A DNA stretch of 64,000 bases from Rhodocytophaga aerolata. Its GTDB lineage: Bacteria; Bacteroidota; Bacteroidia; Cytophagales; 172606-1. Shown here in pieces: positions 1-64,000 of the stretch. The translations under genes and the position numbers were made by a program. The notes beneath the pieces were generated by a model. The model worked only from the letters and a program-made list of their open reading frames with translations, ran no database searches and was not told the origin of the DNA. Location: the NCBI RefSeq assembly GCF_030503435.1, contig NZ_JAUKPO010000032.1, positions 1-64,000 on the forward strand, in the 5' to 3' direction. Each line of letters opens with the position of its first letter. Position 1 is the first letter of the stretch.

Positions 1-335
1 CTTTCCCATATGGGAACTATAACATGTTTATACTTAATTTTGTCCCCATACTTATATTTATTTATTCCAGATAATAATTGCTTCATTAAAGCTGAAAATG
101 TAAGCAATCCAAAAACACCTTCTTCAGCCATAGCTTTAAGTATGCTTTGTCTCTAACTATACCATCTAATTGCCTTTCTGTGATGATTTAAGCTTAAAAT
201 TTTGCTTTGCCCTCCTTGCTGCCAACTGCTGTAATTATGGCTACAAACACTATTGGCCTCTTTGATCTTTATCTGTATTTACAAGATTTTACAACATACA
301 AACTGCAGAGTACAGATATTTCTACAAGTAAATCC
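1..335. other. Left-edge non-coding stretch
   Basis: No convincing ORF is visible on either strand. It lies beyond the true stop codon (336-338, minus strand) of the intron-split AraC-family gene. The sequence is AT-rich and I recognise nothing in it. Confidence 0.4.
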
Positions 336-423
336 TTATTTCATATAGCCAAGAAAAGGGGCTTCATGGAAAACTGGGTTGAATAAGGTATCTCTAAATT
401 TTTCAGGCGTGAGGCCTGTATGT

Positions 424-2310
424 GTGTGCCCAGTATGGGCATCTGGTATCGAAGATACCATATTATTCCAGAGGGTGCAAGCCCCTTACAAGCGAGTTGG
501 CGAAGCTTGTTAGCAAGTCGCAAGGTGGTTTGTCGCGAGACACGCACTGAAGAAAGCGAAACTGCAAAATCCGGTCCTGACAGACAGGAACGGCATAAGA
601 GGCCAGGTATGATGGGTAAGCAAGCACATCTTTGTGAAGCCCCTGACCAACAAATCATATTTGGTAGATGCCGCAGGAATCGGAGGAAGGAATATGCTCT
701 TACCTGGGGAGATCTCTTAGCGTCGGGTACGCCAAGGAGAAGTCAGCAGAGACCATAGTAGCCTTAGGAAACGAGCTGCCATAGAGAGGCAGAGGCCTCA
801 CAGACAAGGTGAAGGGTTGAACGTTAAGTTGCTGCAAATGCGGTCAGGAGGTTCAAACCTTGAGTTTGCCAGCCTACCCTAAATGCAGCAGAGAAAACTA
901 CAAGTAGTAAACTAAAATGATTGAGAAAGTAATAAACCGCAAGAATCTGCTCAAAGCCTACCATCAGGTGCTGTCCAATAAAGGGGCAGCAGGCGCAGAT
1001 GGGATGGGCGTAAAAGCACTAGCAGTACACCTGAAAGAAAACGGGCAGCAGCTAGTGGAGTCAGTTCGTGCAGGCAGTTATCTGCCTCAACCCATCTTAG
1101 GGGTAGAAATACCCAAAGCCAATGGCAAGAAGCGCCTCTTAGGCATTCCTGCCGTTTCTGAAAGATGGCTCCAACAGGCTGTCCATCAGGTGATAGCTCC
1201 CCTATTTGAGCTTGATTTCACAGCGCACAGCTACGGCTTTAGGCCTCATCGTCATGCACAGCAGGCGGTAAAACAAGCCCACAAGTACATCCATGAAGGT
1301 TACAGTGCTATTTTAGATATAGACCTGCAAAACTTCTTTGATGAAGTAGACCATTGTCTACTCTTGCAGCTTGTATACCGCAAAGTCAAATGCCCACTTA
1401 CCCTACGGCTGATCCGCAAATGGCTCAAAGCTCCCATCCTCATCGATGGAAAGCTGAGCAAACGCAGAAAAGGCGTTCCGCAAGGTAGCCCACTTTCTCC
1501 CTTGCTATCCAATATCTTCTTACATGAATTGGATAAGTTTTTGGACAAGAACAAACTTCGCTACGTGCGCTATGCCGATGATGCAAGCATTTATGCTAAA
1601 ACGCCTTACCTGGCCCAAAGAGCAGCCAAAAACATAACTCTCTTCGTAGAGGGAAAGCTTGGACTGATCATCAACCGGGAAAAGAGCGGCATCCGCAAAC
1701 CGGCTGAGTTTGAAATTCTGGGTTACAAACTGGTACCTTCTTTCAAAAAGGGGAAAAGGGGCAAATACCTGCTGGCTGTCAGTGAGAAAAGCTGGCACAA
1801 GTTCAAAGAGAAACTCAAATCCATCACCAGGAAAACAACACCTAAGTCTTTTGAGATGCGCATGCAAGCCTTGAAAGAAGTCCAAAGAGGCTGGCTCAAT
1901 TACTTCCGTTTAGGCAGGATCTATGGCAAACTCCGGGATCTGGATGGCTGGCTGCGCAACAGGATTCGGTATTGTATCTGGCATGACTGGAAGAAACCCG
2001 AACGGAGAAGGAAGAACTTTATTCGGTTAGGAGTTTCCAAAGATCAGGCCTATGCCTGGAGCAGGACAAGAATGGGCGGATGGGCGGTGGCTCAAAGTCC
2101 CATGCTCAACACGACTATCACCCTGGAACGGTTGAGAAAAAGAGGTTATGAAACCATGCTTGATTACTACTTGAAAGTAGCTCCACAATTTAACGAACCG
2201 CTGTATAGGGAAATGAGCACGCGAGTGCGACATTTCCGGGCGAAGCCCCTACGTACAGTGGTGTGTGAGGCGCTCCCCGTCAGTTTATCTGGCGGGGCCG
2301 TCTACACGAT
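424..2310 (+). mobile_element. Group II intron carrying a reverse transcriptase/maturase
   Basis: The 5' end reads GTGTGCCCAG (424-433), matching the GUGYG consensus. About 490 nt of structured, non-coding RNA (domains I-III) precede the maturase ORF at 917. Near the 3' end a hairpin with a GCGA tetraloop (about 2206-2235) is a domain V candidate. A long hairpin at about 2258-2308 fits domain VI, with a candidate branch-point A at 2304, seven bases before the end (...CTACACGAT). The boundaries are supported independently, because removing 424-2310 restores the AraC gene exactly. There is no target duplication, as expected for retrohoming. Class assignment (chloroplast-like/CD type) is tentative. 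Confidence 0.9.
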
Positions 2311-2317
2311 TTTTTAA
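917..2317 (+). CDS. ltrA: Group II intron reverse transcriptase/maturase (LtrA-like)
   Basis: This 466-aa protein is expected to reverse-transcribe the intron RNA and assist its splicing. It has an RT core of about residues 60-290 with FRPHRHAQQAV, the GVPQGSPLSPLLSN block (about 186-199) and the catalytic YADD at 219-222. A thumb/maturase X domain (GIIM-type, about 300-420) follows. No HNH endonuclease domain is visible, so target cleavage would depend on other routes such as replication-fork priming. The reading frame stays open through the putative domains V and VI and stops at 2315-2317, in the 3' exon. Most maturase ORFs end before domain V, so the last ~20 residues may be incidental. 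All core motifs look intact. Confidence 0.93.
   Translation: MIEKVINRKNLLKAYHQVLSNKGAAGADGMGVKALAVHLKENGQQLVESVRAGSYLPQPILGVEIPKANGKKRLLGIPAVSERWLQQAVHQVIAPLFELDFTAHSYGFRPHRHAQQAVKQAHKYIHEGYSAILDIDLQNFFDEVDHCLLLQLVYRKVKCPLTLRLIRKWLKAPILIDGKLSKRRKGVPQGSPLSPLLSNIFLHELDKFLDKNKLRYVRYADDASIYAKTPYLAQRAAKNITLFVEGKLGLIINREKSGIRKPAEFEILGYKLVPSFKKGKRGKYLLAVSEKSWHKFKEKLKSITRKTTPKSFEMRMQALKEVQRGWLNYFRLGRIYGKLRDLDGWLRNRIRYCIWHDWKKPERRRKNFIRLGVSKDQAYAWSRTRMGGWAVAQSPMLNTTITLERLRKRGYETMLDYYLKVAPQFNEPLYREMSTRVRHFRAKPLRTVVCEALPVSLSGGAVYTIF
2258..2310 (+). ncRNA. Group II intron domain VI hairpin and 3' splice end
   Basis: GTGTGTGAGG pairs with the region before CTACACGAT through a long stem (CCCCG / CGGGG core). 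A2304 is in the position of the bulged branch-point adenosine. Structure was inferred by eye and not folded. Confidence 0.55.
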
Positions 2318-3400
2318 AAAACTTTGTAAAGTAAGAATTATCGGCAAAATTCAGTTGATCAGCAACTTCAGAGATAGTTAATGCTAGATTGGTTAAAAGG
2401 CGTTTAGCTTCTAGCATAATACGGTCCCGTATTACTTCGCCAGCAGACAGGCCTAGCATCTCATTACACAGTGTATTTAAATGACTCGGCGTGATAAACA
2501 GCAGTTCGGCATACTCTTTAGGCAACTTTAAAGAAGTATAATTTTTTTCAACTAATTTCTGGTACTTGCGGACTAACGTATAATTAAAAGCTGTTGCTTG
2601 GTGTGTTGGATTTTCAAAATTTAACCTGCCAATCAGTATAAAGAGTTGCAATAACAAAACCCTGACCATATCTTGACTTAACCGCTGAAGTGCTTCACTT
2701 TCATAGACAAGCTTTTCAAATAGATCAAGCACTATTGGCTGCAAGTTATCGGGTAAATCAACCACAGAATCCTCCCCGCTGCCGCTAAAAAACGGAAACT
2801 GTTCCAGATAGTCTGTCTTTAAAAGTAAAGACTGAAAAAACTGGGTGGAAAAATTTACCACATAGCCATCTACTTTTCCTTCAAAGCTCCAGCTATGCAC
2901 CTGGCCTGGCACCATAAAATATAGTTGATACGGCTTAACTAGAAAACTTTGAAAATCGATGGCATGGCTGCCAGCACCTTCTGTAAATAAAACTAGATGG
3001 TAAAAACTATGTTTGTGTGACAAAATCAGGTTTTGATGTTTTTCTAGGTAAGAGGCAAACCGGCTGATTATAATATCCTCCTGGTTTGATTGGGATAAAT
3101 TGCAAATGTTAAAAATAGGAAATTGCGTTTTCATTCTTTGCAATCAGTTGTAACAAGTATTGAACAGAGAAATTAGAAATGAGAAACTTAAAGCATACTG
3201 GGCCACAAATTGCTTTTAGTGCCTCACTTGTTGAAAATAAAGATTTATTACCATATAAGCAATAAATGGTACCATAGATTAGCTATTACTCTTGCTACCT
3301 TTAAACCAACAAATCAGGGTATTTGATCATATAACTAAATTCATATAGAGAAGTCCATTCAACCAACAAACAAGAAAGACAAGTTACATAAATTTTAAAG

Positions 3401-3958
3401 ATGATGAAAAACATTCAGGTTCCAGACAAGGAACAAGTGAGCGAAGAGTCTCAAGAATTATTCGGCCAACTCCAAAAACGCCTGGGGAAAGTTCCCAATT
3501 TGTATGCTACCATAGGTTACTCGGCCCATGCCCTAAAAGCTTTTCTTCAATTTGAAGAATCTTTAAATCATGGTGCATTTAATGCCAAAGAACGGGAAGC
3601 CATTGCATTAGTGGTATCAGAAGTAAACGGATGTAACTATTGCCTCGCTGCCCATACAGTAGCTGCTCTTAAAAGAGGATTTACCCAGGAAGAAACTTTT
3701 TTGATCAGAAGCGGACGGGCTAGTGAACAGAAAATGAATACCATTGTACAGTTAGCGAAGTCCATTGCTGAGAATAAAGGTAAACCCGAAGAAGGTACAG
3801 TAGAGCAGTTTTTTAGTATAGGATATACGGAAGCTGCCTTAATGGACCTGATTGGCCTGGTGACGGTACGGATATATACAAATTATGTATATGCACTAAC
3901 CCATATTCCAGTAGATTTTCCGGCTGCTCAACCACTGCCTTATTCCCTTCAGGAGTAA
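3401..3958 (+). CDS. AhpD-like carboxymuconolactone decarboxylase-family protein
   Basis: A 185-aa all-helical AhpD/CMD-fold protein. The peroxidase-type signature CNYCLAAH is at residues 78-85 (Cys78, Cys81, His85), as in alkylhydroperoxidase AhpD-core proteins that reduce peroxides through a CxxC pair. It is transcribed divergently from the AraC-family gene, with 257 bp between them, the usual arrangement of a regulator and its target. That regulator is now broken by the intron, so control may be altered. No signal peptide; cytosolic. The family is clear but the physiological substrate is not. Confidence 0.88.
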   Translation: MMKNIQVPDKEQVSEESQELFGQLQKRLGKVPNLYATIGYSAHALKAFLQFEESLNHGAFNAKEREAIALVVSEVNGCNYCLAAHTVAALKRGFTQEETFLIRSGRASEQKMNTIVQLAKSIAENKGKPEEGTVEQFFSIGYTEAALMDLIGLVTVRIYTNYVYALTHIPVDFPAAQPLPYSLQE

Positions 3959-4051
3959 AGCAAGTTTTGAGAGCTGTTATTTCAATGATGTATGCTTTTA
4001 GTCTAGGCTCTTCTGCCATTTAACTTTCTTTCACCTTTATCCCTTTTACAG

Positions 4052-4963
4052 ATGATCTCCTCTCTTTTTCATCATGGCGAACTAGAAATGCAACAAAAAA
4101 CGGGTGAGCAAATGTCTGCTTACCGGAACGGACGGATAGTGGTTCCATATATTGTGGAGGGAGCCGCAACATATATCGAGCAGCAGACCTTTGTCATTGT
4201 CAGCAGCCAGGACGGACAGGGGCGTATCTGGACTTCTATCCTCTCCGGGGAAAAGGGGTATATGAAAGTACTTGATGAAAAAACGCTTCTTTTGTTTCCT
4301 GGGCTTACTCACTCTAACCCTGCTGACTTTTTCTGGCACAACATAGCGCATTATCCATTTACCGGAATGCTTTTTATAGAACCTGCTACCCGCCGCAGAT
4401 ACCGGGTGAATGGGCAAGTTAAGGTGGAGAAAGATAGGTTGCTCATATCAGTACAGCAGGCATATGTGAATTGTCCCAAGTACATTCAAAGCCGCAAAGT
4501 TACAGGTGGTAAAAAGCCCATTTACCAGGATGGAATTACCAAAGGCACGGCTCTTACCGGTGAATTAATGAACTGGATAAAGGCAGCCGACACCTTTTTT
4601 GTAGGTAGCAGTAATGGAGGACAAGAGTTGGATGCATCTCACCGTGGTGGAAATCCTGGTTTTGTAGATATACTAAATCCTTCTACCCTTCGCATACCAG
4701 ATTACCGGGGAAACAGCATGTATAATACCTTGGGCAATTTCCTGAGCTATCCTCAGGCAGGCCTGCTATTTATTGATTTTCAAGCTTACAGAACACTTCA
4801 GCTAACAGGAAAAGCATCTGTGACGCAAGAAAATTCCTTAATAAAGCAAAGAGAGGTTACAGGCCGCTACTGGACTTTGGTAATAGAAGAATGGGCTTTA
4901 TTAGACAATATTTCGGACACTGTATGGACATTCATGGACTATTCTCCTTACAATCCCTTATAA
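4052..4963 (+). CDS. Pyridoxamine 5'-phosphate oxidase-like FMN-binding split-barrel protein
   Basis: A 303-aa cytosolic protein with two PNPOx-like barrels, one at about residues 20-145 and one at about 165-300. The second contains DASHRGGNPGFV and a following RGNSMYNTLGN, typical of this flavin/F420-binding oxidoreductase group. The first contains SQDGQGRIWTSILSG, also characteristic. The protein is longer than true PdxH and lacks its context, so it is not pyridoxamine oxidase itself. A small-molecule reductase or redox-stress role is inferred. It follows the AhpD-like gene by 93 bp and may be co-transcribed with it. Confidence 0.82.
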   Translation: MISSLFHHGELEMQQKTGEQMSAYRNGRIVVPYIVEGAATYIEQQTFVIVSSQDGQGRIWTSILSGEKGYMKVLDEKTLLLFPGLTHSNPADFFWHNIAHYPFTGMLFIEPATRRRYRVNGQVKVEKDRLLISVQQAYVNCPKYIQSRKVTGGKKPIYQDGITKGTALTGELMNWIKAADTFFVGSSNGGQELDASHRGGNPGFVDILNPSTLRIPDYRGNSMYNTLGNFLSYPQAGLLFIDFQAYRTLQLTGKASVTQENSLIKQREVTGRYWTLVIEEWALLDNISDTVWTFMDYSPYNPL

Positions 4964-5099
4964 AGGTTGAGAAATTCAAGATAGCTTTTATTATGTAGGT
5001 ATTTAATAAAAAAAAATCCTACAGGGCTGGCAGGAAATGAACAGCTACTTTAGAAATTTTTAGAGCACCCTAAGAAGGTAAGCAGTAAGACTACATAAG

Positions 5100-5576
5100 A
5101 TGGAAGAAATATTGCATTTAGAAGAACATGAAAAGTGGATGCGTATCTGCCTGGAATTAGGCAGAATGGCTTTGCAAAGCGGCAATCCACCGGTAGGGTC
5201 TATTATTGTACAGGATGGAAAGCTGATAGGAGAAGGCATAGAAGCCGGGAAAAGCAAGAAAGATATTACCTATCATGCAGAAATAGAAGCTATCCGGGAT
5301 GCAATCACAAAAACACAGCAACAGGACTTACGTGAAGCTAGCCTTTACACTACCCATGAACCATGCCTGATGTGCTCTTATGTAATCAGGCATTACAAAA
5401 TAACTAAGGTCATAGTAGGAACACCAGTTCCTGTAATTGGAGGTTTCTCCTCGGCCTATCCGCTACTGGTAGCAACCGATATTGACATATGGTCTGCTCC
5501 GCCACATATCATAACTAATGTACTGAAAGAAGATTGCCAAGCACTTACTCACGCATATGAACAAAAACAAAAATAA
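5100..5576 (+). CDS. Nucleoside/tRNA-type zinc deaminase (CDA superfamily)
   Basis: A 158-aa protein with the zinc-dependent deaminase signature: HAE at 59-61 (His59 zinc ligand, Glu61 proton shuttle) and PCLMC at 88-92 (Cys89 and Cys92 ligands). The length and the N-terminal part (GNPPVGSIIVQDG) resemble guanine deaminase/TadA-like nucleoside deaminases. True tRNA adenosine deaminase tadA is usually more strongly conserved, so the substrate is left open. It is followed after 6 bp by a small ORF that is probably translated from the same mRNA. Confidence 0.88.
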   Translation: MEEILHLEEHEKWMRICLELGRMALQSGNPPVGSIIVQDGKLIGEGIEAGKSKKDITYHAEIEAIRDAITKTQQQDLREASLYTTHEPCLMCSYVIRHYKITKVIVGTPVPVIGGFSSAYPLLVATDIDIWSAPPHIITNVLKEDCQALTHAYEQKQK

Positions 5577-5582
5577 ACTAAG

Positions 5583-5816
5583 ATGGTAACGCTGTATTAT
5601 TCGCCAACAACAAAACAACTCACTTCCTGGCAGGACCGCCTGGAAAGAATGGCTATTAAACACGAGTTAGTGATGCAACAGGACCTCTCCCAGCCACAAC
5701 TCCAATATGGAGAAGATCATGTACAGGGAACGGAGGCTATTGAAGTTTATCTGGATAAGCTGGAAGATTTTGTGAAAAGCTGGTATGAGGACCGTTGCGA
5801 TAAATATGAGTTTTAA
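5583..5816 (+). CDS. Small protein of unknown function, possibly thioredoxin-fold
   Basis: A 77-aa acidic protein starting 6 bp after the deaminase stop, so it is likely in the same operon. The N-terminus MVTLYYSPTTKQLTSWQDRL resembles the first strand of glutaredoxin/ArsC-type folds, but no CxxC is present. The rest (EDHVQGTEAIEVYLDKLEDF) is amphipathic helix. I do not recognise a named family. Confidence 0.6.
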   Translation: MVTLYYSPTTKQLTSWQDRLERMAIKHELVMQQDLSQPQLQYGEDHVQGTEAIEVYLDKLEDFVKSWYEDRCDKYEF

Positions 5817-5985
5817 GGGCAGAGGCCAAATGAATTATCTTCTAGGCATAAACATAGGATAAGCATATAATCAACAAACCAACAGACCTTACTAATCTCT
5901 GACCAGACATTAGTTTACCCGTCATCTGTAGGAGATGATATAAGCTAAACTATTAGTAAAACAGTAGTTAAATAATGACAATTTT

Positions 5986-6912
5986 ATGGAATTAATAAAA
6001 ACAAACTTTGGCTTTCATTCCACAGCCGACCAGGTTATGGATGGAATAGACCTAACCGGAAAAAGAGCTATTGTGACAGGGGCTTCATCGGGAATAGGCA
6101 TTGAAACTGCACGTGCTCTAGCGAAAGCTGGTGCCGAAGTGACAATGGCTGTGAGAAATGTAGAAGCAGGAAATAAGGTTGCTAGTGAGATAATAGCCAG
6201 TACCGGAAATAAGAAAATATATGTTGCTCCACTCAATTTAGAGGATCTCCAATCCATCAATACATTTGTAGCTAGCTGGCAGGAACCTTTACATATATTA
6301 ATTAATAATGCTGGCGTAATGGCAATACCGGAATTGCAAAAAACAGCTAATGGGATTGAGATGCAGTTTATGACCAACTATCTCGGCCATTTTGCCTTAG
6401 CAGTAGGGTTGTATGATGCGTTGGCAAGTGCTGGCTCTGCCCGAATCGTAGTTGTCAGTTCAAGTGGTCATTTGCTATCCCCGGTTGTTTATGATGATAT
6501 CAATTTTTTATTTAGAGCCTATGACCCCTGGCTCTCATATGGGCAAGCCAAAACTGCCTGTATTTTATTTGCTGTTGGTGCTACCATGCGCTGGGCCGAA
6601 AAAGGAATAACCGTGAATGCATTAAATCCAGGTGCCATTTTAACAAATCTACAAAAGCATGTAGGAGGAAAATTACGTTCTGCGCCAGAGCTACATAAAA
6701 CACCACAGCAAGGAGCGGCAACCACCCATTTATTAGCTGCTTCCCCATTGCTTGATGGCCGGGGCGGACATTATTTTGAAAATTGCAATGAAGCCATTAC
6801 CGTTACAAAAAGACCTGACAATTATGAAGGTGTTGCCATATATGCTCTCAACAAGGACAATGCTGACCATTTGTGGAACCTATCCTTACAATTCCTTACT
6901 CAATTAAGTTGA
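5986..6912 (+). CDS. Short-chain dehydrogenase/reductase (retinol dehydrogenase/WWOX-like)
   Basis: A 308-aa Rossmann-fold oxidoreductase. The nucleotide-binding TGASSGIG is at 31-38 and NNAGVM begins at 107. The active site includes the serine cluster near 158-160 and Tyr185-x3-Lys189 (YGQAK). The acidic/basic pattern after the second strand (AVRN) suggests NADP(H). The length and extended C-terminus fit the subfamily annotated as retinol dehydrogenase-like or oxidoreductase; the substrate is unknown. It stands alone, 170 bp after the small ORF. Confidence 0.87.
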   Translation: MELIKTNFGFHSTADQVMDGIDLTGKRAIVTGASSGIGIETARALAKAGAEVTMAVRNVEAGNKVASEIIASTGNKKIYVAPLNLEDLQSINTFVASWQEPLHILINNAGVMAIPELQKTANGIEMQFMTNYLGHFALAVGLYDALASAGSARIVVVSSSGHLLSPVVYDDINFLFRAYDPWLSYGQAKTACILFAVGATMRWAEKGITVNALNPGAILTNLQKHVGGKLRSAPELHKTPQQGAATTHLLAASPLLDGRGGHYFENCNEAITVTKRPDNYEGVAIYALNKDNADHLWNLSLQFLTQLS

Positions 6913-7127
6913 TTCTACAGCCTTAGTCAATACAGCTGTGCTACTACCATTTTAGAGACAACCTATCAACTAATGAGTAGCAGCCAACATCAATATGATA
7001 ATTAACAGAATTTGCCTTGAATAAGAATAATACATTTATTTCAAGTCCTGTTAGTGAAAATAATGCCAAGTGATACCATTGGGGTGATTTACAATAAGAA
7101 TGGAAAGAGGTCATTAGCAAACCGGGT

Positions 7128-7479
7128 GAAATTTGTTTTGAGATTCACCTCAGAGATGAATACAGTTTAAAAAGTAATCCGCTTATTACCCCCTTCCGGA
7201 AACTGGTGAAAAACGGGTTATTATCAGTTTTAGGGCCGTAGGAGAGGGGCATATTTCTTCTATTGTGTTCCGTAGGGCTTTGCTGGATAAAGAGGCTACT
7301 ATTCATGTATTGCCTGTCAGTAACTACATTGATGAGGCTGACATGATTCATGGTGCAGTGTACAACAAAAAAATATTTTTTGAAAATGCTTCTACCACTC
7401 AGATAGACCCTCTCAGATAGGTCCTCAGGTATTAGAAGTAGTGGCAGGGAAATTCTATAAAAATGTTGTCAGGGATTAA
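7128..7479 (+). pseudogene. Decayed GH130-like glycosidase remnant
   Basis: The frame starting at 7220 reads SFRAVGEGHISSIVFR and continues to an in-frame TAG at 7418-7420. It is followed in another frame by VLEVVAGKFYKNVVRD up to 7479. SFRATGEGHISS-type sequence is characteristic of GH130 mannoside phosphorylases/glycosidases. Upstream (7128-7219) a different frame reads PLITPFRKLVKNG, suggesting a frameshift near 7219. Only about 100 residues of a ~350-aa enzyme remain. The family call rests on one motif. Confidence 0.5.
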
Positions 7480-7575
7480 AGAGAGTAAATAAGTAAACCT
7501 CTGGATTGGGCCATACAGGTTGGGAAGTATTGTACCGGTATGGCTTCTGTCCAGAGGCTACTCTCTTAACATACC

Positions 7576-7737
7576 TTATTTTTTATTCTTCTTAGGAGAA
7601 GACTGCTTTCTCATGGAGTCTTCCCTGGAGCCTGGTGCATTGGCAGGAGCCACTTTGGATTTGGAACTATCTGTCAGATGGACTTTGTGGTCATCTTGTT
7701 GTAAAGATTTTTTATAATCACTGTTATCTTTGGACAT
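7576..7737 (-). CDS. Small hydrophilic basic protein, unknown
   Basis: A 53-aa ORF starting at ATG 7735-7737 (MSKDNSDYKKSLQQDDHK...) and ending KQSSPKKNKK. The composition is lysine/serine-rich and apparently disordered, and there is no known family. A longer start (7800) would add a weakly plausible N-terminus. It may be a small DNA- or RNA-binding stress protein, but nothing in the sequence proves it. Confidence 0.4.
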   Translation of the reverse strand: MSKDNSDYKKSLQQDDHKVHLTDSSKSKVAPANAPGSREDSMRKQSSPKKNKK

Positions 7738-7800
7738 GTTGGTATGGTTTAGTGTAGGCAAAGGTGCCTGTTTATATATAGTAGTAATATGAAGTACCAC

Positions 7801-8048
7801 TTAACGGTGGCGTATAGCAAATAAGGTGTAGCAAAGCAAAAGCACTGGGTTATGTAGGCAACTGGTAATGGTGCTTCCGGAAAATATATAAATGGCATAA
7901 GTAGAAGCAGACAACGTGCTGGATAAAAGCACTATGGGGTTGGCCCATTCAGTCAAGAAAATCTGTAGCAGAGGTCTCTGGGTAGACTGTTTCACATTGA
8001 AAATCTGCTCTACTTATGTCAGTATTTTACCAATTCTTTATATACTTA
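7801..8048. other. Probable decayed sequence between small ORF and AI-2E fragment
   Basis: A hydrophobic 64-codon minus-strand reading (7801-7995) is present but matches nothing I recognise. It may be scrambled 3' sequence of the transporter fragment that starts at 8345. Confidence 0.3.
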
Positions 8049-8345
8049 CTAGCCCTGTAGCAAATCCTTAATAAACGCTACTATCTGTCTGTTAATACTG
8101 ATAATTAGTACGGCAAACAATACAATAGTTAGTAACAGGCAAATGCCTATAGCCCCTGTGCGGCCTGTTCCCCAGTGTAAAAGCTGTTTGTAGATGGGGT
8201 ACAGGATCATAGCCAATAGCAGCAACGAAGCAAACGGTATCAGCATTGACCTCATAGATACCATGCCATATGCGCCTAGTGAAAGAATACTCATAGCCGT
8301 AGCAATGTTCACCAAAAGTCCGGCATTATGGTCTGTAACTGACAT
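8049..8345 (-). pseudogene. AI-2E/PerM-family transporter, N-terminal fragment
   Basis: A 98-aa reading with three hydrophobic segments (about 12-27, 32-52, 66-86). The pattern SLLLLAMILYPIYKQLLHWG, then a hydrophobic stretch and INRQIVAFIKDLLQG, is that of the first ~100 residues of AI-2E family permeases. Those are ~350 aa, so more than two thirds is missing downstream. The fragment is probably inactive. Confidence 0.5.
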
Positions 8346-8466
8346 AGCTCAATGGATAGTTGTAAGGGTTGCCACTTGCACTTTACGCGCACAACAGTAT
8401 GTAAAGAAAAGAGAGTAGGCAGTTAGTTTAGCAACAAACTACTTTCTTAATCCCTATCGATCAGGT

Positions 8467-9129
8467 TTAAAACCCGATGCCAACAAAAACCTGGGCTACA
8501 GAATTCTTGGCATTTTTGGTGATTTGCCCGGCAATATCACTTTTACCGATTTCTCTCAGCCCATAATTGTAGCGGACACCTAATTGAAATCCTTTAATAT
8601 CCAAGGCCAAACCTCCGGCTAGTCCATAGTCAATTGAATTAAAATCATCCTTATCCAGGTCTAATACAGTGCCGGTAGTTAAATCTTGTTTTAAGTTTTT
8701 TACGTTGGCATTGAACAGATAAGAAATATACGGGCCTGCCTGAATGCTGATAGGGCCTAAGGTTGCTGAGGCTAATACAGGTAGGTCTACATAGTTGAGA
8801 TTAAACCGTACCTCGCCATCTTGTGTAAAAGGAATATTCTGATACTGGCCTATTTTGGTGCCTTTCGAAGACCAGAGTAATTCTGGCTGAATAGCAAAAA
8901 ACTCCCCAATAGGTGCCTTCATCCATAAGCCCGCATGTAAGCCCACTTTCGCCTTTTCATCGGTAACTTCATCTATATACAGGTTGGAAAGGTTAACTCC
9001 CCCTTTTACCCCGAAACGGAACTGTTTGTCGTCTTGTGCCTGAGCTGTAAATGCACCTGTTAGTAAACAGGTGGCCAATAGGCTTGATAAAATCCATGTA
9101 GTAAAAATTGAACGTTTTGCTGGTTTCAT
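8467..9129 (-). CDS. Outer-membrane beta-barrel protein (PorT/OmpA-barrel family)
   Basis: A 220-aa protein with a Sec signal peptide (residues ~1-31, cleavage after TAQA). It opens the mature part with FGVKGGVNLSNLY, the hallmark of Bacteroidota PorT-like eight-stranded barrels, followed by alternating amphipathic strands (QPELLWSSKGTKIG, FNLNYVDLPVLASATLG, FQLGVRYNYGL). It ends VAQVFVGIGF with the C-terminal aromatic expected for BAM insertion. A generic outer-membrane barrel; it should not be equated with the T9SS PorT. Confidence 0.86.
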   Translation of the reverse strand: MKPAKRSIFTTWILSSLLATCLLTGAFTAQAQDDKQFRFGVKGGVNLSNLYIDEVTDEKAKVGLHAGLWMKAPIGEFFAIQPELLWSSKGTKIGQYQNIPFTQDGEVRFNLNYVDLPVLASATLGPISIQAGPYISYLFNANVKNLKQDLTTGTVLDLDKDDFNSIDYGLAGGLALDIKGFQLGVRYNYGLREIGKSDIAGQITKNAKNSVAQVFVGIGF

Positions 9130-9458
9130 GATTTTGTTAGTTTACTTAGCTGTGATTATGACAGGTAAAACTCTGGTAAGTAAAAGAAGGTGTACCTGGC
9201 ACCCCACAAAGATAGGGTAGTAGAGGCGGCCCCCAAATGACAGGTATCAGCCTGGAAACATAGCTGGATGATTGTTGTCAGCTATTAGTTTAGCCTGGGA
9301 AGCATCTGCTTACAGGAGCAGAAAGTTGTGTGTTTTCTGCGTATCTCTTGGTTATATCCCTCCTTAATTTTACTTCACAAAATATTTTCTGCATAAATAA
9401 GCCGAATCTTAGCGATTTGGTGTTTAAGGACTAAGACTAATCTGCGGGGGAACAGGGT
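9130..9458. other. Divergent intergenic region between barrel protein and receiver-Crp regulator
   Basis: A 329-bp region holding both promoters. No ORF or strong hairpin was seen. Confidence 0.4.
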
Positions 9459-10523
9459 ATGCTGAAAACAATATTGCTAATTGAGAGTGGTCAGGGGCAT
9501 TTGCCAAACACCAGCGAAGTTCTGGAACTGGCCAGTTACCAGGTGTTGCAGGCAGGCAATGGGGTGCTGGGGGTAGAATTAGCTATACAATCTTCTCCCG
9601 ACCTGATCCTCTGCGATATTCTGGTGCCGGAGCTGGATGGTTTTGGAGTCCTGCATATTCTGAAAAAAAACCCGCTGACGGAGCGTATCCCGTTTATCTT
9701 TATGAGTGAAAAAGATAAAAAAGGGGATTTCAGAAAAGGCATGAGTGCCGGGGCCGACGATTACCTGATCAAACCTTTTGATGATACAAACTTTCTGCAA
9801 GCCGTAGAAATGCAGCTAAAAAAGATAGAGCTGCAACAAGCAGAGGCGGCAAAAAATCTCCATCCGGCTACGGATTTTCCCCAGGAAACCAAGGGATTAG
9901 GTGAACTGCAAGTATTGCTGGCAGATAAATACCGGACGATAGACTATGCTAAAAAGCAGGTGTTGTTTTGGGAAGGAGAACTTCCTACCTGCTTATACTA
10001 TATTATCAGTGGGAAAATAAAGGTATTTAAAACAGATCCGGCCGGCAATGAATACATTACCCATATTTGCTCGCAAGGAGATTATATTGGCTACAGTAAC
10101 CTGTTAGAAGGCACTACCTACTCAACGTCTGCTGAAGCTATGGAAGATTCACTGGTGTGTACCATCCGGAAAGAGGACTTTCTGTTTTTGCTTTACCATA
10201 ACCACGATGTAGCCAATCAGTTCATTAAAATGCTTTCGACAGATGTAGTGCACCAGGAAACACGCATGATGAACCTGGCTTACCATTCAGTACGCAAGAG
10301 AGTAGCAGAGGCGCTGCTTTTGTTTCAAAGCAAATACCATCCGGAAGGAATTCAGTCCAGGGAAATGGTTATTTCCAGAGAAGATCTGTCCAACCTGGTA
10401 GGGGCCTCTAAAGAAACCGTGATCCGGGTGCTGAGTGATTTTAAAGAGGAAGGCTTAATCAAAACCACCAAAAACAGTATTACTGTTCTTAATTTTACCA
10501 AATTGCTGCATCTGAAGAATTAA
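9459..10523 (+). CDS. Response regulator with receiver, cNMP-binding and Crp/Fnr HTH domains
   Basis: This 354-aa one-piece regulator has a CheY-like receiver at ~1-120, with phospho-acceptor Asp53 (LILCDILVPELDG) and Lys105 (DDYLIKPF). A cyclic-nucleotide-binding-like jelly roll follows at ~160-270, then a Crp-type winged HTH at ~285-350 (SREDLSNLVGASKETVIRVL). The usual acidic pair near position 9 is Glu-Ser, so metal binding may be altered. It sits 158 bp upstream of the CheB-CheR-kinase gene and is a plausible output partner of it. Confidence 0.9.
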   Translation: MLKTILLIESGQGHLPNTSEVLELASYQVLQAGNGVLGVELAIQSSPDLILCDILVPELDGFGVLHILKKNPLTERIPFIFMSEKDKKGDFRKGMSAGADDYLIKPFDDTNFLQAVEMQLKKIELQQAEAAKNLHPATDFPQETKGLGELQVLLADKYRTIDYAKKQVLFWEGELPTCLYYIISGKIKVFKTDPAGNEYITHICSQGDYIGYSNLLEGTTYSTSAEAMEDSLVCTIRKEDFLFLLYHNHDVANQFIKMLSTDVVHQETRMMNLAYHSVRKRVAEALLLFQSKYHPEGIQSREMVISREDLSNLVGASKETVIRVLSDFKEEGLIKTTKNSITVLNFTKLLHLKN

Positions 10524-10815
10524 TCCCTGCATTGACCAGCATCATTCTACGGGTGAAGCAGCGTGATACATATCATAGGAATGCCTTACTTCATCTACTA
10601 CTTTTACAGGGAGCCAGTGAGTAAACGGTAGAGGTCTTCCATGCACCATTCCCTTAGTTTCCTGTTGCTATTTTAGCTCTGTGGGCCTTGCCTTACAGCC
10701 TCCTTTGCATACACATTACCCGTTACCTGCACACCTTTTTGAAGACTCACTGTCTCAAAATCTAATTTTTGCCAGTTCCATTGACGCTGCCATAAGGCTT
10801 ATCCAGTTACGTAGT

Positions 10816-13800
10816 ATGAAAACCACCTTAACTCACCAATATATTATTGCTATCGGCACCTCGGCTGGTGGAGTAGAAGCGTTAGAGTCGTTCTTCGATC
10901 ATACTTTCCCCGATGGCGTATCGTATGTCATCATCCAACATCTGTCTGTGGATTACCAAAGCCGGCTGGCGCATATAATAAGTAAACATAGTAAACTCGA
11001 AATTTGTGAAGCCACACAGGGAATGCCGGTAGAAGTGAACAAGGTATATGTAATTCCTCACAATAAGTATATGACCATCCGTAAGGGCGCTATGCATTTG
11101 ACAAACAAACTCAGAACCGTTTCTCCTCACTTTACCATTGATACTTTTTTTAAGTCCCTGGCCGAAGAAAGAGGCAATAAAGCCATTGGCGTAGTTTTAA
11201 CAGGAATAGGTAAGGATGGGACGGCAGGAATAAAAGCCATCCATAAAGCTGGGGGCATCGTACTGGTACAAGACCCGCTAACCGCCAAGTACCGGGATAT
11301 GCCGGATTCTGCTATCGGAACCGGGTTTGTAAACCAGGTGCTTGCTACATCGGATATGCCCAAAGCTATTGAAACCTATGTATTGGATAATGCTTATGGC
11401 TACCGGCAGGGAAGCGAAGAAAATCATCAGGAAGCGGAGGCCAGTAATAGGGAAGAAGCTCACTTAATGGCTATTCTTGAGCTGATCAACAGCCAGATGC
11501 CCTATGATTTCTCGGGCTACAAGCAAGGTACCATTAAAAGAAGAATTAGCCGGAGAATGGCTGCCACACATACCGAGAGTCTGGAAGCTTACCGGACTTA
11601 TCTTCAAAGCAATCCGGAGGAAGTAGCGTTTCTGGCCAATGATCTGTTGATTCATGTAACGGCTTTTTTCAGAGACGAAGAAGAATTTACTTATCTACAG
11701 ACAACCATTATCCCGGCCATTGTAGACAATCACCCCCAGGAAGACATCCTGAAAATATGGTGTGCCGGCTGTGCAACCGGGGAAGAAGCCTATTCATTGG
11801 CTATAGTACTCAGCGAATACCTACAAAGAACCAGCCGGCAGCTAGAGGTAAAGATATTTGCAACAGACATTGACAAAAAGATGATCGGAATTGCCTCTAA
11901 GGGAATTTATTCGGAAAGCACCGCAAAAAACGTATCCCAGGAAAGGCTGGCTAATTTCTTTACCAGAATAGGCAATACCTTCAAAGTAAAACCAGAACTC
12001 CGGAAGATGCTTGTTTTCGCTACACACGATCTGGTAAAAAATCCGCCGTATTGCCACATGGATTTGGTTAGTTGCCGCAATGTGCTCATTTATATGACCC
12101 CGGTACTTCAGCAAAAAGTTCTCTCGATTCTTAATTTCGGCCTCAAGCAAGGAGGATATTTATTTTTAGGTTCCAGTGAGACGGCTAAACTTACTACACA
12201 CGCTTTTGCAGAGATAAATAAAAAATGGAAAGTGTACCAGAAAACCGGTTCCTGGCTTGAAACAGGCCTTTATTCTTTTTCAGCACCAGTCATAGAAGAT
12301 ATAAAAATACTTTCGTTCCCGGATGTAAAGGGAGAAAAAAAAGCATACGTTAATCTCAATCTCATAGATGATATACATGAAGTGGTGATGCACGCTTCCG
12401 GATATGCAGGCGTTTGTCTGGATAAAAACTTAACCATTCTGCAAACTTTCGGGGACTTAAGTCCTTATCTGCTTCCCAAGGTTCTCAACTTTAATTTAGC
12501 GGAATTACTGCCCCGGTCGCTTTCAGGAATTTTTGGAGCAGCTGTCCACCGGGCTATTAAGCATAACGAGCGGGTAGTGCTCAAACGTATCCAGGTGAAA
12601 GAAGAAAGCCCTCTGTTAATAAATGTGCTGATAGAACCCTTTGTGGTTAGAAAAACTGCCCAGAAGTTAATCGTGGTGCTTTTCAGTGAAGATCATCCGG
12701 TGGAAAAAGAACCCAGGCAAGAGTCTTTTTTTGATCATGCCGTGCACACCAGTGAGTACATTGCCGATATGGAAGCGGAATTACGGGAGGCCCGGGAAAA
12801 CCTGCAACAAGTATTTGAAAAAATTGAAGCATTTAATGAAAACAGACAATCGTTTAATGAAGAACTCCTTTCGGCAAACGAGGAAATGCAAAGTGCCAAT
12901 GAAGAACTGCAATCGGTGAACGAAGAACTGCAAACCATCAATATTGAACATGGGCAGAAAATAAAAGAACTCCTCGAATTGAATGATGATTTTACTAACT
13001 ATTTCCGCAGCAATGTCAATAGGCAATTATATGTAGACAAAGATTTGCTGCTTAAAAAGTTTTCTCCGGCTGTATTTACCCTCATCAATTTAAAAGAGAC
13101 GGACCTGGGCCGGCCTATTGATCATATTACTACTAATTTACAATCCGGAAACCTGATCGCTGATCTTAAACAAGTACTTACCACCGGTGAAATCCTGGTG
13201 AGAGAATTGCAGGACGTACAAGGGCGGTGGTATCAGGTAACCACGATGCCCTATATCCGGCAAACAGGCAACCAGCAAGATGGCGCCATTATCACTTTTA
13301 ATGATATCACCAGATTAAAGCTAGCCCAGCAAGCAGTAGACCAGAGCAATGAGAGCCTGCGCAGAATAAATGCGGATCTGGATAATTTTGTGTATGCGGC
13401 TTCCCACGATTTACTGGGCCCGTTGTCTGCGATTGAAGGCCTTGTTTATTTATTAAGAGCCCATCCGAATGCCGGGGATGTTAAATTAACTGAATACAAT
13501 ACCATGCTGGATGCATCTATTCAAAAATTTAAGGCTACTATTCAGGAACTGGCCCGTGTCGGAAAGATAGAAAGTCAGCAGCTGGAAGACCAGGCAAGTA
13601 TTAACTTAAAAGAACTGCTTGGGGATATTAAATTGAGCCTTCTGGATAAAATTACAGCCTCCAATGCTAATATTCAGGAAAACCTGGAGGAAACTGAAAT
13701 TAAATTTTCAAGGAAAAACCTGCGCAGTATTCTCTATAACCTGATTAGTAATGCTATTAAATTTACACCTGCCGGCCGCAGACCAGAAATTATAATTCGT

Positions 13801-14064
13801 ACAAAAGCCAATGCCGGATTTGTTCAGCTGAGTATTTCAGATAATGGAATAGGGATAGCTGAAGAAGATAGGGGTTCTATTTTTACAAAGTACCAGCGGC
13901 TAAACCCGCACACCGACGGGCAAGGTATTGGCTTGTATCTGGTAAATAAAATAGTGGATGCTACGGGAGGGAAAATAGAAATTACCGGTAATAAAGGCCA
14001 GGGAACAACATTCACTATTTTTTTCAACAATCATCCGTCTGCTGAAAGAGTAAGTAATCTGTAG
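10816..14064 (+). CDS. CheB-CheR-PAS hybrid sensor histidine kinase
   Basis: I chose ATG 10816 (MKTTLTHQYIIAIGTSAGG, 1082 aa); the longer frame from GTG 10681 has no family similarity at its start. Domains: CheB methylesterase ~5-190 (Ser16 in GTSAGG, His42, Asp134), CheR N-domain ~220-275, and CheR SAM-methyltransferase ~285-470 with WCAGCATGEEAYSLA near 313. A PAS-like region, a coiled coil rich in EELQSANEEL-type repeats (~655-725) and a PAS ~730-840 follow. HisKA has His864 (ASHDLLGPL). HATPase_c has NLISNAIKF, DNGIGIAEED and GQGIGLYLV. There is no receiver domain. The cytosolic protein probably couples methylation-type sensing to phosphotransfer, perhaps to the preceding receiver-Crp protein. 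Confidence 0.92.
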   Translation: MKTTLTHQYIIAIGTSAGGVEALESFFDHTFPDGVSYVIIQHLSVDYQSRLAHIISKHSKLEICEATQGMPVEVNKVYVIPHNKYMTIRKGAMHLTNKLRTVSPHFTIDTFFKSLAEERGNKAIGVVLTGIGKDGTAGIKAIHKAGGIVLVQDPLTAKYRDMPDSAIGTGFVNQVLATSDMPKAIETYVLDNAYGYRQGSEENHQEAEASNREEAHLMAILELINSQMPYDFSGYKQGTIKRRISRRMAATHTESLEAYRTYLQSNPEEVAFLANDLLIHVTAFFRDEEEFTYLQTTIIPAIVDNHPQEDILKIWCAGCATGEEAYSLAIVLSEYLQRTSRQLEVKIFATDIDKKMIGIASKGIYSESTAKNVSQERLANFFTRIGNTFKVKPELRKMLVFATHDLVKNPPYCHMDLVSCRNVLIYMTPVLQQKVLSILNFGLKQGGYLFLGSSETAKLTTHAFAEINKKWKVYQKTGSWLETGLYSFSAPVIEDIKILSFPDVKGEKKAYVNLNLIDDIHEVVMHASGYAGVCLDKNLTILQTFGDLSPYLLPKVLNFNLAELLPRSLSGIFGAAVHRAIKHNERVVLKRIQVKEESPLLINVLIEPFVVRKTAQKLIVVLFSEDHPVEKEPRQESFFDHAVHTSEYIADMEAELREARENLQQVFEKIEAFNENRQSFNEELLSANEEMQSANEELQSVNEELQTINIEHGQKIKELLELNDDFTNYFRSNVNRQLYVDKDLLLKKFSPAVFTLINLKETDLGRPIDHITTNLQSGNLIADLKQVLTTGEILVRELQDVQGRWYQVTTMPYIRQTGNQQDGAIITFNDITRLKLAQQAVDQSNESLRRINADLDNFVYAASHDLLGPLSAIEGLVYLLRAHPNAGDVKLTEYNTMLDASIQKFKATIQELARVGKIESQQLEDQASINLKELLGDIKLSLLDKITASNANIQENLEETEIKFSRKNLRSILYNLISNAIKFTPAGRRPEIIIRTKANAGFVQLSISDNGIGIAEEDRGSIFTKYQRLNPHTDGQGIGLYLVNKIVDATGGKIEITGNKGQGTTFTIFFNNHPSAERVSNL

Positions 14065-14134
14065 TTCAGTAAATTGTGACCTATCCAACCTAAACCAGTA
14101 GTTTCAAAAAAGTCTTTTTCTATAGTAGTTGTGT

Positions 14135-14371
14135 ATGAAAAGAAAGCTTCCAAAAGACAAGCGAGCGTATATGAGCGCCAGAATAACCAAATTAAAGAGC
14201 GAGATATATATACTGCTAATAGATGAATTATTTATAGATTATGCCAAGGCAGGAAAAATGGTAGAAGGTAACGTATTCATGATCGGGGGCAACAAGAATA
14301 TAGAAATTATTAAACAGATTAATAACAAAATACTTCAGATACAAACCCTACAAGCTCTGCTGAAAGTTTAG
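14135..14371 (+). CDS. Small unknown protein
   Basis: A 78-aa ORF starting at ATG 14135 (MKRKLPKDKRAYMSARITKL). The reading can start two codons earlier at TTG. It is mostly helical with alternating charges, has no membrane segment, and ends in LQALLKV. It follows the large kinase by 70 bp on the same strand and may be co-transcribed. I do not recognise a family. Confidence 0.5.
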   Translation: MKRKLPKDKRAYMSARITKLKSEIYILLIDELFIDYAKAGKMVEGNVFMIGGNKNIEIIKQINNKILQIQTLQALLKV

Positions 14372-14949
14372 AACGTTTAGTACATCCGAACCTCGTGTTT
14401 GAGCTTCAAATGACCATACTTCTGCCTATGTGTCTGGCATAATCTGATACGAGCAGTCCAAAAGACGATTATTTTGAAAGCCATACAAGTTAGCTTTGAA
14501 TGATTTCCTAAATCACTCCTTTATACATGTCATTTGCATTTAGTTGAAAATTAGGAACAATAGTGAAATACCTTGAGGATTTCTTCACTATACCTGATAA
14601 ATTATTTGATTTAACCTACTTAGAATAAAGCTAACCTATGGTGTTTATTGAAAAAAGGAAGTATGTTAAGAGAAAGCTATGCTTAACTTTTTTGAGTTAG
14701 TTAAGAATCTGCCGGAATATAATCAGATTGTAAGTAGAATTAAAAGATACCTTCAATACAGATGCCCAGAAGATGAATTTAAACTGGCCCAAGCTCTCAA
14801 TGGAACGTAGGCGAGAATTATGCAGTAAGATGAGTGCTACATAAGTGCGAATAACCGCTTTAAAAACGGAAGAAAATACCCTTACCACCTAGGGATATTT
14901 TTTTATATTCTAGTAAATGGATTAATGGCAGCCTCTGTATGAAATTTAT
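14372..14949. other. Intergenic region without a clear gene
   Basis: A 578-bp AT-rich stretch. A 63-codon minus-strand reading at 14697-14888 has no support. Convergent genes end on both sides, so terminators are expected, but no strong hairpin stands out. Confidence 0.4.
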
Positions 14950-15276
14950 CTAAAAATTTGGTAAGCTGTAGGGTTCGGCTTCCAGCGTTTTCAACAGGGA
15001 GTCATCCATAAAAATAGTAAGCAGTATACCGATTAATTCGCCGGCATATTTATTAACCGAAGAAGCGGCGTATTGGTTATGTACATCCATAAACACCAGT
15101 TCTACTTCTTTTTCTTTCAGAATATACCGGAAATAATACGGATAGTCTGCCTCTCTTGACCGTTGCAAATACTCATTTTGATTGTCAACTTTCCAGTGTG
15201 CATCCATCTGATGCAGCTGTTGCGCTACTTTGGTGAGGAATGCCTGCGGAGAATGTGTTATAATGCGAATAGCCAT
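14950..15276 (-). CDS. Hypothetical protein
   Basis: A 108-aa soluble protein starting MAIRIITHSPQAFLTKVAQQ. The central segment RYILKEKEVELVFMDVHNQY and a C-terminal ELIGILLTIFMDD suggest a small alpha/beta fold. The codon pattern and clean start make it likely real. Family and function are not recognised; the neighbouring SPFH/NfeD pair begins on the same strand upstream. Confidence 0.55.
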   Translation of the reverse strand: MAIRIITHSPQAFLTKVAQQLHQMDAHWKVDNQNEYLQRSREADYPYYFRYILKEKEVELVFMDVHNQYAASSVNKYAGELIGILLTIFMDDSLLKTLEAEPYSLPNF

Positions 15277-15407
15277 TTCAGGTATGTAGTTCTTAGATTA
15301 GTAAATATAGTAGCCGGATGATAGCCCTGTAAAATAGGCCAGAAAGGGAATAAAGTATAGAGCATGGTAGGTGTTACGTTCATACAACATCCGGTTCAAC
15401 CCTGAGA

Positions 15408-16373
15408 TCAGACGATTACTTTTTTTCCATTGCCATTGGTAAGCAAGGGCGGTTCTACTTTAGTTTTGTTCAATACTGAGGTAATGCTGGTGAGTACACC
15501 GGCAATATCTGAGAGGTCGGCTGGTACAATCATGGTATTATTCACTTTTGCCAGCTTGCCAAATTCGGTCAGGTATTGTTCGGCTACCCGTAGGTTTACT
15601 GCATTCATGCCACCCTCTTCATTAATAGACCGGGCTATTTCCGTTATACCTTTGGCCGTAGCTACCGCTACCAGTTCAATTTCTGTCGCCCTACCGGTTG
15701 CCTCATTTATCCGGCGTTGTTTTTCACCTTCCGAACGGGCAATAGTTTCCTGTTTTTCCCCTTCGGCCCGGTTTATTTTGGCTTGCTTATCACCTTCGGA
15801 TTCTGCAATCAGGGCTCTTTTTTCCCGCTCGGCACGCATCTGCTTTTCCATGGCATCTTTAATACTCTGGGGGGGAGAAATATTTTTTACCTCATAGCGG
15901 GAGACTTTAATGCCCCACGGGCCACTGGCTTTATCTACTGCTTCCACAATACTTCCATTGACAGTTTCTCTTTCTTCAAACGTTTTGTCCAGTTCCATCT
16001 TTCCAATAATGCTACGCATGGTGGTCTGGGAAATCTGTACGACAGCAAACTTATAGTTATCAATTCCGTAGGAGGCTTTCAGCGGGTCGATCACCTGCAG
16101 ATACAAAATGCCATCTACCTCTACGGCTATATTATCTTTAGTAATACATATCTGGGCGGCTACATCAATGGCTTGCTCTTTCTGGTTTTGCTTATAGGCA
16201 ATTCTATCAATATAAGGAATTAGCACATGAAAACCTGCTTCCAGGGTACGGCTGTATTTACCCAGCCTTTCCACTATATAGGCAGAACGCTGAGGGACTA
16301 CTTTAAAGCTGGAAAGAAAGGTTACTAACACAAAAAAGGTTAGTAGGATGAGTATAATGGTGGTTGCTGTCAT
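15408..16373 (-). CDS. SPFH/band-7 stomatin-like membrane protein
   Basis: A 321-aa protein with one N-terminal membrane anchor (residues ~4-24) and an SPFH domain ~25-180 (VPQRSAYIVERLGKYSRTLEAG). A long Glu/Ala/Arg-rich coiled coil ~180-245 (EREKRALIAESEGDKQAKIN) has the flotillin/stomatin oligomerisation pattern. It forms membrane microdomain scaffolds or chaperones membrane proteases in related bacteria. It is the partner of the NfeD protein directly upstream: the two ORFs are 2 bp apart, the canonical slipin/NfeD operon. Confidence 0.9.
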   Translation of the reverse strand: MTATTIILILLTFFVLVTFLSSFKVVPQRSAYIVERLGKYSRTLEAGFHVLIPYIDRIAYKQNQKEQAIDVAAQICITKDNIAVEVDGILYLQVIDPLKASYGIDNYKFAVVQISQTTMRSIIGKMELDKTFEERETVNGSIVEAVDKASGPWGIKVSRYEVKNISPPQSIKDAMEKQMRAEREKRALIAESEGDKQAKINRAEGEKQETIARSEGEKQRRINEATGRATEIELVAVATAKGITEIARSINEEGGMNAVNLRVAEQYLTEFGKLAKVNNTMIVPADLSDIAGVLTSITSVLNKTKVEPPLLTNGNGKKVIV

Positions 16374-16375
16374 AA

Positions 16376-16843
16376 TTACGTTTTTTTTGCATTTACCAGA
16401 AGCAAAATGCTGTCATTGCCAATAATGGTTACCTGCTCGCCACGTTCAATTTTATCAGCAGAGCGGGCGTTCCAGTGGGTTCCTTTAAAATCTATTTTTC
16501 CGTCGCGGCCAGGCCCAATATGTGTTTCAGCCGTACCGGTTTTTCCCAGGAATTCATCTTCCAGCCCCCCTGCAAATTTTTTTGTCCACAGTATTTTTTT
16601 TATCCACTTTCTGAACAGCAGAATGGTGCCGATGGATGTACCTAAAAAAATAAGCAGCTGTATATTGGTTGAAGGATTAAATGCCAGCGAGAGCAAAGCC
16701 ACTACCCAGGCACCTAGGGCAAAAAAGAACAGGATAAAGCCAGGCATAGCAAACTCGAGAATAAAAAAGAGTAATCCCAGAATAAACCACATCACCGCTG
16801 GGTTTGCAAAATTCTGTATGAAAAACTGGCTGATCGTGTTCAT
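16376..16843 (-). CDS. nfeD: NfeD-family membrane protein
   Basis: A 155-aa short-type NfeD with three membrane helices (~13-30, 35-58, 60-80) and a C-terminal OB-fold (~95-155) containing FLGKTGTAETHIGPGRDG and GEQVTIIGNDSILLLV. The start at ATG 16843 (MNTISQFF) places a membrane helix normally; an upstream ATG would add 12 poorly fitting residues. The absence of the ClpP-like protease domain marks the short form. It is translated just ahead of the stomatin-like partner. Confidence 0.87.
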   Translation of the reverse strand: MNTISQFFIQNFANPAVMWFILGLLFFILEFAMPGFILFFFALGAWVVALLSLAFNPSTNIQLLIFLGTSIGTILLFRKWIKKILWTKKFAGGLEDEFLGKTGTAETHIGPGRDGKIDFKGTHWNARSADKIERGEQVTIIGNDSILLLVNAKKT

Positions 16844-17147
16844 TAGAGTAAAAGTTGAGTGCAAATACGGTATCGGCATTGTTGGCGAAATTTACCAGCC
16901 AACAGGTTTAGCGCAGGAACTATCTGAAACGATACAGTAGATAATGGAAGGCTAAGCGTAAAATCCTGCAGCCGCATAGGTATATCAAAGATGCCTTTTA
17001 TTTGCCTGAGATTTGTTACACATTGATTGAAATATGTTACATAAATCACGCATTTACCGGCAATAGAGGTTCCGTTAAATTGTATACAAGGCTAAAGCCT
17101 ACCAGCAGATAATTCGTACGCGGGCATCACCTATTCGGCTAATAACA

Positions 17148-17366
17148 TTATTCGTTCATAGCATTAAGCTGTTCTGAACGGTTCCTGATACAGGTTTCCA
17201 GATAAGAAATAATAGCTGTTAGTTCATCAGAGGCTTTATCATAGGATGCTTCCTCATAACACTCTACCAGGATACTGTGGATAAATTTGGTTGTTTTCAT
17301 AGATAAATCCAGATGCACGATCGTATCTTCATCGGCAGGACCAGTAAAAAAGGTTTCCATTTTCAT
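17148..17366 (-). CDS. Small acidic protein, unknown
   Basis: A 72-aa helical protein (MKMETFFTGPADEDTIVHLD...). No transmembrane segment or metal site is apparent. It lies between the NfeD operon and the universal stress protein, all on the minus strand. No recognised family. Confidence 0.5.
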   Translation of the reverse strand: MKMETFFTGPADEDTIVHLDLSMKTTKFIHSILVECYEEASYDKASDELTAIISYLETCIRNRSEQLNAMNE

Positions 17367-17459
17367 AATTCTTGTTCTAGTTGAAATAAGCTTGTAACTG
17401 ATGTTTATAAAATTTCCTATACTGTAAATAAGCTTGTTATAATCTATAGCAGTGGGCTG

Positions 17460-18362
17460 TTAAATATGCTTTTTGTATAAATCTAACTGCTGTGTTTCGT
17501 CATCCTGTCCCTGCCGGTCAATAGTTTTTACGGACCTGCTGGTTGTTAACGGCTGACAATCTATGGCCAATAAAGGGATGGTTAAGGAAGTAGTAGTTAG
17601 TTGTTCGTTAGCCAGATTGGCGGTGTATGAATAGGGCAAACGTGCTTGCAGATTCGGCACAATGGCTATCAGATCTGCCTTCACCTGTTCGGCAAACCGG
17701 GTTATTCCTTCTGTCAGGGTTTCATGCTGAATGGTATGAAAAGAAGTATGTGGATAAGGAAACGATAAGTACATTTCTTTCATGCTCTCCAAAAATGGGC
17801 TTCCAACTGTCAGCGTTTGTGCCGGGGTAATTTGCAGAAAAATAATTTCGGCTCCAAAAGGCAAAGCTAAGTCTACGATAACCGAAAAGCGGTGATCTAT
17901 ATTCATTTCCTGGTTCATTATGACCAGAATTTTCTCGAATGGCTTGAAAGCAACTTCCTGCGGGATAAACAAAGCAGGGCATTTCGCCTGTTTAATAAGA
18001 TTCACAATAGACTCTGAATTCATATCTCCCAGGCCAAAGTCGTTTTCTACCCCTACTACCAGAAGTTCTGCTTTTTCGCTGACCGCCTTCCAGGCAAGCG
18101 AGTATACGGTTTGTACTTGCCTGGTGGGGTCCGGATAAGCCGCCTGGTGCAGGTCTTTAGCAGAGTTCATTTTACCAGTTCTGCTACCTGAGAAGGGCTG
18201 GGTTAAGGGGAAGAGTCGCTGATAATTCCGGAACAGATTATCCATTAAAGGTTGCTCCTCTGTTAAAAGGTCAGATTGGGTTTCCTCCGAGAGTAAGGTA
18301 GCATAGGCAAAAGCATTTCTAGCGGTGGACGTTCTATTAATTGGACACAGAATGGTTTTCAT
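17460..18362 (-). CDS. Universal stress protein with tandem UspA domains
   Basis: About 300 aa from ATG 18362 (MKTILCPINRTSTARNAFAYA), the usual first Usp strand; an upstream start at 18380 or 18419 is possible. The first Usp domain (~1-140) holds the AELLVVGVENDFG...NSESIVNLIKQAKCPALFIP pattern. The second (~142-275) holds FEKILVIMNQEMN and ADLIAIVPNLQ. The canonical ATP loop GxxGxxxxxG is poorly kept in both halves, so nucleotide binding is uncertain. Cytosolic stress response role inferred from the family. Confidence 0.85.
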   Translation of the reverse strand: MKTILCPINRTSTARNAFAYATLLSEETQSDLLTEEQPLMDNLFRNYQRLFPLTQPFSGSRTGKMNSAKDLHQAAYPDPTRQVQTVYSLAWKAVSEKAELLVVGVENDFGLGDMNSESIVNLIKQAKCPALFIPQEVAFKPFEKILVIMNQEMNIDHRFSVIVDLALPFGAEIIFLQITPAQTLTVGSPFLESMKEMYLSFPYPHTSFHTIQHETLTEGITRFAEQVKADLIAIVPNLQARLPYSYTANLANEQLTTTSLTIPLLAIDCQPLTTSRSVKTIDRQGQDDETQQLDLYKKHI

Positions 18363-18457
18363 ATCGGTATATTTTTGCATGGAATAAAAGCCTGCCAGAT
18401 TCACTCTGGTACAGCACATGGCTGTGAATCAGGCAGACAGGAAAAGTAACTTTCCCA

Positions 18458-18474
18458 GGTTACGAGAACCTGGC
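18458..18474 (-). terminator. Hairpin downstream of the AraC-family gene
   Basis: CCAGGTT and AACCTGG form a 7-bp stem with a short loop, 84 bp past the stop of the minus-strand regulator at 18558. No U-tract follows, so termination is not certain. Confidence 0.3.
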
Positions 18475-18557
18475 GTATGTGCAGCTACAGGACATACCAA
18501 AGTTGGGCATAAACAGGGTTGAAAGCCTTACATATCTATGTTCAGTAGTTACACATA

Positions 18558-19118
18558 TCACATGTTTTCCAAATTGCTTTTGCGCTTTTCTTTAAGCTGC
18601 TTATAAAAAGTAGGGGAGAGGCCGGTAATTTTCTTAAACTGGTTAGACAAATGCGCCACGCTGCTGTAGTGCATTTTATAAGCAATTTCGGTAAGATTCA
18701 GATCATTATAGAGCAGCAATTCCTTTACCCGTTCAATTTTATGGATAATAATAAACTGCTGTATCGTAATTCCTTTTACTTCCGAAAATATATTAGACAG
18801 ATACGTGTAATCGTAATCCAGTTTTTCACTGATGTAATCGGAATAATTCACTTTGGGTAGTTCATCCGAATAATGGATCAGTTCGGTAATTACATTTTTA
18901 ATTTTTTCAATCAGGATGCTTTTGGTATCATCCAGTAATTCAAGTCCTGAGCGAAGGAGGTTCTCTTTCAATTGCTGGCGCTGCGCCGGCGTAAGGTCCT
19001 CCGGCGTTTCAACCATACCCAGGTCCACAACTCCATAGCGTACACCCAACTTTTTCAGTTCTTCTTCCACCATCATTTTGCACCGCAGGCTCACCATGTA
19101 TTTGATATAAAGTTTCAT
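18558..19118 (-). CDS. AraC-type HTH regulator (short form)
   Basis: A 186-aa protein with an N-terminal ~80 residues of a type common in Bacteroidota (CKMMVEEELKKLGVRYGVVD..., here linked to DNA binding without a cupin). It has a complete AraC HTH at ~90-180 (YLSNIFSEVKGITIQQFII, LTEIAYKMHYSSVAHLSNQF, FKKITGLSPTFYK). Both helix-turn-helix units are present. The target is unknown; it may control the adjacent stress gene, since genes on this strand follow directly. Confidence 0.87.
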   Translation of the reverse strand: MKLYIKYMVSLRCKMMVEEELKKLGVRYGVVDLGMVETPEDLTPAQRQQLKENLLRSGLELLDDTKSILIEKIKNVITELIHYSDELPKVNYSDYISEKLDYDYTYLSNIFSEVKGITIQQFIIIHKIERVKELLLYNDLNLTEIAYKMHYSSVAHLSNQFKKITGLSPTFYKQLKEKRKSNLENM

Positions 19119-19828
19119 TGAGTTTTGAGGAAATTTATAACTGGGTAATAAAAAAAGATCTGTAATGAACCATCTATTTGCTTAAAGGTAATAACTATAC
19201 ATAACTTGAAGGCTATAATACCTCTAATTGCCTGTTTCCGTTTTCAGAATTCTCTGTAGACATTTATTAAATCATAGGCTGTACTATAGTTTTGTGATAG
19301 AAGATAAGTGATGATGTTCAGTTTCACCTATCAATGATCATACGTAGAATGAACAAATAGTATATGGAATGGCAGCACTGAAACATACATATATGGATCA
19401 TTTTGTAATATTATTTTTAAACTAAATCTACGATTAAAGATGCCTATAGATTAAGACATGGGAATTTGCCAGCTAGATACCTACTTTGTTTAACTGTATG
19501 GAATGCTAAATTATTCTCATTTAGTGGCTCATAAATCATATTCTACGGAAGCCTGTATGTAAGGAGTAGAGTGATAAATCTAGCTGTATTTCTAATTAAG
19601 AAGCGGGCTTTTATAAATGTGTAAAATGGCAAGCATAACAGGTATAGTTTAGTAAGTTATATACATATAAGTACTCTTTCCCTGCCTTCTACTTTTACGG
19701 GGACGTTCAAAGGTAGCAAACCGAAAACGCCCTTAGTGTCGTATACTACACATACTAATTCATCCTGAACCAAGAAAGCCTTAGCTAGAAAGATAAGTTT
19801 TAGTTATGTTCTCTTTTTATTTTTTCTA
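19119..19828. other. Long divergent intergenic region
   Basis: A 710-bp AT-rich region between divergent regulator and sensor-kinase genes. No ORF over 50 codons with plausible composition was seen. It presumably holds both promoters. Confidence 0.4.
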
Positions 19829-22003
19829 ATGTATTCAAACAATCCTGCTGATAAGGAAAGCTTAGCCAATGACACCAATAACAATTACACAAATATGATA
19901 TTTGGGGGAGGCGGCCATATGGGAGAACTTATGCGGGCTTACAATTGGGAGCAGCATCCCTTAGGGCCTCCAGGGCAGTGGCCTCAGAGTTTGCAGAATC
20001 TCATTCGCTTATTGCTTAACTCCCATTATCCAATGTTTATCTGGTGGTCTAATGAGCTATATATGTTCCATAATGACCCTTATTTGCCGGCTTTAGGAAA
20101 GAAACATCCGGGAGCCTTAGGAGCCAAAGCCTCTCAGATGTGGGCTGAAATATGGTGGCAGATTGGAGATATTGTGGAAAGAATACTATTGGGAGGCGCA
20201 CCTTTTTACGCCCAAGACTTACTCATCTTGCTAGAGCGCAAAGGCTTTATGGAAGAAACCTACTGGACTTTTTCCTATAATCCGGCATTTACAGAGTCGG
20301 GAACGGTAGGCGGTATTTTTTGCGTTTGTCATGAAACTACGCCCTCTGTACTTGCCAAACGGCGATTGAATACGTTAAAAAGTTTAGCTGAGGTAGCTCC
20401 TCTGGCACAAACTGTTGAGCAAGTGAGTGCATTGTCTTGCCAGGCACTTGATCAGAACGAGTGGGATATTCCTTTTGGATTGATTTATTTAATAGAAGAG
20501 GGCAGCAGCAGAGCCAGGCTCACTGGCAAAACCAGAAGTTTGCCCACCGAAGGTGCGCCCCTTATGCTTGACCTGGCAATGTTGCAAGAGCCATTGCCTT
20601 TTGCTATGAAAGAGGTCATGAAAGCGAAAAGCAAACAAGTAATTACCTGCAATCTCGGTCATAGCAGAAATAATCTTCAAGAAAGCGCTTTCCAAATAGC
20701 TATCCTGCCGTTATTCAAAACAGGAAGTGAGCAAGCTATTGGTTTTTTTATAGTAGCTATCAGTAGACAGCTCGAATATAATAGCGATTATGAAAACTTT
20801 CAGGAATTAATAGCCGGACAGCTTGCTACTGCCCTCACGCATGTGTACGATCTTCAGGAAACTGATCGTCAACGTGAGCAACTCCATTCTCTGTTTATGC
20901 AGGCACCAGCCCCTATTGTCATTCTACATGGAGAATTGTTTGTTTTTGAACTCGTAAACCCAGCTTACCAGCAAATCTTTCCCGGACGCGACTTATTAGG
21001 CAAACCCTTACTAGAGGCGCTTCCTGAGGTTTCAGGAACTGTTATTACCGATATTCTTCAGCAGGTGTACCAAACGGGGAAAACCTTTGTTGCCCAGGAA
21101 ATGCCTCTAATGCTGGCCCGCCATCAGGGAACTCCTTTAGAGCAGATCTACTGGACGTTCATTTATCAGGCTCGCCGTGACCGGCAGGGCAACATAGATG
21201 GAGTGCTTGTATTTGCTCATGAAGTCACTGATCAAGTACTGGCTCGCAGGCGGGTAGAGGAGAGCGCCCGGCAAGTGGCTGAAAGCAACCAGAAACTAGC
21301 GTTGGCTAATGAGCAGCTACAAAGAATTAATAATGATCTGGATACCTTTGTTTATACAGCCTCCCATGATCTAAAAGCTCCTATCTTAAATATTGAGGGG
21401 CTACTCAAAGCGCTGGACCGGCAAATAAGCAAAGAGGGCCTGCGGAATGACAGCATCGAGCAGATCTACGGATTACTTCATCATGCGGTGAATCGATTCA
21501 AAGCCACCATCGCAGACTTAACTGAAGTAGCCCGCATCGGCAAGGAAAACTTTGAAGATGTAACCAGTATTGATTTAGCCCTGATTCTAGCAGAGGTACT
21601 CCAAGATTTAGAGCCGCAGCGGGAGGAGGCCAGGGCCCAAATAGCGCTGCATCTGGACTGTCCGTTCGTACTCTTTTCTAGAAAAAACTTAAAGAGTATT
21701 CTCTATAACCTGCTCTCGAATGCCTTCAAGTACCGATCGGTAGACCGGGATTTGCAGGTAAGTATCAGTTGCTGCATACAGGGAGAATACTGTTTGCTCA
21801 CTGTGAAAGATAATGGGCTAGGAATGGATATGCGTCAAGAAGAAAAGATTTTTGCATTATTCCAACGCCTGCATGCGCATGTAGAAGGAACAGGTATAGG
21901 CCTATATATTGTCAAGAAGATTCTCGAGAATGCCGGAGGTAGCATTGAGGTGGAAAGCCAGGTAGGGGTAGGCTCTACTTTTAAAGTTTATTTTAAGCGG
22001 TAA
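19829..22003 (+). CDS. PAS/GAF sensor histidine kinase
   Basis: A 724-aa soluble kinase. A PAS-like module is at ~30-170 (PMFIWWSNELYMFHNDPYLP, the type that often precedes GAF in Cytophagales kinases), GAF ~185-350, and a second PAS ~355-480 with a following coiled coil. HisKA has phosphorylatable His513 (ASHDLKAPILNIEGL). HATPase_c has NLLSNAFKY, DNGLGMD and GTGIGLYIVKKIL. There is no membrane segment and no receiver. The phosphotransfer partner is not encoded next to it. Confidence 0.9.
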   Translation: MYSNNPADKESLANDTNNNYTNMIFGGGGHMGELMRAYNWEQHPLGPPGQWPQSLQNLIRLLLNSHYPMFIWWSNELYMFHNDPYLPALGKKHPGALGAKASQMWAEIWWQIGDIVERILLGGAPFYAQDLLILLERKGFMEETYWTFSYNPAFTESGTVGGIFCVCHETTPSVLAKRRLNTLKSLAEVAPLAQTVEQVSALSCQALDQNEWDIPFGLIYLIEEGSSRARLTGKTRSLPTEGAPLMLDLAMLQEPLPFAMKEVMKAKSKQVITCNLGHSRNNLQESAFQIAILPLFKTGSEQAIGFFIVAISRQLEYNSDYENFQELIAGQLATALTHVYDLQETDRQREQLHSLFMQAPAPIVILHGELFVFELVNPAYQQIFPGRDLLGKPLLEALPEVSGTVITDILQQVYQTGKTFVAQEMPLMLARHQGTPLEQIYWTFIYQARRDRQGNIDGVLVFAHEVTDQVLARRRVEESARQVAESNQKLALANEQLQRINNDLDTFVYTASHDLKAPILNIEGLLKALDRQISKEGLRNDSIEQIYGLLHHAVNRFKATIADLTEVARIGKENFEDVTSIDLALILAEVLQDLEPQREEARAQIALHLDCPFVLFSRKNLKSILYNLLSNAFKYRSVDRDLQVSISCCIQGEYCLLTVKDNGLGMDMRQEEKIFALFQRLHAHVEGTGIGLYIVKKILENAGGSIEVESQVGVGSTFKVYFKR

Positions 22004-22331
22004 AGAGAGTATAACCTGTACTAATCATAACGTAAACGCCCCTTTTCGTATGATTTCTTTTTATGAGCAGGCCGCTCTATGAGTAAAACTTATTATAATT
22101 CTATTCAGGATACGTTAAAACACGTAAGATAGGGGAGGGTAAAAAGCAAAGAAGTTGCAAATAGAAAGCAAAGGCTGTACTTGAACAGTCGCTTCTATGA
22201 GCTTATTTGAATTCTAAAAATTCCTCTGTTCCTCTGCTAAAATAAATATAGTTACGTAACTGAACTTACTCATACCAATGGTAGTTGTCCTGATATACAT
22301 ATCAAGATGTATACATAACAAAACAAGATCA

Positions 22332-22523
22332 ATGCAACAAGGAACAGTAAAATTTTTCAATCAAACCAAAGGATTCGGTTTTATTCAAACAGAGGGATCT
22401 AATCAAGACATTTTTGTACACGCGACCGGCTTAGTGGATGAAATCAGAGAAAATGACAAAGTCACTTTTGAGGTAGAAGAAGGCAGAAAAGGCCCTAACG
22501 CTGTAAACGTGGAATTAGCTTAA
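22332..22523 (+). CDS. cspA: Cold-shock protein, CspA family
   Basis: 63 aa from ATG 22332 (MQQGTVKFFNQTKGFGFIQT), the conserved Csp start; the longer upstream reading adds an unrelated leader. RNP1 (KGFGFIQ) and RNP2 (DIFVHATGL) nucleic-acid-binding motifs are complete. A single-stranded RNA chaperone that melts secondary structure at low temperature. A terminator follows at 22570. The long, AT-rich 5' region (~300 bp after the upstream kinase) could hold a cold-responsive leader, which I cannot confirm. Confidence 0.93.
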   Translation: MQQGTVKFFNQTKGFGFIQTEGSNQDIFVHATGLVDEIRENDKVTFEVEEGRKGPNAVNVELA

Positions 22524-22569
22524 TCTAATCAATACATTATCTTTTAAGCTATAGACATATGTTTGCCAA

Positions 22570-22593
22570 GCCCCTTTATAAGGGGCATTTTTA
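22570..22593 (+). terminator. Rho-independent terminator of the cold-shock gene
   Basis: GCCCCTT (22570-22576), loop TAT, AAGGGGC (22580-22586), then a T-rich tract. It lies 47 bp after the cspA stop. Confidence 0.8.
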
Positions 22594-23063
22594 TTGCTAT
22601 AAATACCTGCAAAATAAAAAACCTCTTCATCAATTTCCTCAGTAACCCTTCTGAATCTACTTACATAGCATCCTTATTAACCATCGGTAGCTATAGTTTT
22701 AGCTGTAGTGTCATTATTGGTTGTGTCTGGATGAACACTAGGATGAGGAGGGCTAATGTTGAGCAAACCTATGGCTATAAAGTATAAGCAAAGAAAGAGG
22801 CATAAATAAATAAAGAAGCCTTCCGAAAAGATATTTCACGATCCAGGGTAGCTAGCTCAAAGGCAAAGTTCCCTGGTGATGGTTGGTATTCAATCACATA
22901 ATCACATGAAATAAATCGTATGACCGATTTTGCCTTAGCTAAAGCACCAGCCAATGGCATACTATCCGCTATTGCTGTATCATTACTATAGGTGGATGGT
23001 CATTTACCAAAGAAATACGTATACCTCTTCTATAAATTCATTTATAAACAAACATAGCAGTCC
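22594..23063. other. Intergenic region without a recognised gene
   Basis: 470 bp. Short readings on both strands (plus 22563-22787, minus 22775-22960) show no family features. Confidence 0.4.
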
Positions 23064-23522
23064 ATGGACAAACTAGGCCTAAAAAAACGTATTTTGGAAG
23101 AAAGCAGGAACAATCAACAACTTTTGCGAGATGATTTAAGAGGATCTGGTCAGGAAAGGGTAGAAAGTGTCAATCAAAATGATGACGATGACTTCACTGA
23201 CCACTTTGAATCCACCCGCGAAGAAGTAATGGAAGAAGTTAATCTGGTAGCTCCTCAAGCCGATGCTGCTCAGGCGCAGCTTCAACTATTGGACAGAATG
23301 GAGGTAGAAGCCTTACATGAGCAGGTAAAGGTTGGATCAGTTGTGTTAACCGATCAACAGAACTTTTTTGTATCTACCAGCCTACCTGTTTTTGAAGTGG
23401 AGGGAAAGCAATACCTGGGTGTTTCTACAGATTCTCCGATTTACCATGCCATGAAGGACAAAAAGAAAGGGGATTCTTTTACGTTAAACGATGTTCAGTA
23501 TCATATTAAAGAGGTTTTTTAG
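23064..23522 (+). CDS. GreA/GreB C-terminal-like protein
   Basis: A 152-aa protein with a charged helical N-terminus (~1-75: KKRILEESRNNQQLLRDDL, DDDDFTDHFESTREEVMEEV) and a C-terminal beta domain (~90-152: VKVGSVVLTDQQNFFVSTSL, GVSTDSPIYHAMKDKKKGDS) that matches the FKBP-like C-domain of Gre factors. The coiled-coil tip acids of true GreA are not placed canonically, so a Gre-like RNA-polymerase secondary-channel binder is an inference. Relatives are often wrongly labelled 3-oxoacyl-ACP synthase; nothing of that enzyme is present here. Confidence 0.65.
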   Translation: MDKLGLKKRILEESRNNQQLLRDDLRGSGQERVESVNQNDDDDFTDHFESTREEVMEEVNLVAPQADAAQAQLQLLDRMEVEALHEQVKVGSVVLTDQQNFFVSTSLPVFEVEGKQYLGVSTDSPIYHAMKDKKKGDSFTLNDVQYHIKEVF

Positions 23523-23860
23523 CCAACGGGAAAGAATACAAAGGCTACGGCTTTATTGATCCAATTTTATAAATATCCAGAAAATAACTTTTTTACTCCA
23601 TTTGCTTTTCCTGTAGATACTTTTGGTTGGGCAAGCGGAAAATGTATGTAGTCAGATGAAAGTGGACAAGTGAGGCAAAAGCTAGTAGGGGAGTGAGACT
23701 AACTTTCAAGGGGCATTGCTTAAGCAAAAAAAAGCTTCTTTAGTCCGGCTAAGCCATTGATTTTCCTGGCGAAAAGAGGTAAAAAGGGTGTTTTGGAAAT
23801 TATTTTTTCAAGTCTATTTCAGACCCATGGCATATAACTGCTTGACTGACAGTAGATGGG
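23523..23860. other. Intergenic region, no gene seen
   Basis: 338 bp between the Gre-like gene and the tRNA-like remnant. No ORF is visible. Confidence 0.35.
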
Positions 23861-23911
23861 TGCAATACTTGTAATCAGTAGGTCATTGGTTCGATTCCAA
23901 CTTAGGGCTCA
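23861..23911 (+). pseudogene. tRNA 3'-half remnant (Thr-TGT-like)
   Basis: ACTTGTAAT resembles an anticodon loop with TGT. It is followed by GTAGGTC, then a T arm (ATTGG TTCGATT CCAAC) and TTAGGGCTCA as a 3' acceptor strand. The anticodon stem is mispaired and no matching 5' acceptor or D arm is found in the expected place, so it cannot be a functional tRNA. It could be a decayed tRNA or an attachment-site scar of an integrated element. Confidence 0.5.
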
Positions 23912-23916
23912 GTAAA

Positions 23917-23950
23917 AACCGCTAAATTTTGCAAATTTGGCGGTTTTTTT
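23917..23950 (+). terminator. Strong rho-independent terminator after the tRNA remnant
   Basis: AACCGCTAAATTT and AAATTTGGCGGTT form a 13-bp stem with one G-T pair and a TGC loop, followed by seven T in a row. Confidence 0.8.
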
Positions 23951-24118
23951 GTTCTTAAGAATCGATTTGGAGAAAAGATAAAAACGAACACTGGACTTAG
24001 TAAGCGGCGGTATTTCATTACCGGATTCAGAATCTGAAATGTGGGAATATGTGCGCAATCCTCTTAGTTTTCTGATGATAAGCTATTACTTCTTAATAGA
24101 ATACGTGAATCATTAGAC

Positions 24119-25270
24119 TTGCCAAAAAGCAAGGCAGTAGCAGATGGCAAGCAATCAGCACAATTGCGCCCTGCTGATAGACAACAGATAATAAATTATA
24201 ATACTGAGTTTTTTACGCAACACAATCCATTTATCCGCCATATTATTCGCCGTACACGGGACTTCTTAGAAAATACCATCGACCCTTCTAAGCAAGAAAC
24301 ATACCTAAAAAAGGTAGAGGTACAGCTCTTAGGAGAAGGTGAAAAGGGAGCAAACCTGCTTCCAGGCTATTTGATGGATTCCTACCAAACAGCAGAGGAA
24401 TTCAGCGAATGTTTAGCCCAGCGAATAAAGTCGGCTGGATTTATGAGAATGTTGTTGCTTAAACGTATGGGTAGCTCTATAGAGGCAGGTACGGACAGCA
24501 ACAAAGTTACTAGGAGAAGGTGCAATTGATTTCTCTGAAGAAGAAGCGATAGAAGATATAGATATCAATAGAGAACAAAGCAAAAAAATAGCGACTCCTT
24601 CTTTTTTAACTAGTTCCCTTACAGAGCAAGAGTGCGAGTTGCTGACAAAGCTTATACAGCAATTACAGCGATATGAGGATAAAGATTCAAAATATTTCAA
24701 ATTACATGAACTTCTAACTGGGGGCTTTCCCAAAGACCGTACCCCCTGGTTTAAATATGGTTATATCATTTTCAGCCAATATTTTGACACTATATGGGAC
24801 ATGGCAGAGCTTCTATCAAAAGGGTTGCCCATTCATGAAATTGGCATTTATGCAGGTGGTGGGAAAGCCGGAATTTTGCTTAATGGTATTTTTACAATCC
24901 GCACTAAAGAGGAGATTAAGCGCTTAGTACAAGTTGGAAGGTTGAAAGTACTTTTTAGTACCGATGCAGCAAGCGTAGGGCTAAATCTGCAACGCTTGCG
25001 TACACTAATCAATATAGACTTACCTTGGAACCCAACACGTTTGGAGCAGCGCAAAGGCCGTATACAAGGAATTGGTCAGGTGCATGATGTAGTATATATT
25101 TACAACATGCGCTATAAATATTCAGTTGAAGACCAAGTCCATGACCTTATATCAAGCAGGTTAGAGCAAATACATCAACTTTTTGGACAGATTCCTGATG
25201 TCTTGGAAGATGCATGTGTCGGCTTCCCCAAATTAAAACTGCATGAAAGTATAAATACTATTGTTGTCAA
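24119..25270 (+). pseudogene. SNF2/DEAD-type helicase, C-terminal remnant
   Basis: Two overlapping frames (24119-24529, then the frame of 24639-25331) together read as the C-terminal half of a large SNF2-like helicase. The features are LLKRMGSSIEAG, then after a frameshift near 24500 the helicase-C block FSTDAASVGLNLQ, LPWNPTRLEQRKGRIQ and VYIYNMRYKYSVEDQVHDL, ending GQIPDVLEDA. Motif VI normally reads QRxGRxxRxGQ, but here the second Arg is Gly (IQGIGQ). The ATP-binding half is absent. Such helicases occur in anti-phage systems of the DISARM/phospholipase-D-helicase type, but no partner genes remain. Confidence 0.75.
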
Positions 25271-25317
25271 AGCTGTGAATTGTGGGAAAGTTGCAAACTT
25301 TTCCACAATTCACAGCT
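25271..25317. repeat. Long palindrome A (21-bp arms)
   Basis: Arms 25271-25291 and 25297-25317 pair along their whole length with a single G-T mismatch (G25286). The element begins AGCTGTG, contains TTGTGGG/TCCACAA and ends CACAGCT followed by CT. It sits exactly between the helicase remnant and the truncated 3' end of the ISL3 transposase. Its layout matches palindrome B at 39215-39265, including the position of the G-T pair. Confidence 0.85.
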
Positions 25318-25449
25318 CTAGGGCCATTTGAGTGGATCTCCCAAGTTTTGTAACAAGTGCCATCTATCAGCAACCTGTGTAGCCGTAGGAGCTCCTTTTC
25401 TGGCTGCCTCGGCAAAGGTGGTATCGCGATCTCTGGAAATAATCTCTAT

Positions 25450-25468
25450 TGAATCAGTCCTGATTCAT
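25450..25468. repeat. 19-bp mini-hairpin inserted in ISL3 transposase
   Basis: The plus strand reads TGAATCAGTCCTGATTCAT: 6-bp arms TGAATC/GATTCA and a short loop. Excision joins CCA to ATA in the transposase frame (HP-IEII). The arms are identical to those of the hairpin at 39858-39876 in an unrelated transposase. Confidence 0.8.
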
Positions 25469-25494
25469 TGGATGTTCTTTTAGCCATTGCTCGT

Positions 25495-25521
25495 GGACCG
25501 ATGACACGAAGTGTCAGGTCC
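25495..25521. repeat. 27-bp mini-hairpin (GGACC...GGTCC) inserted in ISL3 transposase
   Basis: Outer stem GGACC/GGTCC, inner stem TGACAC/GTGTCA, loop GAA, and a 2-nt bulge (GA) on one side. The insert brings a stop codon into the transposase frame; excision restores ETK-YEQWL. Its architecture matches the 29-bp elements at 39513 and 39649. Confidence 0.8.
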
Positions 25522-26130
25522 ACTTGGTTTCTAATTTATCATCTGGTAGTAAATCGATCGGTTTTCTTGTGTCTAAATCTACAAGGATAGTAGCATACGT
25601 TTGTCCTTTGCGTATTGCCCACTCATCTATCCCTAAGATTTTTGGGATAGCTGTATCTGCTATTGCTACTTTCTTCAACAGGTTCAACAGCGTATCTGCA
25701 CTCACTAAATGGATATTAAGCAATTCTAGCAGAAATGCAGCTTTTTCTCCACCTAATTGTAAGGCTAAGTTTTGTAGATAATGTTCCAGGCGGGTGCTTC
25801 TTCGGGCGTAAGCGGTAATAGCTGGATGCAGTCGCTCACAAAACACTTTTCTTTGGCAATCTTTAGCTTCACAGTAAAATCGCCTGACGTTCAACTCCAT
25901 TATCACTCTTTTGTCTGCCCAAGGCAAGCCGGCCACTTTTCTGCTATAACGGCTATGAATTCTTTGGCTAATGGTATGGCAAAGTGGACAATGCACCACC
26001 GGATGGCCGCTTGTCAAAACTAAGGTAAGCTGCTTTTCTCCGTAGGTTATTCCATTTAATAGTAAACCTGGTATAACAGGCAACAAACAATCAACATTCA
26101 ATTAAGTCTCCTCTTTGTCTATACAACAAT

Positions 26131-26568
26131 TTGTTGATAGTATTTACTCCAGCACCTAAATCATCAAAAGTTCGGGAGAGCCACTATCACCAGAATACGC
26201 ACAATATAATGACACACCATCTGAGCTTGCACCTGAATAAGAATGCCATAGAGGACCTTGTTATGCTCAAGGCTATAAAAAGGATAAGAGCCATGCGGGG
26301 CCAAGTTGATATTATAAGTTTGGTTACTGAATGCTCATCGTCCCAAAAACAGTTTGAGCGTAGATTTAAAAATTTCTGCAGTTTCAACCCAAAATTGTAT
26401 GCAAGAATTATCCGATTTGAAAGTGCTTTGTTCCCCGGTTGAAAATTCGATAGCTACACAGATATGGCTCTTGAGCTTGGCTATTACGATCAAGCCCATT
26501 TTATCAACGAATTCAAACAATTTTCCGGGTTCACTCCCCGTAACTACACTTCGGTTACTTCTTATTGA
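26131..26568 (+). pseudogene. AraC-family regulator, truncated and frameshifted
   Basis: The first frame ends at 26442 and covers the first HTH unit (DIISLVTECSSSQKQFERRF, FNPKLYARIIRFESAL). After a frameshift near 26437 the second unit continues as SYTDMALELGYYDQAHFINE and FKQFSGFTPRNY, with the stop at 26566-26568. The N-terminal ligand-binding half is missing, probably lost with arrival of the ISL3 element 30 bp upstream. Confidence 0.72.
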
Positions 26569-26634
26569 TCATGTCTATTTTTCCCAATTTTAGCAGAATT
26601 GGAAGGGCTACTTTTGTCTTTTATTCACTTCTAA

Positions 26635-27262
26635 ATGGAAACAGACAAAAATACTTTCGATCGTCACGAAAAAGTTATTACCATTGTGGGATGTGCTAAT
26701 ATCAGAGCGCAGGTTGAATTTTATAAAGCGCTGGGATTTGAAGTAGTAGGCATATATACTTCCTCCAATCCATATGCCTGTCTAAGATGGAAAAATATTG
26801 AACTGCATTTCTATGGCAGCCGAAAGGTGGTTGCATCGGAAAATGCAACTTGTTATCTGCCGGTAAGAGACTTGGACCAGGTCAACCACAGGTTCGAGAA
26901 TGGATTAAAGAGCTACTATGGGAAAATTCCAAGAAATGGATTTCCAAAGGTCACTAAGGTTTAAAGTCTGGTGGATGACCGCCGTTTCACGCCAACCGAT
27001 CCGGGAGGAAATCCCCTTTTTATTGGCAGCAAATCTACAGAGGAGGACAGGTTTATTCGTAGACTCGGTAAGGGAGAATATGCAAAGATTTTTGCAGTAT
27101 TATATGAAGGTTTGTATTCAAGAGAGGACCCTTTTTTGCTGAAAGCATGCTTCCAAGATATGCAGCTATCGGCAGTATCTTGCAGGGTTGGATAAGACCA
27201 AATATTTGTTGATACTGGCAGATATTCAGAAGCAGCTACACGAAAAAATTGAGGACGCCTAA
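26635..27262 (+). pseudogene. VOC-family (glyoxalase/bleomycin-resistance-like) protein, nonsense and frameshift
   Basis: The frame runs from ATG 26635 (HEKVITIVGCANIRAQVEFYKA, beta-alpha-beta VOC start) to TAA at 26962-26964, and continues in the same frame as SLVDDRRFTPTDPGGNPLFIG, the typical end of a VOC domain. A later frameshift near 27150 leads to a C-terminal tail (KTKYLLILADIQKQLHEKIEDA) ending at 27262. At least two lesions, so probably inactive. Confidence 0.75.
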
Positions 27263-27375
27263 TTAATTCAACAGATATATAAATGTTAATGATAGCGAAA
27301 ACAGTAAGGACTGGGAAAAAATCAGGAGAAAGCACATGGAGCTATTAAAGTAAGAAGAGTGAGCATGGTTACTCG

Positions 27376-27403
27376 AAAGGGTTGTTAAATTTACTCCCCC
27401 TTT
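27376..27403. repeat. Degenerate GGGGGAGTT-family hairpin (copy 1)
   Basis: AAAGGG...CCCTTT with an AT-rich centre, related to the hairpins at 29427, 33746, 35228 and 38937. It may act as a terminator. Confidence 0.35.
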
Positions 27404-27653
27404 GGAGTGACTCCATCAATACAACTGCTGAATGAGCGAATATAATCAACAGGTATAGTGCATTTATAAGAAGAGAATATAAATTAGTTGTACTTTTTTT
27501 TGAGTCTTAGTTGTAGACCCCATCACTACTGCAAACATCAGTATTTGGCTGGACATACTGAAGCGGAAAGGTGGAAGCTTATCAGGTTGTTAAGCATGCG
27601 TTCTCTTTGTGCTTATAAGAATACGTCTATCAAGACGTATTTACTTGACATTT

Positions 27654-27700
27654 AGTAAAGTTTATAGGTCTAAATGTAATTTAGACCTATAAACTTTACT
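27654..27700. repeat. Perfect 22-bp palindrome upstream of the membrane/HTH gene pair
   Basis: Arms 27654-27675 and 27679-27700 are perfectly complementary with a 3-nt loop (GTA). It is nested in a second inverted repeat (GACATTTAGTAAAG at 27647-27660 against its complement at 27712-27725) and follows a 9-bp hairpin (AATACGTCT/AGACGTATT, 27620-27641). It lies 43 bp before the likely start of the next gene. It could be an operator for the HTH protein, an mRNA leader structure or a mobile palindrome. Confidence 0.7.
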
Positions 27701-27743
27701 TAGTATGAATACTTTACTAAATGTCTTCTCCTACTCCTATAGA

Positions 27744-28103
27744 ATGAATATTATAGGCATCGGCTGTATCCTATGGGGCTTTTATTCCTTCTTTTCCAAG
27801 TATTGGTGCTATCAATTGCTGGACATTCAGCTGATTTCCGGTCTTTGTTGCTGGGGCCTGATCTTTATCTTTTTCTCCAAAGAAAAAACCGATGACGAAC
27901 GCATTCATCAGCTCAAATTTCAAGCCCTGACCTGGGCGGTGCCAGTGGGCTTTTTCATCACCCATTTGATTAACTATTTCCTCATAAGTCCACAGGAGCC
28001 TGATTCGGGCAAACTCATTCAATCCCTTTCAGCTTATGAATCCCTTGGCATTATCTTGCTGCTGGCTTTAGCTCTATTCTATTATCTAAAGCAGCGAGAT
28101 TAG
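27744..28103 (+). CDS. Small multi-pass membrane protein, partner of an XRE regulator
   Basis: From ATG 27744 (MNIIGIGCILWGFYSFF) 119 aa; an in-frame start at 27705 would lie within the hairpin region. Four hydrophobic segments are visible (~4-21, 26-45, 61-80, 98-113). A short membrane protein followed after 6 bp by a small HTH protein is a recurring pair in Bacillota and Bacteroidota, in which the HTH represses its own operon. Precise role unknown. Confidence 0.7.
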   Translation: MNIIGIGCILWGFYSFFSKYWCYQLLDIQLISGLCCWGLIFIFFSKEKTDDERIHQLKFQALTWAVPVGFFITHLINYFLISPQEPDSGKLIQSLSAYESLGIILLLALALFYYLKQRD

Positions 28104-28109
28104 CGAGGA

Positions 28110-28313
28110 ATGAAAAATACAATCAAAGTAGAACGTGCTCGAAACAATATGACGCAAGCCGAGTTAGCCGATAAAGTAAAAGTTTCCAGACAAACCATCA
28201 ATGCCATTGAGACGGGTAAGTTTATTCCTTCCACTTTACTTGCTTTTAAGATTGCTCATGTGCTGCAAGTAAGCATCGATGCCGTCTTCCGGTTGGAGGA
28301 CTGCGACTGGTAA
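28110..28313 (+). CDS. XRE-family (Cro/CI-type) transcriptional regulator
   Basis: A 67-aa single-domain HTH protein: MTQAELADKVKVSRQTINAI is the canonical HTH_3 helix 2-turn-helix 3, followed by ETGKFIPSTLLAFKIAHVLQ. It belongs to the YozG/YgzD-like small regulators. It starts 6 bp downstream of the membrane protein gene and is presumably co-transcribed. The palindrome at 27654-27700 is a candidate operator. Confidence 0.88.
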   Translation: MKNTIKVERARNNMTQAELADKVKVSRQTINAIETGKFIPSTLLAFKIAHVLQVSIDAVFRLEDCDW

Positions 28314-28381
28314 AAAAGTTACTTTTTCATCGCTTGGCCTGAGGAGATTGGTAAAGCAATAATTCCATTTTTTAGCAAAGC

Positions 28382-28794
28382 ATGACTAGCCAAAGAAAGC
28401 ATATGGCAACTAAAATTTCCTACATCATCGTTTTCCTAACAGGCTTAGGAATGCTTTTCATCGGCAGTCTTTTTTGATATCCCCACAGCTGGCAGAGGCA
28501 GCTTATGGCATCCGTTTACAGACTGCTGGCGACTTTTCGTTTCACTATATAAAAGAGGTAAGAGACCTATTTTCAGGCTTGCTCGTTTGCGCTTTGGTAT
28601 GGCTAAAGCAGCGCAAAGCGCTGGGTGTTGCCCTGCTGACGGCCGCCATTATTCCTTTCGGGGATATGCTGATTGTTTTGAGTAATGATTATAATTCACT
28701 GCCACAGGCCATGCCCCATATTGCCGCACTCATTATTTGTCTGGCTACTGGTCTTGTTTTATTCCTGGCCAAACCGCTAAAAAAAAGCCTCTGA
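28382..28794 (+). pseudogene. DUF4267-like membrane protein with a poly-T frameshift
   Basis: ATG 28382 opens a frame (ATKISYIIVFLTGLGMLFIG) that ends in TGA inside a run of T near 28470. The +2 frame continues as ISPQLAEAAYGIRLQTAGD and three further hydrophobic segments to 28794. A one-base change in the homopolymer would give a ~137-aa four-helix membrane protein of the DUF4267 type. It could be a sequencing error, phase variation or decay. Confidence 0.65.
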
Positions 28795-28805
28795 GAGTTT
28801 CATTA

Positions 28806-29301
28806 AGGTAGTAAAATCTGCTAAGAATGGCAGCAAATCCATTATTGAGTTCAATATATTGCCCGGCAACAAAACACCCTGGCGCTACCTACGCTATTTA
28901 GCGAGTCTTTCGAAATCCTAAAGGGTAGGTTAGAAATTGGGAATGGCAAAGACATTTACCAGGTACACCAAGGGGACAGTTTGACGATAGCACCTTACGA
29001 GAAGCACTATTATCACAATATTTACCAGGAAGAATGCCTGATCAGAGCTGTTATACGGTTGGGGAATACAGATTTTGAAAAGCCAATGTTGATGTTAAAA
29101 GGTCTGGAAGTAGATGGCCGGGTAACCAAAGCTAGTACGCCAAAAAAGCTGGTGGAACTGGCATTATTTGTTCGCTTAAATAATTCACGTATGATGGGTT
29201 TTCAAAAAATAGTGGAGCCCTTTTTTACTTACCTCTCAGAGAGAGCCATTAAGAAAGGGTATTTAGATACATTGATGAAAGGGTATGAAAACAAGTCATA
29301 A
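28806..29301 (+). pseudogene. Cupin-domain protein with frameshift
   Basis: The frame from about 28806 reads VKSAKNGSKSIIEFNILPGN and KTPW. After a one-base shift near 28890 it continues TLFSESFEILKGRLEIGNGKD, then SLTIAPYEKHYYHNI and a helical C-terminus to 29301. The two parts make a single cupin barrel with its metal-binding histidine region disrupted (HYH expected where RY remains). Confidence 0.7.
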
Positions 29302-29622
29302 GGTCCGCTACTAAACGCTTGCTTCTGTAGCGGCTGACATCTTTGGGCCAACAGTACGATTTTTATTGAACAAGATATTGAACTTGCAACAAAATCTGGA
29401 CAAAAAGTTAAGCACTAATAAAAAAAGGGAGTTAATTTAACTCCCCTCTCAAGTAGACTTGCGACAGATGCTACAGCTAACAGGCCTACTTGTTGACAGG
29501 CTATATACACTTCTCGTATCTGAGTAGTTTTTGCTGGATAGAAGCTGGGCTTGTAGCTATCCATGCAGGTTTACCCTATTATTAACTTCCATCCACATAC
29601 TTTTCCAACAAGGAAGCTATGG
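29302..29622. other. Convergent intergenic region
   Basis: 321 bp between a plus-strand pseudogene and a minus-strand gene end. It contains one terminator-like hairpin and no ORF. Confidence 0.5.
29427..29445. terminator. GGGGGAGTT-family hairpin (copy 2)
   Basis: GGGAGTTAA and TTAACTCCC form a perfect 9-bp stem around one T. It is preceded by seven A, so it would act as a terminator for transcripts from the right (minus strand) and as a hairpin for those from the left. Confidence 0.6.
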
Positions 29623-30300
29623 TTACTGATAATGATAAAAAATTCCCTTGTCAAAAGGTGTCCAAAGGCTTGCTTTCTGGCCACAAACTTTTAATCCAGT
29701 ATTTGCCCACGTGTTACAGGTTTGAAACAGACTGTAGCTACCCACTCCTTCATAAAATGCATCATTGTTTCCATAATTGGCCTTTGTGATGATAGGTATC
29801 ACCTGCCCTTGCTGGGAGGTTTTAAAACTTTTTTCTACATACGCCACTAACTTCTGGTAGTCATGGTAGCTGATTTGTATCTTTTTGCAATGCTCATCCT
29901 CCGTGATGGTTTTATAGAAAGTGGTGTGTATAGCTGAGTTACTTAGCCCAAAGGCAGCGCAAAAGGCTGTACTCCATTTTAAATCAGCCCAGGTGGGCGT
30001 TTCCAAATAAAATCCTTTGTCTCCCCAACCAAAGGCGATGAAGTTGGCTGTTGCATCTTTCCCAATTGTATGTTCAGCCTTTATGGAAGTGGACCAGTCT
30101 TTAACTTGATTTCGGATGGGCAAAACAAGATCCGTGTGTACACCATTGGTAAGGATATAAATAGTCACTTCTTGCTTCTTGACAGCATCCTTGTTGACTG
30201 CTATTCTAGCTAAACAAAAAGCAGTTCCTAGATAGACTAGGAGTAATCCAACCAACCCTAGGATAAGGGTTAGGGTTAATTTAAGCGTTCTTTTAAGCAT
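29623..30300 (-). CDS. TIGR02117/DUF2459 family protein
   Basis: A 225-aa protein with an N-terminal membrane anchor (~8-32), then the conserved TNGVHTDLVLPI block at ~50-61, AFGWGDKGFYLETPTWADLK and a C-terminal FQTCNTWANTGLKVCG. This family was named for its association with urease gene regions, but its activity is unknown. The His and Cys in conserved positions suggest an enzymatic, possibly amidase-like, periplasmic domain, which is an inference. Its start codon abuts a perfect 36-bp palindrome. Confidence 0.88.
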   Translation of the reverse strand: MLKRTLKLTLTLILGLVGLLLVYLGTAFCLARIAVNKDAVKKQEVTIYILTNGVHTDLVLPIRNQVKDWSTSIKAEHTIGKDATANFIAFGWGDKGFYLETPTWADLKWSTAFCAAFGLSNSAIHTTFYKTITEDEHCKKIQISYHDYQKLVAYVEKSFKTSQQGQVIPIITKANYGNNDAFYEGVGSYSLFQTCNTWANTGLKVCGQKASLWTPFDKGIFYHYQ

Positions 30301-30383
30301 TCTCTATTTTGAGGTATCTATAGTAGCTATTGCATAAACTTTCCTTGTATGCAATAGCTACTATAGATACCTCAAAATAGAGA
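30301..30383. repeat. Perfect 36-bp inverted repeat
   Basis: Arms 30301-30336 and 30348-30383 are exact reverse complements with an 11-nt loop. The left arm touches the ATG of the minus-strand DUF2459 gene, so its mRNA would begin with, or contain, this very stable hairpin next to the start codon. Confidence 0.9.
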
Positions 30384-30602
30384 AAAGGAACTTGTCCAAT
30401 GACCAGGGGTAGAAGTAATTTATACGATTCCTTTGTATTAACTATATATTATAGAAAAACTAAACAATCAATCTCTTTCTTCTTCACTTGCCTTGTATCC
30501 AATTCGGACAGATTGTGTCCCCAAATGAACAGTGGTAGAAATAATTGCTCCTTCATAAATATATGTTACTATTTGACAAAAAGCTATTTACGAGATTGGC
30601 TG

Positions 30603-30610
30603 TATATTTG
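30603..30610 (+). promoter_or_regulatory. Candidate -7 element (TAnnTTTG) for the padR-permease operon
   Basis: TATATTTG lies 43 bp before the padR ATG and matches the Bacteroidota -7 consensus. A TTTG at 30572-30575 is the nearest -33-like element but the spacing is too long. Confidence 0.35.
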
Positions 30611-30653
30611 TTAGGCAAGTGAGAAAGATATGTGTATTCAACTATAACCCACC

Positions 30654-30992
30654 ATGAAAGGAACCCAACTTGGAGAGTTTGAAGAAATTGTTTTGCTCAC
30701 CATTGCTGCCTTGTACGATGATGCCTATAGTGTAGCTGTACTGGAGGAAATAGGACGCCGGATGGAAAGACCTATGAGCATAGGCGCCATTCACCGGACC
30801 ATGCAACGCCTGGAAGAAAAAGGTTTGGTAAAATCCAGATTCGGCGAGGCAACCACCGAAAGAGGAGGGAGGCGCAAACGCCTTTTCACCGTAACGCCAG
30901 CCGGAGAAAGATCGCTGTTTGAAGCCAGAACCCTTCGAAACGACCTATGGGCAGCTATTCCAAAAGGAGCTTTCAATACAAGTTTTTCATGA
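30654..30992 (+). CDS. PadR-family transcriptional regulator
   Basis: A 112-aa winged-helix protein: GEFEEIVLLTIAALYDDAYS (helix 1), GAIHRTMQRLEEKGLVKSRF (recognition helix and wing) and RRKRLFTVTPAGERSL. Its stop overlaps the start of the permease gene by 4 bp (ATGA), so the two are translationally coupled. In Cytophagales such regulators regularly precede FtsX-like permeases and probably control them. Confidence 0.9.
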   Translation: MKGTQLGEFEEIVLLTIAALYDDAYSVAVLEEIGRRMERPMSIGAIHRTMQRLEEKGLVKSRFGEATTERGGRRKRLFTVTPAGERSLFEARTLRNDLWAAIPKGAFNTSFS

Positions 30993-33604
30993 AGCCAGTC
31001 AATTATCCTCAACCCCCACGCTGGGCAGAGCGGCTATTGGAATGGCTGGCTGCCGATCATTTACTGGAAGAAGTGCAGGGTGATTTGCAGGAACTTTTTG
31101 AAAAACGCCTGCAACAGCATAGTGTCAGAAAAGCCAGATTATTCTATGTATTGGACCTGCTACGACTGATTCACCCGAGATTATGGCGAAAAAAAACCTC
31201 TGCTTATCCACCACTCAATCCTATTGATATGCTTCAGCACTATTTATTACTCAGCTACCGGAATTTTACACGTTTTAAAAGTTCCTTCTTTATTAATCTG
31301 ATCGGCCTTTCCACTGGCCTTGCCTGTACTTTACTTATTTATCTGTGGGTACGGGATGAACTCCTGATGGATACATTTTATGAGAAAGACGAACAGTTAT
31401 ATCAGGTACTGGAAAACCGTGAAAGCGCCGAGGGCCTGGTCACTTTCTGGACTACTTCCGGCCCAACCGCTACTTCCCTGACAGAAGATATGCCTGAAGT
31501 ACAGTATGCAGCTACCCTCTTAGGAGGTAGGGACAGGTATGTAGAGGCTACTTTCTCAGTGGGAGAGAAGAACATCAAAGCGAAAGGGGGCTATGCCAGT
31601 AAAGATTATTTCCGGGTGTTTTCTCACCAGTTCCTGAGTGGCAATGCCAGCACAGTGCTGGCCGATAAAAACGCCATTGTCCTCTCTGAAACACTGGCAA
31701 AAAATCTATTCGGTACTACTGAGAATGTGGTTGGCAAAAGTGTTGAGGTCGATCATGACAAAGTATTTCAGGTGTCTGGGGTGTACAAAGATGCACCTAC
31801 CCATTCTTCGCAGCAGTTGGATTTTATATTGTCCTTTGAAAAATTTGTGGAAGAAAACGATTGGGCATATGCCTGGGGCAATACCGCTCCTTTTACATAT
31901 CTGCTGCTCAAACCAGGAACAGATATAGGGGCATTCAACCGGAAAATTGCCGGGTATGTGAAAACAAAAACAGAAGGGCAAATTACCCACCGTACTATGT
32001 TTCTAAAGCGCTTCTCCGAAAACTATCTGTATGGCAAATATGAAAATGGCGTACTGGTAGGTGGCCGGATAGAGTATGTTAAACTCTTTTCCATTATTGC
32101 GCTGTTTATTCTGGTCATTGCCTGTATCAACTTTATGAACCTGTCTACAGCCAAAGCCAGCAGAAGGCTGAAAGAGGTAGGCGTAAGAAAAACCATTGGT
32201 GCCAACAGGTTGTCGCTGGTATATCAGTATATGGGCGAATCCTTGCTGATGGCTTTTCTGGCCATGCTTGCATCCCTTAGTATAGTTATGCTGTTCCTGC
32301 CAACATTCAATAAAATCACCGGAAAAGAATTAAGTCTTTCGCTCGATCCAACGCTTATTACCAGTGTGCTGATTTTAACTGTGTTCACTGGCGTAGTAGC
32401 CGGAAGTTATCCAGCTTTATATTTATCGGGTTTTCATCCCATCGCTATGCTAAAAGGAAAACTTCCTACCTCAATGGGTGAATTATGGATACGCAAAGGA
32501 CTGGTCGTATTTCAGTTTTCTCTTTCTATTATTTTAATTGTAGCCGTACTGGTAGTATACAAGCAAATAGAATTTGTGCAGAATCAGCATCTGGGATATG
32601 AAAAGGAAAATTTAATCTACATCAATAAAGAGGGAAAATTGTACGATAAAAGCACCCAGGAAACCTTTATTGAAGAAGTAAAAAAGCTGCCTGGAATAGT
32701 GAATGCTTCCAGCATGGGGCATAGCCTTACCGGTCATAATGGAGGTACCTATGGCATCCGATGGGATGGGAAAGATCCCAATGATAAAACAGAATTTGAA
32801 AGTGTTTCTGTGAACTATGGTACCATTGAAACCATGGGTGTGGATATTCAAGAAGGCCGTTCCTTTTCCAGAGAATATGGCGCAGATAGTGCAAAAATTA
32901 TTTTCAATGAAGCCGCTATCAAATTTATGAACATGAAGGATCCCATTGGCAAAGTAATTAACCTTTATGGTAACGATATGCAAATCATTGGGGTAGCGAA
33001 GGATTTTCATTTTGAATCGTTGCATGAGAAAGTAAAACCGCTGTTTTTCAGATTAGCCCCAAGAAATACTCGGTTTATTATCGCCAGAGCCAGTGCTGGT
33101 AAGGAAAAAGAAGCCATAGAAGGGTTGCAAAAACTATATGCCACCTATAATCCAGGCTTCACCTTCGAGTACAAATTTCTAGACCAGAACTTCCAGGCCT
33201 TGTACGAAGCAGAACAACGGGTTGCCAGCTTATCTAAATATTTTGCTGGACTGGCCATTCTCATCTCTTGTTTAGGATTATTTGGATTAACTGCTTTTAC
33301 GGCTGAACGAAGAAGAAAAGAGATAGGTATTCGGAAGGTATTAGGCTCCAGCCAGTGGAATATTATATACTTACTGTCCAGGGAGTTTACCAAAATGGTG
33401 CTGGTCTCTATACTGATTGCCTTGCCGCTGAGTTATCTACTCTTAACCTACTGGTTGGATAATTTTGCTTTTAAAATTGATCTGAAGGCATGGTATTTTA
33501 TCACTGCCGGCGTAGCAGCCTTATTGATTACCTGGTTAACGGTGGGTACACAGGCTATAAACGCAGCCAGGATCAATCCTATTCATACACTCAGAAGTGA
33601 ATAA
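30989..33604 (+). CDS. MacB/FtsX-like ABC transporter permease with N-terminal prefix domain
   Basis: From ATG 30989 (MKPVNYPQPPRWAERLLEWL) 871 aa. A soluble prefix domain (~1-85, ending in DLLRLIHPRLWRKK) is followed by the first membrane helix (~105-125) and a periplasmic MacB-PCD domain (~130-365). An FtsX helix bundle with GVRKTIGANR (~370-530) follows, then a second periplasmic domain and a C-terminal FtsX bundle with EIGIRKVLGSS and INPIHTLRSE. No ATPase gene is adjacent. Export or mechanotransmission role inferred from the family. Confidence 0.9.
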   Translation: MKPVNYPQPPRWAERLLEWLAADHLLEEVQGDLQELFEKRLQQHSVRKARLFYVLDLLRLIHPRLWRKKTSAYPPLNPIDMLQHYLLLSYRNFTRFKSSFFINLIGLSTGLACTLLIYLWVRDELLMDTFYEKDEQLYQVLENRESAEGLVTFWTTSGPTATSLTEDMPEVQYAATLLGGRDRYVEATFSVGEKNIKAKGGYASKDYFRVFSHQFLSGNASTVLADKNAIVLSETLAKNLFGTTENVVGKSVEVDHDKVFQVSGVYKDAPTHSSQQLDFILSFEKFVEENDWAYAWGNTAPFTYLLLKPGTDIGAFNRKIAGYVKTKTEGQITHRTMFLKRFSENYLYGKYENGVLVGGRIEYVKLFSIIALFILVIACINFMNLSTAKASRRLKEVGVRKTIGANRLSLVYQYMGESLLMAFLAMLASLSIVMLFLPTFNKITGKELSLSLDPTLITSVLILTVFTGVVAGSYPALYLSGFHPIAMLKGKLPTSMGELWIRKGLVVFQFSLSIILIVAVLVVYKQIEFVQNQHLGYEKENLIYINKEGKLYDKSTQETFIEEVKKLPGIVNASSMGHSLTGHNGGTYGIRWDGKDPNDKTEFESVSVNYGTIETMGVDIQEGRSFSREYGADSAKIIFNEAAIKFMNMKDPIGKVINLYGNDMQIIGVAKDFHFESLHEKVKPLFFRLAPRNTRFIIARASAGKEKEAIEGLQKLYATYNPGFTFEYKFLDQNFQALYEAEQRVASLSKYFAGLAILISCLGLFGLTAFTAERRRKEIGIRKVLGSSQWNIIYLLSREFTKMVLVSILIALPLSYLLLTYWLDNFAFKIDLKAWYFITAGVAALLITWLTVGTQAINAARINPIHTLRSE

Positions 33605-34249
33605 AGTAAACAAAGCGAAATGCTTTACCTATAGTAGTGTTGAAACATAGATGTAGGCAAGAGGAGAAGAAGTAGGATGTCAAATGTTATCCTACAACTA
33701 TAGTACTCCCCCTTTTGCCAATTCTAATATCTCTGCTATCTCTGCCAGAAAGGGGGAGTTTAAGTAACTCCCCCTTTCTGTTTAGTAGATAAAAAAATGG
33801 GCAAAAGGGAAAAAAGTATTTACAAAATTTCTTTATGGATTTTCTATACCCCTATGCCCACCTTTTGGAGGATAGTGGAGATAGGCTATTTTGTCAAGCA
33901 TACCAGCAGAAAACCCTATTACGCTTATTGACCCTTCTTATCCATTTTTTCCTACTCAAGTTTGGGTTCAACTTTACTTCAAATTCCTAACTAGCTTTAG
34001 TAGCTTACTTATTCATCTTTTCTTACATAGCTCCTTTACTTAGTATAACAGGAATCTGGACAACGGTACTGGCTTCTATGAATAGTATTTAGGCCACTAG
34101 TAACATACTTAATCATTATATATGATCCAATATTGAGATAATATGTAAAATTATATTACTTGATTACAATAATATTTTAATAAATTTTTATTGATATAAT
34201 CATTTATAAGTGATTACCTTCAAGATGTTTTATTTAAATAATTCTTTAT
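33605..34249. other. Intergenic region with one strong hairpin
   Basis: 645 bp. Apart from the terminator-like hairpin at 33746-33780 it is AT-rich, very much so from 34100 on, and contains no recognisable gene. Confidence 0.45.
33746..33780. terminator. GGGGGAGTT-family hairpin (copy 3, best preserved)
   Basis: CAGAAAGGGGGAGTT and its exact complement form a 15-bp stem with a 5-nt loop, 142 bp after the permease stop. A likely terminator and the clearest member of a dispersed hairpin family. Confidence 0.75.
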
Positions 34250-35053
34250 ATGAACAAACCGAACCCACTTTTCTATCTTCCCTTTGTTAACAAAATGTGC
34301 TTGTTTACTTTCATTTGGACAAGCTTGATTGCATGTCAGAAAAAGGAAGAGATCGCTCCTACACAGGGGAGGATGCCCACTCCCAGTCAAACAGAATTAA
34401 GTATTGAGAAATTGACTCAATATTTAGCTTCTACTACAGGCTTTGATCCTACTCAGATCATCTATCTAGCTACTGACAGCACCTTTGTAATCAATAATGA
34501 CATCTTAGCAAAAGAAAGCGATGTACGGGAACGGCATTCCAGATCGATGGTAGCAAGAACCGATCAATGGCGCTACAACTACTTGGTAAGTAAAGCCAAT
34601 GTAACTAATATCGATTACTTTTTTGAGTCTACTGTTCCTGCTTCTTGGAAAACAGCAACCCTGAAAAGCATTCAAAACTGGAATGCTATCAATGGAACTA
34701 GCCTTTACTTGCGGGAAACTACTACACGCAATTCAGCTGATGTGGTGATTAAATTAGGCTATGCAGCCGAGAACTGGGTGGCTCGGGCTTATTTACCTTC
34801 CTATACTGGTAAGGCTGGCTTTGAAATCACCATCAATTCTAAATATAACTCGATAAGTGAAAGTTATAAAGTATTCACCATGACCCATGAGATGGGTCAT
34901 ACATTTGGATTAATGCATACAGATCAGAACAGCGGTATCTTCATCAGTGGTACTCCCACAAAGGATGCTAATTCAGTGATGAATTCAGTGGTCTTACCTT
35001 GGCAAGCCTTTACTGCCGGGGATATCAAAGCTGTACAAACCATTTATCCGTAA
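34250..35053 (+). CDS. Lipoprotein zinc metalloprotease (HEIGH/M57-type)
   Basis: A 267-aa protein with a lipoprotein signal (hydrophobic ~15-30, then SLIAC lipobox, Cys ~30). The mature part carries HEMGHTFGLMH from His213, the metzincin HExxHxxGxxH zinc site, and ends TAGDIKAVQTIYP, as in matrixin-like/dual-action HEIGH proteases. Probably anchored at the cell surface. A terminator follows. Confidence 0.88.
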   Translation: MNKPNPLFYLPFVNKMCLFTFIWTSLIACQKKEEIAPTQGRMPTPSQTELSIEKLTQYLASTTGFDPTQIIYLATDSTFVINNDILAKESDVRERHSRSMVARTDQWRYNYLVSKANVTNIDYFFESTVPASWKTATLKSIQNWNAINGTSLYLRETTTRNSADVVIKLGYAAENWVARAYLPSYTGKAGFEITINSKYNSISESYKVFTMTHEMGHTFGLMHTDQNSGIFISGTPTKDANSVMNSVVLPWQAFTAGDIKAVQTIYP

Positions 35054-35100
35054 GCACAATACGTCCTTTCCGTCACATTAAAATTAAACCTGAATTAATG

Positions 35101-35124
35101 GAGGCCACTAAAGTGGCCTCTTTC
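35101..35124 (+). terminator. Rho-independent terminator of the metalloprotease gene
   Basis: GAGGCCAC, loop TAAA, GTGGCCTC, then TTT; 47 bp after the stop. Confidence 0.8.
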
Positions 35125-35553
35125 ATTGGCTTTATACGCTGTTTCTAGCTGGATAGAAGTATGCTGAAATTTACCTGTAAAAATGGAGGAAGGGAGTAGA
35201 TTTAAAAGTCTGTTTTTTGAATAGTAAACAAAGAGTGAGTTAAGTTAAATTCCCCTTTGTTGTTCCTGATAAAGTATTCTATACTCGGGATAACCTCCAA
35301 GTTTTTCTTCCTGAACTCTGTCCGACAAATAGAGAGCCTTACATTGTGCTTAACTAACAGTCTTCTAAAATAAGGGAAACCCAACATGCGCCACAAGCCA
35401 TAGCTGATTTTTTTGACGCTTTACCAAATTGAACGTTTTTCTTGTTTGGCTATTCGTTTTGCATCGTCTGTATAGACAAGCTTGGGAGGGCCTGTATGCT
35501 TGAAAACCAACCGTTACTAAGGCTATCAACAAGATAAGACTATTTCATTAGTG
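35125..35553. other. Intergenic region
   Basis: 429 bp between converging genes. It holds a degenerate GGGGGAGTT-type hairpin (35228-35259) and a 17-nt segment (CCTGTAAAAATGGAGGA, about 35172) repeated near 38880. A 64-codon minus-strand reading is not supported. Confidence 0.4.
35228..35259. repeat. Degenerate GGGGGAGTT-family hairpin (copy 4)
   Basis: CAAAG...CTTTG outer stem with GAGTTAA-like arms and TTCCCC on the right; about 11 of 15 positions pair. Confidence 0.3.
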
Positions 35554-38508
35554 CTACTTTCCGGTAATTACAAAAGCACCCCAGTAATAAGGGTGGCTAT
35601 GTTGCTGTTTAAGTTGCAATTGTGCCTGCCGGAAAGCAACATGTGGATTTTCTGATTGCATCCAGGACTCGTAGAATCCGGTCATAAGTTCCTGGGTGGT
35701 CTGGTCGTTTACTTTCCATAAACTCATAATAAGTGATTTAGCACCTGCTATTTTAAAAGCCCGTTGTAATCCGTATACCCCTTCGCTATTCTTTACTTCG
35801 CCAAGGCCAGTATCACATGCGGATAGCACCACGAGATCTGTACGATCCAGATCCAGGTTCATCGCCTCATAGGCAGTTAGAATGCCATCTTCCACCGTTT
35901 GCTCTTCCATTGCATTCATGGAAGGGTTTTTGAGCGTGTAGGCTGCACCAGCCAACATTAGTCCGGAGCGTAACAATGGATTTCTGGCAGAAGCGGACGC
36001 AGGGTCTATATCTTTTTCGAAATACCCGTGTGTGGCAATGTGCAATACTTTTGGGCCATGCAAAGCCTTGATATTTTCTTCCAGCGCTTGTTCTTCCATA
36101 AATACATCGTTTTTCCATTGCTGTCCGGAGGTGATTCTATGGATGTTATCAATTTCCATTTTGGTGCCTGGCAACACTACCAGATTATCACTCCGTTCCA
36201 GATTCAACGTATATAAAACCGGCTCTGTATTTTCAATATTACTGCTTTTTACTTGTTGAGCCAGTGCTTCCCGCTTATCAGGTGCTATCGTATAATCCGG
36301 ACTTCCAAACAGTGAGGCGGTTTTATTTTCTGTAGTATTTGATTGTCCGGTTGCCAGAAGGTCTTTGGTATTGGTTACTGCCTGTATATCTAATTCTTCA
36401 ATGAGATACCGTTGGGTTTTTGGGTTCAATAATGTATTAATATTGATCTGGTTGTATGCGCCATCCGGGGAGAAATATACTTTGCGTATTCCTGTTAAAG
36501 CCTTGGCTATTTCCTGCCAGTAATAGTGATAAGATACAGAATCTGTCTGGCGCTGCAGCATGGTATTGCGATAATAATTTAACCGGCGGCCTTCGAGTTC
36601 ATTTCCGTTTTTCAGCAGAATAAGCTGTGGATGATTTTTAGTTTTTCTCGAAACCAGCAGGGCAGCATAATATACTGTATCCGAAAATTCACCTACACTA
36701 CTGAAATTAAAGGTGCGGAAACGGATGAGTTCAATAGCTGCTTCTTTCTTTTTGAGTGTTTTTTGAACGGCCTGCCAGTTGAGCTGAACTTGTTCACTGT
36801 TTTGAGCAAAAACAGCCGAACGCCTGGAAAGCTCTTTTTCGAGGCTGTTGGCATGTTGTTCCAGGCTATCAAGTTTTATCCCCTGTTTGTCAATTTCAGA
36901 TTTTGGTAGTTTATAAATTTTAACCAGGTTTTCTTTTTCACTTAACCACAGCCGGTAGGTCTTAATCAAACTGGTATCATTGCTGTTGAGGATGCGCTGT
37001 TTTACCTTACTGGATGCATTCAGTAATAAGGCCTTAGTGGCAAGTTGGTTATTATACATATCTCCCAGAATAGCAGGATTTTGTGTATAACGCATCAGGG
37101 CGAAGGTGTTAAACTTTTCAAAATAGTTTTTAACTGTGTTATTAAACTGTTCTTTTTCTCTGTCGCTTAAGGCCGGAAAATAATTCTCAATCTGGCGGAG
37201 TGAGTTCGTAATGGATTGGTGGATAAGGGTTTCAGCTTCAGGCAAACGTCTAGAAGCCACATACATAAAGGCCAGGTTATCAATCATCCGCGTATAACTG
37301 GGATGCCGCTCTCCGAGTACTTCTTTATTAATGGCAATGGCTTGTTTGAAAAGTGGCTCGGCCTGGTCGTAGCGCTTCATTAATTTATAAGAAAAAGCCA
37401 GATTATTTAAAGAAGACGCATAATCACCATGTTTTTCGCCAACAGCTTCTTTGTAAATAGCAAGGGCTTGCTGCTGTAAAGGAACAGCTTCCTCATACTT
37501 ATTTAACTGGTTATAGAGCAAAGCCAGATTATTCAGCGATCTAGCATAATTAGGATGTTTTTCACCCAACGTGGCTTTGGTGATAGCAAGCGCTTGTTTC
37601 AGTAACGGCTCCGACTTTTCATATTGTTTCATGGATTTATAGAGAAAAGCCAGGTTATTGAGAGAAATGGCATACTGGGAACTTTGCTCTCCTACAGTTT
37701 CTTTTTTTATAGCCAGTGCCTGCAAATTAAGTGCTTCAGCCTGTGGATACCTGCCCATGTACTCATACATTACAGCTATATTACTTAAGGTAGTGGCATA
37801 ATACTCATGTTTTTCCCCCACAACTTCTTTTAAAATGGCCAATACCTCCGTATACAATGGTTCTGCCAGCTCGTAATAGCCGGTGGCTTCATACACCATA
37901 GCCGTGTTATTAAGCACAGAAGCATAATTGACATCTTTTTCGCCAAGAGCCTGTTTATAAATAGGTAATGCTTTTTTGTACTGTGATATGGCCTGTTCGT
38001 AGCGGCCCATCTGTTCATAGGCTAAGGCTAAATTGTTGAGGCCCACCCCATAATGATAATGTTTCTCGCCATACACAGTTTTATAAATATCCAGCGCCTG
38101 CTTATATAAATCTTCTGCCGGGCCATATTTGCCGGTATCTCTATATAAATTGGCCAGGTCAACTACTGTAACAGCGTAGCTATTGCTGTTTTTTCCGAAA
38201 GACTTTTCTTTCACCCTGAGGGCTTGTTTAAAATAATCTTCCGCTTTAGTATAATCACCCGATTGCATATGAATGTATCCGAAGTCGGCCAGGCTGACGG
38301 CATATAAAGTATCTTTTGGATCACTGGTATACTTTACTTTCGAGACAGAAAGTGCTTGTTCCATCGTAGCAATGGCTTGCTTAAACTCACCCCGGTTGAG
38401 ATGTGCAAACGAACTATCGTATAAAGCTTGCCATTGCTGGGCTTTTAATGGAGTGAAGGAAAAAAATAAAAAAAGCAGAGAAACGTATATAATCAGCCTC
38501 TTTCTCAT
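35554..38508 (-). CDS. Secreted TPR-CHAT protein (caspase-like protease domain)
   Basis: 984 aa from ATG 38508 (MRKRLIIYVSLLFLFFSFTP, signal peptide cleaved after KAQ, about residue 24). Around ten kinesin-light-chain-type TPRs of 42 residues fill ~30-450, with the repeating core YASSLNNLAxLY...GEKH. A linker helix bundle (~455-600) and a C-terminal CHAT domain (~680-984) follow. The caspase-like dyad is His827 (ATHGYF) and Cys898 (SACDTGLG). It is exported to the periplasm or beyond, unlike the cytosolic gasdermin or CRISPR CHAT proteases. No obvious partner gene lies beside it. Confidence 0.93.
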   Translation of the reverse strand: MRKRLIIYVSLLFLFFSFTPLKAQQWQALYDSSFAHLNRGEFKQAIATMEQALSVSKVKYTSDPKDTLYAVSLADFGYIHMQSGDYTKAEDYFKQALRVKEKSFGKNSNSYAVTVVDLANLYRDTGKYGPAEDLYKQALDIYKTVYGEKHYHYGVGLNNLALAYEQMGRYEQAISQYKKALPIYKQALGEKDVNYASVLNNTAMVYEATGYYELAEPLYTEVLAILKEVVGEKHEYYATTLSNIAVMYEYMGRYPQAEALNLQALAIKKETVGEQSSQYAISLNNLAFLYKSMKQYEKSEPLLKQALAITKATLGEKHPNYARSLNNLALLYNQLNKYEEAVPLQQQALAIYKEAVGEKHGDYASSLNNLAFSYKLMKRYDQAEPLFKQAIAINKEVLGERHPSYTRMIDNLAFMYVASRRLPEAETLIHQSITNSLRQIENYFPALSDREKEQFNNTVKNYFEKFNTFALMRYTQNPAILGDMYNNQLATKALLLNASSKVKQRILNSNDTSLIKTYRLWLSEKENLVKIYKLPKSEIDKQGIKLDSLEQHANSLEKELSRRSAVFAQNSEQVQLNWQAVQKTLKKKEAAIELIRFRTFNFSSVGEFSDTVYYAALLVSRKTKNHPQLILLKNGNELEGRRLNYYRNTMLQRQTDSVSYHYYWQEIAKALTGIRKVYFSPDGAYNQININTLLNPKTQRYLIEELDIQAVTNTKDLLATGQSNTTENKTASLFGSPDYTIAPDKREALAQQVKSSNIENTEPVLYTLNLERSDNLVVLPGTKMEIDNIHRITSGQQWKNDVFMEEQALEENIKALHGPKVLHIATHGYFEKDIDPASASARNPLLRSGLMLAGAAYTLKNPSMNAMEEQTVEDGILTAYEAMNLDLDRTDLVVLSACDTGLGEVKNSEGVYGLQRAFKIAGAKSLIMSLWKVNDQTTQELMTGFYESWMQSENPHVAFRQAQLQLKQQHSHPYYWGAFVITGK

Positions 38509-38936
38509 CAAAGTGCAGTTTTAAGATAAATAGCAATTTACAAAAAATGAACCTAGGAAGTAGCAAAAATACTTAAGAGATTGGAGGGATTTTTCACTGT
38601 TTACTTATCCTTGTCTGTCGTTTATCGAAGAGATTGATTAGAGGCTACCTCAAACAATATAAGCAAACTATACGCATATATATTCCAATAAAGGCTGCTA
38701 CCATTGCTATTCCCATATAGAATAAACCATTTCTTATATGGATACTTTTTATTTCAGTCCAAATTTGTGAAAATGATTTTCTAGGAACTGAGCCTACTTC
38801 CGTATTAAATGATAAGTCAACAATTCGAAGTTCAAAAAGAATCTATAAAAAAGCTTCTATAGGAAAAATATGGACTTCCCCTGTAAAAATGGAGGATGGA
38901 AAACGAGCGTATGTAGCATCCAGATTCTGGAATTGT

Positions 38937-38968
38937 AGAAAAGGAGTGGTTAAAGTAATTCCCCGTTT
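38937..38968. repeat. Degenerate GGGGGAGTT-family hairpin (copy 5)
   Basis: GAAAAGGAGTGGTTA against TAATTCCCCGTTTC; related to the copy at 33746 but with several mismatches. Confidence 0.3.
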
Positions 38969-38994
38969 CGCTTTACTTATATATGTCCCTATGT

Positions 38995-39013
38995 CGTCCT
39001 AAAAAATGTTGAC
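38995..39013. repeat. Solo IS3-type terminal repeat
   Basis: CGTCCTAAAAAATGTTGAC matches the inner part of the adjacent IS left end (CGTCCGGAAAAAAGTTGAC, 39052-39070) at 16 of 19 positions. It is probably the scar of an earlier, related insertion. Confidence 0.5.
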
Positions 39014-39214
39014 CGTTGATTGATAGTCCTAGAATAGATTTACCAAGGTCTCGTCCGGAAAAAAGTTGACGATTTTGGTTGGATAAAAAAAACAAATTCT
39101 AATTACGGATATAGCTTGACAAAAGTAAAATATTCTTCTTTGTTATTATACCTGTGTACTGATCAAGGTTGACAAAAATCATAAGTATTTTTATCTTAAA
39201 ACTATCATTGTCAT

Positions 39215-39265
39215 AGCGGTGGACTTGTGGGTAACTCTGCAAGAGTTATCCACAAGTCCACCGCT
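39215..39265. repeat. Long palindrome B (24-bp arms)
   Basis: Arms 39215-39238 and 39242-39265 pair completely except for one G-T, with loop GCA. It starts AGCGGTG, contains CTTGTGGG / TCCACAAG and ends CACCGCT followed by CT. It lies 7 bp beyond the orfB stop inside the IS. Compared with palindrome A, bases differ on both arms in a way that keeps pairing. Confidence 0.88.
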
Positions 39266-39512
39266 CTTTAATTCACGAGTTCTTAGTAGTACTACCTTCA
39301 TTATTGTAAGACTTCTTCTTCCACTTCTTTACTAAAGGCTCCTCTAGCTGATGAGCCAATGAAGGAGTCAAGTTACTGCAGCTCATATGAGGGCGAAGTG
39401 TATTGTAATTAGTAATCGCTCTTTCTACAGCCAATCGTGCCTCCATATGACTTTTGAATACCTGATTTAACTTAAACTCGTGCTTTAGTATTCCATTCAC
39501 TCTTTCTGCTAT

Positions 39513-39541
39513 GGACCTGCGACGATGTCTGCATCGGGTCC
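39513..39541. repeat. 29-bp mini-hairpin (GGACC...GGTCC), copy 1
   Basis: Outer stem GGACC/GGTCC, 5-nt bulge TGCGA, inner stem CGATG/CATCG, loop TCTG. Excision rejoins AYENP to IAERVNG in orfB. It is an exact reverse complement of 39649-39677. Confidence 0.88.
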
Positions 39542-39648
39542 TGGATTTTCATAGGCTTCACCACTATCGGTCATGCTGATAGTGATGCCTGCTGCTTTGA
39601 GCTTTTTTACATATTCAAAGCTACAATACTGCACTCCACGGTCAGAAC

Positions 39649-39677
39649 GGACCCGATGCAGACATCGTCGCAGGTCC
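39649..39677. repeat. 29-bp mini-hairpin, copy 2 (inverted)
   Basis: A perfect inverted copy of 39513-39541, separated by 107 bp of native transposase sequence. Excision rejoins KLIH to RSDRGVQY (shared CGT codon) in frame. Confidence 0.88.
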
Positions 39678-39857
39678 GATGAATAAGCTTATTCTCCCTT
39701 TTACTACGATTGGCAAGTGCTATTTCCAAGGCTTGCAAGCAGCCTTCTGTACTTAAGAATTGATGTAAGCAGTAGCCTATAATCTTTTTCGAATACGCAT
39801 CAGTAATGAGAGATAGATAGTTAAAATCATAACCAACATAAATGTAAGTCATATCAA

Positions 39858-39876
39858 TGAATCAAGAAAGATTCAT
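39858..39876. repeat. 19-bp mini-hairpin in IS3 orfB
   Basis: The plus strand reads TGAATCAAGAAAGATTCAT; it shares TGAATCA...GATTCAT with the ISL3 copy at 25450-25468, with a different loop. Excision rejoins QVWV to IDMTYIYVG in frame. Confidence 0.82.
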
Positions 39877-40203
39877 TTACCCAAACCTGCTCAGTTTCTA
39901 TGATAGAAAGGCCTTTGATCAAATTAGGGTATTTTCTCAGCAGATGATTGGAATGAGTAGTTTTAGGCACAGATCTTCTATGCCTAATGAGTAAATGATG
40001 TGTTCTAAGTAACTCATGTAGACGATCTCTACCCATAGAAATGCCACTTTTTTGTAAGGGTTCTCGCAATAACAAATACAATTTTTTTGTACCTAATCCC
40101 GGGATCTCTCTTCTAATAGCTATAACTAAATCCAAGGCCAGCATAGATTGAGCAATACGTTGATCTAAAAATACCCTTTTTTGATGAAAAGCTTGACGGC
40201 TGA

Positions 40204-40222
40204 ATGAACCATAATGGTTCAT
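40204..40222. repeat. Possible further 19-bp hairpin at the OrfB start
   Basis: ATGAACCATAATGGTTCAT has 8-bp arms TGAACCAT/ATGGTTCA. An 18-bp insert here would be in frame (adding MNHYGS before FSRQAFHQ), so the sequence alone cannot show whether it is an insertion. Confidence 0.35.
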
Positions 40223-40279
40223 CAAACAGTCGGCAAAGGCTACCGACGCTTACCTTTGCAATTTGAGTATGTTGCAGCT

Positions 40280-40657
40280 TTAAGACCGTTTGGTACCAGA
40301 CTTTTTTCGGATGGATAGTTGAAAATCTTTCTCGGCCACATCTATCATGGTATGAAGGGCTAAAATCATTAGATTAGCCTCTTGTAAGGCTTTTTCCAAA
40401 TCCTTATTTCGTTGTTTTAAAGCTTCTAGGTTTTGTTTTTGCTTTTCACTCATGGGAGGCAAAGATATAAGTCCTTGCTCAATCTTTTGCTGATAGGATG
40501 AAACCCAATGATAGATTGTTTGGATAGAGTGAATGCCTAATTCTTGCATGATTTGTTTAGCATCTTCGCCACCAAATAGCACGCGAAAGGCTACTGCCTC
40601 TTTAACTTCTTCGCTATAATGATAGCGGTTTAATAGTTCTCGAATGTGATCTTGCAT
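40280..40657 (-). CDS. IS3-family OrfA (HTH transposase subunit)
   Basis: A 125-aa protein with an N-terminal HTH (AVAFRVLFGGEDAKQIMQEL, IHSIQTIYHWVSSYQQK) and a C-terminal leucine-zipper coiled coil (ALKQRNKDLEKALQEANL). This is the DNA-binding half of an IS3 transposase; OrfAB fusion normally needs a -1 frameshift near the orfA 3' end. It is intact, with no hairpin insert. Confidence 0.88.
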   Translation of the reverse strand: MQDHIRELLNRYHYSEEVKEAVAFRVLFGGEDAKQIMQELGIHSIQTIYHWVSSYQQKIEQGLISLPPMSEKQKQNLEALKQRNKDLEKALQEANLMILALHTMIDVAEKDFQLSIRKKSGTKRS

Positions 40658-40733
40658 AGATACAGTTTTGTTTAAAAACTGTCAACCTATATCCGGACAA
40701 GACCGGAGGCAGACATACTATAAATACCGTAAC

Positions 40734-40761
40734 TTGGAGAATATTTGTCCGCGTATATTTG
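40734..40761 (+). promoter_or_regulatory. Candidate Bacteroidota promoter of the FG-GAP gene
   Basis: TTG at 40734-40736 and TATATTTG at 40754-40761 (17 bp apart) fit the -33/-7 consensus. The ATG is 16 bp after the -7 element, implying a very short leader. The site begins 30 bp outside the IS3 right end. Confidence 0.5.
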
Positions 40762-40776
40762 TACTAAATCGTCGCT

Positions 40777-43062
40777 ATGGAGAAGTTATATTCAATAAAT
40801 CATTATTTGAGAAGACGAGTTTTTTATAAAACGATTCCTCTACTTATTTTCTTTGCTGCTTTTTTTATAAATCCCTTACGGGCACAAACCTTCCGGTTCG
40901 AATTTCAATCAACTATACCTCTCATGGTAGAAGCGGATACCCTGGCTAATCCTTGGAGCGGTGGTATGAATGCTGTTCACTATAGCAAGATGCATTTGAA
41001 TGAGGATGCTATCGAGGATTTAGTGGTATTTGAACGTTTTACTAACACTGTTTCCACTTTTTTAGCCTTACAGGAAAAAGGAAAATATTTCTATCAACAT
41101 AATCTATCCTATGAAGCGCAGTTTCCAAAGGATTTACAAGGATGGGTATTGCTAGCTGATTACAATGGAGATGGAAAAAAAGATATTTTTACAGCTGGCA
41201 AACTAGGCGTGAAAGTGTATCAGAATGTCTCTACTGCCTCCTCCTTAGCCTGGAAACTCCTAGCCGATCCGCTTGAAACGCAAGGCACTTCAGGCATGAT
41301 TAACCTGCAGACCTACTTTTCGGATATTCCCGCTATTATTGATTTGGATCAAGATGGAGATCTAGACATCCTTACCTATGATGCCTTAGGAAAACGGGTA
41401 GAATATCATCAAAACCAAAGTATGGAACGCTATGGCCACGCGGATTCTTTAGTCTTTAAGCGGGTAAATTCCTGCTGGGGCAGATTTGAGCAGGGTGTAT
41501 CTTGTGGAGAATATGTGTTTGATATTGACTGTGGAAGTGCTATTGGTAGAGCAAAAAGCTCCTTGCGCATCAAACATGCCGGAGGGTATAGCCTGCTTGC
41601 CCTGGATTTAGATGGAGATGGCGATAAAGATTTATTGACCAGCCATGAAGAATGTTCGTCCATCAGCAAACTCACCAATCATGGAGACGCTAGGCAAGCG
41701 CGGTTTATGGAAGCCCAGGATATGTATCCTGCAAGTAAACCTATTTTCTTCCCCCAATTTCCTATTGTTTTTTATGAAGATGTTGATTTTGATGGCCTCA
41801 ACGATTTGGTTGCCACCCCTAATGTTTCTGCCAATCCCTATGATTTAATCAATTTTACCCAATCTAGCCTGTTTTATAAAAATACCGGCTCCAACACATC
41901 CCCCCAATTTGAGTTTGTGCAGAATAATTTCCTGCAAGCTACCATGCTCGATGTAGGGGAAAATGCGTTTCCGGCTTTAGCTGATTATGATGGAGACGGG
42001 GATCTGGATTTATTTATTGGAAACAAAGGCAATCCGGTTTCAAATACTTGGCAGATTTCTGCTACGATTGCTCTCTATGAGAACATCGGTACTCCACAGC
42101 AGGCTGCTTACAAGTTTATAACCGATGACTACCTTGAGTTATCCTCTCTGGAACTGACATACATCAAGCCTTATTTTGTAGACATTAACGGAGATCAGGT
42201 TACCGATCTGACTTTTACTAGAAACCGTGACCGAACAGATGTGCAATATATACTCAATACGGCACCTGAAAAAGGAGCCTTTCAGTTTTCAAAAGATGCT
42301 GTACACACGCTTCCGCTTCCCTTAAATGCCGATGACACACCGCTGCTCTATGATCTGGATGGGGATGGAGATGTAGATGCACTCATTAGCAAATCTTCCG
42401 GTGAACTTGTCTATTACCTGAATACTGGCTCTGCTGTCTCACCCCAATATATCCTGCAGAGCAACACCATAGAAAAGGCGACAGGGGAAGCTTTTGAGCC
42501 TCATCTGATTTTATCCATAGCTGATTTTGATGGCAATGGCAAAGCTGATCTAATGGCAGCTGACAAACAAGGAAAGCTTACGATGTATCCTGATTTGGAA
42601 GATAATTTTGACCGCTCCCCCATAAAATTAGAAAGTAGGGAAGTAACTTTCCAAAAGGGGAATGTAGAGTATATCTCTTCCCCCTTTAAAGGATTCCTTT
42701 TTCCTACCGCTGCTGATTTGGATGGGGATAATCTGCCTGAAATACTCTTAGGTACACAAACAGGAGGTGTCGTGCTCTTGCAAAACCAAGCAAATTCTGC
42801 TATACCCAATGGCCTGGAAGAAAGAGAGGAACCCTATCTTGTCTATCCCAACCCTAGCAGAGGAGATATTCAAATAACCTTCCCGGAAAATGGGCAGCTA
42901 ACCATACACTCCTTGTTAGGCCAACAGGTAATGGCCAAGCATCAGCTACTAGCTAACCAAGAGCTTGTCATCAGTTTGAGGCATTTACCAAACGGTTTTT
43001 ATTTGGTCCAAGTCTCATCGGAAAAAGCGGCGATGGTTAAGAAAATCCTGCTCTATAGATAG
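40777..43062 (+). CDS. Secreted FG-GAP/VCBS-repeat protein with T9SS type-A sorting domain
   Basis: A 761-aa protein with a signal peptide (hydrophobic ~18-34, ending PLRAQ). It has at least seven FG-GAP/VCBS-type repeats with calcium-loop sequences such as DYNGDGKKDI, DLDQDGDLDIL, DLDGDGDKDLL, DYDGDGDLDLF and DLDGDGDVDAL, forming a beta-propeller. The last ~85 residues form a type IX sorting domain (YPNPSRGDIQITF ... GQLTIHSLLGQQV ... LPNGFYLVQVSSEKAAMVKKI). Expected to be exported through T9SS to the cell surface. Confidence 0.93.
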   Translation: MEKLYSINHYLRRRVFYKTIPLLIFFAAFFINPLRAQTFRFEFQSTIPLMVEADTLANPWSGGMNAVHYSKMHLNEDAIEDLVVFERFTNTVSTFLALQEKGKYFYQHNLSYEAQFPKDLQGWVLLADYNGDGKKDIFTAGKLGVKVYQNVSTASSLAWKLLADPLETQGTSGMINLQTYFSDIPAIIDLDQDGDLDILTYDALGKRVEYHQNQSMERYGHADSLVFKRVNSCWGRFEQGVSCGEYVFDIDCGSAIGRAKSSLRIKHAGGYSLLALDLDGDGDKDLLTSHEECSSISKLTNHGDARQARFMEAQDMYPASKPIFFPQFPIVFYEDVDFDGLNDLVATPNVSANPYDLINFTQSSLFYKNTGSNTSPQFEFVQNNFLQATMLDVGENAFPALADYDGDGDLDLFIGNKGNPVSNTWQISATIALYENIGTPQQAAYKFITDDYLELSSLELTYIKPYFVDINGDQVTDLTFTRNRDRTDVQYILNTAPEKGAFQFSKDAVHTLPLPLNADDTPLLYDLDGDGDVDALISKSSGELVYYLNTGSAVSPQYILQSNTIEKATGEAFEPHLILSIADFDGNGKADLMAADKQGKLTMYPDLEDNFDRSPIKLESREVTFQKGNVEYISSPFKGFLFPTAADLDGDNLPEILLGTQTGGVVLLQNQANSAIPNGLEEREEPYLVYPNPSRGDIQITFPENGQLTIHSLLGQQVMAKHQLLANQELVISLRHLPNGFYLVQVSSEKAAMVKKILLYR

Positions 43063-43720
43063 CAACTATCGAAGACGAGGACAGCTCTACTTGCTTATTA
43101 TAATATGGTATACCCCTGTTAGCCTTTCATTCTAAGTATTTTATTCGCAAGGGTTAATTATTAACAGGTGGGGTTCAGCGCTACCCTACATAGTAACTAA
43201 AAAATGGTTTTGCATTGCCTGACAACTTCCGTTAACCCTATGCCGCCATTGGCTTTTCGGATTTCTGGCAACGCTGGCACATAACCCTTTCTTCCTGGCG
43301 GCGGGATTACCTGTATATCCCACTGGGCGCTAACCGCCGGGGCAATATGCGTACCTATCTCAACCTGATGCTTACCATGCTGCTGGGTGGCCTCTGGAAC
43401 TAAAACCGGTTTTAGCATAGGCCATTCACAAACCAAAATCAAAAGGCACAGATGTCCAACACTTACTCCCATTTCAGATAACTCATTAGAGGGTGTAAAA
43501 AGTATAGGTAAATTAAAGCTATCCTTATTACTTCTAACCCACAGGTGACAAGTTATAAGAGAGGCGATGTAACATATACTTTTACTTTGAATATACCCCA
43601 AATGTATGAATACAAGTATGGGTAATAATAATATTATGGCATTTTCCGAAGACCTTATGTTAGTGAAGGTTGAAATTGCTACAAGTTAATAGCAGTTATG
43701 AGGATTTTTACCTCTTTAGA
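43063..43720. other. Intergenic region containing an MBOAT remnant
   Basis: 658 bp. Besides the remnant at 43206-43403 nothing coding is visible. Confidence 0.5.
43206..43403 (+). pseudogene. MBOAT-family O-acyltransferase (AlgI-like) remnant
   Basis: The plus frame reads LPDNFR, an in-frame TAA, then [20 protein letters not shown] and LRRDYLYIP-like sequence ([15 protein letters not shown]), ending LLGGLWN and TAA. This is the active-site block of alginate/peptidoglycan O-acetyltransferases, with the conserved WHITL histidine. Only ~65 of ~470 residues remain. The GC content is higher than the flanks. Confidence 0.78.
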
Positions 43721-45010
43721 TTAAAGTACTTTGGTATAGTAGATTTGTAACTTTATCCTATATTGGCTGGAATTACTTCCTAACACAATCGTTTGAAGTG
43801 TATTCTGATTGTCGGCAGCAGCTAAAGAGAGTAATAAGCTGGTTTTTGAGTTAGTACTTTCCTTCAATAAGGTATTTACATAGGATGTCATATCATAGCT
43901 GTAAGAGTAGGTATCATTCAGATCGTTTGCTTGCAAGCTGATACTGGTTTCAATGGACGGATCAATAATCCAATTTGAGCCGTTCACCTCTTGCAGAGCA
44001 ATGGCCGAAGGAAGGCTCACTGATGAAGTATATGTGCTTCTTATCGGCTCAATGGTTAGCTTTGCACTATTGACAGCAAAATTGCTAATGGTATTAAAAC
44101 TTCGCAAATAAGGTATGTCTAGCCGTGTCCGCAGGCCAATGCCTCCCTGAATATAAGTCTGCTCATGCGTGGTTGCTGATGAAATTCCTTCAAAAGTATT
44201 TTGAAGAGCAGCAATTTCTGTAGAGGTACGGTCACTTACAAAATGATTAAAATAACTCCCGCCATTACTGATTTTGAAATCGTAGGTGCGTTTTTCTGTA
44301 TCCAGGTTGGTTTCATGGTAATACAGCCGAATAACCGTACTGTCACTATTTACCTTGAACCTCAGGATTGCTCCGTCGTCCTCACTGCCGGGTACCAAGG
44401 CAAAGCCCTTTACATAATTTTTTACCTCTGTACTGGAAATAAAACTATTTGCCTTAGCCATAGTAAATATTTCTTCTCCAAGCTGGTCCGATAGCCGGAT
44501 GGAAAGCGGAACTTGTGTAAAGGGCCTAGGCTTTAACAACGTACTGCCGATAGCTTCACTTCCGTAGGGTACCTGATCAAAGCCATAGTAGATTTTAGTG
44601 TCAAGTAATGGATCAACTAGCTGATGTACAGATAATAGCTGTAGTTGAGAGGTATCTCCATAGCTATAGGCATCATAGGCCAACAACAGCACAAGCGAAT
44701 CATAAACAGCAGACTTTGCTATGGATGGGCTGGATTCATGGATGCCAGCACTAAAAAAACCAGTGGCTTTTGTTTTTCCTGTCAGATTATGTATGTACTG
44801 GCCTGTAATCAGGTAGCCTGTATTCGTAGTAGCAATAGAATCTAGCAGCACAGTGGAGGTGTGAATAGTAACTGTATCTGTGAAGTATACACTAATATCC
44901 TGTATCTGCGGCTGTAAGTTAAGCCCTATATCCTTATCTCCCTGTATCTCACAAGAACTAAAAATTGCAGAAACAACCAGAATAATTATTAGCCAAGAAT
45001 ACAAGCGCAT
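43721..45010 (-). CDS. DUF4270 family lipoprotein
   Basis: A 429-aa protein with a lipoprotein signal (LIIILVVSAIFSSC, lipidated Cys ~20) followed by DIGLNLQPQIQDISVYFTD, the typical DUF4270 opening. The rest is beta-rich (GGIGLRTRLDIPYLRSF, LTIEPI, LLLSLAAADNQNTLQTIVLG). The family is restricted to Bacteroidota and usually sits near Kelch and DUF4907 genes, as here. Function unknown, probably an outer-membrane/surface lipoprotein. Confidence 0.87.
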   Translation of the reverse strand: MRLYSWLIIILVVSAIFSSCEIQGDKDIGLNLQPQIQDISVYFTDTVTIHTSTVLLDSIATTNTGYLITGQYIHNLTGKTKATGFFSAGIHESSPSIAKSAVYDSLVLLLAYDAYSYGDTSQLQLLSVHQLVDPLLDTKIYYGFDQVPYGSEAIGSTLLKPRPFTQVPLSIRLSDQLGEEIFTMAKANSFISSTEVKNYVKGFALVPGSEDDGAILRFKVNSDSTVIRLYYHETNLDTEKRTYDFKISNGGSYFNHFVSDRTSTEIAALQNTFEGISSATTHEQTYIQGGIGLRTRLDIPYLRSFNTISNFAVNSAKLTIEPIRSTYTSSVSLPSAIALQEVNGSNWIIDPSIETSISLQANDLNDTYSYSYDMTSYVNTLLKESTNSKTSLLLSLAAADNQNTLQTIVLGSNSSQYRIKLQIYYTKVL

Positions 45011-45494
45011 ACAAAAGGATTTTATTGTTACGATGATTCAAACATAGAAGCAATACTCCACACAGAAAATTGAAATATATTAACCTTACAGATTTATCCA
45101 TTAAACCGCTGATTTTATCTACTTATCTTATGATGGAAAAATGGAAATTTTATGATGTACCAGTAGTAGAGTAAATCAGCAGATTAAATACGGTCATATA
45201 ATTGGAAAGTGGTTGCTCAGTTCTTTGAGCCCTGGCAGGTACTTAAATCCCTTATTCTCATCAACAAATGGATAAGTAATAACAGACTGGTAGATGGATT
45301 ACTGCTTTTTATCCAGAAATATTCTTGCCTAGTATATTCCTTTTTCCTTCTTATGAAACACTGCCTAATTTTAATGAGAGTTTCAAGTTATTATTTTCCA
45401 CAAGCCTTTCTCTCAGGATACTTCATAGTCCCACATGCTTAAAAAATATATGGGCCTATGAATAGTATCAAATGTGATAGTAAATACTAATAAT
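45011..45494. other. Divergent intergenic region
   Basis: 484 bp. TATGTTTG on the minus strand (45039-45046) is a -7-like element for the DUF4270 gene. No gene is seen. Confidence 0.4.
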
Positions 45495-47777
45495 ATGTTA
45501 CAGCATTATAATAGTCTATCCATACTTCAGAAAGAGCCGACTCTTAACCGAGACGCTCTTCTTAGCTGGTCAACAGTTCCTGCATGGCGGTCTTTACTAG
45601 GGCTCGTTTTCTTTCTCTTCACTTCTCTATCGGTGTATGCACAAACTCACCGGACTTGTGCTACAATAGAAGTAAATAAAGCAAACAAAGCTGGCCGTGT
45701 GGGAGCAGAAAGTACAGAGGCATTTGAGCAGTGGCTTGATGGTAAAATACAGCAGTCAAAAAATACTCCCCAGCGCACAGAAGCAACTGGTATCTATACT
45801 ATCCCTGTAGTAGTTCACATCATCCATAATGGTGAAGCTGTAGGAACTGGCACCAATATTTCCGATTCACAGGTAGAGTCGCAAATCCGGATATTAAATG
45901 AAGATTACCGGCGTAAATCTGGCACCAGAGGATATAATACCAATCCGGTTGGAGCAGATACAGAGATAGAGTTCAGATTGGCATTAACTGATCCTGAAGG
46001 CTTTCCAACCAAGGGCATTTTGCGGGTAAAAGGCAGCAAACAAACTTGGACTCAGGAGGAGGATGCCACTTTGAAAAGCTTAAGTTACTGGCCTTCCGAA
46101 CAATATTTGAATATATGGGTATGCAATCTCGGGACAAATACATTAGGATATGCTCAGTTTCCTGAGTCAGATCAAGTAAGCGGTGTATCCGCACTTGGTG
46201 AGGAAGAAGCTATGCTAGACGGCGTTGTCATTGGGTATAAATATTTTGGTGATGAAGGAGCGGTGCTGGTATCAGGAAATGATTTCCGTTACGGGCGTAC
46301 TACTACCCATGAGGTAGGGCACTTTTTGGGTTTGCGGCATATCTGGGGAGATGCCCCTATAGCAGCAAGCGGATGCTACGTTGATGATTACTGCTCAGAT
46401 ACGCCTAATGCCAGGGAAGCTAATTATGATTGCCCCGCTTCCGATAGTACCACCTGTACAAGTCCTAAACAGCGGGAGATGGTAGAAAACTACATGGATT
46501 ATACAGATGATGCCTGTATGAGCATTTTTACAGCAGAGCAGAAACTGAGAATGCGGACTGTGCTGGAAAATAGTCCACGGCGGGCAAGTTTACTTACCTC
46601 CCCAGGTTTAGAAGTTGTCAGGCTGATTGCCGACAATGCCCGGATAGTAGGCCTTACTGATCCGGAACCTTATCTTTGTGAGAATACTTTTGCTCCGGTT
46701 ATTGTTTTGCGCAACTATGGCAATAATCCGCTACATGCAGTGAAGTTCGTGTATCAGGTTACTAGTGGAGATACCTTGAGCTACAACTGGACAGGGAACC
46801 TTGCCACAACACAAATCGACACTGTTACTTTACCATCTCTGCAGGCATTGCCCGGCGAATATGCCTTTAGCATACGCATACTTTCATCCAACGGGAATGC
46901 AGATGCTGATACAACCATGAATACTGTAGAAGTGCCTTTGAAAGTGTTAATCCCACAAGAATTACCTTTTTGGGCTAATTTTGATAAAAACTTCTTGCCC
47001 GGTGACTGGCAGGTACTTTCAGAGAATAACGCGGTTGGATGGACAGATATACCAGTACCTACTACGTCAAACACTTCCAATAAAGCGGCTTATTTAAATT
47101 ATTATCAGAGCCGCAACACTGATACACAAGATGTTCTGCTAACTGCAGCGTATGATCTTTCTACGGTTACTGAAGCATACCTGGTGTTTGATGTTTCATA
47201 TGCCCGCAGAGGTCTCTCACAGGATGGGTTAGCTGTATCTGTTTCTACAGATTGCGGAAACAGCTTTTCCCGGGAAAATACTCTGTATCAGAAAACCGGC
47301 AGTTCACTTGCCACCACCACTGCCACTTCCTCTCAGGCCTGGTCTCCTATGCAGGAAAATCACTGGCGGGTAGAAACCATAAACCTCTCCCGGTACATCG
47401 GCCAGAAGGCAGTCCGCTTTGCTTTTACAGGCACCAATGATGGAGGCAATAATCTCTATCTGGACAATGTACGGGTAGTTTTCCGTAAGGAAACTATCGA
47501 AGAAGAAGTGAACGGATATAGAAACTTGAGCCAAGCACTACAAATTTTTCCTAACCCAAATAGTGGAAAATTTAATATCCTGTTTAATGTGTACGAGCCA
47601 AAAAATGTAGAAGTGAGGATCTTTAATCTCATCGGACAGCAGGTGATGTATCAATCCATTAATGGTGCTCAGGATGTGTATGAGATGGACTTAACTGCTT
47701 TACCTGCCGGCATGTATTTGGTAAATGCCAGCAGTGGGAAAGAAGAGGTTACAAAGAAAGTGGTCATTTTCCATTAG
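45495..47777 (+). CDS. M43-type (pappalysin-like) metalloprotease with T9SS type-A domain
   Basis: From ATG 45495 (MLQHYNSLSILQKEPT) 760 aa; a GTG seven codons earlier is possible. The signal segment is unusually internal (hydrophobic ~34-50, LGLVFFLFTSLSVYAQ). The propeptide-like region is followed by the catalytic domain ~95-370 with TTHEVGHFLGLRH (zinc ligands His272, His276, His282) and the ENYMDY Met-turn of M43 peptidases. CARDB-like and MAM/jelly-roll regions follow, then the sorting domain (IFPNPNSGKFNILF ... VTKKVVIFH). A secreted zinc protease, probably surface-attached. Confidence 0.92.
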   Translation: MLQHYNSLSILQKEPTLNRDALLSWSTVPAWRSLLGLVFFLFTSLSVYAQTHRTCATIEVNKANKAGRVGAESTEAFEQWLDGKIQQSKNTPQRTEATGIYTIPVVVHIIHNGEAVGTGTNISDSQVESQIRILNEDYRRKSGTRGYNTNPVGADTEIEFRLALTDPEGFPTKGILRVKGSKQTWTQEEDATLKSLSYWPSEQYLNIWVCNLGTNTLGYAQFPESDQVSGVSALGEEEAMLDGVVIGYKYFGDEGAVLVSGNDFRYGRTTTHEVGHFLGLRHIWGDAPIAASGCYVDDYCSDTPNAREANYDCPASDSTTCTSPKQREMVENYMDYTDDACMSIFTAEQKLRMRTVLENSPRRASLLTSPGLEVVRLIADNARIVGLTDPEPYLCENTFAPVIVLRNYGNNPLHAVKFVYQVTSGDTLSYNWTGNLATTQIDTVTLPSLQALPGEYAFSIRILSSNGNADADTTMNTVEVPLKVLIPQELPFWANFDKNFLPGDWQVLSENNAVGWTDIPVPTTSNTSNKAAYLNYYQSRNTDTQDVLLTAAYDLSTVTEAYLVFDVSYARRGLSQDGLAVSVSTDCGNSFSRENTLYQKTGSSLATTTATSSQAWSPMQENHWRVETINLSRYIGQKAVRFAFTGTNDGGNNLYLDNVRVVFRKETIEEEVNGYRNLSQALQIFPNPNSGKFNILFNVYEPKNVEVRIFNLIGQQVMYQSINGAQDVYEMDLTALPAGMYLVNASSGKEEVTKKVVIFH

Positions 47778-47796
47778 TCATATAGTATTGGTACTA

Positions 47797-47829
47797 TAAA
47801 AAAGCTGTAATCCCACTTACAGCTTTTTA
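47797..47829 (+). terminator. Rho-independent terminator of the M43 protease gene
   Basis: AAAAAAGCTGTAA, a short loop, TTACAGCTTTTT: an 11-bp or longer stem followed by T, just after the stop codon. Confidence 0.85.
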
Positions 47830-48096
47830 TGTTATTTCATCACTGATACAGGTTTATTTGGTAGAAGAAAATACAGTTTATATCTAGGATTTATGGTGGT
47901 TAGTATAGTTTGTTTTATTTATAGGTACTGATATCTCATTTTTACTGCTAATCACACTTCTTGTATGATACCTCTGTTTATAATCTTATATCAGCCTGTT
48001 CGTTCGGATAGCTGAAAGTAGAATCGTCTGGATATACTGTAAGCAGAATTATTTAAAATTTATGATCACTCAATCAATTTCAATTTAGATGCATTT

Positions 48097-49116
48097 ATGA
48101 GAAAGATTACTGTTTGTTGCTTACTCTTACCTTTTTTGTTTTTATGCTCATGTGCAAATGAGGATGAGGAAATAGACCTGTTGGGAAACTGGACACAAAT
48201 TTCACCTATAGAAGGAGTGGCCAGAAGTGCAGCTGTTTCCTTTGTGATTGGCGACAAAGCGTATGTTGGCACAGGCTATACCAGCGACGAACGGCTGACA
48301 GATTTTTGGGAGTTTGATCCGGTAAACAGCACCTGGCGGCAATTAGCCAACTTTGGCGGTACGGCAAGAAACAGTGCGGTTGCTTTCAGCATCGGCAACA
48401 AAGGGTATGTAGGCACAGGCTACGACAATACTTACCGCAAAGACTTTTGGGAGTATGATCTGGCAAATAACCGCTGGGCACAGAAAACAGATTTTGGTGG
48501 AGTGGCCAGGCAGATGGCTGTCGGTTTTGCCTTAAGAGGTGGTGGCTATATAGGTACGGGCTATTCTGGAAACTATGTAAGTGATTTCTGGCGATTCGAT
48601 CCTATGGATGCCAGCAACGGGTATGACAGCTATGGCAACCCTATGGGAAGCTGGACGCAAGTAGCCAGCTATGGAGGTAAAAATCCAAAAAGAAGAGGCG
48701 CTGTCAGCTTTGTATTAAATGATATGGCTTACGTAGGTACCGGGGAAAGTAATGGGATCAACCAACAAGATTTCTTTGTCTATGATGCAGAATCGAACAA
48801 CTGGACAGAAATAGCCGAACTTGAGGATGACGATGAAAACGCGCACCCCAGGTCTTACGGTGTTGCTTTTACCTTAGATGGCAAAGGATACGTCGGTACA
48901 GGCGTACGCAGTGCCAACCTCAACGATTTCTGGGAATACAATCCCTCAGCTAATACCTGGGAACAGAAAACCTCCTTTGAAGGCACAGCCAGAGTCAATG
49001 CTGTCGGGTTTACGGTGGGCAATAAAGGGTACATTGGTACAGGCTCAAGCAGTACCTACCGCTTTGATGATTTCTGGGTGTTTGCTCCCAATGATGCCTA
49101 CGATGAAGAAGATTAA
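48097..49116 (+). CDS. Kelch-repeat lipoprotein
   Basis: A 339-aa protein with a lipoprotein signal (LLLPFLFLCSC, Cys ~20). It has about six Kelch blades with the repeated pattern ARxxAVxFxxGxKxYVGTGY...DFWEYDPxxxxW, e.g. RSAAVSFVIGDKAYVGTGYT and VNAVGFTVGNKGYIGTGSSS, closing a beta-propeller. No galactose-oxidase catalytic copper ligands are evident, so it is a binding propeller. DUF4907 follows after 29 bp. Confidence 0.9.
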   Translation: MRKITVCCLLLPFLFLCSCANEDEEIDLLGNWTQISPIEGVARSAAVSFVIGDKAYVGTGYTSDERLTDFWEFDPVNSTWRQLANFGGTARNSAVAFSIGNKGYVGTGYDNTYRKDFWEYDLANNRWAQKTDFGGVARQMAVGFALRGGGYIGTGYSGNYVSDFWRFDPMDASNGYDSYGNPMGSWTQVASYGGKNPKRRGAVSFVLNDMAYVGTGESNGINQQDFFVYDAESNNWTEIAELEDDDENAHPRSYGVAFTLDGKGYVGTGVRSANLNDFWEYNPSANTWEQKTSFEGTARVNAVGFTVGNKGYIGTGSSSTYRFDDFWVFAPNDAYDEED

Positions 49117-49145
49117 TCAGGAATGGCCATTTCAAGAAAGTATAC

Positions 49146-49520
49146 ATGTCTAGATTCATTCAACTATTAGTAGCATGTTTGATTTTGCTCCTGATTGGAG
49201 GGAGCTATATCAGAACCAAATTTGGCTTTGATGCAACGCAGCCTCAAATACAGTCAATGAAACAGACTATTGAATCACCCAAGCCCACAGAAGTGCAGGT
49301 TTTTGCCACCGAAGCCGGATGGGGATACGCCATTTACCATAACGGAAAGCCTTACATCAAACAAACAACTATTCCTGCAATAGAAGGAAACAAAGGATTT
49401 TCCAGCAGAGAGAAAGCCCTGAAAGCGGCACAGCTGGTAGCCTATAAAATAGAGAAGTCTATGCTGCCGCCCACCGTTACCAGACAGGAACTGGATAGTC
49501 TGCAGGTGCTCACTGAATAA
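49146..49520 (+). CDS. DUF4907 family protein
   Basis: A 124-aa protein with an N-terminal membrane anchor or signal (~4-22) and a small C-terminal domain (~48-124) with GWGYAIYHNGKPYIKQTTIPAI and FSSREKALKAAQLVAYKIE. The family is known mainly from genes next to DUF4270 and Kelch lipoproteins in Bacteroidota. Probably co-transcribed with the Kelch gene. Function unknown. Confidence 0.85.
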   Translation: MSRFIQLLVACLILLLIGGSYIRTKFGFDATQPQIQSMKQTIESPKPTEVQVFATEAGWGYAIYHNGKPYIKQTTIPAIEGNKGFSSREKALKAAQLVAYKIEKSMLPPTVTRQELDSLQVLTE

Positions 49521-49601
49521 TGCCCCCTGTGAGGATGAATATCATGCATTGCAGTATTCCTTCTGATGTAGTTTTTAGTTGTTACGCCTATAAATTATCT
49601 A

Positions 49602-51488
49602 ATGAAAAGAGCCATTTTTCTGAGCTTTCTAATGGTTGCAACTCTTGCAGCCTGGGCTACGCACATTGTGGGAGGAGAATTGAATCTGCAATATACTAAC
49701 CAAGGTTACCGGTTTGTACTGTCTGTAAACTTATATTTCGATGACATTAATGGAGAGCAGGATGCAGAAGATGAGGAGGTTTTTGTAGCCGTATTCAGTA
49801 AACGCAGTAACAGGCGAGTGGCTACTTTTACGCTGCCTAGAGTAGCATCTGCACAAGTCAATTATACCAATGCAGCCTGTAGTAATGGCAGGCTGCAAAC
49901 CCGCCAGATCCAGTACAGCACAGAAATTATTCTGGATGCCAATATATATAATGAAGCAGAGGGGTATTACTTTTCCTGGGAACGGTGCTGCCGCAATGAG
50001 TCTATTGTTAACATTACTAATCCTGGTGACAATGGTATGGTCTTCTATATGGAATTTCCAGCAGTAATGCTTACTGGAAACCGGGTAGTCAATAGTTCCC
50101 CTGCATTTCCTATGCCCAAAGGAGATTATGCCTGTGTGAATGAGCCTTTTTACTTTGATTTTGGCGCTACAGATGCCGATGGAGACCAGTTAAAGTACTC
50201 TTTAATTACACCCAAACGTGGAACTAGTAATGCCAGAAATACACCTTTTGGTCCAGGGCCACACCCTGGTGTCAGAGGCCAGTTTTATCCGGCTCCCTAT
50301 CCCATAGTCAGTTGGGCAAACGGTTTTAGTGTAGCGAATATGATTGCCGGACCTCAGCCACTACAGGTTAATGCTACAACCGGACAAATTACCTTTACAA
50401 CTAATCGTGTAGGGCTTTATGTGTTTTCTGTACTTTGCGAAGAATACCGCAATGGCGAGAAAATTGGAGCGGTACAACGGGATTTTCAGCTGCTGGTTAT
50501 TGACTGCCCGAAAAATGACGCTCCGGTGATACTGGCAAAAGAGGTAAACGCACTAGCAGTTTATCAGGAGGGAGAAACCATTTCCCTATCCTATGGCGGG
50601 CAGCCATGTATCGATCTACTGGTGACTGATCCCAATAGAAATTCTACGTTACATGTAGCGGTAAATGCCCTTAATTTTTCCGGGCAGGATATAACCGTTC
50701 TAACTTCACAAGGTGTAGTGAACGGAGCAGCTGATACGTTACGGTCTCGGATCTGCTTTAACACCTGTATTGCTCACACCAAAGAGGATCCACTTCTGCT
50801 CCAGGTAATAGCTTCAGATAATGGATGCCCCATTCCTAAACGTGACACACTTCTTCTAAGAGTATACATAGAACCAGTACCTACTAATGCTCCACAGGTA
50901 ACTACTACACTTGTTAGTAACGTAGCTACCATACAGGCAGGGCAGACAATCCGCTTTGATGTGATTGCTTCTGATCCGGACAATGATCTCATAAATCTAT
51001 ATGCCCTAGGAGTTGGCTTTTCCCTAACTGAAGCTGGTATGGAGTTTGTAAACAGCAGTGGCCTTGGGAAAATTATGCAACCCTTCACCTGGACTCCGGG
51101 TTGTGAAGTGACTGAAAATAATTCCGCCTTTGTTATTCACTTTATCACTGAAGATAACAGCTGCTCTCCTAACCGCTTTGATACAGTAACTGTAAATCTG
51201 GAGGTTGAAAACTTTGAGCTGCTTCTGAGCAGGTTTACACCACCCAATGTATTTACACCCAATGAAGATGGGACTAACGATACCTTTGTTATTCCTGATC
51301 TCCCACCAGATAATTGCCAGTATACCTTTAAAAGTATAGAAATTTATAACCGATGGGGGAGGCCAGTCTATACAGCCTATGAGCGGGAGTTTACTTGGTC
51401 TGGCCAGGAATATCCAACAGGTTCGTATTTTTATCTAATTAATTATGGAGCAACAGTATTCAAAGGTACAGTCTCCTTATTAAGATAA
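49602..51488 (+). CDS. Large surface protein with T9SS type-B (gliding motility-associated) C-terminal domain
   Basis: A 628-aa protein with a signal peptide (~1-18, cut near WATHIVGGE). HIVGGELNLQY after cleavage is typical of this family. Two cadherin/Ig-like regions follow (~150-300, ~420-530). The C-terminal CHU_C type-B sorting domain contains NVFTPNEDGTNDTFVIPD, IEIYNRWGRPVY and YPTGSYFYLINY. Type-B domains are exported by T9SS and often form filaments or adhesins together with PorP/SprF, which is not encoded here. Confidence 0.92.
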   Translation: MKRAIFLSFLMVATLAAWATHIVGGELNLQYTNQGYRFVLSVNLYFDDINGEQDAEDEEVFVAVFSKRSNRRVATFTLPRVASAQVNYTNAACSNGRLQTRQIQYSTEIILDANIYNEAEGYYFSWERCCRNESIVNITNPGDNGMVFYMEFPAVMLTGNRVVNSSPAFPMPKGDYACVNEPFYFDFGATDADGDQLKYSLITPKRGTSNARNTPFGPGPHPGVRGQFYPAPYPIVSWANGFSVANMIAGPQPLQVNATTGQITFTTNRVGLYVFSVLCEEYRNGEKIGAVQRDFQLLVIDCPKNDAPVILAKEVNALAVYQEGETISLSYGGQPCIDLLVTDPNRNSTLHVAVNALNFSGQDITVLTSQGVVNGAADTLRSRICFNTCIAHTKEDPLLLQVIASDNGCPIPKRDTLLLRVYIEPVPTNAPQVTTTLVSNVATIQAGQTIRFDVIASDPDNDLINLYALGVGFSLTEAGMEFVNSSGLGKIMQPFTWTPGCEVTENNSAFVIHFITEDNSCSPNRFDTVTVNLEVENFELLLSRFTPPNVFTPNEDGTNDTFVIPDLPPDNCQYTFKSIEIYNRWGRPVYTAYEREFTWSGQEYPTGSYFYLINYGATVFKGTVSLLR

Positions 51489-51896
51489 TAGCAGATATAA
51501 GGTAATCGGATGTACCTCCGGAAGGCGGGTAGCTAAGCGAATGCAGGTATTTCCTCCCCGATTAAGTCAAGCATTGTGTACTAAACAACTTAAGGTTCTC
51601 TTATCGGTGCTTTCCATGATTGTTGCACTAATATCAAGATGGCCCAGGACTGACTCGCAATTAATACTACATATAAGTCATGGGTAAATTCTTATTAAAG
51701 TTCCTACGATGTTACCTGATTATTATCTTTCTGTTGGCCGCCCTGCTAGCTTTTGCAAGTATACTTCCGCTGCTTTTAGTCTCTGTAGTGTTCAAGTTGT
51801 TTGATTTCAAGGCAGGATCTAATTCATACAAGCTGCTACATACATAATATATAGCCGATGAATTAAGCCCGTGGAGAAACCTGGGGCGGTACCGGG
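51489..51896. other. Region without a clear gene before the MacB remnant
   Basis: 408 bp. A 55-codon plus reading from 51680 (MGKFLLKFLRCYLIIIFLLA) has one hydrophobic segment but no family. Confidence 0.35.
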
Positions 51897-52145
51897 TCAA
51901 CTGTTCTGCTGCAGTTCCTGAAAGAAGCAATTTTGATGAGCCTGACCGGAGGTGTTATTGGCATAGGTTCCGGTTACCTGATTGCTACAGGAGCCGGAAT
52001 AGCCATGGGCTGGCCAGTAATCATTCTAATCCAATCAGTGCTGCTGGCCTTTGGTTTTTCTACGCTTGTAGGTGTTTTCTTCGGCCATTATCCTGCCCGG
52101 AAAGCCTCTCAACTTGATCCGATTGTTGCTTTACGGTATGAATAG
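51897..52145 (+). pseudogene. MacB/FtsX permease C-terminal remnant
   Basis: The plus frame reads VLLQFLKEAILMSLTGGVIG, two hydrophobic helices, and HYPARKASQLDPIVALRYE, the invariant end of MacB-type permeases. Upstream sequence (51860-51895) resembles RKAxGARYR in a shifted frame. About 80 of ~400 residues remain. Confidence 0.8.
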
Positions 52146-52284
52146 AGAAAAACTTATCTATTCAGTGCTTGAGTAAAAAATATTTAGTGTTTGACTCTTC
52201 ATATTGCTTGTACACTAAATGATTTACCAATTAATGCTAACGCATAAGACAGATAAATACCAGACCCTATGCAGACTTGATGGA
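52146..52284. other. Convergent spacer
   Basis: 139 bp with no gene; the MacB remnant and LytTR gene converge here. Confidence 0.4.
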
Positions 52285-52995
52285 CTATATATTTTTTTTA
52301 TAAACGACTTTAAAGAACTGCTCATTATATGATTCGCCGATAGGAATCTCAGTATTACGGATTACAACGCGGTTACGGTGGATGAAACTAATTTTTTTCA
52401 GGGAAACGATAAATGAGCGGTGAACCCGGATGAAATCTCTGGAAGGAAGTCTTTCTTCAAACATCTTCAGGCTTTGCAGCGTAAGAATGGGCTTAGGAAT
52501 GTTTTCTACATAAATTTTCAGATAATCCTTCAATCCCTCCAGATACAAAATATCTTTTAAGCTGATTTTTAACATTTTGTAATCAGATTTGATAAATATA
52601 AAATCATCCTTGTCTTCAGGTATGCTGTTGCTTCTTGCTTTTAACTCATGTAACTCATGGGCTTTGTTTACTGCTTTTATAAAGCGTTCAAACAAAATAG
52701 GTTTAAGCAGGTAGTCCACTGCATCCAGATCAAAGCCTTCCACGGCATAATTATCATAGGCAGTAGTAAAAATCACCATAGTTGAATGTTGAATGGAATT
52801 CATGAATTGAATACCAGTCAGATGAGGCATTTGAATATCCAGAAATACCAGGTCAACTTTCGTTTCCTGCAATACCTGTAAGGCTTCAATTGCACTGTTG
52901 CATCTTTTAACAAGGTGCAAAAAGGGCACTTTCCGGATAAAATCCTCTAGTAAGTTAAGTGCCAGAGGTTCATCATCAATTGCTATACATTGCAT
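52285..52995 (-). CDS. LytTR-family response regulator
   Basis: A 236-aa protein: CheY receiver ~1-120 with acidic pair DDE at 7-9, phospho-acceptor Asp53 (FLDIQMPHLTG) and Lys in LLKPI (~103). The LytTR DNA-binding domain at ~135-235 contains FIFIKSDYKMLKISLKDILY, RVHRSFIVSLKKI and IPIGESY. It starts 2 bp after the kinase stop, so the pair forms an operon. The target promoter is unknown. Confidence 0.93.
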   Translation of the reverse strand: MQCIAIDDEPLALNLLEDFIRKVPFLHLVKRCNSAIEALQVLQETKVDLVFLDIQMPHLTGIQFMNSIQHSTMVIFTTAYDNYAVEGFDLDAVDYLLKPILFERFIKAVNKAHELHELKARSNSIPEDKDDFIFIKSDYKMLKISLKDILYLEGLKDYLKIYVENIPKPILTLQSLKMFEERLPSRDFIRVHRSFIVSLKKISFIHRNRVVIRNTEIPIGESYNEQFFKVVYKKNI

Positions 52996-52997
52996 GG

Positions 52998-54185
52998 TTA
53001 ATTGAGCTTTAAGGTAAGTTCTGCTTTAAATATATTTTTTAATGTGTGTATAGCAAGTTCATGGCTGTCAGGGTAAAGCAGATTTAACCTGCGGATAATA
53101 TTTTGAAGCCCGATACCAGAATTTTTTTCTATAGGCTCACTTACATTTTTCTCAAAAGAATTGGTTACTGTAAAATACAAATTCTGCTGCTGGCAGCGAA
53201 GATGGATATATATACAAGGGTTGTGGTTAAGACCCTGACCATGTTTAAAGGCATTCTCTACGAATGGTATCAGCAGCATAGGTTCGATCATTTTATCATC
53301 TACTTCTCCTTCAATGAAAAAATTAATGCGCATATCTTCCCTGAAACGGAGCTTTTGCAAATCAATGTAACTCTTCAGATAATCAATTTCTCTTGTAAGG
53401 TGTACTAAATTGACATTTGATTCGTATAGCATATAGCGCATCAGTTGCGATAATTTAGCAATGGCAATGGGTGCGTCATCTGATTTGCTGTTGGCTAATG
53501 AATAAATATTGTTTAATGTATTGAATAAAAAGTGCGGATTAACCTGCGACTTGAGAAAGATAAGTTCAGAAGATAATTTTTCATTCTCCATTTCTTTTTT
53601 TTGTTGCTCATTCTTCCTCCATTCATGAATTATCTTCAGGCCGGAACTGATAGTGAGGGCAAGCACGGAAACAAAGACAGATTTCAATAAGATAAAAAAA
53701 GCAGGAGGGGAGCCAATAAAACCTGGCTTCTTCATTGGAGCTAATGTTCTGTTAAGGGAATCTTTTCTATGAAAATCTGATTCCAATAACCGGATAATCT
53801 CTGCCTGAAGCTCAGGGTCAGGTATGCCTTGTTTTAAGGCAGAGGCAAACACGGGATCAGATGGAAGTCCACCTCTTATATTGAATTTGAAATAATAATG
53901 TTCTATGACCAGTTCGGTAAAACTCAGGAAAATAATACCGGATACAATCGTAAATAGATAAGGCCAGTGCTTTTTGGTTTTCAGGAAGCGGGGCATCCAT
54001 ACATACAGATTAGAATAGAACACCCCGGCGAGCAATAAGGCCGGTATACCAATTCTGAGAATAAAAAATTTTTTATCGATCGGGAAGTTAAACAGCAGAA
54101 AAGGAATGCATAAAAAGCATACCCATGCCGTGATATGCACCAGAACAGACGCTGACTTTGCGTTGAACAGAGATTTTTTGTCCAT
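52998..54185 (-). CDS. LytS/YehU-type sensor histidine kinase
   Basis: A 395-aa protein with four membrane helices (~13-33, 44-62, 75-96, 160-182). A short extracytoplasmic segment lies between the third and fourth. The His_kinase domain holds the phospho-acceptor His218 in QVNPHFLFNTLNN, and an HATPase with IGLQNIIRRL. These kinases pair with LytTR regulators in Cytophagales, often beside MacB-like transporters, and a MacB remnant does lie just beyond. The signal is unknown. Confidence 0.92.
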   Translation of the reverse strand: MDKKSLFNAKSASVLVHITAWVCFLCIPFLLFNFPIDKKFFILRIGIPALLLAGVFYSNLYVWMPRFLKTKKHWPYLFTIVSGIIFLSFTELVIEHYYFKFNIRGGLPSDPVFASALKQGIPDPELQAEIIRLLESDFHRKDSLNRTLAPMKKPGFIGSPPAFFILLKSVFVSVLALTISSGLKIIHEWRKNEQQKKEMENEKLSSELIFLKSQVNPHFLFNTLNNIYSLANSKSDDAPIAIAKLSQLMRYMLYESNVNLVHLTREIDYLKSYIDLQKLRFREDMRINFFIEGEVDDKMIEPMLLIPFVENAFKHGQGLNHNPCIYIHLRCQQQNLYFTVTNSFEKNVSEPIEKNSGIGLQNIIRRLNLLYPDSHELAIHTLKNIFKAELTLKLN

Positions 54186-55118
54186 CTAACGGTTTATTTA
54201 TAAAAATAAGTTTTTTTACCCTTTGGTGTATATCCCAATAGACCAGTAGACAATAATTATATATTAAATAGCTTTTTTGCTCTATCAATCAGGATAAGTG
54301 GCAACCCATACTATGACTAATTATACTTAGTTGTAATAGGCTACAAGGCAAAGACACTACCACAGTTAGCATTATGCTACCATTCCCATGACGATAATGT
54401 TCCGGCTCCTGCTCAGGTGGCAGATTAACATATAAAAGGCATATATAAACACATCAGCAGCAGGTTCATGAAAAAGAAACCAACTATAGCAAGCCAAGCT
54501 TTCAGAAGTGTTGCTAACGCAGTGTACAAAAGTATTCGTTTACTCTCATACCACTTCCATTGTAGGAAGAGCCAAGGGCGGCAATAAGCATTTTGTTGTA
54601 GCCACCGCTCATAAAATTGCTATCATTTACTATAAAATGGTTCGATACAAACAGAAAATCACACCGCTAGATTTGTTTGACAATCAGCAAACGTACAGGC
54701 TGGCTAGAATTGCTTATTTGTAGAAAATACTTGGGCAACGTAAGAGACGAGCTGCTTAATAAACACTAAAGAGTTATCTAGAAGCAACTGGTGGTAGAAT
54801 TTTTTTTGATCAAATATTACCAGGGTGAAATTCAGCTGAAGCGTAAGATTCAACATGATTGATATGAAGCATATCTACTTATAGCAACGAAATCAGTTAG
54901 CCAGTTATATCGATCTTAAATGCCATGCTCCCTGCTATATACTACATCTTAAAATGATAACAATATCTTAATATTTTCTTAATGCTTGGTCTAGGTGAAT
55001 TTCGGGTTCATCTATAAAAATGGCTTGTGGCTCTATTTTCGGTTATAGGGCTATACGTAGTTAATTGAAGATGAGCGTTATTTAGCTGTCAAAAGTATTA
55101 TAGCCTTATATAAATTTT
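54186..55118. other. Intergenic region with IS110 remnant
   Basis: 933 bp. The remnant at 54469-54759 is described separately; the remainder is AT-rich and contains no recognised gene. The CotH operon promoter presumably lies within the last 150 bp. Confidence 0.45.
54469..54759 (+). pseudogene. IS110-family transposase C-terminal remnant
   Basis: The first frame reads KKKPTIASQAFRSVANAVYK and continues LLSYHFHCRK. A frameshift near 54575 leads to GGNKHFVVATAHKIAIIYYK and LFDNQQTYRLARIAYL, with an in-frame TAG (54721-54723), then KILGQRKRRAA to TAA. This is the Transposase_20 C-terminal course with at least two lesions. Confidence 0.65.
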
Positions 55119-56627
55119 ATGAAAGCTCTACGTTCGCTACTGCTTACGTGTATATGTATGTATGCAGCCATTTCTTGCAAAGATCCTGACTGGGACGAAA
55201 GAAATATTTCCACACCAGACTGGACAGAGGCCACACACAGCCAGGAAACTGCTCCTAATTATGAAGTTGTATTTGCACAAAATGAAGTGAATACGCTTGA
55301 AATAAGAATGACAAGCGGTGATTGGGAAAACATCCGGAAGGATATGCAGGAAAAATTTGGTGCAGATTTCGGAGCAGGCGGAGGGATGGGGGGAATACCT
55401 CCTGCAGGCTTTCCTGCTTTTGATTCTACTCAAACTTTCAATCCGCCTACAGGTGGTGGTTTTCCTGGAGGTAACGGCGGAGGTATTAATTTTGGTACTG
55501 AAGATCCGGACTATGTAGCCGTAGCTGTTTCCTTCAAAGGAAAAGAGTGGTATAAGGTAGGATTCCGCTTGAAAGGCAATTCTTCATTGAGCAGTGTCTG
55601 GCGGGAAGGCAACTATAAACTGCCCTTCCGTTTAGACTTTGATGAGTTTGAAGAAGAGTATCCTACGATCAAGAATCAGCGGTTTTATGGCTTTAATGAG
55701 CTTTCTTTTTCTCCCGGGTATACCGATAATACATTGATCCGGGAAAAAGTAGTAGCTGATATTTTCCGGCAGGCTGGTATTCCGGCTGCTCAAACCTCTT
55801 TCTACAAAGTATACATTTACTTTGGCGAAGGATTAAAATATTGTGGAGTTTATACACTGGTAGAGGTCATCGATGATACGATGGTGAAGTCACAGTTTGG
55901 TGAAGAGAGTGGCAATATTTATAAGCCTGAATCTACTTTTCAATCATTCAACCAGGAGCAATTCGAAAAGAAAAATAACAAAGAAGCCAATGATTATAGT
56001 GATGTGCAAGCAGCCATTACAGCACTAAATAGTACCAACCGCACAACAAATCCTACGCAATGGCGGACTGACCTGGAAGCTTCTTTTAATGTAAATCATT
56101 TTCTTAAGTGGCTGGCCGTGAATACTAGTATTGTCAACTGGGACGCCTATGGAGCTATGGCACATAACTATTATCTCTACAATGATCCGGGCAAAGGCCT
56201 CACCTGGATTCCCTGGGACCATAACATGTCAATGACTTCAGGTAGGGGAGGAATACCTGCTGCAGGAGGAGGTGGATTCCCAGGTGTAGGTATGGGAGGC
56301 ATGAATCAAACTTTATCACTTTCTCTTTCAGAAGTGTCGCAACAATGGCCCCTGATCCGCTACCTGATGGATGATCCGGTATATAATGCCCAATATAAAT
56401 CCTATGTGAAGGAGTTTACCGACAATGTGTTTAACACTTCCAATATGAATGAGTTATTCGAGCGAAATCACACATTGATATCTCCCTATGTAATTGGGCC
56501 TGAAGAAACTGAGCAGAAAAGTCATTCGCTCTTGAGTAGTACTGCCTCTTTCACGAGTGATTTGGCTACGCTTAAGCAGCATGTAACTACCCGGATTCAG
56601 GCTGTGAAAAACTATCTCGCCGAGTAA
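55119..56627 (+). CDS. CotH-kinase family lipoprotein
   Basis: A 502-aa protein with a lipoprotein signal (LLLTCICMYAAISC, Cys ~20). A CotH domain (~45-420) contains VGFRLKGNSSLSSVWREGNY, YGFNELSFSPGYTDNTLIREK, YTLVEVIDDTM and WIPWDHNMSM; the last Asp matches the catalytic metal-binding residue of spore CotH kinases. Two Gly-rich, probably flexible inserts (~85-125 and ~372-398) are unusual. A surface Fam20C-like protein kinase is inferred. First gene of a five-gene operon. Confidence 0.9.
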   Translation: MKALRSLLLTCICMYAAISCKDPDWDERNISTPDWTEATHSQETAPNYEVVFAQNEVNTLEIRMTSGDWENIRKDMQEKFGADFGAGGGMGGIPPAGFPAFDSTQTFNPPTGGGFPGGNGGGINFGTEDPDYVAVAVSFKGKEWYKVGFRLKGNSSLSSVWREGNYKLPFRLDFDEFEEEYPTIKNQRFYGFNELSFSPGYTDNTLIREKVVADIFRQAGIPAAQTSFYKVYIYFGEGLKYCGVYTLVEVIDDTMVKSQFGEESGNIYKPESTFQSFNQEQFEKKNNKEANDYSDVQAAITALNSTNRTTNPTQWRTDLEASFNVNHFLKWLAVNTSIVNWDAYGAMAHNYYLYNDPGKGLTWIPWDHNMSMTSGRGGIPAAGGGGFPGVGMGGMNQTLSLSLSEVSQQWPLIRYLMDDPVYNAQYKSYVKEFTDNVFNTSNMNELFERNHTLISPYVIGPEETEQKSHSLLSSTASFTSDLATLKQHVTTRIQAVKNYLAE

Positions 56628-56679
56628 CTTTTCAACGCACAAACTATCAACTTAAATTAAACTTAGGAGCATTTATTCT

Positions 56680-57162
56680 ATGCAACGTATTCTCATACTT
56701 TTATTGGTTTTTATAGCTTATCAGGGAGTTTCCCAAAGTAAGAAAGACATCAAACAATATGATATTGTAGCTACAACGGAAGTAATCACGGAGTTTGTAG
56801 ATGGGAAAGAAATTATCCGCAGCGATGCGTATAAAAAGTTTGACAAACACGGCAACGTAGTCGAGGAAATAAATTATGACAAGGTCGGCAGGATTAAAGA
56901 GAAAGTCGTCCGCAAATTCAACCATTTCCATGAGAAGGCAGAAGAAATCACTTATGATGCAAATAATAAGCAAACCGGTAAGGAAATTTACAAGTACGAT
57001 GATCTGGGTGAGAAAGTAGAAGAGTATAAGTATGACGGCAATAATTTCCTGGTCAGCCGCTCTGTTTTCAAACTAGACCGCCGGGGACTTAAGTCAGAAA
57101 AAAAAACCTATGACAGCAAGGGAAATCTGATTCAGGTAAAAAAATACAAGTATAATGATTGA
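56680..57162 (+). CDS. Secreted YD-repeat-like protein
   Basis: A 160-aa protein with a signal peptide (~1-18, LLLVFIAYQGVSQS). It has about six short beta-hairpin repeats of the form YDxxGNxxEExxYD / KYDDLGEKVEEYKYDG, resembling RHS/YD repeats on a small scale. It overlaps the next ORF by 8 bp. Secreted or periplasmic, function unknown; a partner of the CotH/VTC module by context. Confidence 0.7.
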   Translation: MQRILILLLVFIAYQGVSQSKKDIKQYDIVATTEVITEFVDGKEIIRSDAYKKFDKHGNVVEEINYDKVGRIKEKVVRKFNHFHEKAEEITYDANNKQTGKEIYKYDDLGEKVEEYKYDGNNFLVSRSVFKLDRRGLKSEKKTYDSKGNLIQVKKYKYND

Positions 57163-57928
57163 CCTAGTTAGCCCAGGTATTATTGAATATGCCGGCGCTT
57201 TTGAATCTATTTCACTTGCCCAGATAGAGGCTGTAAAACTTATGAACCGGGTGGATGCTAAGTTTTTGATTCCTGTCTCTTTGCTGCCTGCTTTACTATC
57301 GGATTTGCTTCCTTCTTATCAAGTATTAGAGGTAAATAATTACCGGCTCTGTGAGTATCAAACCTTATATTTTGATACACCGGATTTTAGGCTATATCAT
57401 GAACACCAGCGGGGACGGCACAACCGGTATAAAATCCGGCAGCGGTACTATGTGCAATCAGACACAGCCTTTACAGAGGTAAAGTTTAAAAATAATAAGG
57501 GTAGGACTATTAAGACCCGCATTCAAAACAAGCACTTTCCTGGTTTTGTCTTGGATGAGGAGAGTAAAACTTTCTTAGCAGAACAGACTCCTTTCAATCC
57601 AGCGTCCTTACAACCTATGCTTTGGGTAGACTACACCAGGTTAACCCTTGTGCACCGGACTAGTGTAGAAAGGCTTACACTGGACCTGAATCTCTCGTTC
57701 CGTAACGCTACAAGCCAGGAAAGTTATCCGCAAGTAGTAATAGCTGAAGTAAAACAGGAATCCCTCAGGAATTCTTATTTTCTGCATTTGATGAAACAGT
57801 ACCAGTTGCGGGAAGGCTCCATAAGTAAGTACTGCCTGGGGGTAATTAGCCTCTACCATAGAATCAAGCAGAATCGATTTAAAGCAAAGTTAAGGTACCT
57901 GCAAAAATTAAATAGCCAATCAAGATGA
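57155..57928 (+). CDS. VTC-domain (polyphosphate polymerase-like) protein
   Basis: A 257-aa cytosolic protein of the CYTH/TTM fold. The tunnel-lining basic residues are visible: MNRVDAKFLIP (~33-43), RHNRYKIRQRYYV (~88-100), TEVKFKNNKGRTIKTRIQ (~108-126), VDYTRL and a final AEVKQE. This matches the VTC4-type catalytic tunnel that makes polyphosphate from ATP; relatives in bacteria are annotated polyphosphate polymerase. Its stop overlaps the DUF4956 start (ATGA), indicating translational coupling. Confidence 0.9.
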   Translation: MIDLVSPGIIEYAGAFESISLAQIEAVKLMNRVDAKFLIPVSLLPALLSDLLPSYQVLEVNNYRLCEYQTLYFDTPDFRLYHEHQRGRHNRYKIRQRYYVQSDTAFTEVKFKNNKGRTIKTRIQNKHFPGFVLDEESKTFLAEQTPFNPASLQPMLWVDYTRLTLVHRTSVERLTLDLNLSFRNATSQESYPQVVIAEVKQESLRNSYFLHLMKQYQLREGSISKYCLGVISLYHRIKQNRFKAKLRYLQKLNSQSR

Positions 57929-58596
57929 TTTTTTTACAAGACCTTGCTTCACCAGAGGTGGCAGAAAGTTTCCAGTTATTCAATAAACTGTCTGAAAAGT
58001 TTTTCTTGCGTCTGGGAATAGATGTGTTGTCGGTATTGATTCTGATCCGATTTATATATTACCGGATTTACCGCAAAGCTGATCTATTTCTGATGTTTTT
58101 TTCCTTCAATATCATCATATTCCTGATCACCTTCCTGCTAAACAAAGTGCAGATGTCTATAGGGGCAGCATTTGGTTTATTTGCTGTTTTCTCCATGCTC
58201 CGGTACCGTACCGAAGGCCTTTCTGCGAAAGACATGACCTATTTGTTTGTCGTCATATCAATGGGATTGCTTTCGGCTATAACCAAAGGAAGCTGGGACG
58301 AACTGGGTTTAATCAATGGAATGATTTTAATAAGTGTGCAGCTGCTGGATGGGAACTGGCTTATCAAACGAGAATTAACAAAAAAAATACATTACGACCG
58401 CATTGATCTAATCCTGCCTTCCATGTGCGGCGAACTACTCGACGACCTGCGCAAGCGTACAGGTTTAGCTATTCATCGGGTAGATATTATGGAAATGGAT
58501 CTGTTAAAAGACACAGCTCTTCTGGTTATATACTATTACCCTTCACCAATGAAATATGAGCATTTTGCAAAACCTGTGGACTCTTATGCAGAGTAG
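57925..58596 (+). CDS. DUF4956 membrane protein
   Basis: A 223-aa protein with three to four membrane helices (~33-52, 56-75, 79-97, 106-124) enclosing the family motif FSMLRYRTEGLSAKDMTYLF. A soluble C-terminal domain (~140-223: HYDRIDLILPSMCGELLDDL, IMEMDLLKDTALLVIYYY) resembles a ferredoxin-like regulatory fold. DUF4956 with VTC and CotH is a recurrent trio. A membrane channel or translocation partner for the VTC product is an inference. Confidence 0.9.
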   Translation: MIFLQDLASPEVAESFQLFNKLSEKFFLRLGIDVLSVLILIRFIYYRIYRKADLFLMFFSFNIIIFLITFLLNKVQMSIGAAFGLFAVFSMLRYRTEGLSAKDMTYLFVVISMGLLSAITKGSWDELGLINGMILISVQLLDGNWLIKRELTKKIHYDRIDLILPSMCGELLDDLRKRTGLAIHRVDIMEMDLLKDTALLVIYYYPSPMKYEHFAKPVDSYAE

Positions 58597-59257
58597 AAAA
58601 TTATTACTGCTGATTGCAAGCCTATACCTGCTGTATCCTTTACAATGCGTAGCTCAAGAATTTGACCTGGGCCTTTGGACTGGAATAAATGTAGAGAAAA
58701 AGTTTAAGAAATCGTTTGCTGTCCACCTGAATACGCAACTTAGGTTAGGCGAAAATCTATCCGTTACAAGGTCTTATCTGGGAGAACTAGGTGTATCCTA
58801 TGCATTCAACAAACACTGGGAAATTACCGGCTATTACCGGTATACTGGCAGACGCAAATTCAATGAGGAAATCTTAGACCACTACTACCGCACCTACCAC
58901 CGGTTTTATGCCGATGTTTCCTATGACCGGAAAATTTGGAAACTTAAACTGGATTATCGCTTGCGGTACCAGCATCAATTTAGAGATGATGATACAAGCA
59001 TGGAAGCAGATGATAGTTACTTACGCAACAAGTTGGAAATATCATATCCGAATAAAACACGCTTGGTGCCTTACCTTTCTACTGATATTTTTTACCAGTT
59101 AGGTACAGGGTTTGAACAAATGCGCAACAAAGCTGGTGTAGAGATAATTCTTGATCGTCATCAACGCATTGACTTCTATGGATTTACTGACTATCAATTG
59201 ATAGATATGCAGAAGAACCAGCTAATACTAGGATTGATGTACAAGGTGAAATTTTAA
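58586..59257 (+). CDS. DUF2490 family outer-membrane/periplasmic protein
   Basis: 223 aa from ATG 58586 (MQSRKLLLLIASLYLLYPLQ, signal cut near CVAQ); an upstream start (58556) would bury the signal. It is rich in amphipathic beta strands (NTQLRLGENLSVTRSYLGEL, YYRYTGRRKFNEE, LKLDYRLRYQHQF) and ends LGLMYKVKF with a terminal Phe, as outer-membrane barrels do. It overlaps the DUF4956 stop by 11 bp. Last gene of the operon. Confidence 0.85.
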   Translation: MQSRKLLLLIASLYLLYPLQCVAQEFDLGLWTGINVEKKFKKSFAVHLNTQLRLGENLSVTRSYLGELGVSYAFNKHWEITGYYRYTGRRKFNEEILDHYYRTYHRFYADVSYDRKIWKLKLDYRLRYQHQFRDDDTSMEADDSYLRNKLEISYPNKTRLVPYLSTDIFYQLGTGFEQMRNKAGVEIILDRHQRIDFYGFTDYQLIDMQKNQLILGLMYKVKF

Positions 59258-59508
59258 TTTATATAAGTTCAAATCAGTTGGAGTAGTCAAGTGATTAACC
59301 AAAATGGATTTGGCTGTAAATGAAAGTAACTTTAGGGGGTTAATCCACCTTTACTGCAGTTAAAACCGACAAATCAGTTATAGATTCTTTATCCGGAGTC
59401 AAGTGTGGTTTGAACTCTCAACCTGTATTTTTTATTTAGGTCTCTATAGTAATATAGGGAGTTTTGTCTGCCTATACCACTAGAAAACTCCTTCCAGCTA
59501 ACAAGGCT
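59258..59508. other. Intergenic region after the CotH-VTC operon
   Basis: 251 bp with no clear terminator; a weak AGGGGGTTAATCCACCTT element lies near 59335. Confidence 0.35.
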
Positions 59509-59895
59509 TTATTTTCCAATAATTTTTTTTCGGTGTTCCATTCCCCACGCTGTCAGATTGTTAATGATGGTCTTTAAGGTTAGGCCATGTTCGGTAAGCT
59601 CATACTGAACACTTACAGGCTGTGTGTCCAAAACAGTCCGTTTAATCAATTGATTAATTTCCAGTTCTTTTAGTTCTTTACTCAACATCTTATTGGAAAT
59701 ACCGGCTACATCATTCAAGATGTCAGAAAAGCGCCTTTTGTTGTAATAGCAAATAGAGGAGATAATAGCAATTTTCCATTTCCCATTGAGCACATCCATT
59801 GAATCCTGGACAGCCTTCATCTCTTTTTTGTGTTCTGCTTTGTCTTCTTTTGATTGAAGTTTCTTGCACTCCAACTCCATACTGTTAAATGGCAT
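59509..59895 (-). CDS. HxlR-family (MarR-like) transcriptional regulator
   Basis: A 128-aa winged-helix regulator: DVLNGKWKIAIISSICYYNK, RFSDILNDVAGISNKMLSKE and LKELEINQLIKR, then EYELTEHGLTL. The N-terminal cysteine CKKLQSKEDK, a possible redox or electrophile sensor as in HypR/YodB-like members, is present (Cys ~10). It is divergent from the SDR gene, so it probably controls it. Inverted sequence elements between them are candidate operators. Confidence 0.9.
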   Translation of the reverse strand: MPFNSMELECKKLQSKEDKAEHKKEMKAVQDSMDVLNGKWKIAIISSICYYNKRRFSDILNDVAGISNKMLSKELKELEINQLIKRTVLDTQPVSVQYELTEHGLTLKTIINNLTAWGMEHRKKIIGK

Positions 59896-59898
59896 GAG

Positions 59899-59983
59899 GT
59901 TACTTGGTTACCTGGATGTTACAGTTACTTTTATATACCAAGTTACCAAAATAAATTCACTTGAGCTAACATTGTAGCTCAAG
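59899..59983. promoter_or_regulatory. Candidate HxlR operators and palindrome in the divergent promoter region
   Basis: GTTACTTGGTTACC (59899-59912) and ATACCAAGTTACC (59935-59947) share an ACTTGGTWA core in opposite orientations. CTTGAGCTA/TAGCTCAAG (59960-59983) forms a 9-bp palindrome closer to the SDR start. Binding is predicted from position alone. Confidence 0.4.
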
Positions 59984-60001
59984 TATTAAATACGATTAAC
60001 A

Positions 60002-60745
60002 ATGAATTTCACAAATAAAAATGTAGTCATTACAGGCGGAAGCACCGGAATTGGATTAGCAACCGCAAAAGCATTTATCAGTGCAGGGGCAAACGTTTGG
60101 ATTACAAGTAGAAAAGCTGACAATCTTCAAAAAGCAAATCTGGAAATTAACAGCCCCAAGTTGAAAACGGTAGTTTCCGACACTTCAACCCTGGCAGGGA
60201 TTGGCGTGTTGGAAAAAGCCGTTGCAGAAACTGGAAACAAACTAGACGTGCTATTCCTGAATGCGGGAATAGGCGCATTTGCACCCATTGAACAAGCAAC
60301 GGAAGCAGATTTTGATGCACAATTCAATACCAATGTAAAGGGTCATTTCTTCACCTTGCAAAAATTACTTCCGCATTTAACAAATGGATCGGTAGTAATA
60401 TTTACTTCATCAACGGCCGCCACTGCTGCAAACCTTGGATCTAGTGTATATGCTGCAACCAAGGGTGCGCTCAATAAAATCGCCCAGATTGCAGCAAATG
60501 AATTGGCAGAAAGAAAAATCAGGGTCAACATTATTAGTCCGGGGCCTATTGCAACCCTAGGCCTGACGAGTGTCGTACCGACAGAAGCGCAAGGTTTTTT
60601 AGCTGGCGCTACCGCCTTGCAAAGGCTTGGCAATCCCGATGAGATTGCTAACACCGTGTTGTTTCTAGCTTCTGATGCGGCCAGCTTTATTACCGGAACT
60701 GAGATTGTGGTTGATGGCGGTTACCTTAGCTATGCATTAAAATAA
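60002..60745 (+). CDS. Short-chain dehydrogenase/reductase
   Basis: A 247-aa classical SDR: TGGSTGIG at 11-18, then WITSRKADN at the second strand (Arg suggests NADPH). LNAGIGAFAPIE, the serine motif (VVIFTSSTAATAA) and YAATKGALNK as the Tyr-x3-Lys pair are present, along with VNIISPGPIAT and GTEIVVDGGY. Likely a quinone- or aldehyde-type reductase responding to electrophiles, given the divergent HxlR regulator; the substrate is not deducible. Confidence 0.92.
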   Translation: MNFTNKNVVITGGSTGIGLATAKAFISAGANVWITSRKADNLQKANLEINSPKLKTVVSDTSTLAGIGVLEKAVAETGNKLDVLFLNAGIGAFAPIEQATEADFDAQFNTNVKGHFFTLQKLLPHLTNGSVVIFTSSTAATAANLGSSVYAATKGALNKIAQIAANELAERKIRVNIISPGPIATLGLTSVVPTEAQGFLAGATALQRLGNPDEIANTVLFLASDAASFITGTEIVVDGGYLSYALK

Positions 60746-60775
60746 AGTAACCTTAAAGGAAATCTAGCCAGGGCA

Positions 60776-60800
60776 GAAAGCGGTGAAATGCCGCTTTTTC
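60776..60800 (+). terminator. Rho-independent terminator of the SDR gene
   Basis: AAAGCGG, a short loop, CCGCTTT followed by TT; 31 bp after the stop. Confidence 0.75.
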
Positions 60801-61215
60801 CATTTCAGACTGATTTGTTTTCCTTTTTTAAAGATAAGTCAAAAAACAGAGACAATTGCAGGCATCCGAGCCTGAGCATGTTGCTTGGTGCCATTTAATC
60901 TTAAACTTTGTAGGCTAGACTAAAAGGCATTTTATGTTAGAATACGGCCTGACTCTGATGTATACACCCCAATGGGAGGTCCACTAAGTACCTTAATGAT
61001 TACCGGATACACCCTTTGGGGTGACCACTAAATTTAGGTACCTTCAATGCAGTTGCTTTATCTTTCTGTCATCTGTCGGAAAAATGCGAGGGTATAATTC
61101 TCCTCCTTTCTACTATTTACCATACCCTTGATTTGCATACAATCTTCAGGGATTTGCATACAGCCTTTTGTGTGATTTTATCGACTTTTGCTATGGTAAC
61201 ATTTATTATATTAAA
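60801..61215. other. Intergenic region with an imperfect direct repeat
   Basis: 415 bp. ACACCC...GGG...CCACTAA...TACCTT occurs twice (about 60963-60995 and 61010-61045). No ORF. Confidence 0.4.
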
Positions 61216-62229
61216 ATGAGCATTATGGAAATGAAGAAAATAAAATTAGGTAATCAAGGCCTGGTTGTCCCCACCATTGGCTTAGGCTGTATGGGGATGA
61301 CCGGATTTGAAGAAGGGCACATGTATGGGCAAGCCGATGAGCAGGAAGCCATTGCTACCATCCACCGGTCACTGGAATTAGGGGGCAATTTTTTGGACAC
61401 GGCAGACCTATATGGTCCCTTAAAAAATGAGCAGCTTATTGCCAAGGCTATCCGGGGAAATCGCAATGCATACATTATCGCTACCAAATTTGGTTGGGAA
61501 ATCGATGATAATAACAAAGTAACCTGGGCCATCAACGGGAAAAAAGCCTATGTAAAAAAAGCGTTAGAGCGTTCTCTGAAAAATCTTCACACGGATTATA
61601 TTGACTTGTACTACCTGCACCGGCTTGATAAAAACACCCCCATTGAAGAAACAGTGGAAGCCATGAGTGAGTTAGTGAAAGAAGGAAAAGTAGGATACCT
61701 GGGTTTATCTGAAGTATCTTCACAGACGCTAAAAAGAGCGTATGCCGTTCACCCCATTACCGCCCTACAAAGTGAATATTCCTTATTTGAGCGTAGCGTG
61801 GAAGAACGCGGCGTGTTGCAAACGCTGCATGAACTAGGAATAGGTTTCGTTGCATATTCTCCGTTAGGGCGTGGGTTTTTGTCCGGGCAGATCCGCAGCC
61901 TAGAGGATTTACCGGAAAATGATTTCCGCCGGGCCATTCCCAGGTTTGGGGCAGCCCACTTTTACAAGAACATAGAGTTAGTGAAAGCTATTGAAGCAAT
62001 GGCCGAAGAAAAAAAGGTTACCTCCTCCCAACTGGCGCTGGCTTGGATCATCAGCAAAGGCATTGTTCCTATTCCGGGAACTAAACGCAGAAAATACCTG
62101 GAACAAAACATAGCGGCTACTGCGATTCAGTTGAGCGCAGAAGACCTTCTAAAACTGGAAAGTATTGTACCTTTGGGTACGGATACGGGAAAGCCCTATG
62201 ATGAATTTAGTATGGGCCTTATCGATTAA
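61216..62229 (+). CDS. Aldo/keto reductase
   Basis: 337 aa from ATG 61216; starts at 61225 or 61231 (MKKIKLGNQGLVVPTIGLGC) are equally possible. A TIM-barrel AKR: Asp and Tyr in NFLDTADLYGP, Lys in IIATKFGWE and His in YYLHRLD form the catalytic tetrad. The C-terminal GIVPIPGTKRRKYLEQN is the NADPH-binding GTK/R motif. The tetrad is complete. A hairpin terminator follows directly, then an AraC-type gene. Confidence 0.93.
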   Translation: MSIMEMKKIKLGNQGLVVPTIGLGCMGMTGFEEGHMYGQADEQEAIATIHRSLELGGNFLDTADLYGPLKNEQLIAKAIRGNRNAYIIATKFGWEIDDNNKVTWAINGKKAYVKKALERSLKNLHTDYIDLYYLHRLDKNTPIEETVEAMSELVKEGKVGYLGLSEVSSQTLKRAYAVHPITALQSEYSLFERSVEERGVLQTLHELGIGFVAYSPLGRGFLSGQIRSLEDLPENDFRRAIPRFGAAHFYKNIELVKAIEAMAEEKKVTSSQLALAWIISKGIVPIPGTKRRKYLEQNIAATAIQLSAEDLLKLESIVPLGTDTGKPYDEFSMGLID

Positions 62230-62236
62230 TATTTTT

Positions 62237-62269
62237 TAATGACTGCATCATTTGATGATGCAGTCATTA
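62237..62269. terminator. Palindromic terminator after the aldo/keto reductase
   Basis: TAATGACTGCATCA and its exact complement form a 14-bp stem with loop TTTGA. It lies 7 bp after the reductase stop and 31 bp ahead of the AraC-gene start. Confidence 0.65.
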
Positions 62270-62299
62270 ATTACCTTTTGTTACCTATATATTCATTTT

Positions 62300-63196
62300 A
62301 TGAACTCGATTAAATCTATTTCAGCCTTTCACCGCTTGTTATCCTTACCGGAGCCCCGCCATCCGCTGGTGAGCGTCATTAATCTGGCAGAAAGCAAGTT
62401 TTTTGAAGATGAGGTATGGAAAGGATTTGTCAACCTTTTTTATTGTGTTGCCCTAAAAAGAGAAGCCAAAGGCAAAATAAAGTATGGCCAGCAACACTAC
62501 GATTATGATAAGGGCGTATTAAGTTTTACCGCACCTAAGCAGGTGCAATCGTTGGATGTAGCCAACATGGAATGTGGTTCGGGCTATCTGCTTATCTTTC
62601 ATCCGGATTTTTTACTCAATCATTCTCTGGCAAGTTACATGCACAGATATGGTTTTTTCTCCTACTCGGTCAACGAGGCACTTCACCTGTCCGCTGAAGA
62701 AGAAGAGGATCTGATTACCATTCTCGACAAGATCCACAAGGAATGCCTCCACATTGATAAACATACCCAAGAGATCATCTTATCACAAATTGAATTACTG
62801 CTCAACTATTCCAATCGTTTTTACGAGCGGCAGTTCATTACCCGAAAACACAACAATTCTCAGCTGCTTGCCAAATTTGAACAATTGCTAGAGGAGTATT
62901 TTGATACGGATATCGTAGCCCGTCAAGGCCTTTTGACCGTACAATATATAGCCGAGCGCATGAACCTGTCACCCAACTACCTGAGCGACCTGTTACGGGT
63001 GCACACAGGCCAAAACACTCAGCAACATATTCATGAAAAGCTGATTGAGAAAGCCAAGGAAAAGCTTTCTACTACTGGCTTATCGGTGAGCGAAATTGCG
63101 TATGGGTTGGGCTTTGAACACGCCCAATCTTTCAGTACCCTTTTTAAAAAGAAAACCAACCTGTCGCCTTTAGCGTTTCGGCAGGCATTTAACTGA
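62300..63196 (+). CDS. AraC-family transcriptional regulator
   Basis: 298 aa from ATG 62300 (MNSIKSISAFHRLLSLPEPR), the start typical of this Bacteroidota subgroup; the longer reading begins inside the terminator. An N-terminal cupin-like domain (~15-150) precedes a C-terminal AraC HTH (~195-298): VQYIAERMNLSPNYLSDLLR, VSEIAYGLGFEHAQSFSTLF and FKKKTNLSPLAFRQ. Both HTH units are intact. It probably controls the flanking aldo/keto reductase genes. Confidence 0.92.
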   Translation: MNSIKSISAFHRLLSLPEPRHPLVSVINLAESKFFEDEVWKGFVNLFYCVALKREAKGKIKYGQQHYDYDKGVLSFTAPKQVQSLDVANMECGSGYLLIFHPDFLLNHSLASYMHRYGFFSYSVNEALHLSAEEEEDLITILDKIHKECLHIDKHTQEIILSQIELLLNYSNRFYERQFITRKHNNSQLLAKFEQLLEEYFDTDIVARQGLLTVQYIAERMNLSPNYLSDLLRVHTGQNTQQHIHEKLIEKAKEKLSTTGLSVSEIAYGLGFEHAQSFSTLFKKKTNLSPLAFRQAFN

Positions 63197-63227
63197 CAGG
63201 TACAGGTTACTACTGCGAGCAGGAAAC

Positions 63228-63770
63228 TCACTTTTCCACTCCTTTACACGATGAGTCTTTTCCGGGTATAGGTTGGCTAAGAATTCCTCTGATTGACATT
63301 ATTTTTAAGTTACGCACTTTGCCTTCTTTGATCAGGTCGGCAACCGTACCAATTACCTCTTCTACTGGAACACTAGTATCCAGTCTGCAGGGCTGATACA
63401 GATCAATTGTATCCACGCCCAAACGCACCAACGAATAGTTAATGAAGTTCTTGATAGCAATGGGCCGCAAATCCAAACCAATCCACTCCCCGTTGTGAAA
63501 AATAGCCCCAAACTTAACACCGATAAAAGCCTCATCTCTTCTGCTTTCGATGGCTTTGCCTACGAGCAGTTCATTGTGGCCGGCACCATAGAAATCGCCT
63601 GTATTTAAAAAAATAATGTCCCTATCTAATGCCATCTGGATGGTAGCAATACTTTCCTTTTCATCCTTCACAGGGCTTCCCCAAACTGGCGACATACGCA
63701 TGCAACCTAATCCGAGTTTAGACACCATTGGGCCATTTTTGCCCAGAGCAATCTTTGTTATTGTTGTCAT
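63228..63770 (-). pseudogene. Aldo/keto reductase, truncated
   Basis: A 180-aa N-terminal half of an AKR (KIALGKNGPMVSKLGLGCMR ...). The catalytic Asp region reads FLNTGDFYG where related proteins have LDTADFYG: the first acid is Asn, although the Asp-x3-Tyr-like DFYG remains. Lys (IGVKFGA) is present. The reading departs from the family after KEGKVRNLKIM and ends in unrelated residues (SIRGILSQPIPGKDSSCKG). The NADPH-binding C-terminal half is absent. Confidence 0.75.
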
Positions 63771-64000
63771 TCTACTTGTTGTTTAATAGAGTAATGACAC
63801 AAAGGTAAAGGATGCCTAACATAACAGGTTTCTTCTATGGCTCAAATTGCTTGCGTCTGTAGCTCAGTGTTACGCTGCAGAAGGGGTAATGCTAAACACA
63901 TTCATTGTTTTATATGCTGCGCGTGCTTGTTGCATAACCGTCTAACGATAGAAAAACAAGCAACAGAAACTCAACAAGGGGTTCAAAGGATAATGGTTGT
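63771..64000. other. Right-edge non-coding stretch
   Basis: 230 bp up to the window end. No gene recognised. Confidence 0.4.

Follow-up and report, generated by a model that had tools for sequence, protein, structure and literature searches.

Why should a transposase gene be broken by short palindromes and, apparently, by nothing else? The window analysed here--the whole 64,000-nucleotide stretch of Rhodocytophaga aerolata contig NZ_JAUKPO010000032.1 (positions 1 to 64,000)--contains an IS3-family insertion sequence (IS) whose orfB gene is interrupted by several hairpin-forming inserts, and a second, ISL3-type IS in the same window raises the same question. The answer favored here, at a probability of roughly two in three, is that the inserts are miniature, non-coding, non-autonomous and structure-dependent mobile elements of 16-32 bp that reside in transposase genes and in group II introns. 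Elements of this size have been inserted repeatedly at fixed spots of many types of transposon within one family of large-genome Cytophagales. Four genomes are referred to below: G000, which is the window's own genome; G001, which is a complete genome; and G002 and G004, which are further genomes of the Cytophagales family.

The interrupted elements of the window

The IS3 element carries an orfA helix-turn-helix (HTH) domain, an orfB DDE core (pieces of the interrupted gene match the rve integrase core) and terminal inverted repeats, as members of the IS3 family do; the repeats are imperfect (GGTCT[C/T]GTCCGGA...GTTGAC, at 39047 and 40704). The two 29-bp inserts and the 19-bp insert (Table 1) lie where the preliminary description had located them, and an open reading frame check agrees with it that removing these 77 bp opens the frame from 39273 to 40225. 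Its count of three inserts fell one short: a fourth, of 16 bp, lay upstream of the start then claimed for orfB. Together the four inserts total 93 bp (29 + 29 + 19 + 16). Inserts 3 and 4 are exact reverse complements--that is, one element in opposite orientations--while the sites of inserts 2 and 3 correspond to the first and second catalytic D, respectively. Insert 1 folds with a z-score of -5.8.

An uninterrupted relative of this IS occurs in G002 (contig C24), which represents a sister genus; there 1299 bases correspond to positions 1-1392 of the window query, exactly 93 fewer. This copy lacks all four inserts, and its native junctions--FGK/SRQ, WVADMTY, IHHSDRG and YENQIAERVNG, where a slash, here and below, marks a point of insertion--are close to those that had been predicted from the window sequence. 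With this relative uninterrupted, the hairpins are not native to all members of the group. An explanation by native structured segments or ordinary decay, in which nothing is mobile, draws on the decayed state of some of the bearers, yet it is refuted by uninterrupted relatives, by recurrence and by covariation (see below), and may be regarded as extremely improbable.

In G004 (contig C107) all four sites of the window IS3 are occupied. The IH-SDRG site holds the element of insert 3 in the same orientation, as a nearly identical 29-mer; two other sites carry different but pairing sequences (TGGATC..GATCCA for TGAACC..GGTTCA and, at the insert 2 site, TGGACC-AAATTC-GGTCCA for TGAATC-TTTCTT-GATTCA), and the hairpin at the insert 1 site is not the one found in the window. 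Lesions of an ordinary kind, 1 nt each, are also present in the G004 copy, as are several additional hairpin inserts. As for the ISL3-type gene, its 27-bp element has near-identical copies in G002 (L153) and G004 (L177).

Table 1. Features of the two hairpin-bearing insertion sequences in the window.
Feature	Position	Strand	Basis
IS3-family insertion sequence	39047..40704	-	window sequence; ends kept in G002 and G004 relatives
orfA, intact, HTH_Tnp_1	40280..40657	-	open reading frame and domain match
orfB, rve integrase core, four hairpin inserts, open otherwise	39273..40320	-	open reading frame, alignment and domain match
Insert 1, hairpin GATGAACCATTATGGTTCATTC, net 16 bp, at LFG/SRQ	~40203..40223	-	absent from uninterrupted G002 copy
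Insert 2, hairpin AATGAATC-TTTCTT-GATTCATT, net 19 bp, at WV/DMTY (stem coordinates)	39856..39877	-	alignment, fold and pattern search
Insert 3, 29-bp element GGACCTGCGACGATGTCTGCATCGGGTCC (gene sense), at IH/R-SDRG	39649..39677	-	sequence, pattern search and alignment
Insert 4, same 29-bp element inverted, GGACCCGATGCAGACATCGTCGCAGGTCC (gene sense), at YENP/IAERVNG	39513..39541	-	sequence and alignment
Truncated ISL3-type transposase, two hairpin inserts	25380..26101	-	Zn_ribbon_ISL3 in 25514-26101
27-bp element GGACCTGACACTTCGTGTCATCGGTCC in ISL3-type gene	25495..25521	-	sequence; fold z = -4.5
19-bp class hairpin AATGAATCAGGACTGATTCAAT in ISL3-type gene, directly before SRDR motif	25448..25469	-	sequence and pattern search

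Larger structures accompany these elements. Directly past the orfB stop, within the window IS3, is a 51-bp near-perfect hairpin (39215..39265); G002 and G004 have hairpins like it, that of the G002 IS having a different sequence at the same place past the gene end. Two larger inserts, one of ~148 bp with long inverted repeats and one of ~221 bp, lie alongside the hairpins in the interrupted gene of the G004 C107 IS3 copy (L009/L017). The ISL3-type gene of the window terminates in a 47-bp hairpin, and a long near-perfect hairpin lies at ~25271-25318, directly past the end of that gene.

Hosts and distribution of the elements

Fuzzy and protein-guided scans of more than 1 Mb of IS-bearing regions yielded dozens of inserts, many with a net length of 29 and others of 28, 19 or 16. 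Net insert lengths of 16, 17, 19, 23, 26, 28, 29 and 31 are represented, mostly not multiples of 3, and the element consensus starts with GGACC or GGAGC and ends with GGTCC or GGCTCC, or else has the stem TGRAYC. The pattern GGACC-N5-CGATG-N4-CATCGGGTCC, with at most 3 mismatches, gave 3, 12, 4 and 12 matches in G000, G001, G002 and G004, respectively, as against 0-2 for its reversed control. The 19-nt class (that is, AATGAATC-N6-GATTCATT with 1 mismatch) was found at five places in G000 and its control at 0, the five being the window IS3, the window ISL3-type IS, two IS1182-like copies and one IS982-like gene. (The names IS982-like, IS1182-like and IS481-like were assigned by eye, and the IS481-like gene has no Pfam match.) Searching the genome for the 19- and 29-bp elements, as had been proposed, thus brought to light further copies in other transposase genes, and the existence of a family of very small hairpins in such genes, first suggested from the window alone, is borne out both by the uninterrupted relatives and by the presence of these elements at other loci of the genome as well as in sister genomes.

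Whole-genome searches covered some of the hairpin sequences and two genomes, G000 and G001. Seven matches to GGACC-N19-21-GGTCC lack internal pairing, and all of these lie in ordinary reading frames. The hosts of the structured matches are IS3, IS1182-like, IS256, IS630 (DDE_3), IS91 (Zn_Tnp_IS91) and probable IS481-like elements, together with one group II intron (RF02001); in the IS256 host, Transposase_mut is matched on each side of the hairpin. Two structured places whose host gene is not assignable, G000:C111:17901 and G001:7601227, were left out of this tally. The 16-32-bp elements live almost exclusively in mobile-element genes. Among the host-assigned places in G000 and G001 no structured copy is intergenic, which counts against reading the hairpins as mobile mini-elements.

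A wide taxonomic scan took in one hairpin sequence, the 29/30-mer. Among GTDB contigs this sequence occurs only in two Cytophagales MAGs (the window's own genome possibly being outside that scan), and a viral scan gave one match, probably by chance. With its matches limited to these MAGs, both of the same family, and to that single viral match, the 29/30-mer looks family-restricted. Rfam recognized no known RNA in the hairpins, and literature searches turned up no account of hairpins peculiar to transposase genes.

Precise, recurrent and recent insertion

The elements insert precisely, recur at the same sites, covary in structure and have spread recently among diverged IS of one genome. Where the native sequence of a site is known, the 30-nt element usually replaces one pyrimidine, mostly T: CCT-T-GTCAC becomes CCT-[30]-GTCAC; GGCTT-T-ATG becomes GGCTT-[30]-ATG; AAATT-T-AAG becomes AAATT-[30]-AAG; and AAGATTT-T-ATC becomes AAGATTT-[30]-ATC, in which last case the element is nested inside another element (L238). 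Sites that recur among IS3-type genes are ERDI/KKA, QT/YGSPR, DI/TYI, KGF/MYL, GWA/MSD, H/SDRG, KGN/CYDNA and KYE/. The elements may point either way with respect to the gene, but a given site usually has them in one orientation. As the same hairpin is found at different sites and different hairpins are found at one site, the choice of site lies outside the element, a point that counts against the favored reading.

This last point is also in keeping with a host system that inserts hairpins at conserved transposase sites, i.e., a targeted anti-transposon mutagenesis, as are the frequent coincidence of recurrent sites with catalytic motifs and the many unrelated transposase families, plus a group II intron, that are affected. 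Yet no effector or guide locus turned up, the transposase families offer no shared sequence for a single protein to recognize, and hairpin-bearing IS have multiplied all the same; such a defence is an improbable origin of the inserts.

Several observations bear on when the elements arrived. Three IS3 elements of G001, only ~70% alike, have an identical 30-mer at the slippery-site position (GATAT followed directly by AAAAAAGG). L182 and L220 have two identical hairpins in common, their genes differing by ~17% (by eye). In a tree of 15 IS1182-like copies the insert sites are patchy, the sisters L233 and L234 having no hairpin and two hairpins, respectively; at site 381 the hairpin is identical in three copies and has one change in a fourth, and the codons just past it differ between copies (CTT/CGT/CGA/CGC). 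Since these codon differences fall within five bases of identical hairpins, the flanks were not co-converted. Identical hairpins in diverged IS copies with unconverted flanks imply that the elements postdate the IS copies that carry them and are acquired whole; recent insertion, one of the options in the preliminary description, is likewise indicated by identical hairpins at shared sites in IS copies that are 17-30% diverged. Gene conversion was considered as a mode of spread and is unlikely, inasmuch as differences begin ~5 bases past the identical site-381 hairpins.

Two further IS1182-like copies of G001 (L235 and L237) contain short remnants that keep the frame (CTGAAC at site 433, CTGCTACGTGCCTGA at site 288) and resemble partial losses or footprints.

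In the G001 IS256 copies (L203) a palindrome with 25-bp arms lies past the hairpin, its left arm having been rewritten as an inverted copy of the right arm, which is native; it is a clear template-switch event and leaves the frame intact. This is the one clear templated palindrome that could favor a purely local origin, in which template switching or slippage forms quasi-palindromes in dying IS genes. By contrast, the hairpins at issue are inserted precisely and with nearly constant length, are not derived from their flanks, and appear as the same hairpin in unrelated genes, sites and genomes. For the 29/30-nt class, recurrence at unrelated sites refutes local mutation, and as a general account it is very improbable.

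Structure and covariation

When seven of the short elements are aligned, 93.9% of the cells are paired and five pairs are changed on both sides; the covariation score is 0.667, as against 0.285 for shuffled alignments (0/500) and at most 0.15 when the pairing is slid. Members of the 30-nt class have an outer GGACC/GGTCC stem around two interleaved, mutually exclusive helices (A-B-A'-B'). In twelve such elements both helices, 6-10/16-20 and 11-15/21-25, covary, with a score of 0.665 versus 0.293 for shuffled alignments (0/500), some of the rows having been picked by fit. Four elements at site 101 of IS1182-like genes (L230, L221, L232 and L238) constitute a set that is defined by its site and so is free of that bias: their sequences differ, their pairing is the same, and they exhibit double compensation (TTAAAT-CACG, TTAGAT-CAAG, TGAAAT-AAG, TAAAAT-CAAG). 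Judging from these alignments, pairing is maintained by compensatory changes and the structure is under selection. A true pseudoknot was set aside for the 30-nt class: with no nucleotides left over for loops, the two helices would more likely form alternative hairpins.

Multiplication of hairpin-bearing elements

Three hairpin-bearing IS are multicopy in G001, and the copies of each are near-identical and lie in different surroundings. Eight copies belong to an IS3-type element that carries two hairpins, five (one of them split in two) to an IS1182-like element whose three hairpins are its sole lesions, and three to an IS256 element bearing a single hairpin. That such IS have multiplied requires either help in trans or the bypass or removal of their hairpins. 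Candidate helpers are present in G001, namely an 84% identical IS256 at 7632885 and a 498-aa IS1182-like frame at 7646729.

Were ribosomes to bypass the hairpins, or were the hairpins removed from the mRNA, as with byps and T4 gene 60, the bearer IS would be autonomous and their transposase output lowered. The multiplication of the three G001 elements is consistent with this, as is the outer stem, which would bring both junctions together, and so is the window IS3 copy, which has no frameshift or stop beyond its four hairpins. The earlier claim that hairpins are the sole lesions holds for that copy, but not for L182, L148, L097 and G004 C107, which bear further stops or frameshifts, and the eightfold IS has one extra frame change. 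Several other points argue against bypass: about ten sites compared by eye share no take-off codon or frame phase; the replaced base often alters conserved Y or C codons (TAT to CAT, TGT to CGT); one hairpin lies within a group II intron, where it is untranslated; no ordinary host gene was seen with a hairpin; and the intact G001 relatives just mentioned could act in trans. Bypass or removal is, on balance, unlikely. More broadly, it is possible, though doubtful, either that the hairpins, as bistable inserts, are the bacterial counterpart of mitochondrial byps--skipped in expression, so that multi-hairpin IS are autonomous and self-limited--or that a host defence places them in transposons.

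In one hairpin-bearing IS of G001 (L038), GGCTGGGCC has become GGCTCTCGCC ~95 nt past the orfB hairpin, which restores a 345-codon open frame across the hairpin.

Comparison with known systems

REP and REPIN sequences are 20-40-bp palindromes of bacterial genomes whose stems are kept by compensatory change and for which mobilization in trans by an HUH enzyme (a RAYT, or Y1, transposase) has been proposed (PMC2817692, PMC3116915, PMC3733652). The elements described here are likewise small palindromes with compensatory stem changes; unlike REPs, however, they lack a GTAG/GTGG or CGTC end tag, do not flank a Y1 gene, and, whereas REPs are predominantly extragenic, are intragenic and site-recurrent in transposase genes. 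Rickettsia palindromic elements (RPE) are ~150 bp long and sit in frame in metabolic genes (PMC10969869). Both they and the present elements are palindromic and occur within protein genes, but those here are 16-32 bp long, mostly out of frame, and in transposase genes. The very small dispersed repeats of cyanobacteria that Elhai described in 2008 are reportedly mobile and of about the same size. Mitochondrial double-hairpin elements are also tiny, mobile and structured; the elements here have interleaved helices rather than two separate hairpins, are bacterial and occupy transposase genes. In comparison with MITEs, the whole element is the palindrome, and an unsystematic look at the regions examined revealed no autonomous partner.

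In yeast mitochondria, bypassing does not require a strict match between take-off and landing sites. The byps of Magnusiomyces mitochondria are short inserts in many genes that are inactivating unless skipped (PMC5009743). Like byps and the T4 gene 60 gap, the hairpins are short gene-disrupting inserts; here, though, no unused codon or take-off rule was found and ordinary genes are spared. The elements work like REP-type or byp-type mini-elements but fall outside the definitions of both REPs and RPEs, and they are filed as miniature palindromic mobile DNA.

If they are simply mobile, they would be among the smallest mobile units known: structures of 16-32 bp and nothing else, specialised to live in genes that belong to other mobile elements. 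With insertion sites resolved to the base, the movement of a non-coding unit and its choice of transposons only would become testable. If instead bypass were true, this would be, as far as known, the first case of a bacterial chromosome in which bypass elements are widespread. Either way, many transposase 'pseudogenes' in such genomes share one systematic kind of interruption.

A possible route of movement

If the inserts are mobile elements, as favored here, each would enter as a precise unit at a limited set of sites within transposase genes and group II introns. Its function would rest on single-strand structure, the short classes folding into a simple hairpin and the 30-nt class into an outer stem with alternative helices. 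A trans-acting enzyme most probably recognizes the folded strand and moves it, joining it at a target pyrimidine, with the HUH/Y1 route as the nearest known model. Most host transposases would thereby be inactivated, and such IS copies would presumably move in trans.

A Y1 transposase of the IS200/RAYT type was considered as the mover: the genes are present, but they show no association with the hairpins, none of the 20 Y1 loci in the four genomes being flanked by them, and no mobiliser was identified. The Y1 loci show IS200-type hairpins of their own.

A 24-nt hairpin, ATGCTCCAAG..CTTGGAGCAT, lies within or beside two Y1 transposase genes of G000 (L275 and L278) and may be another element of this general kind.
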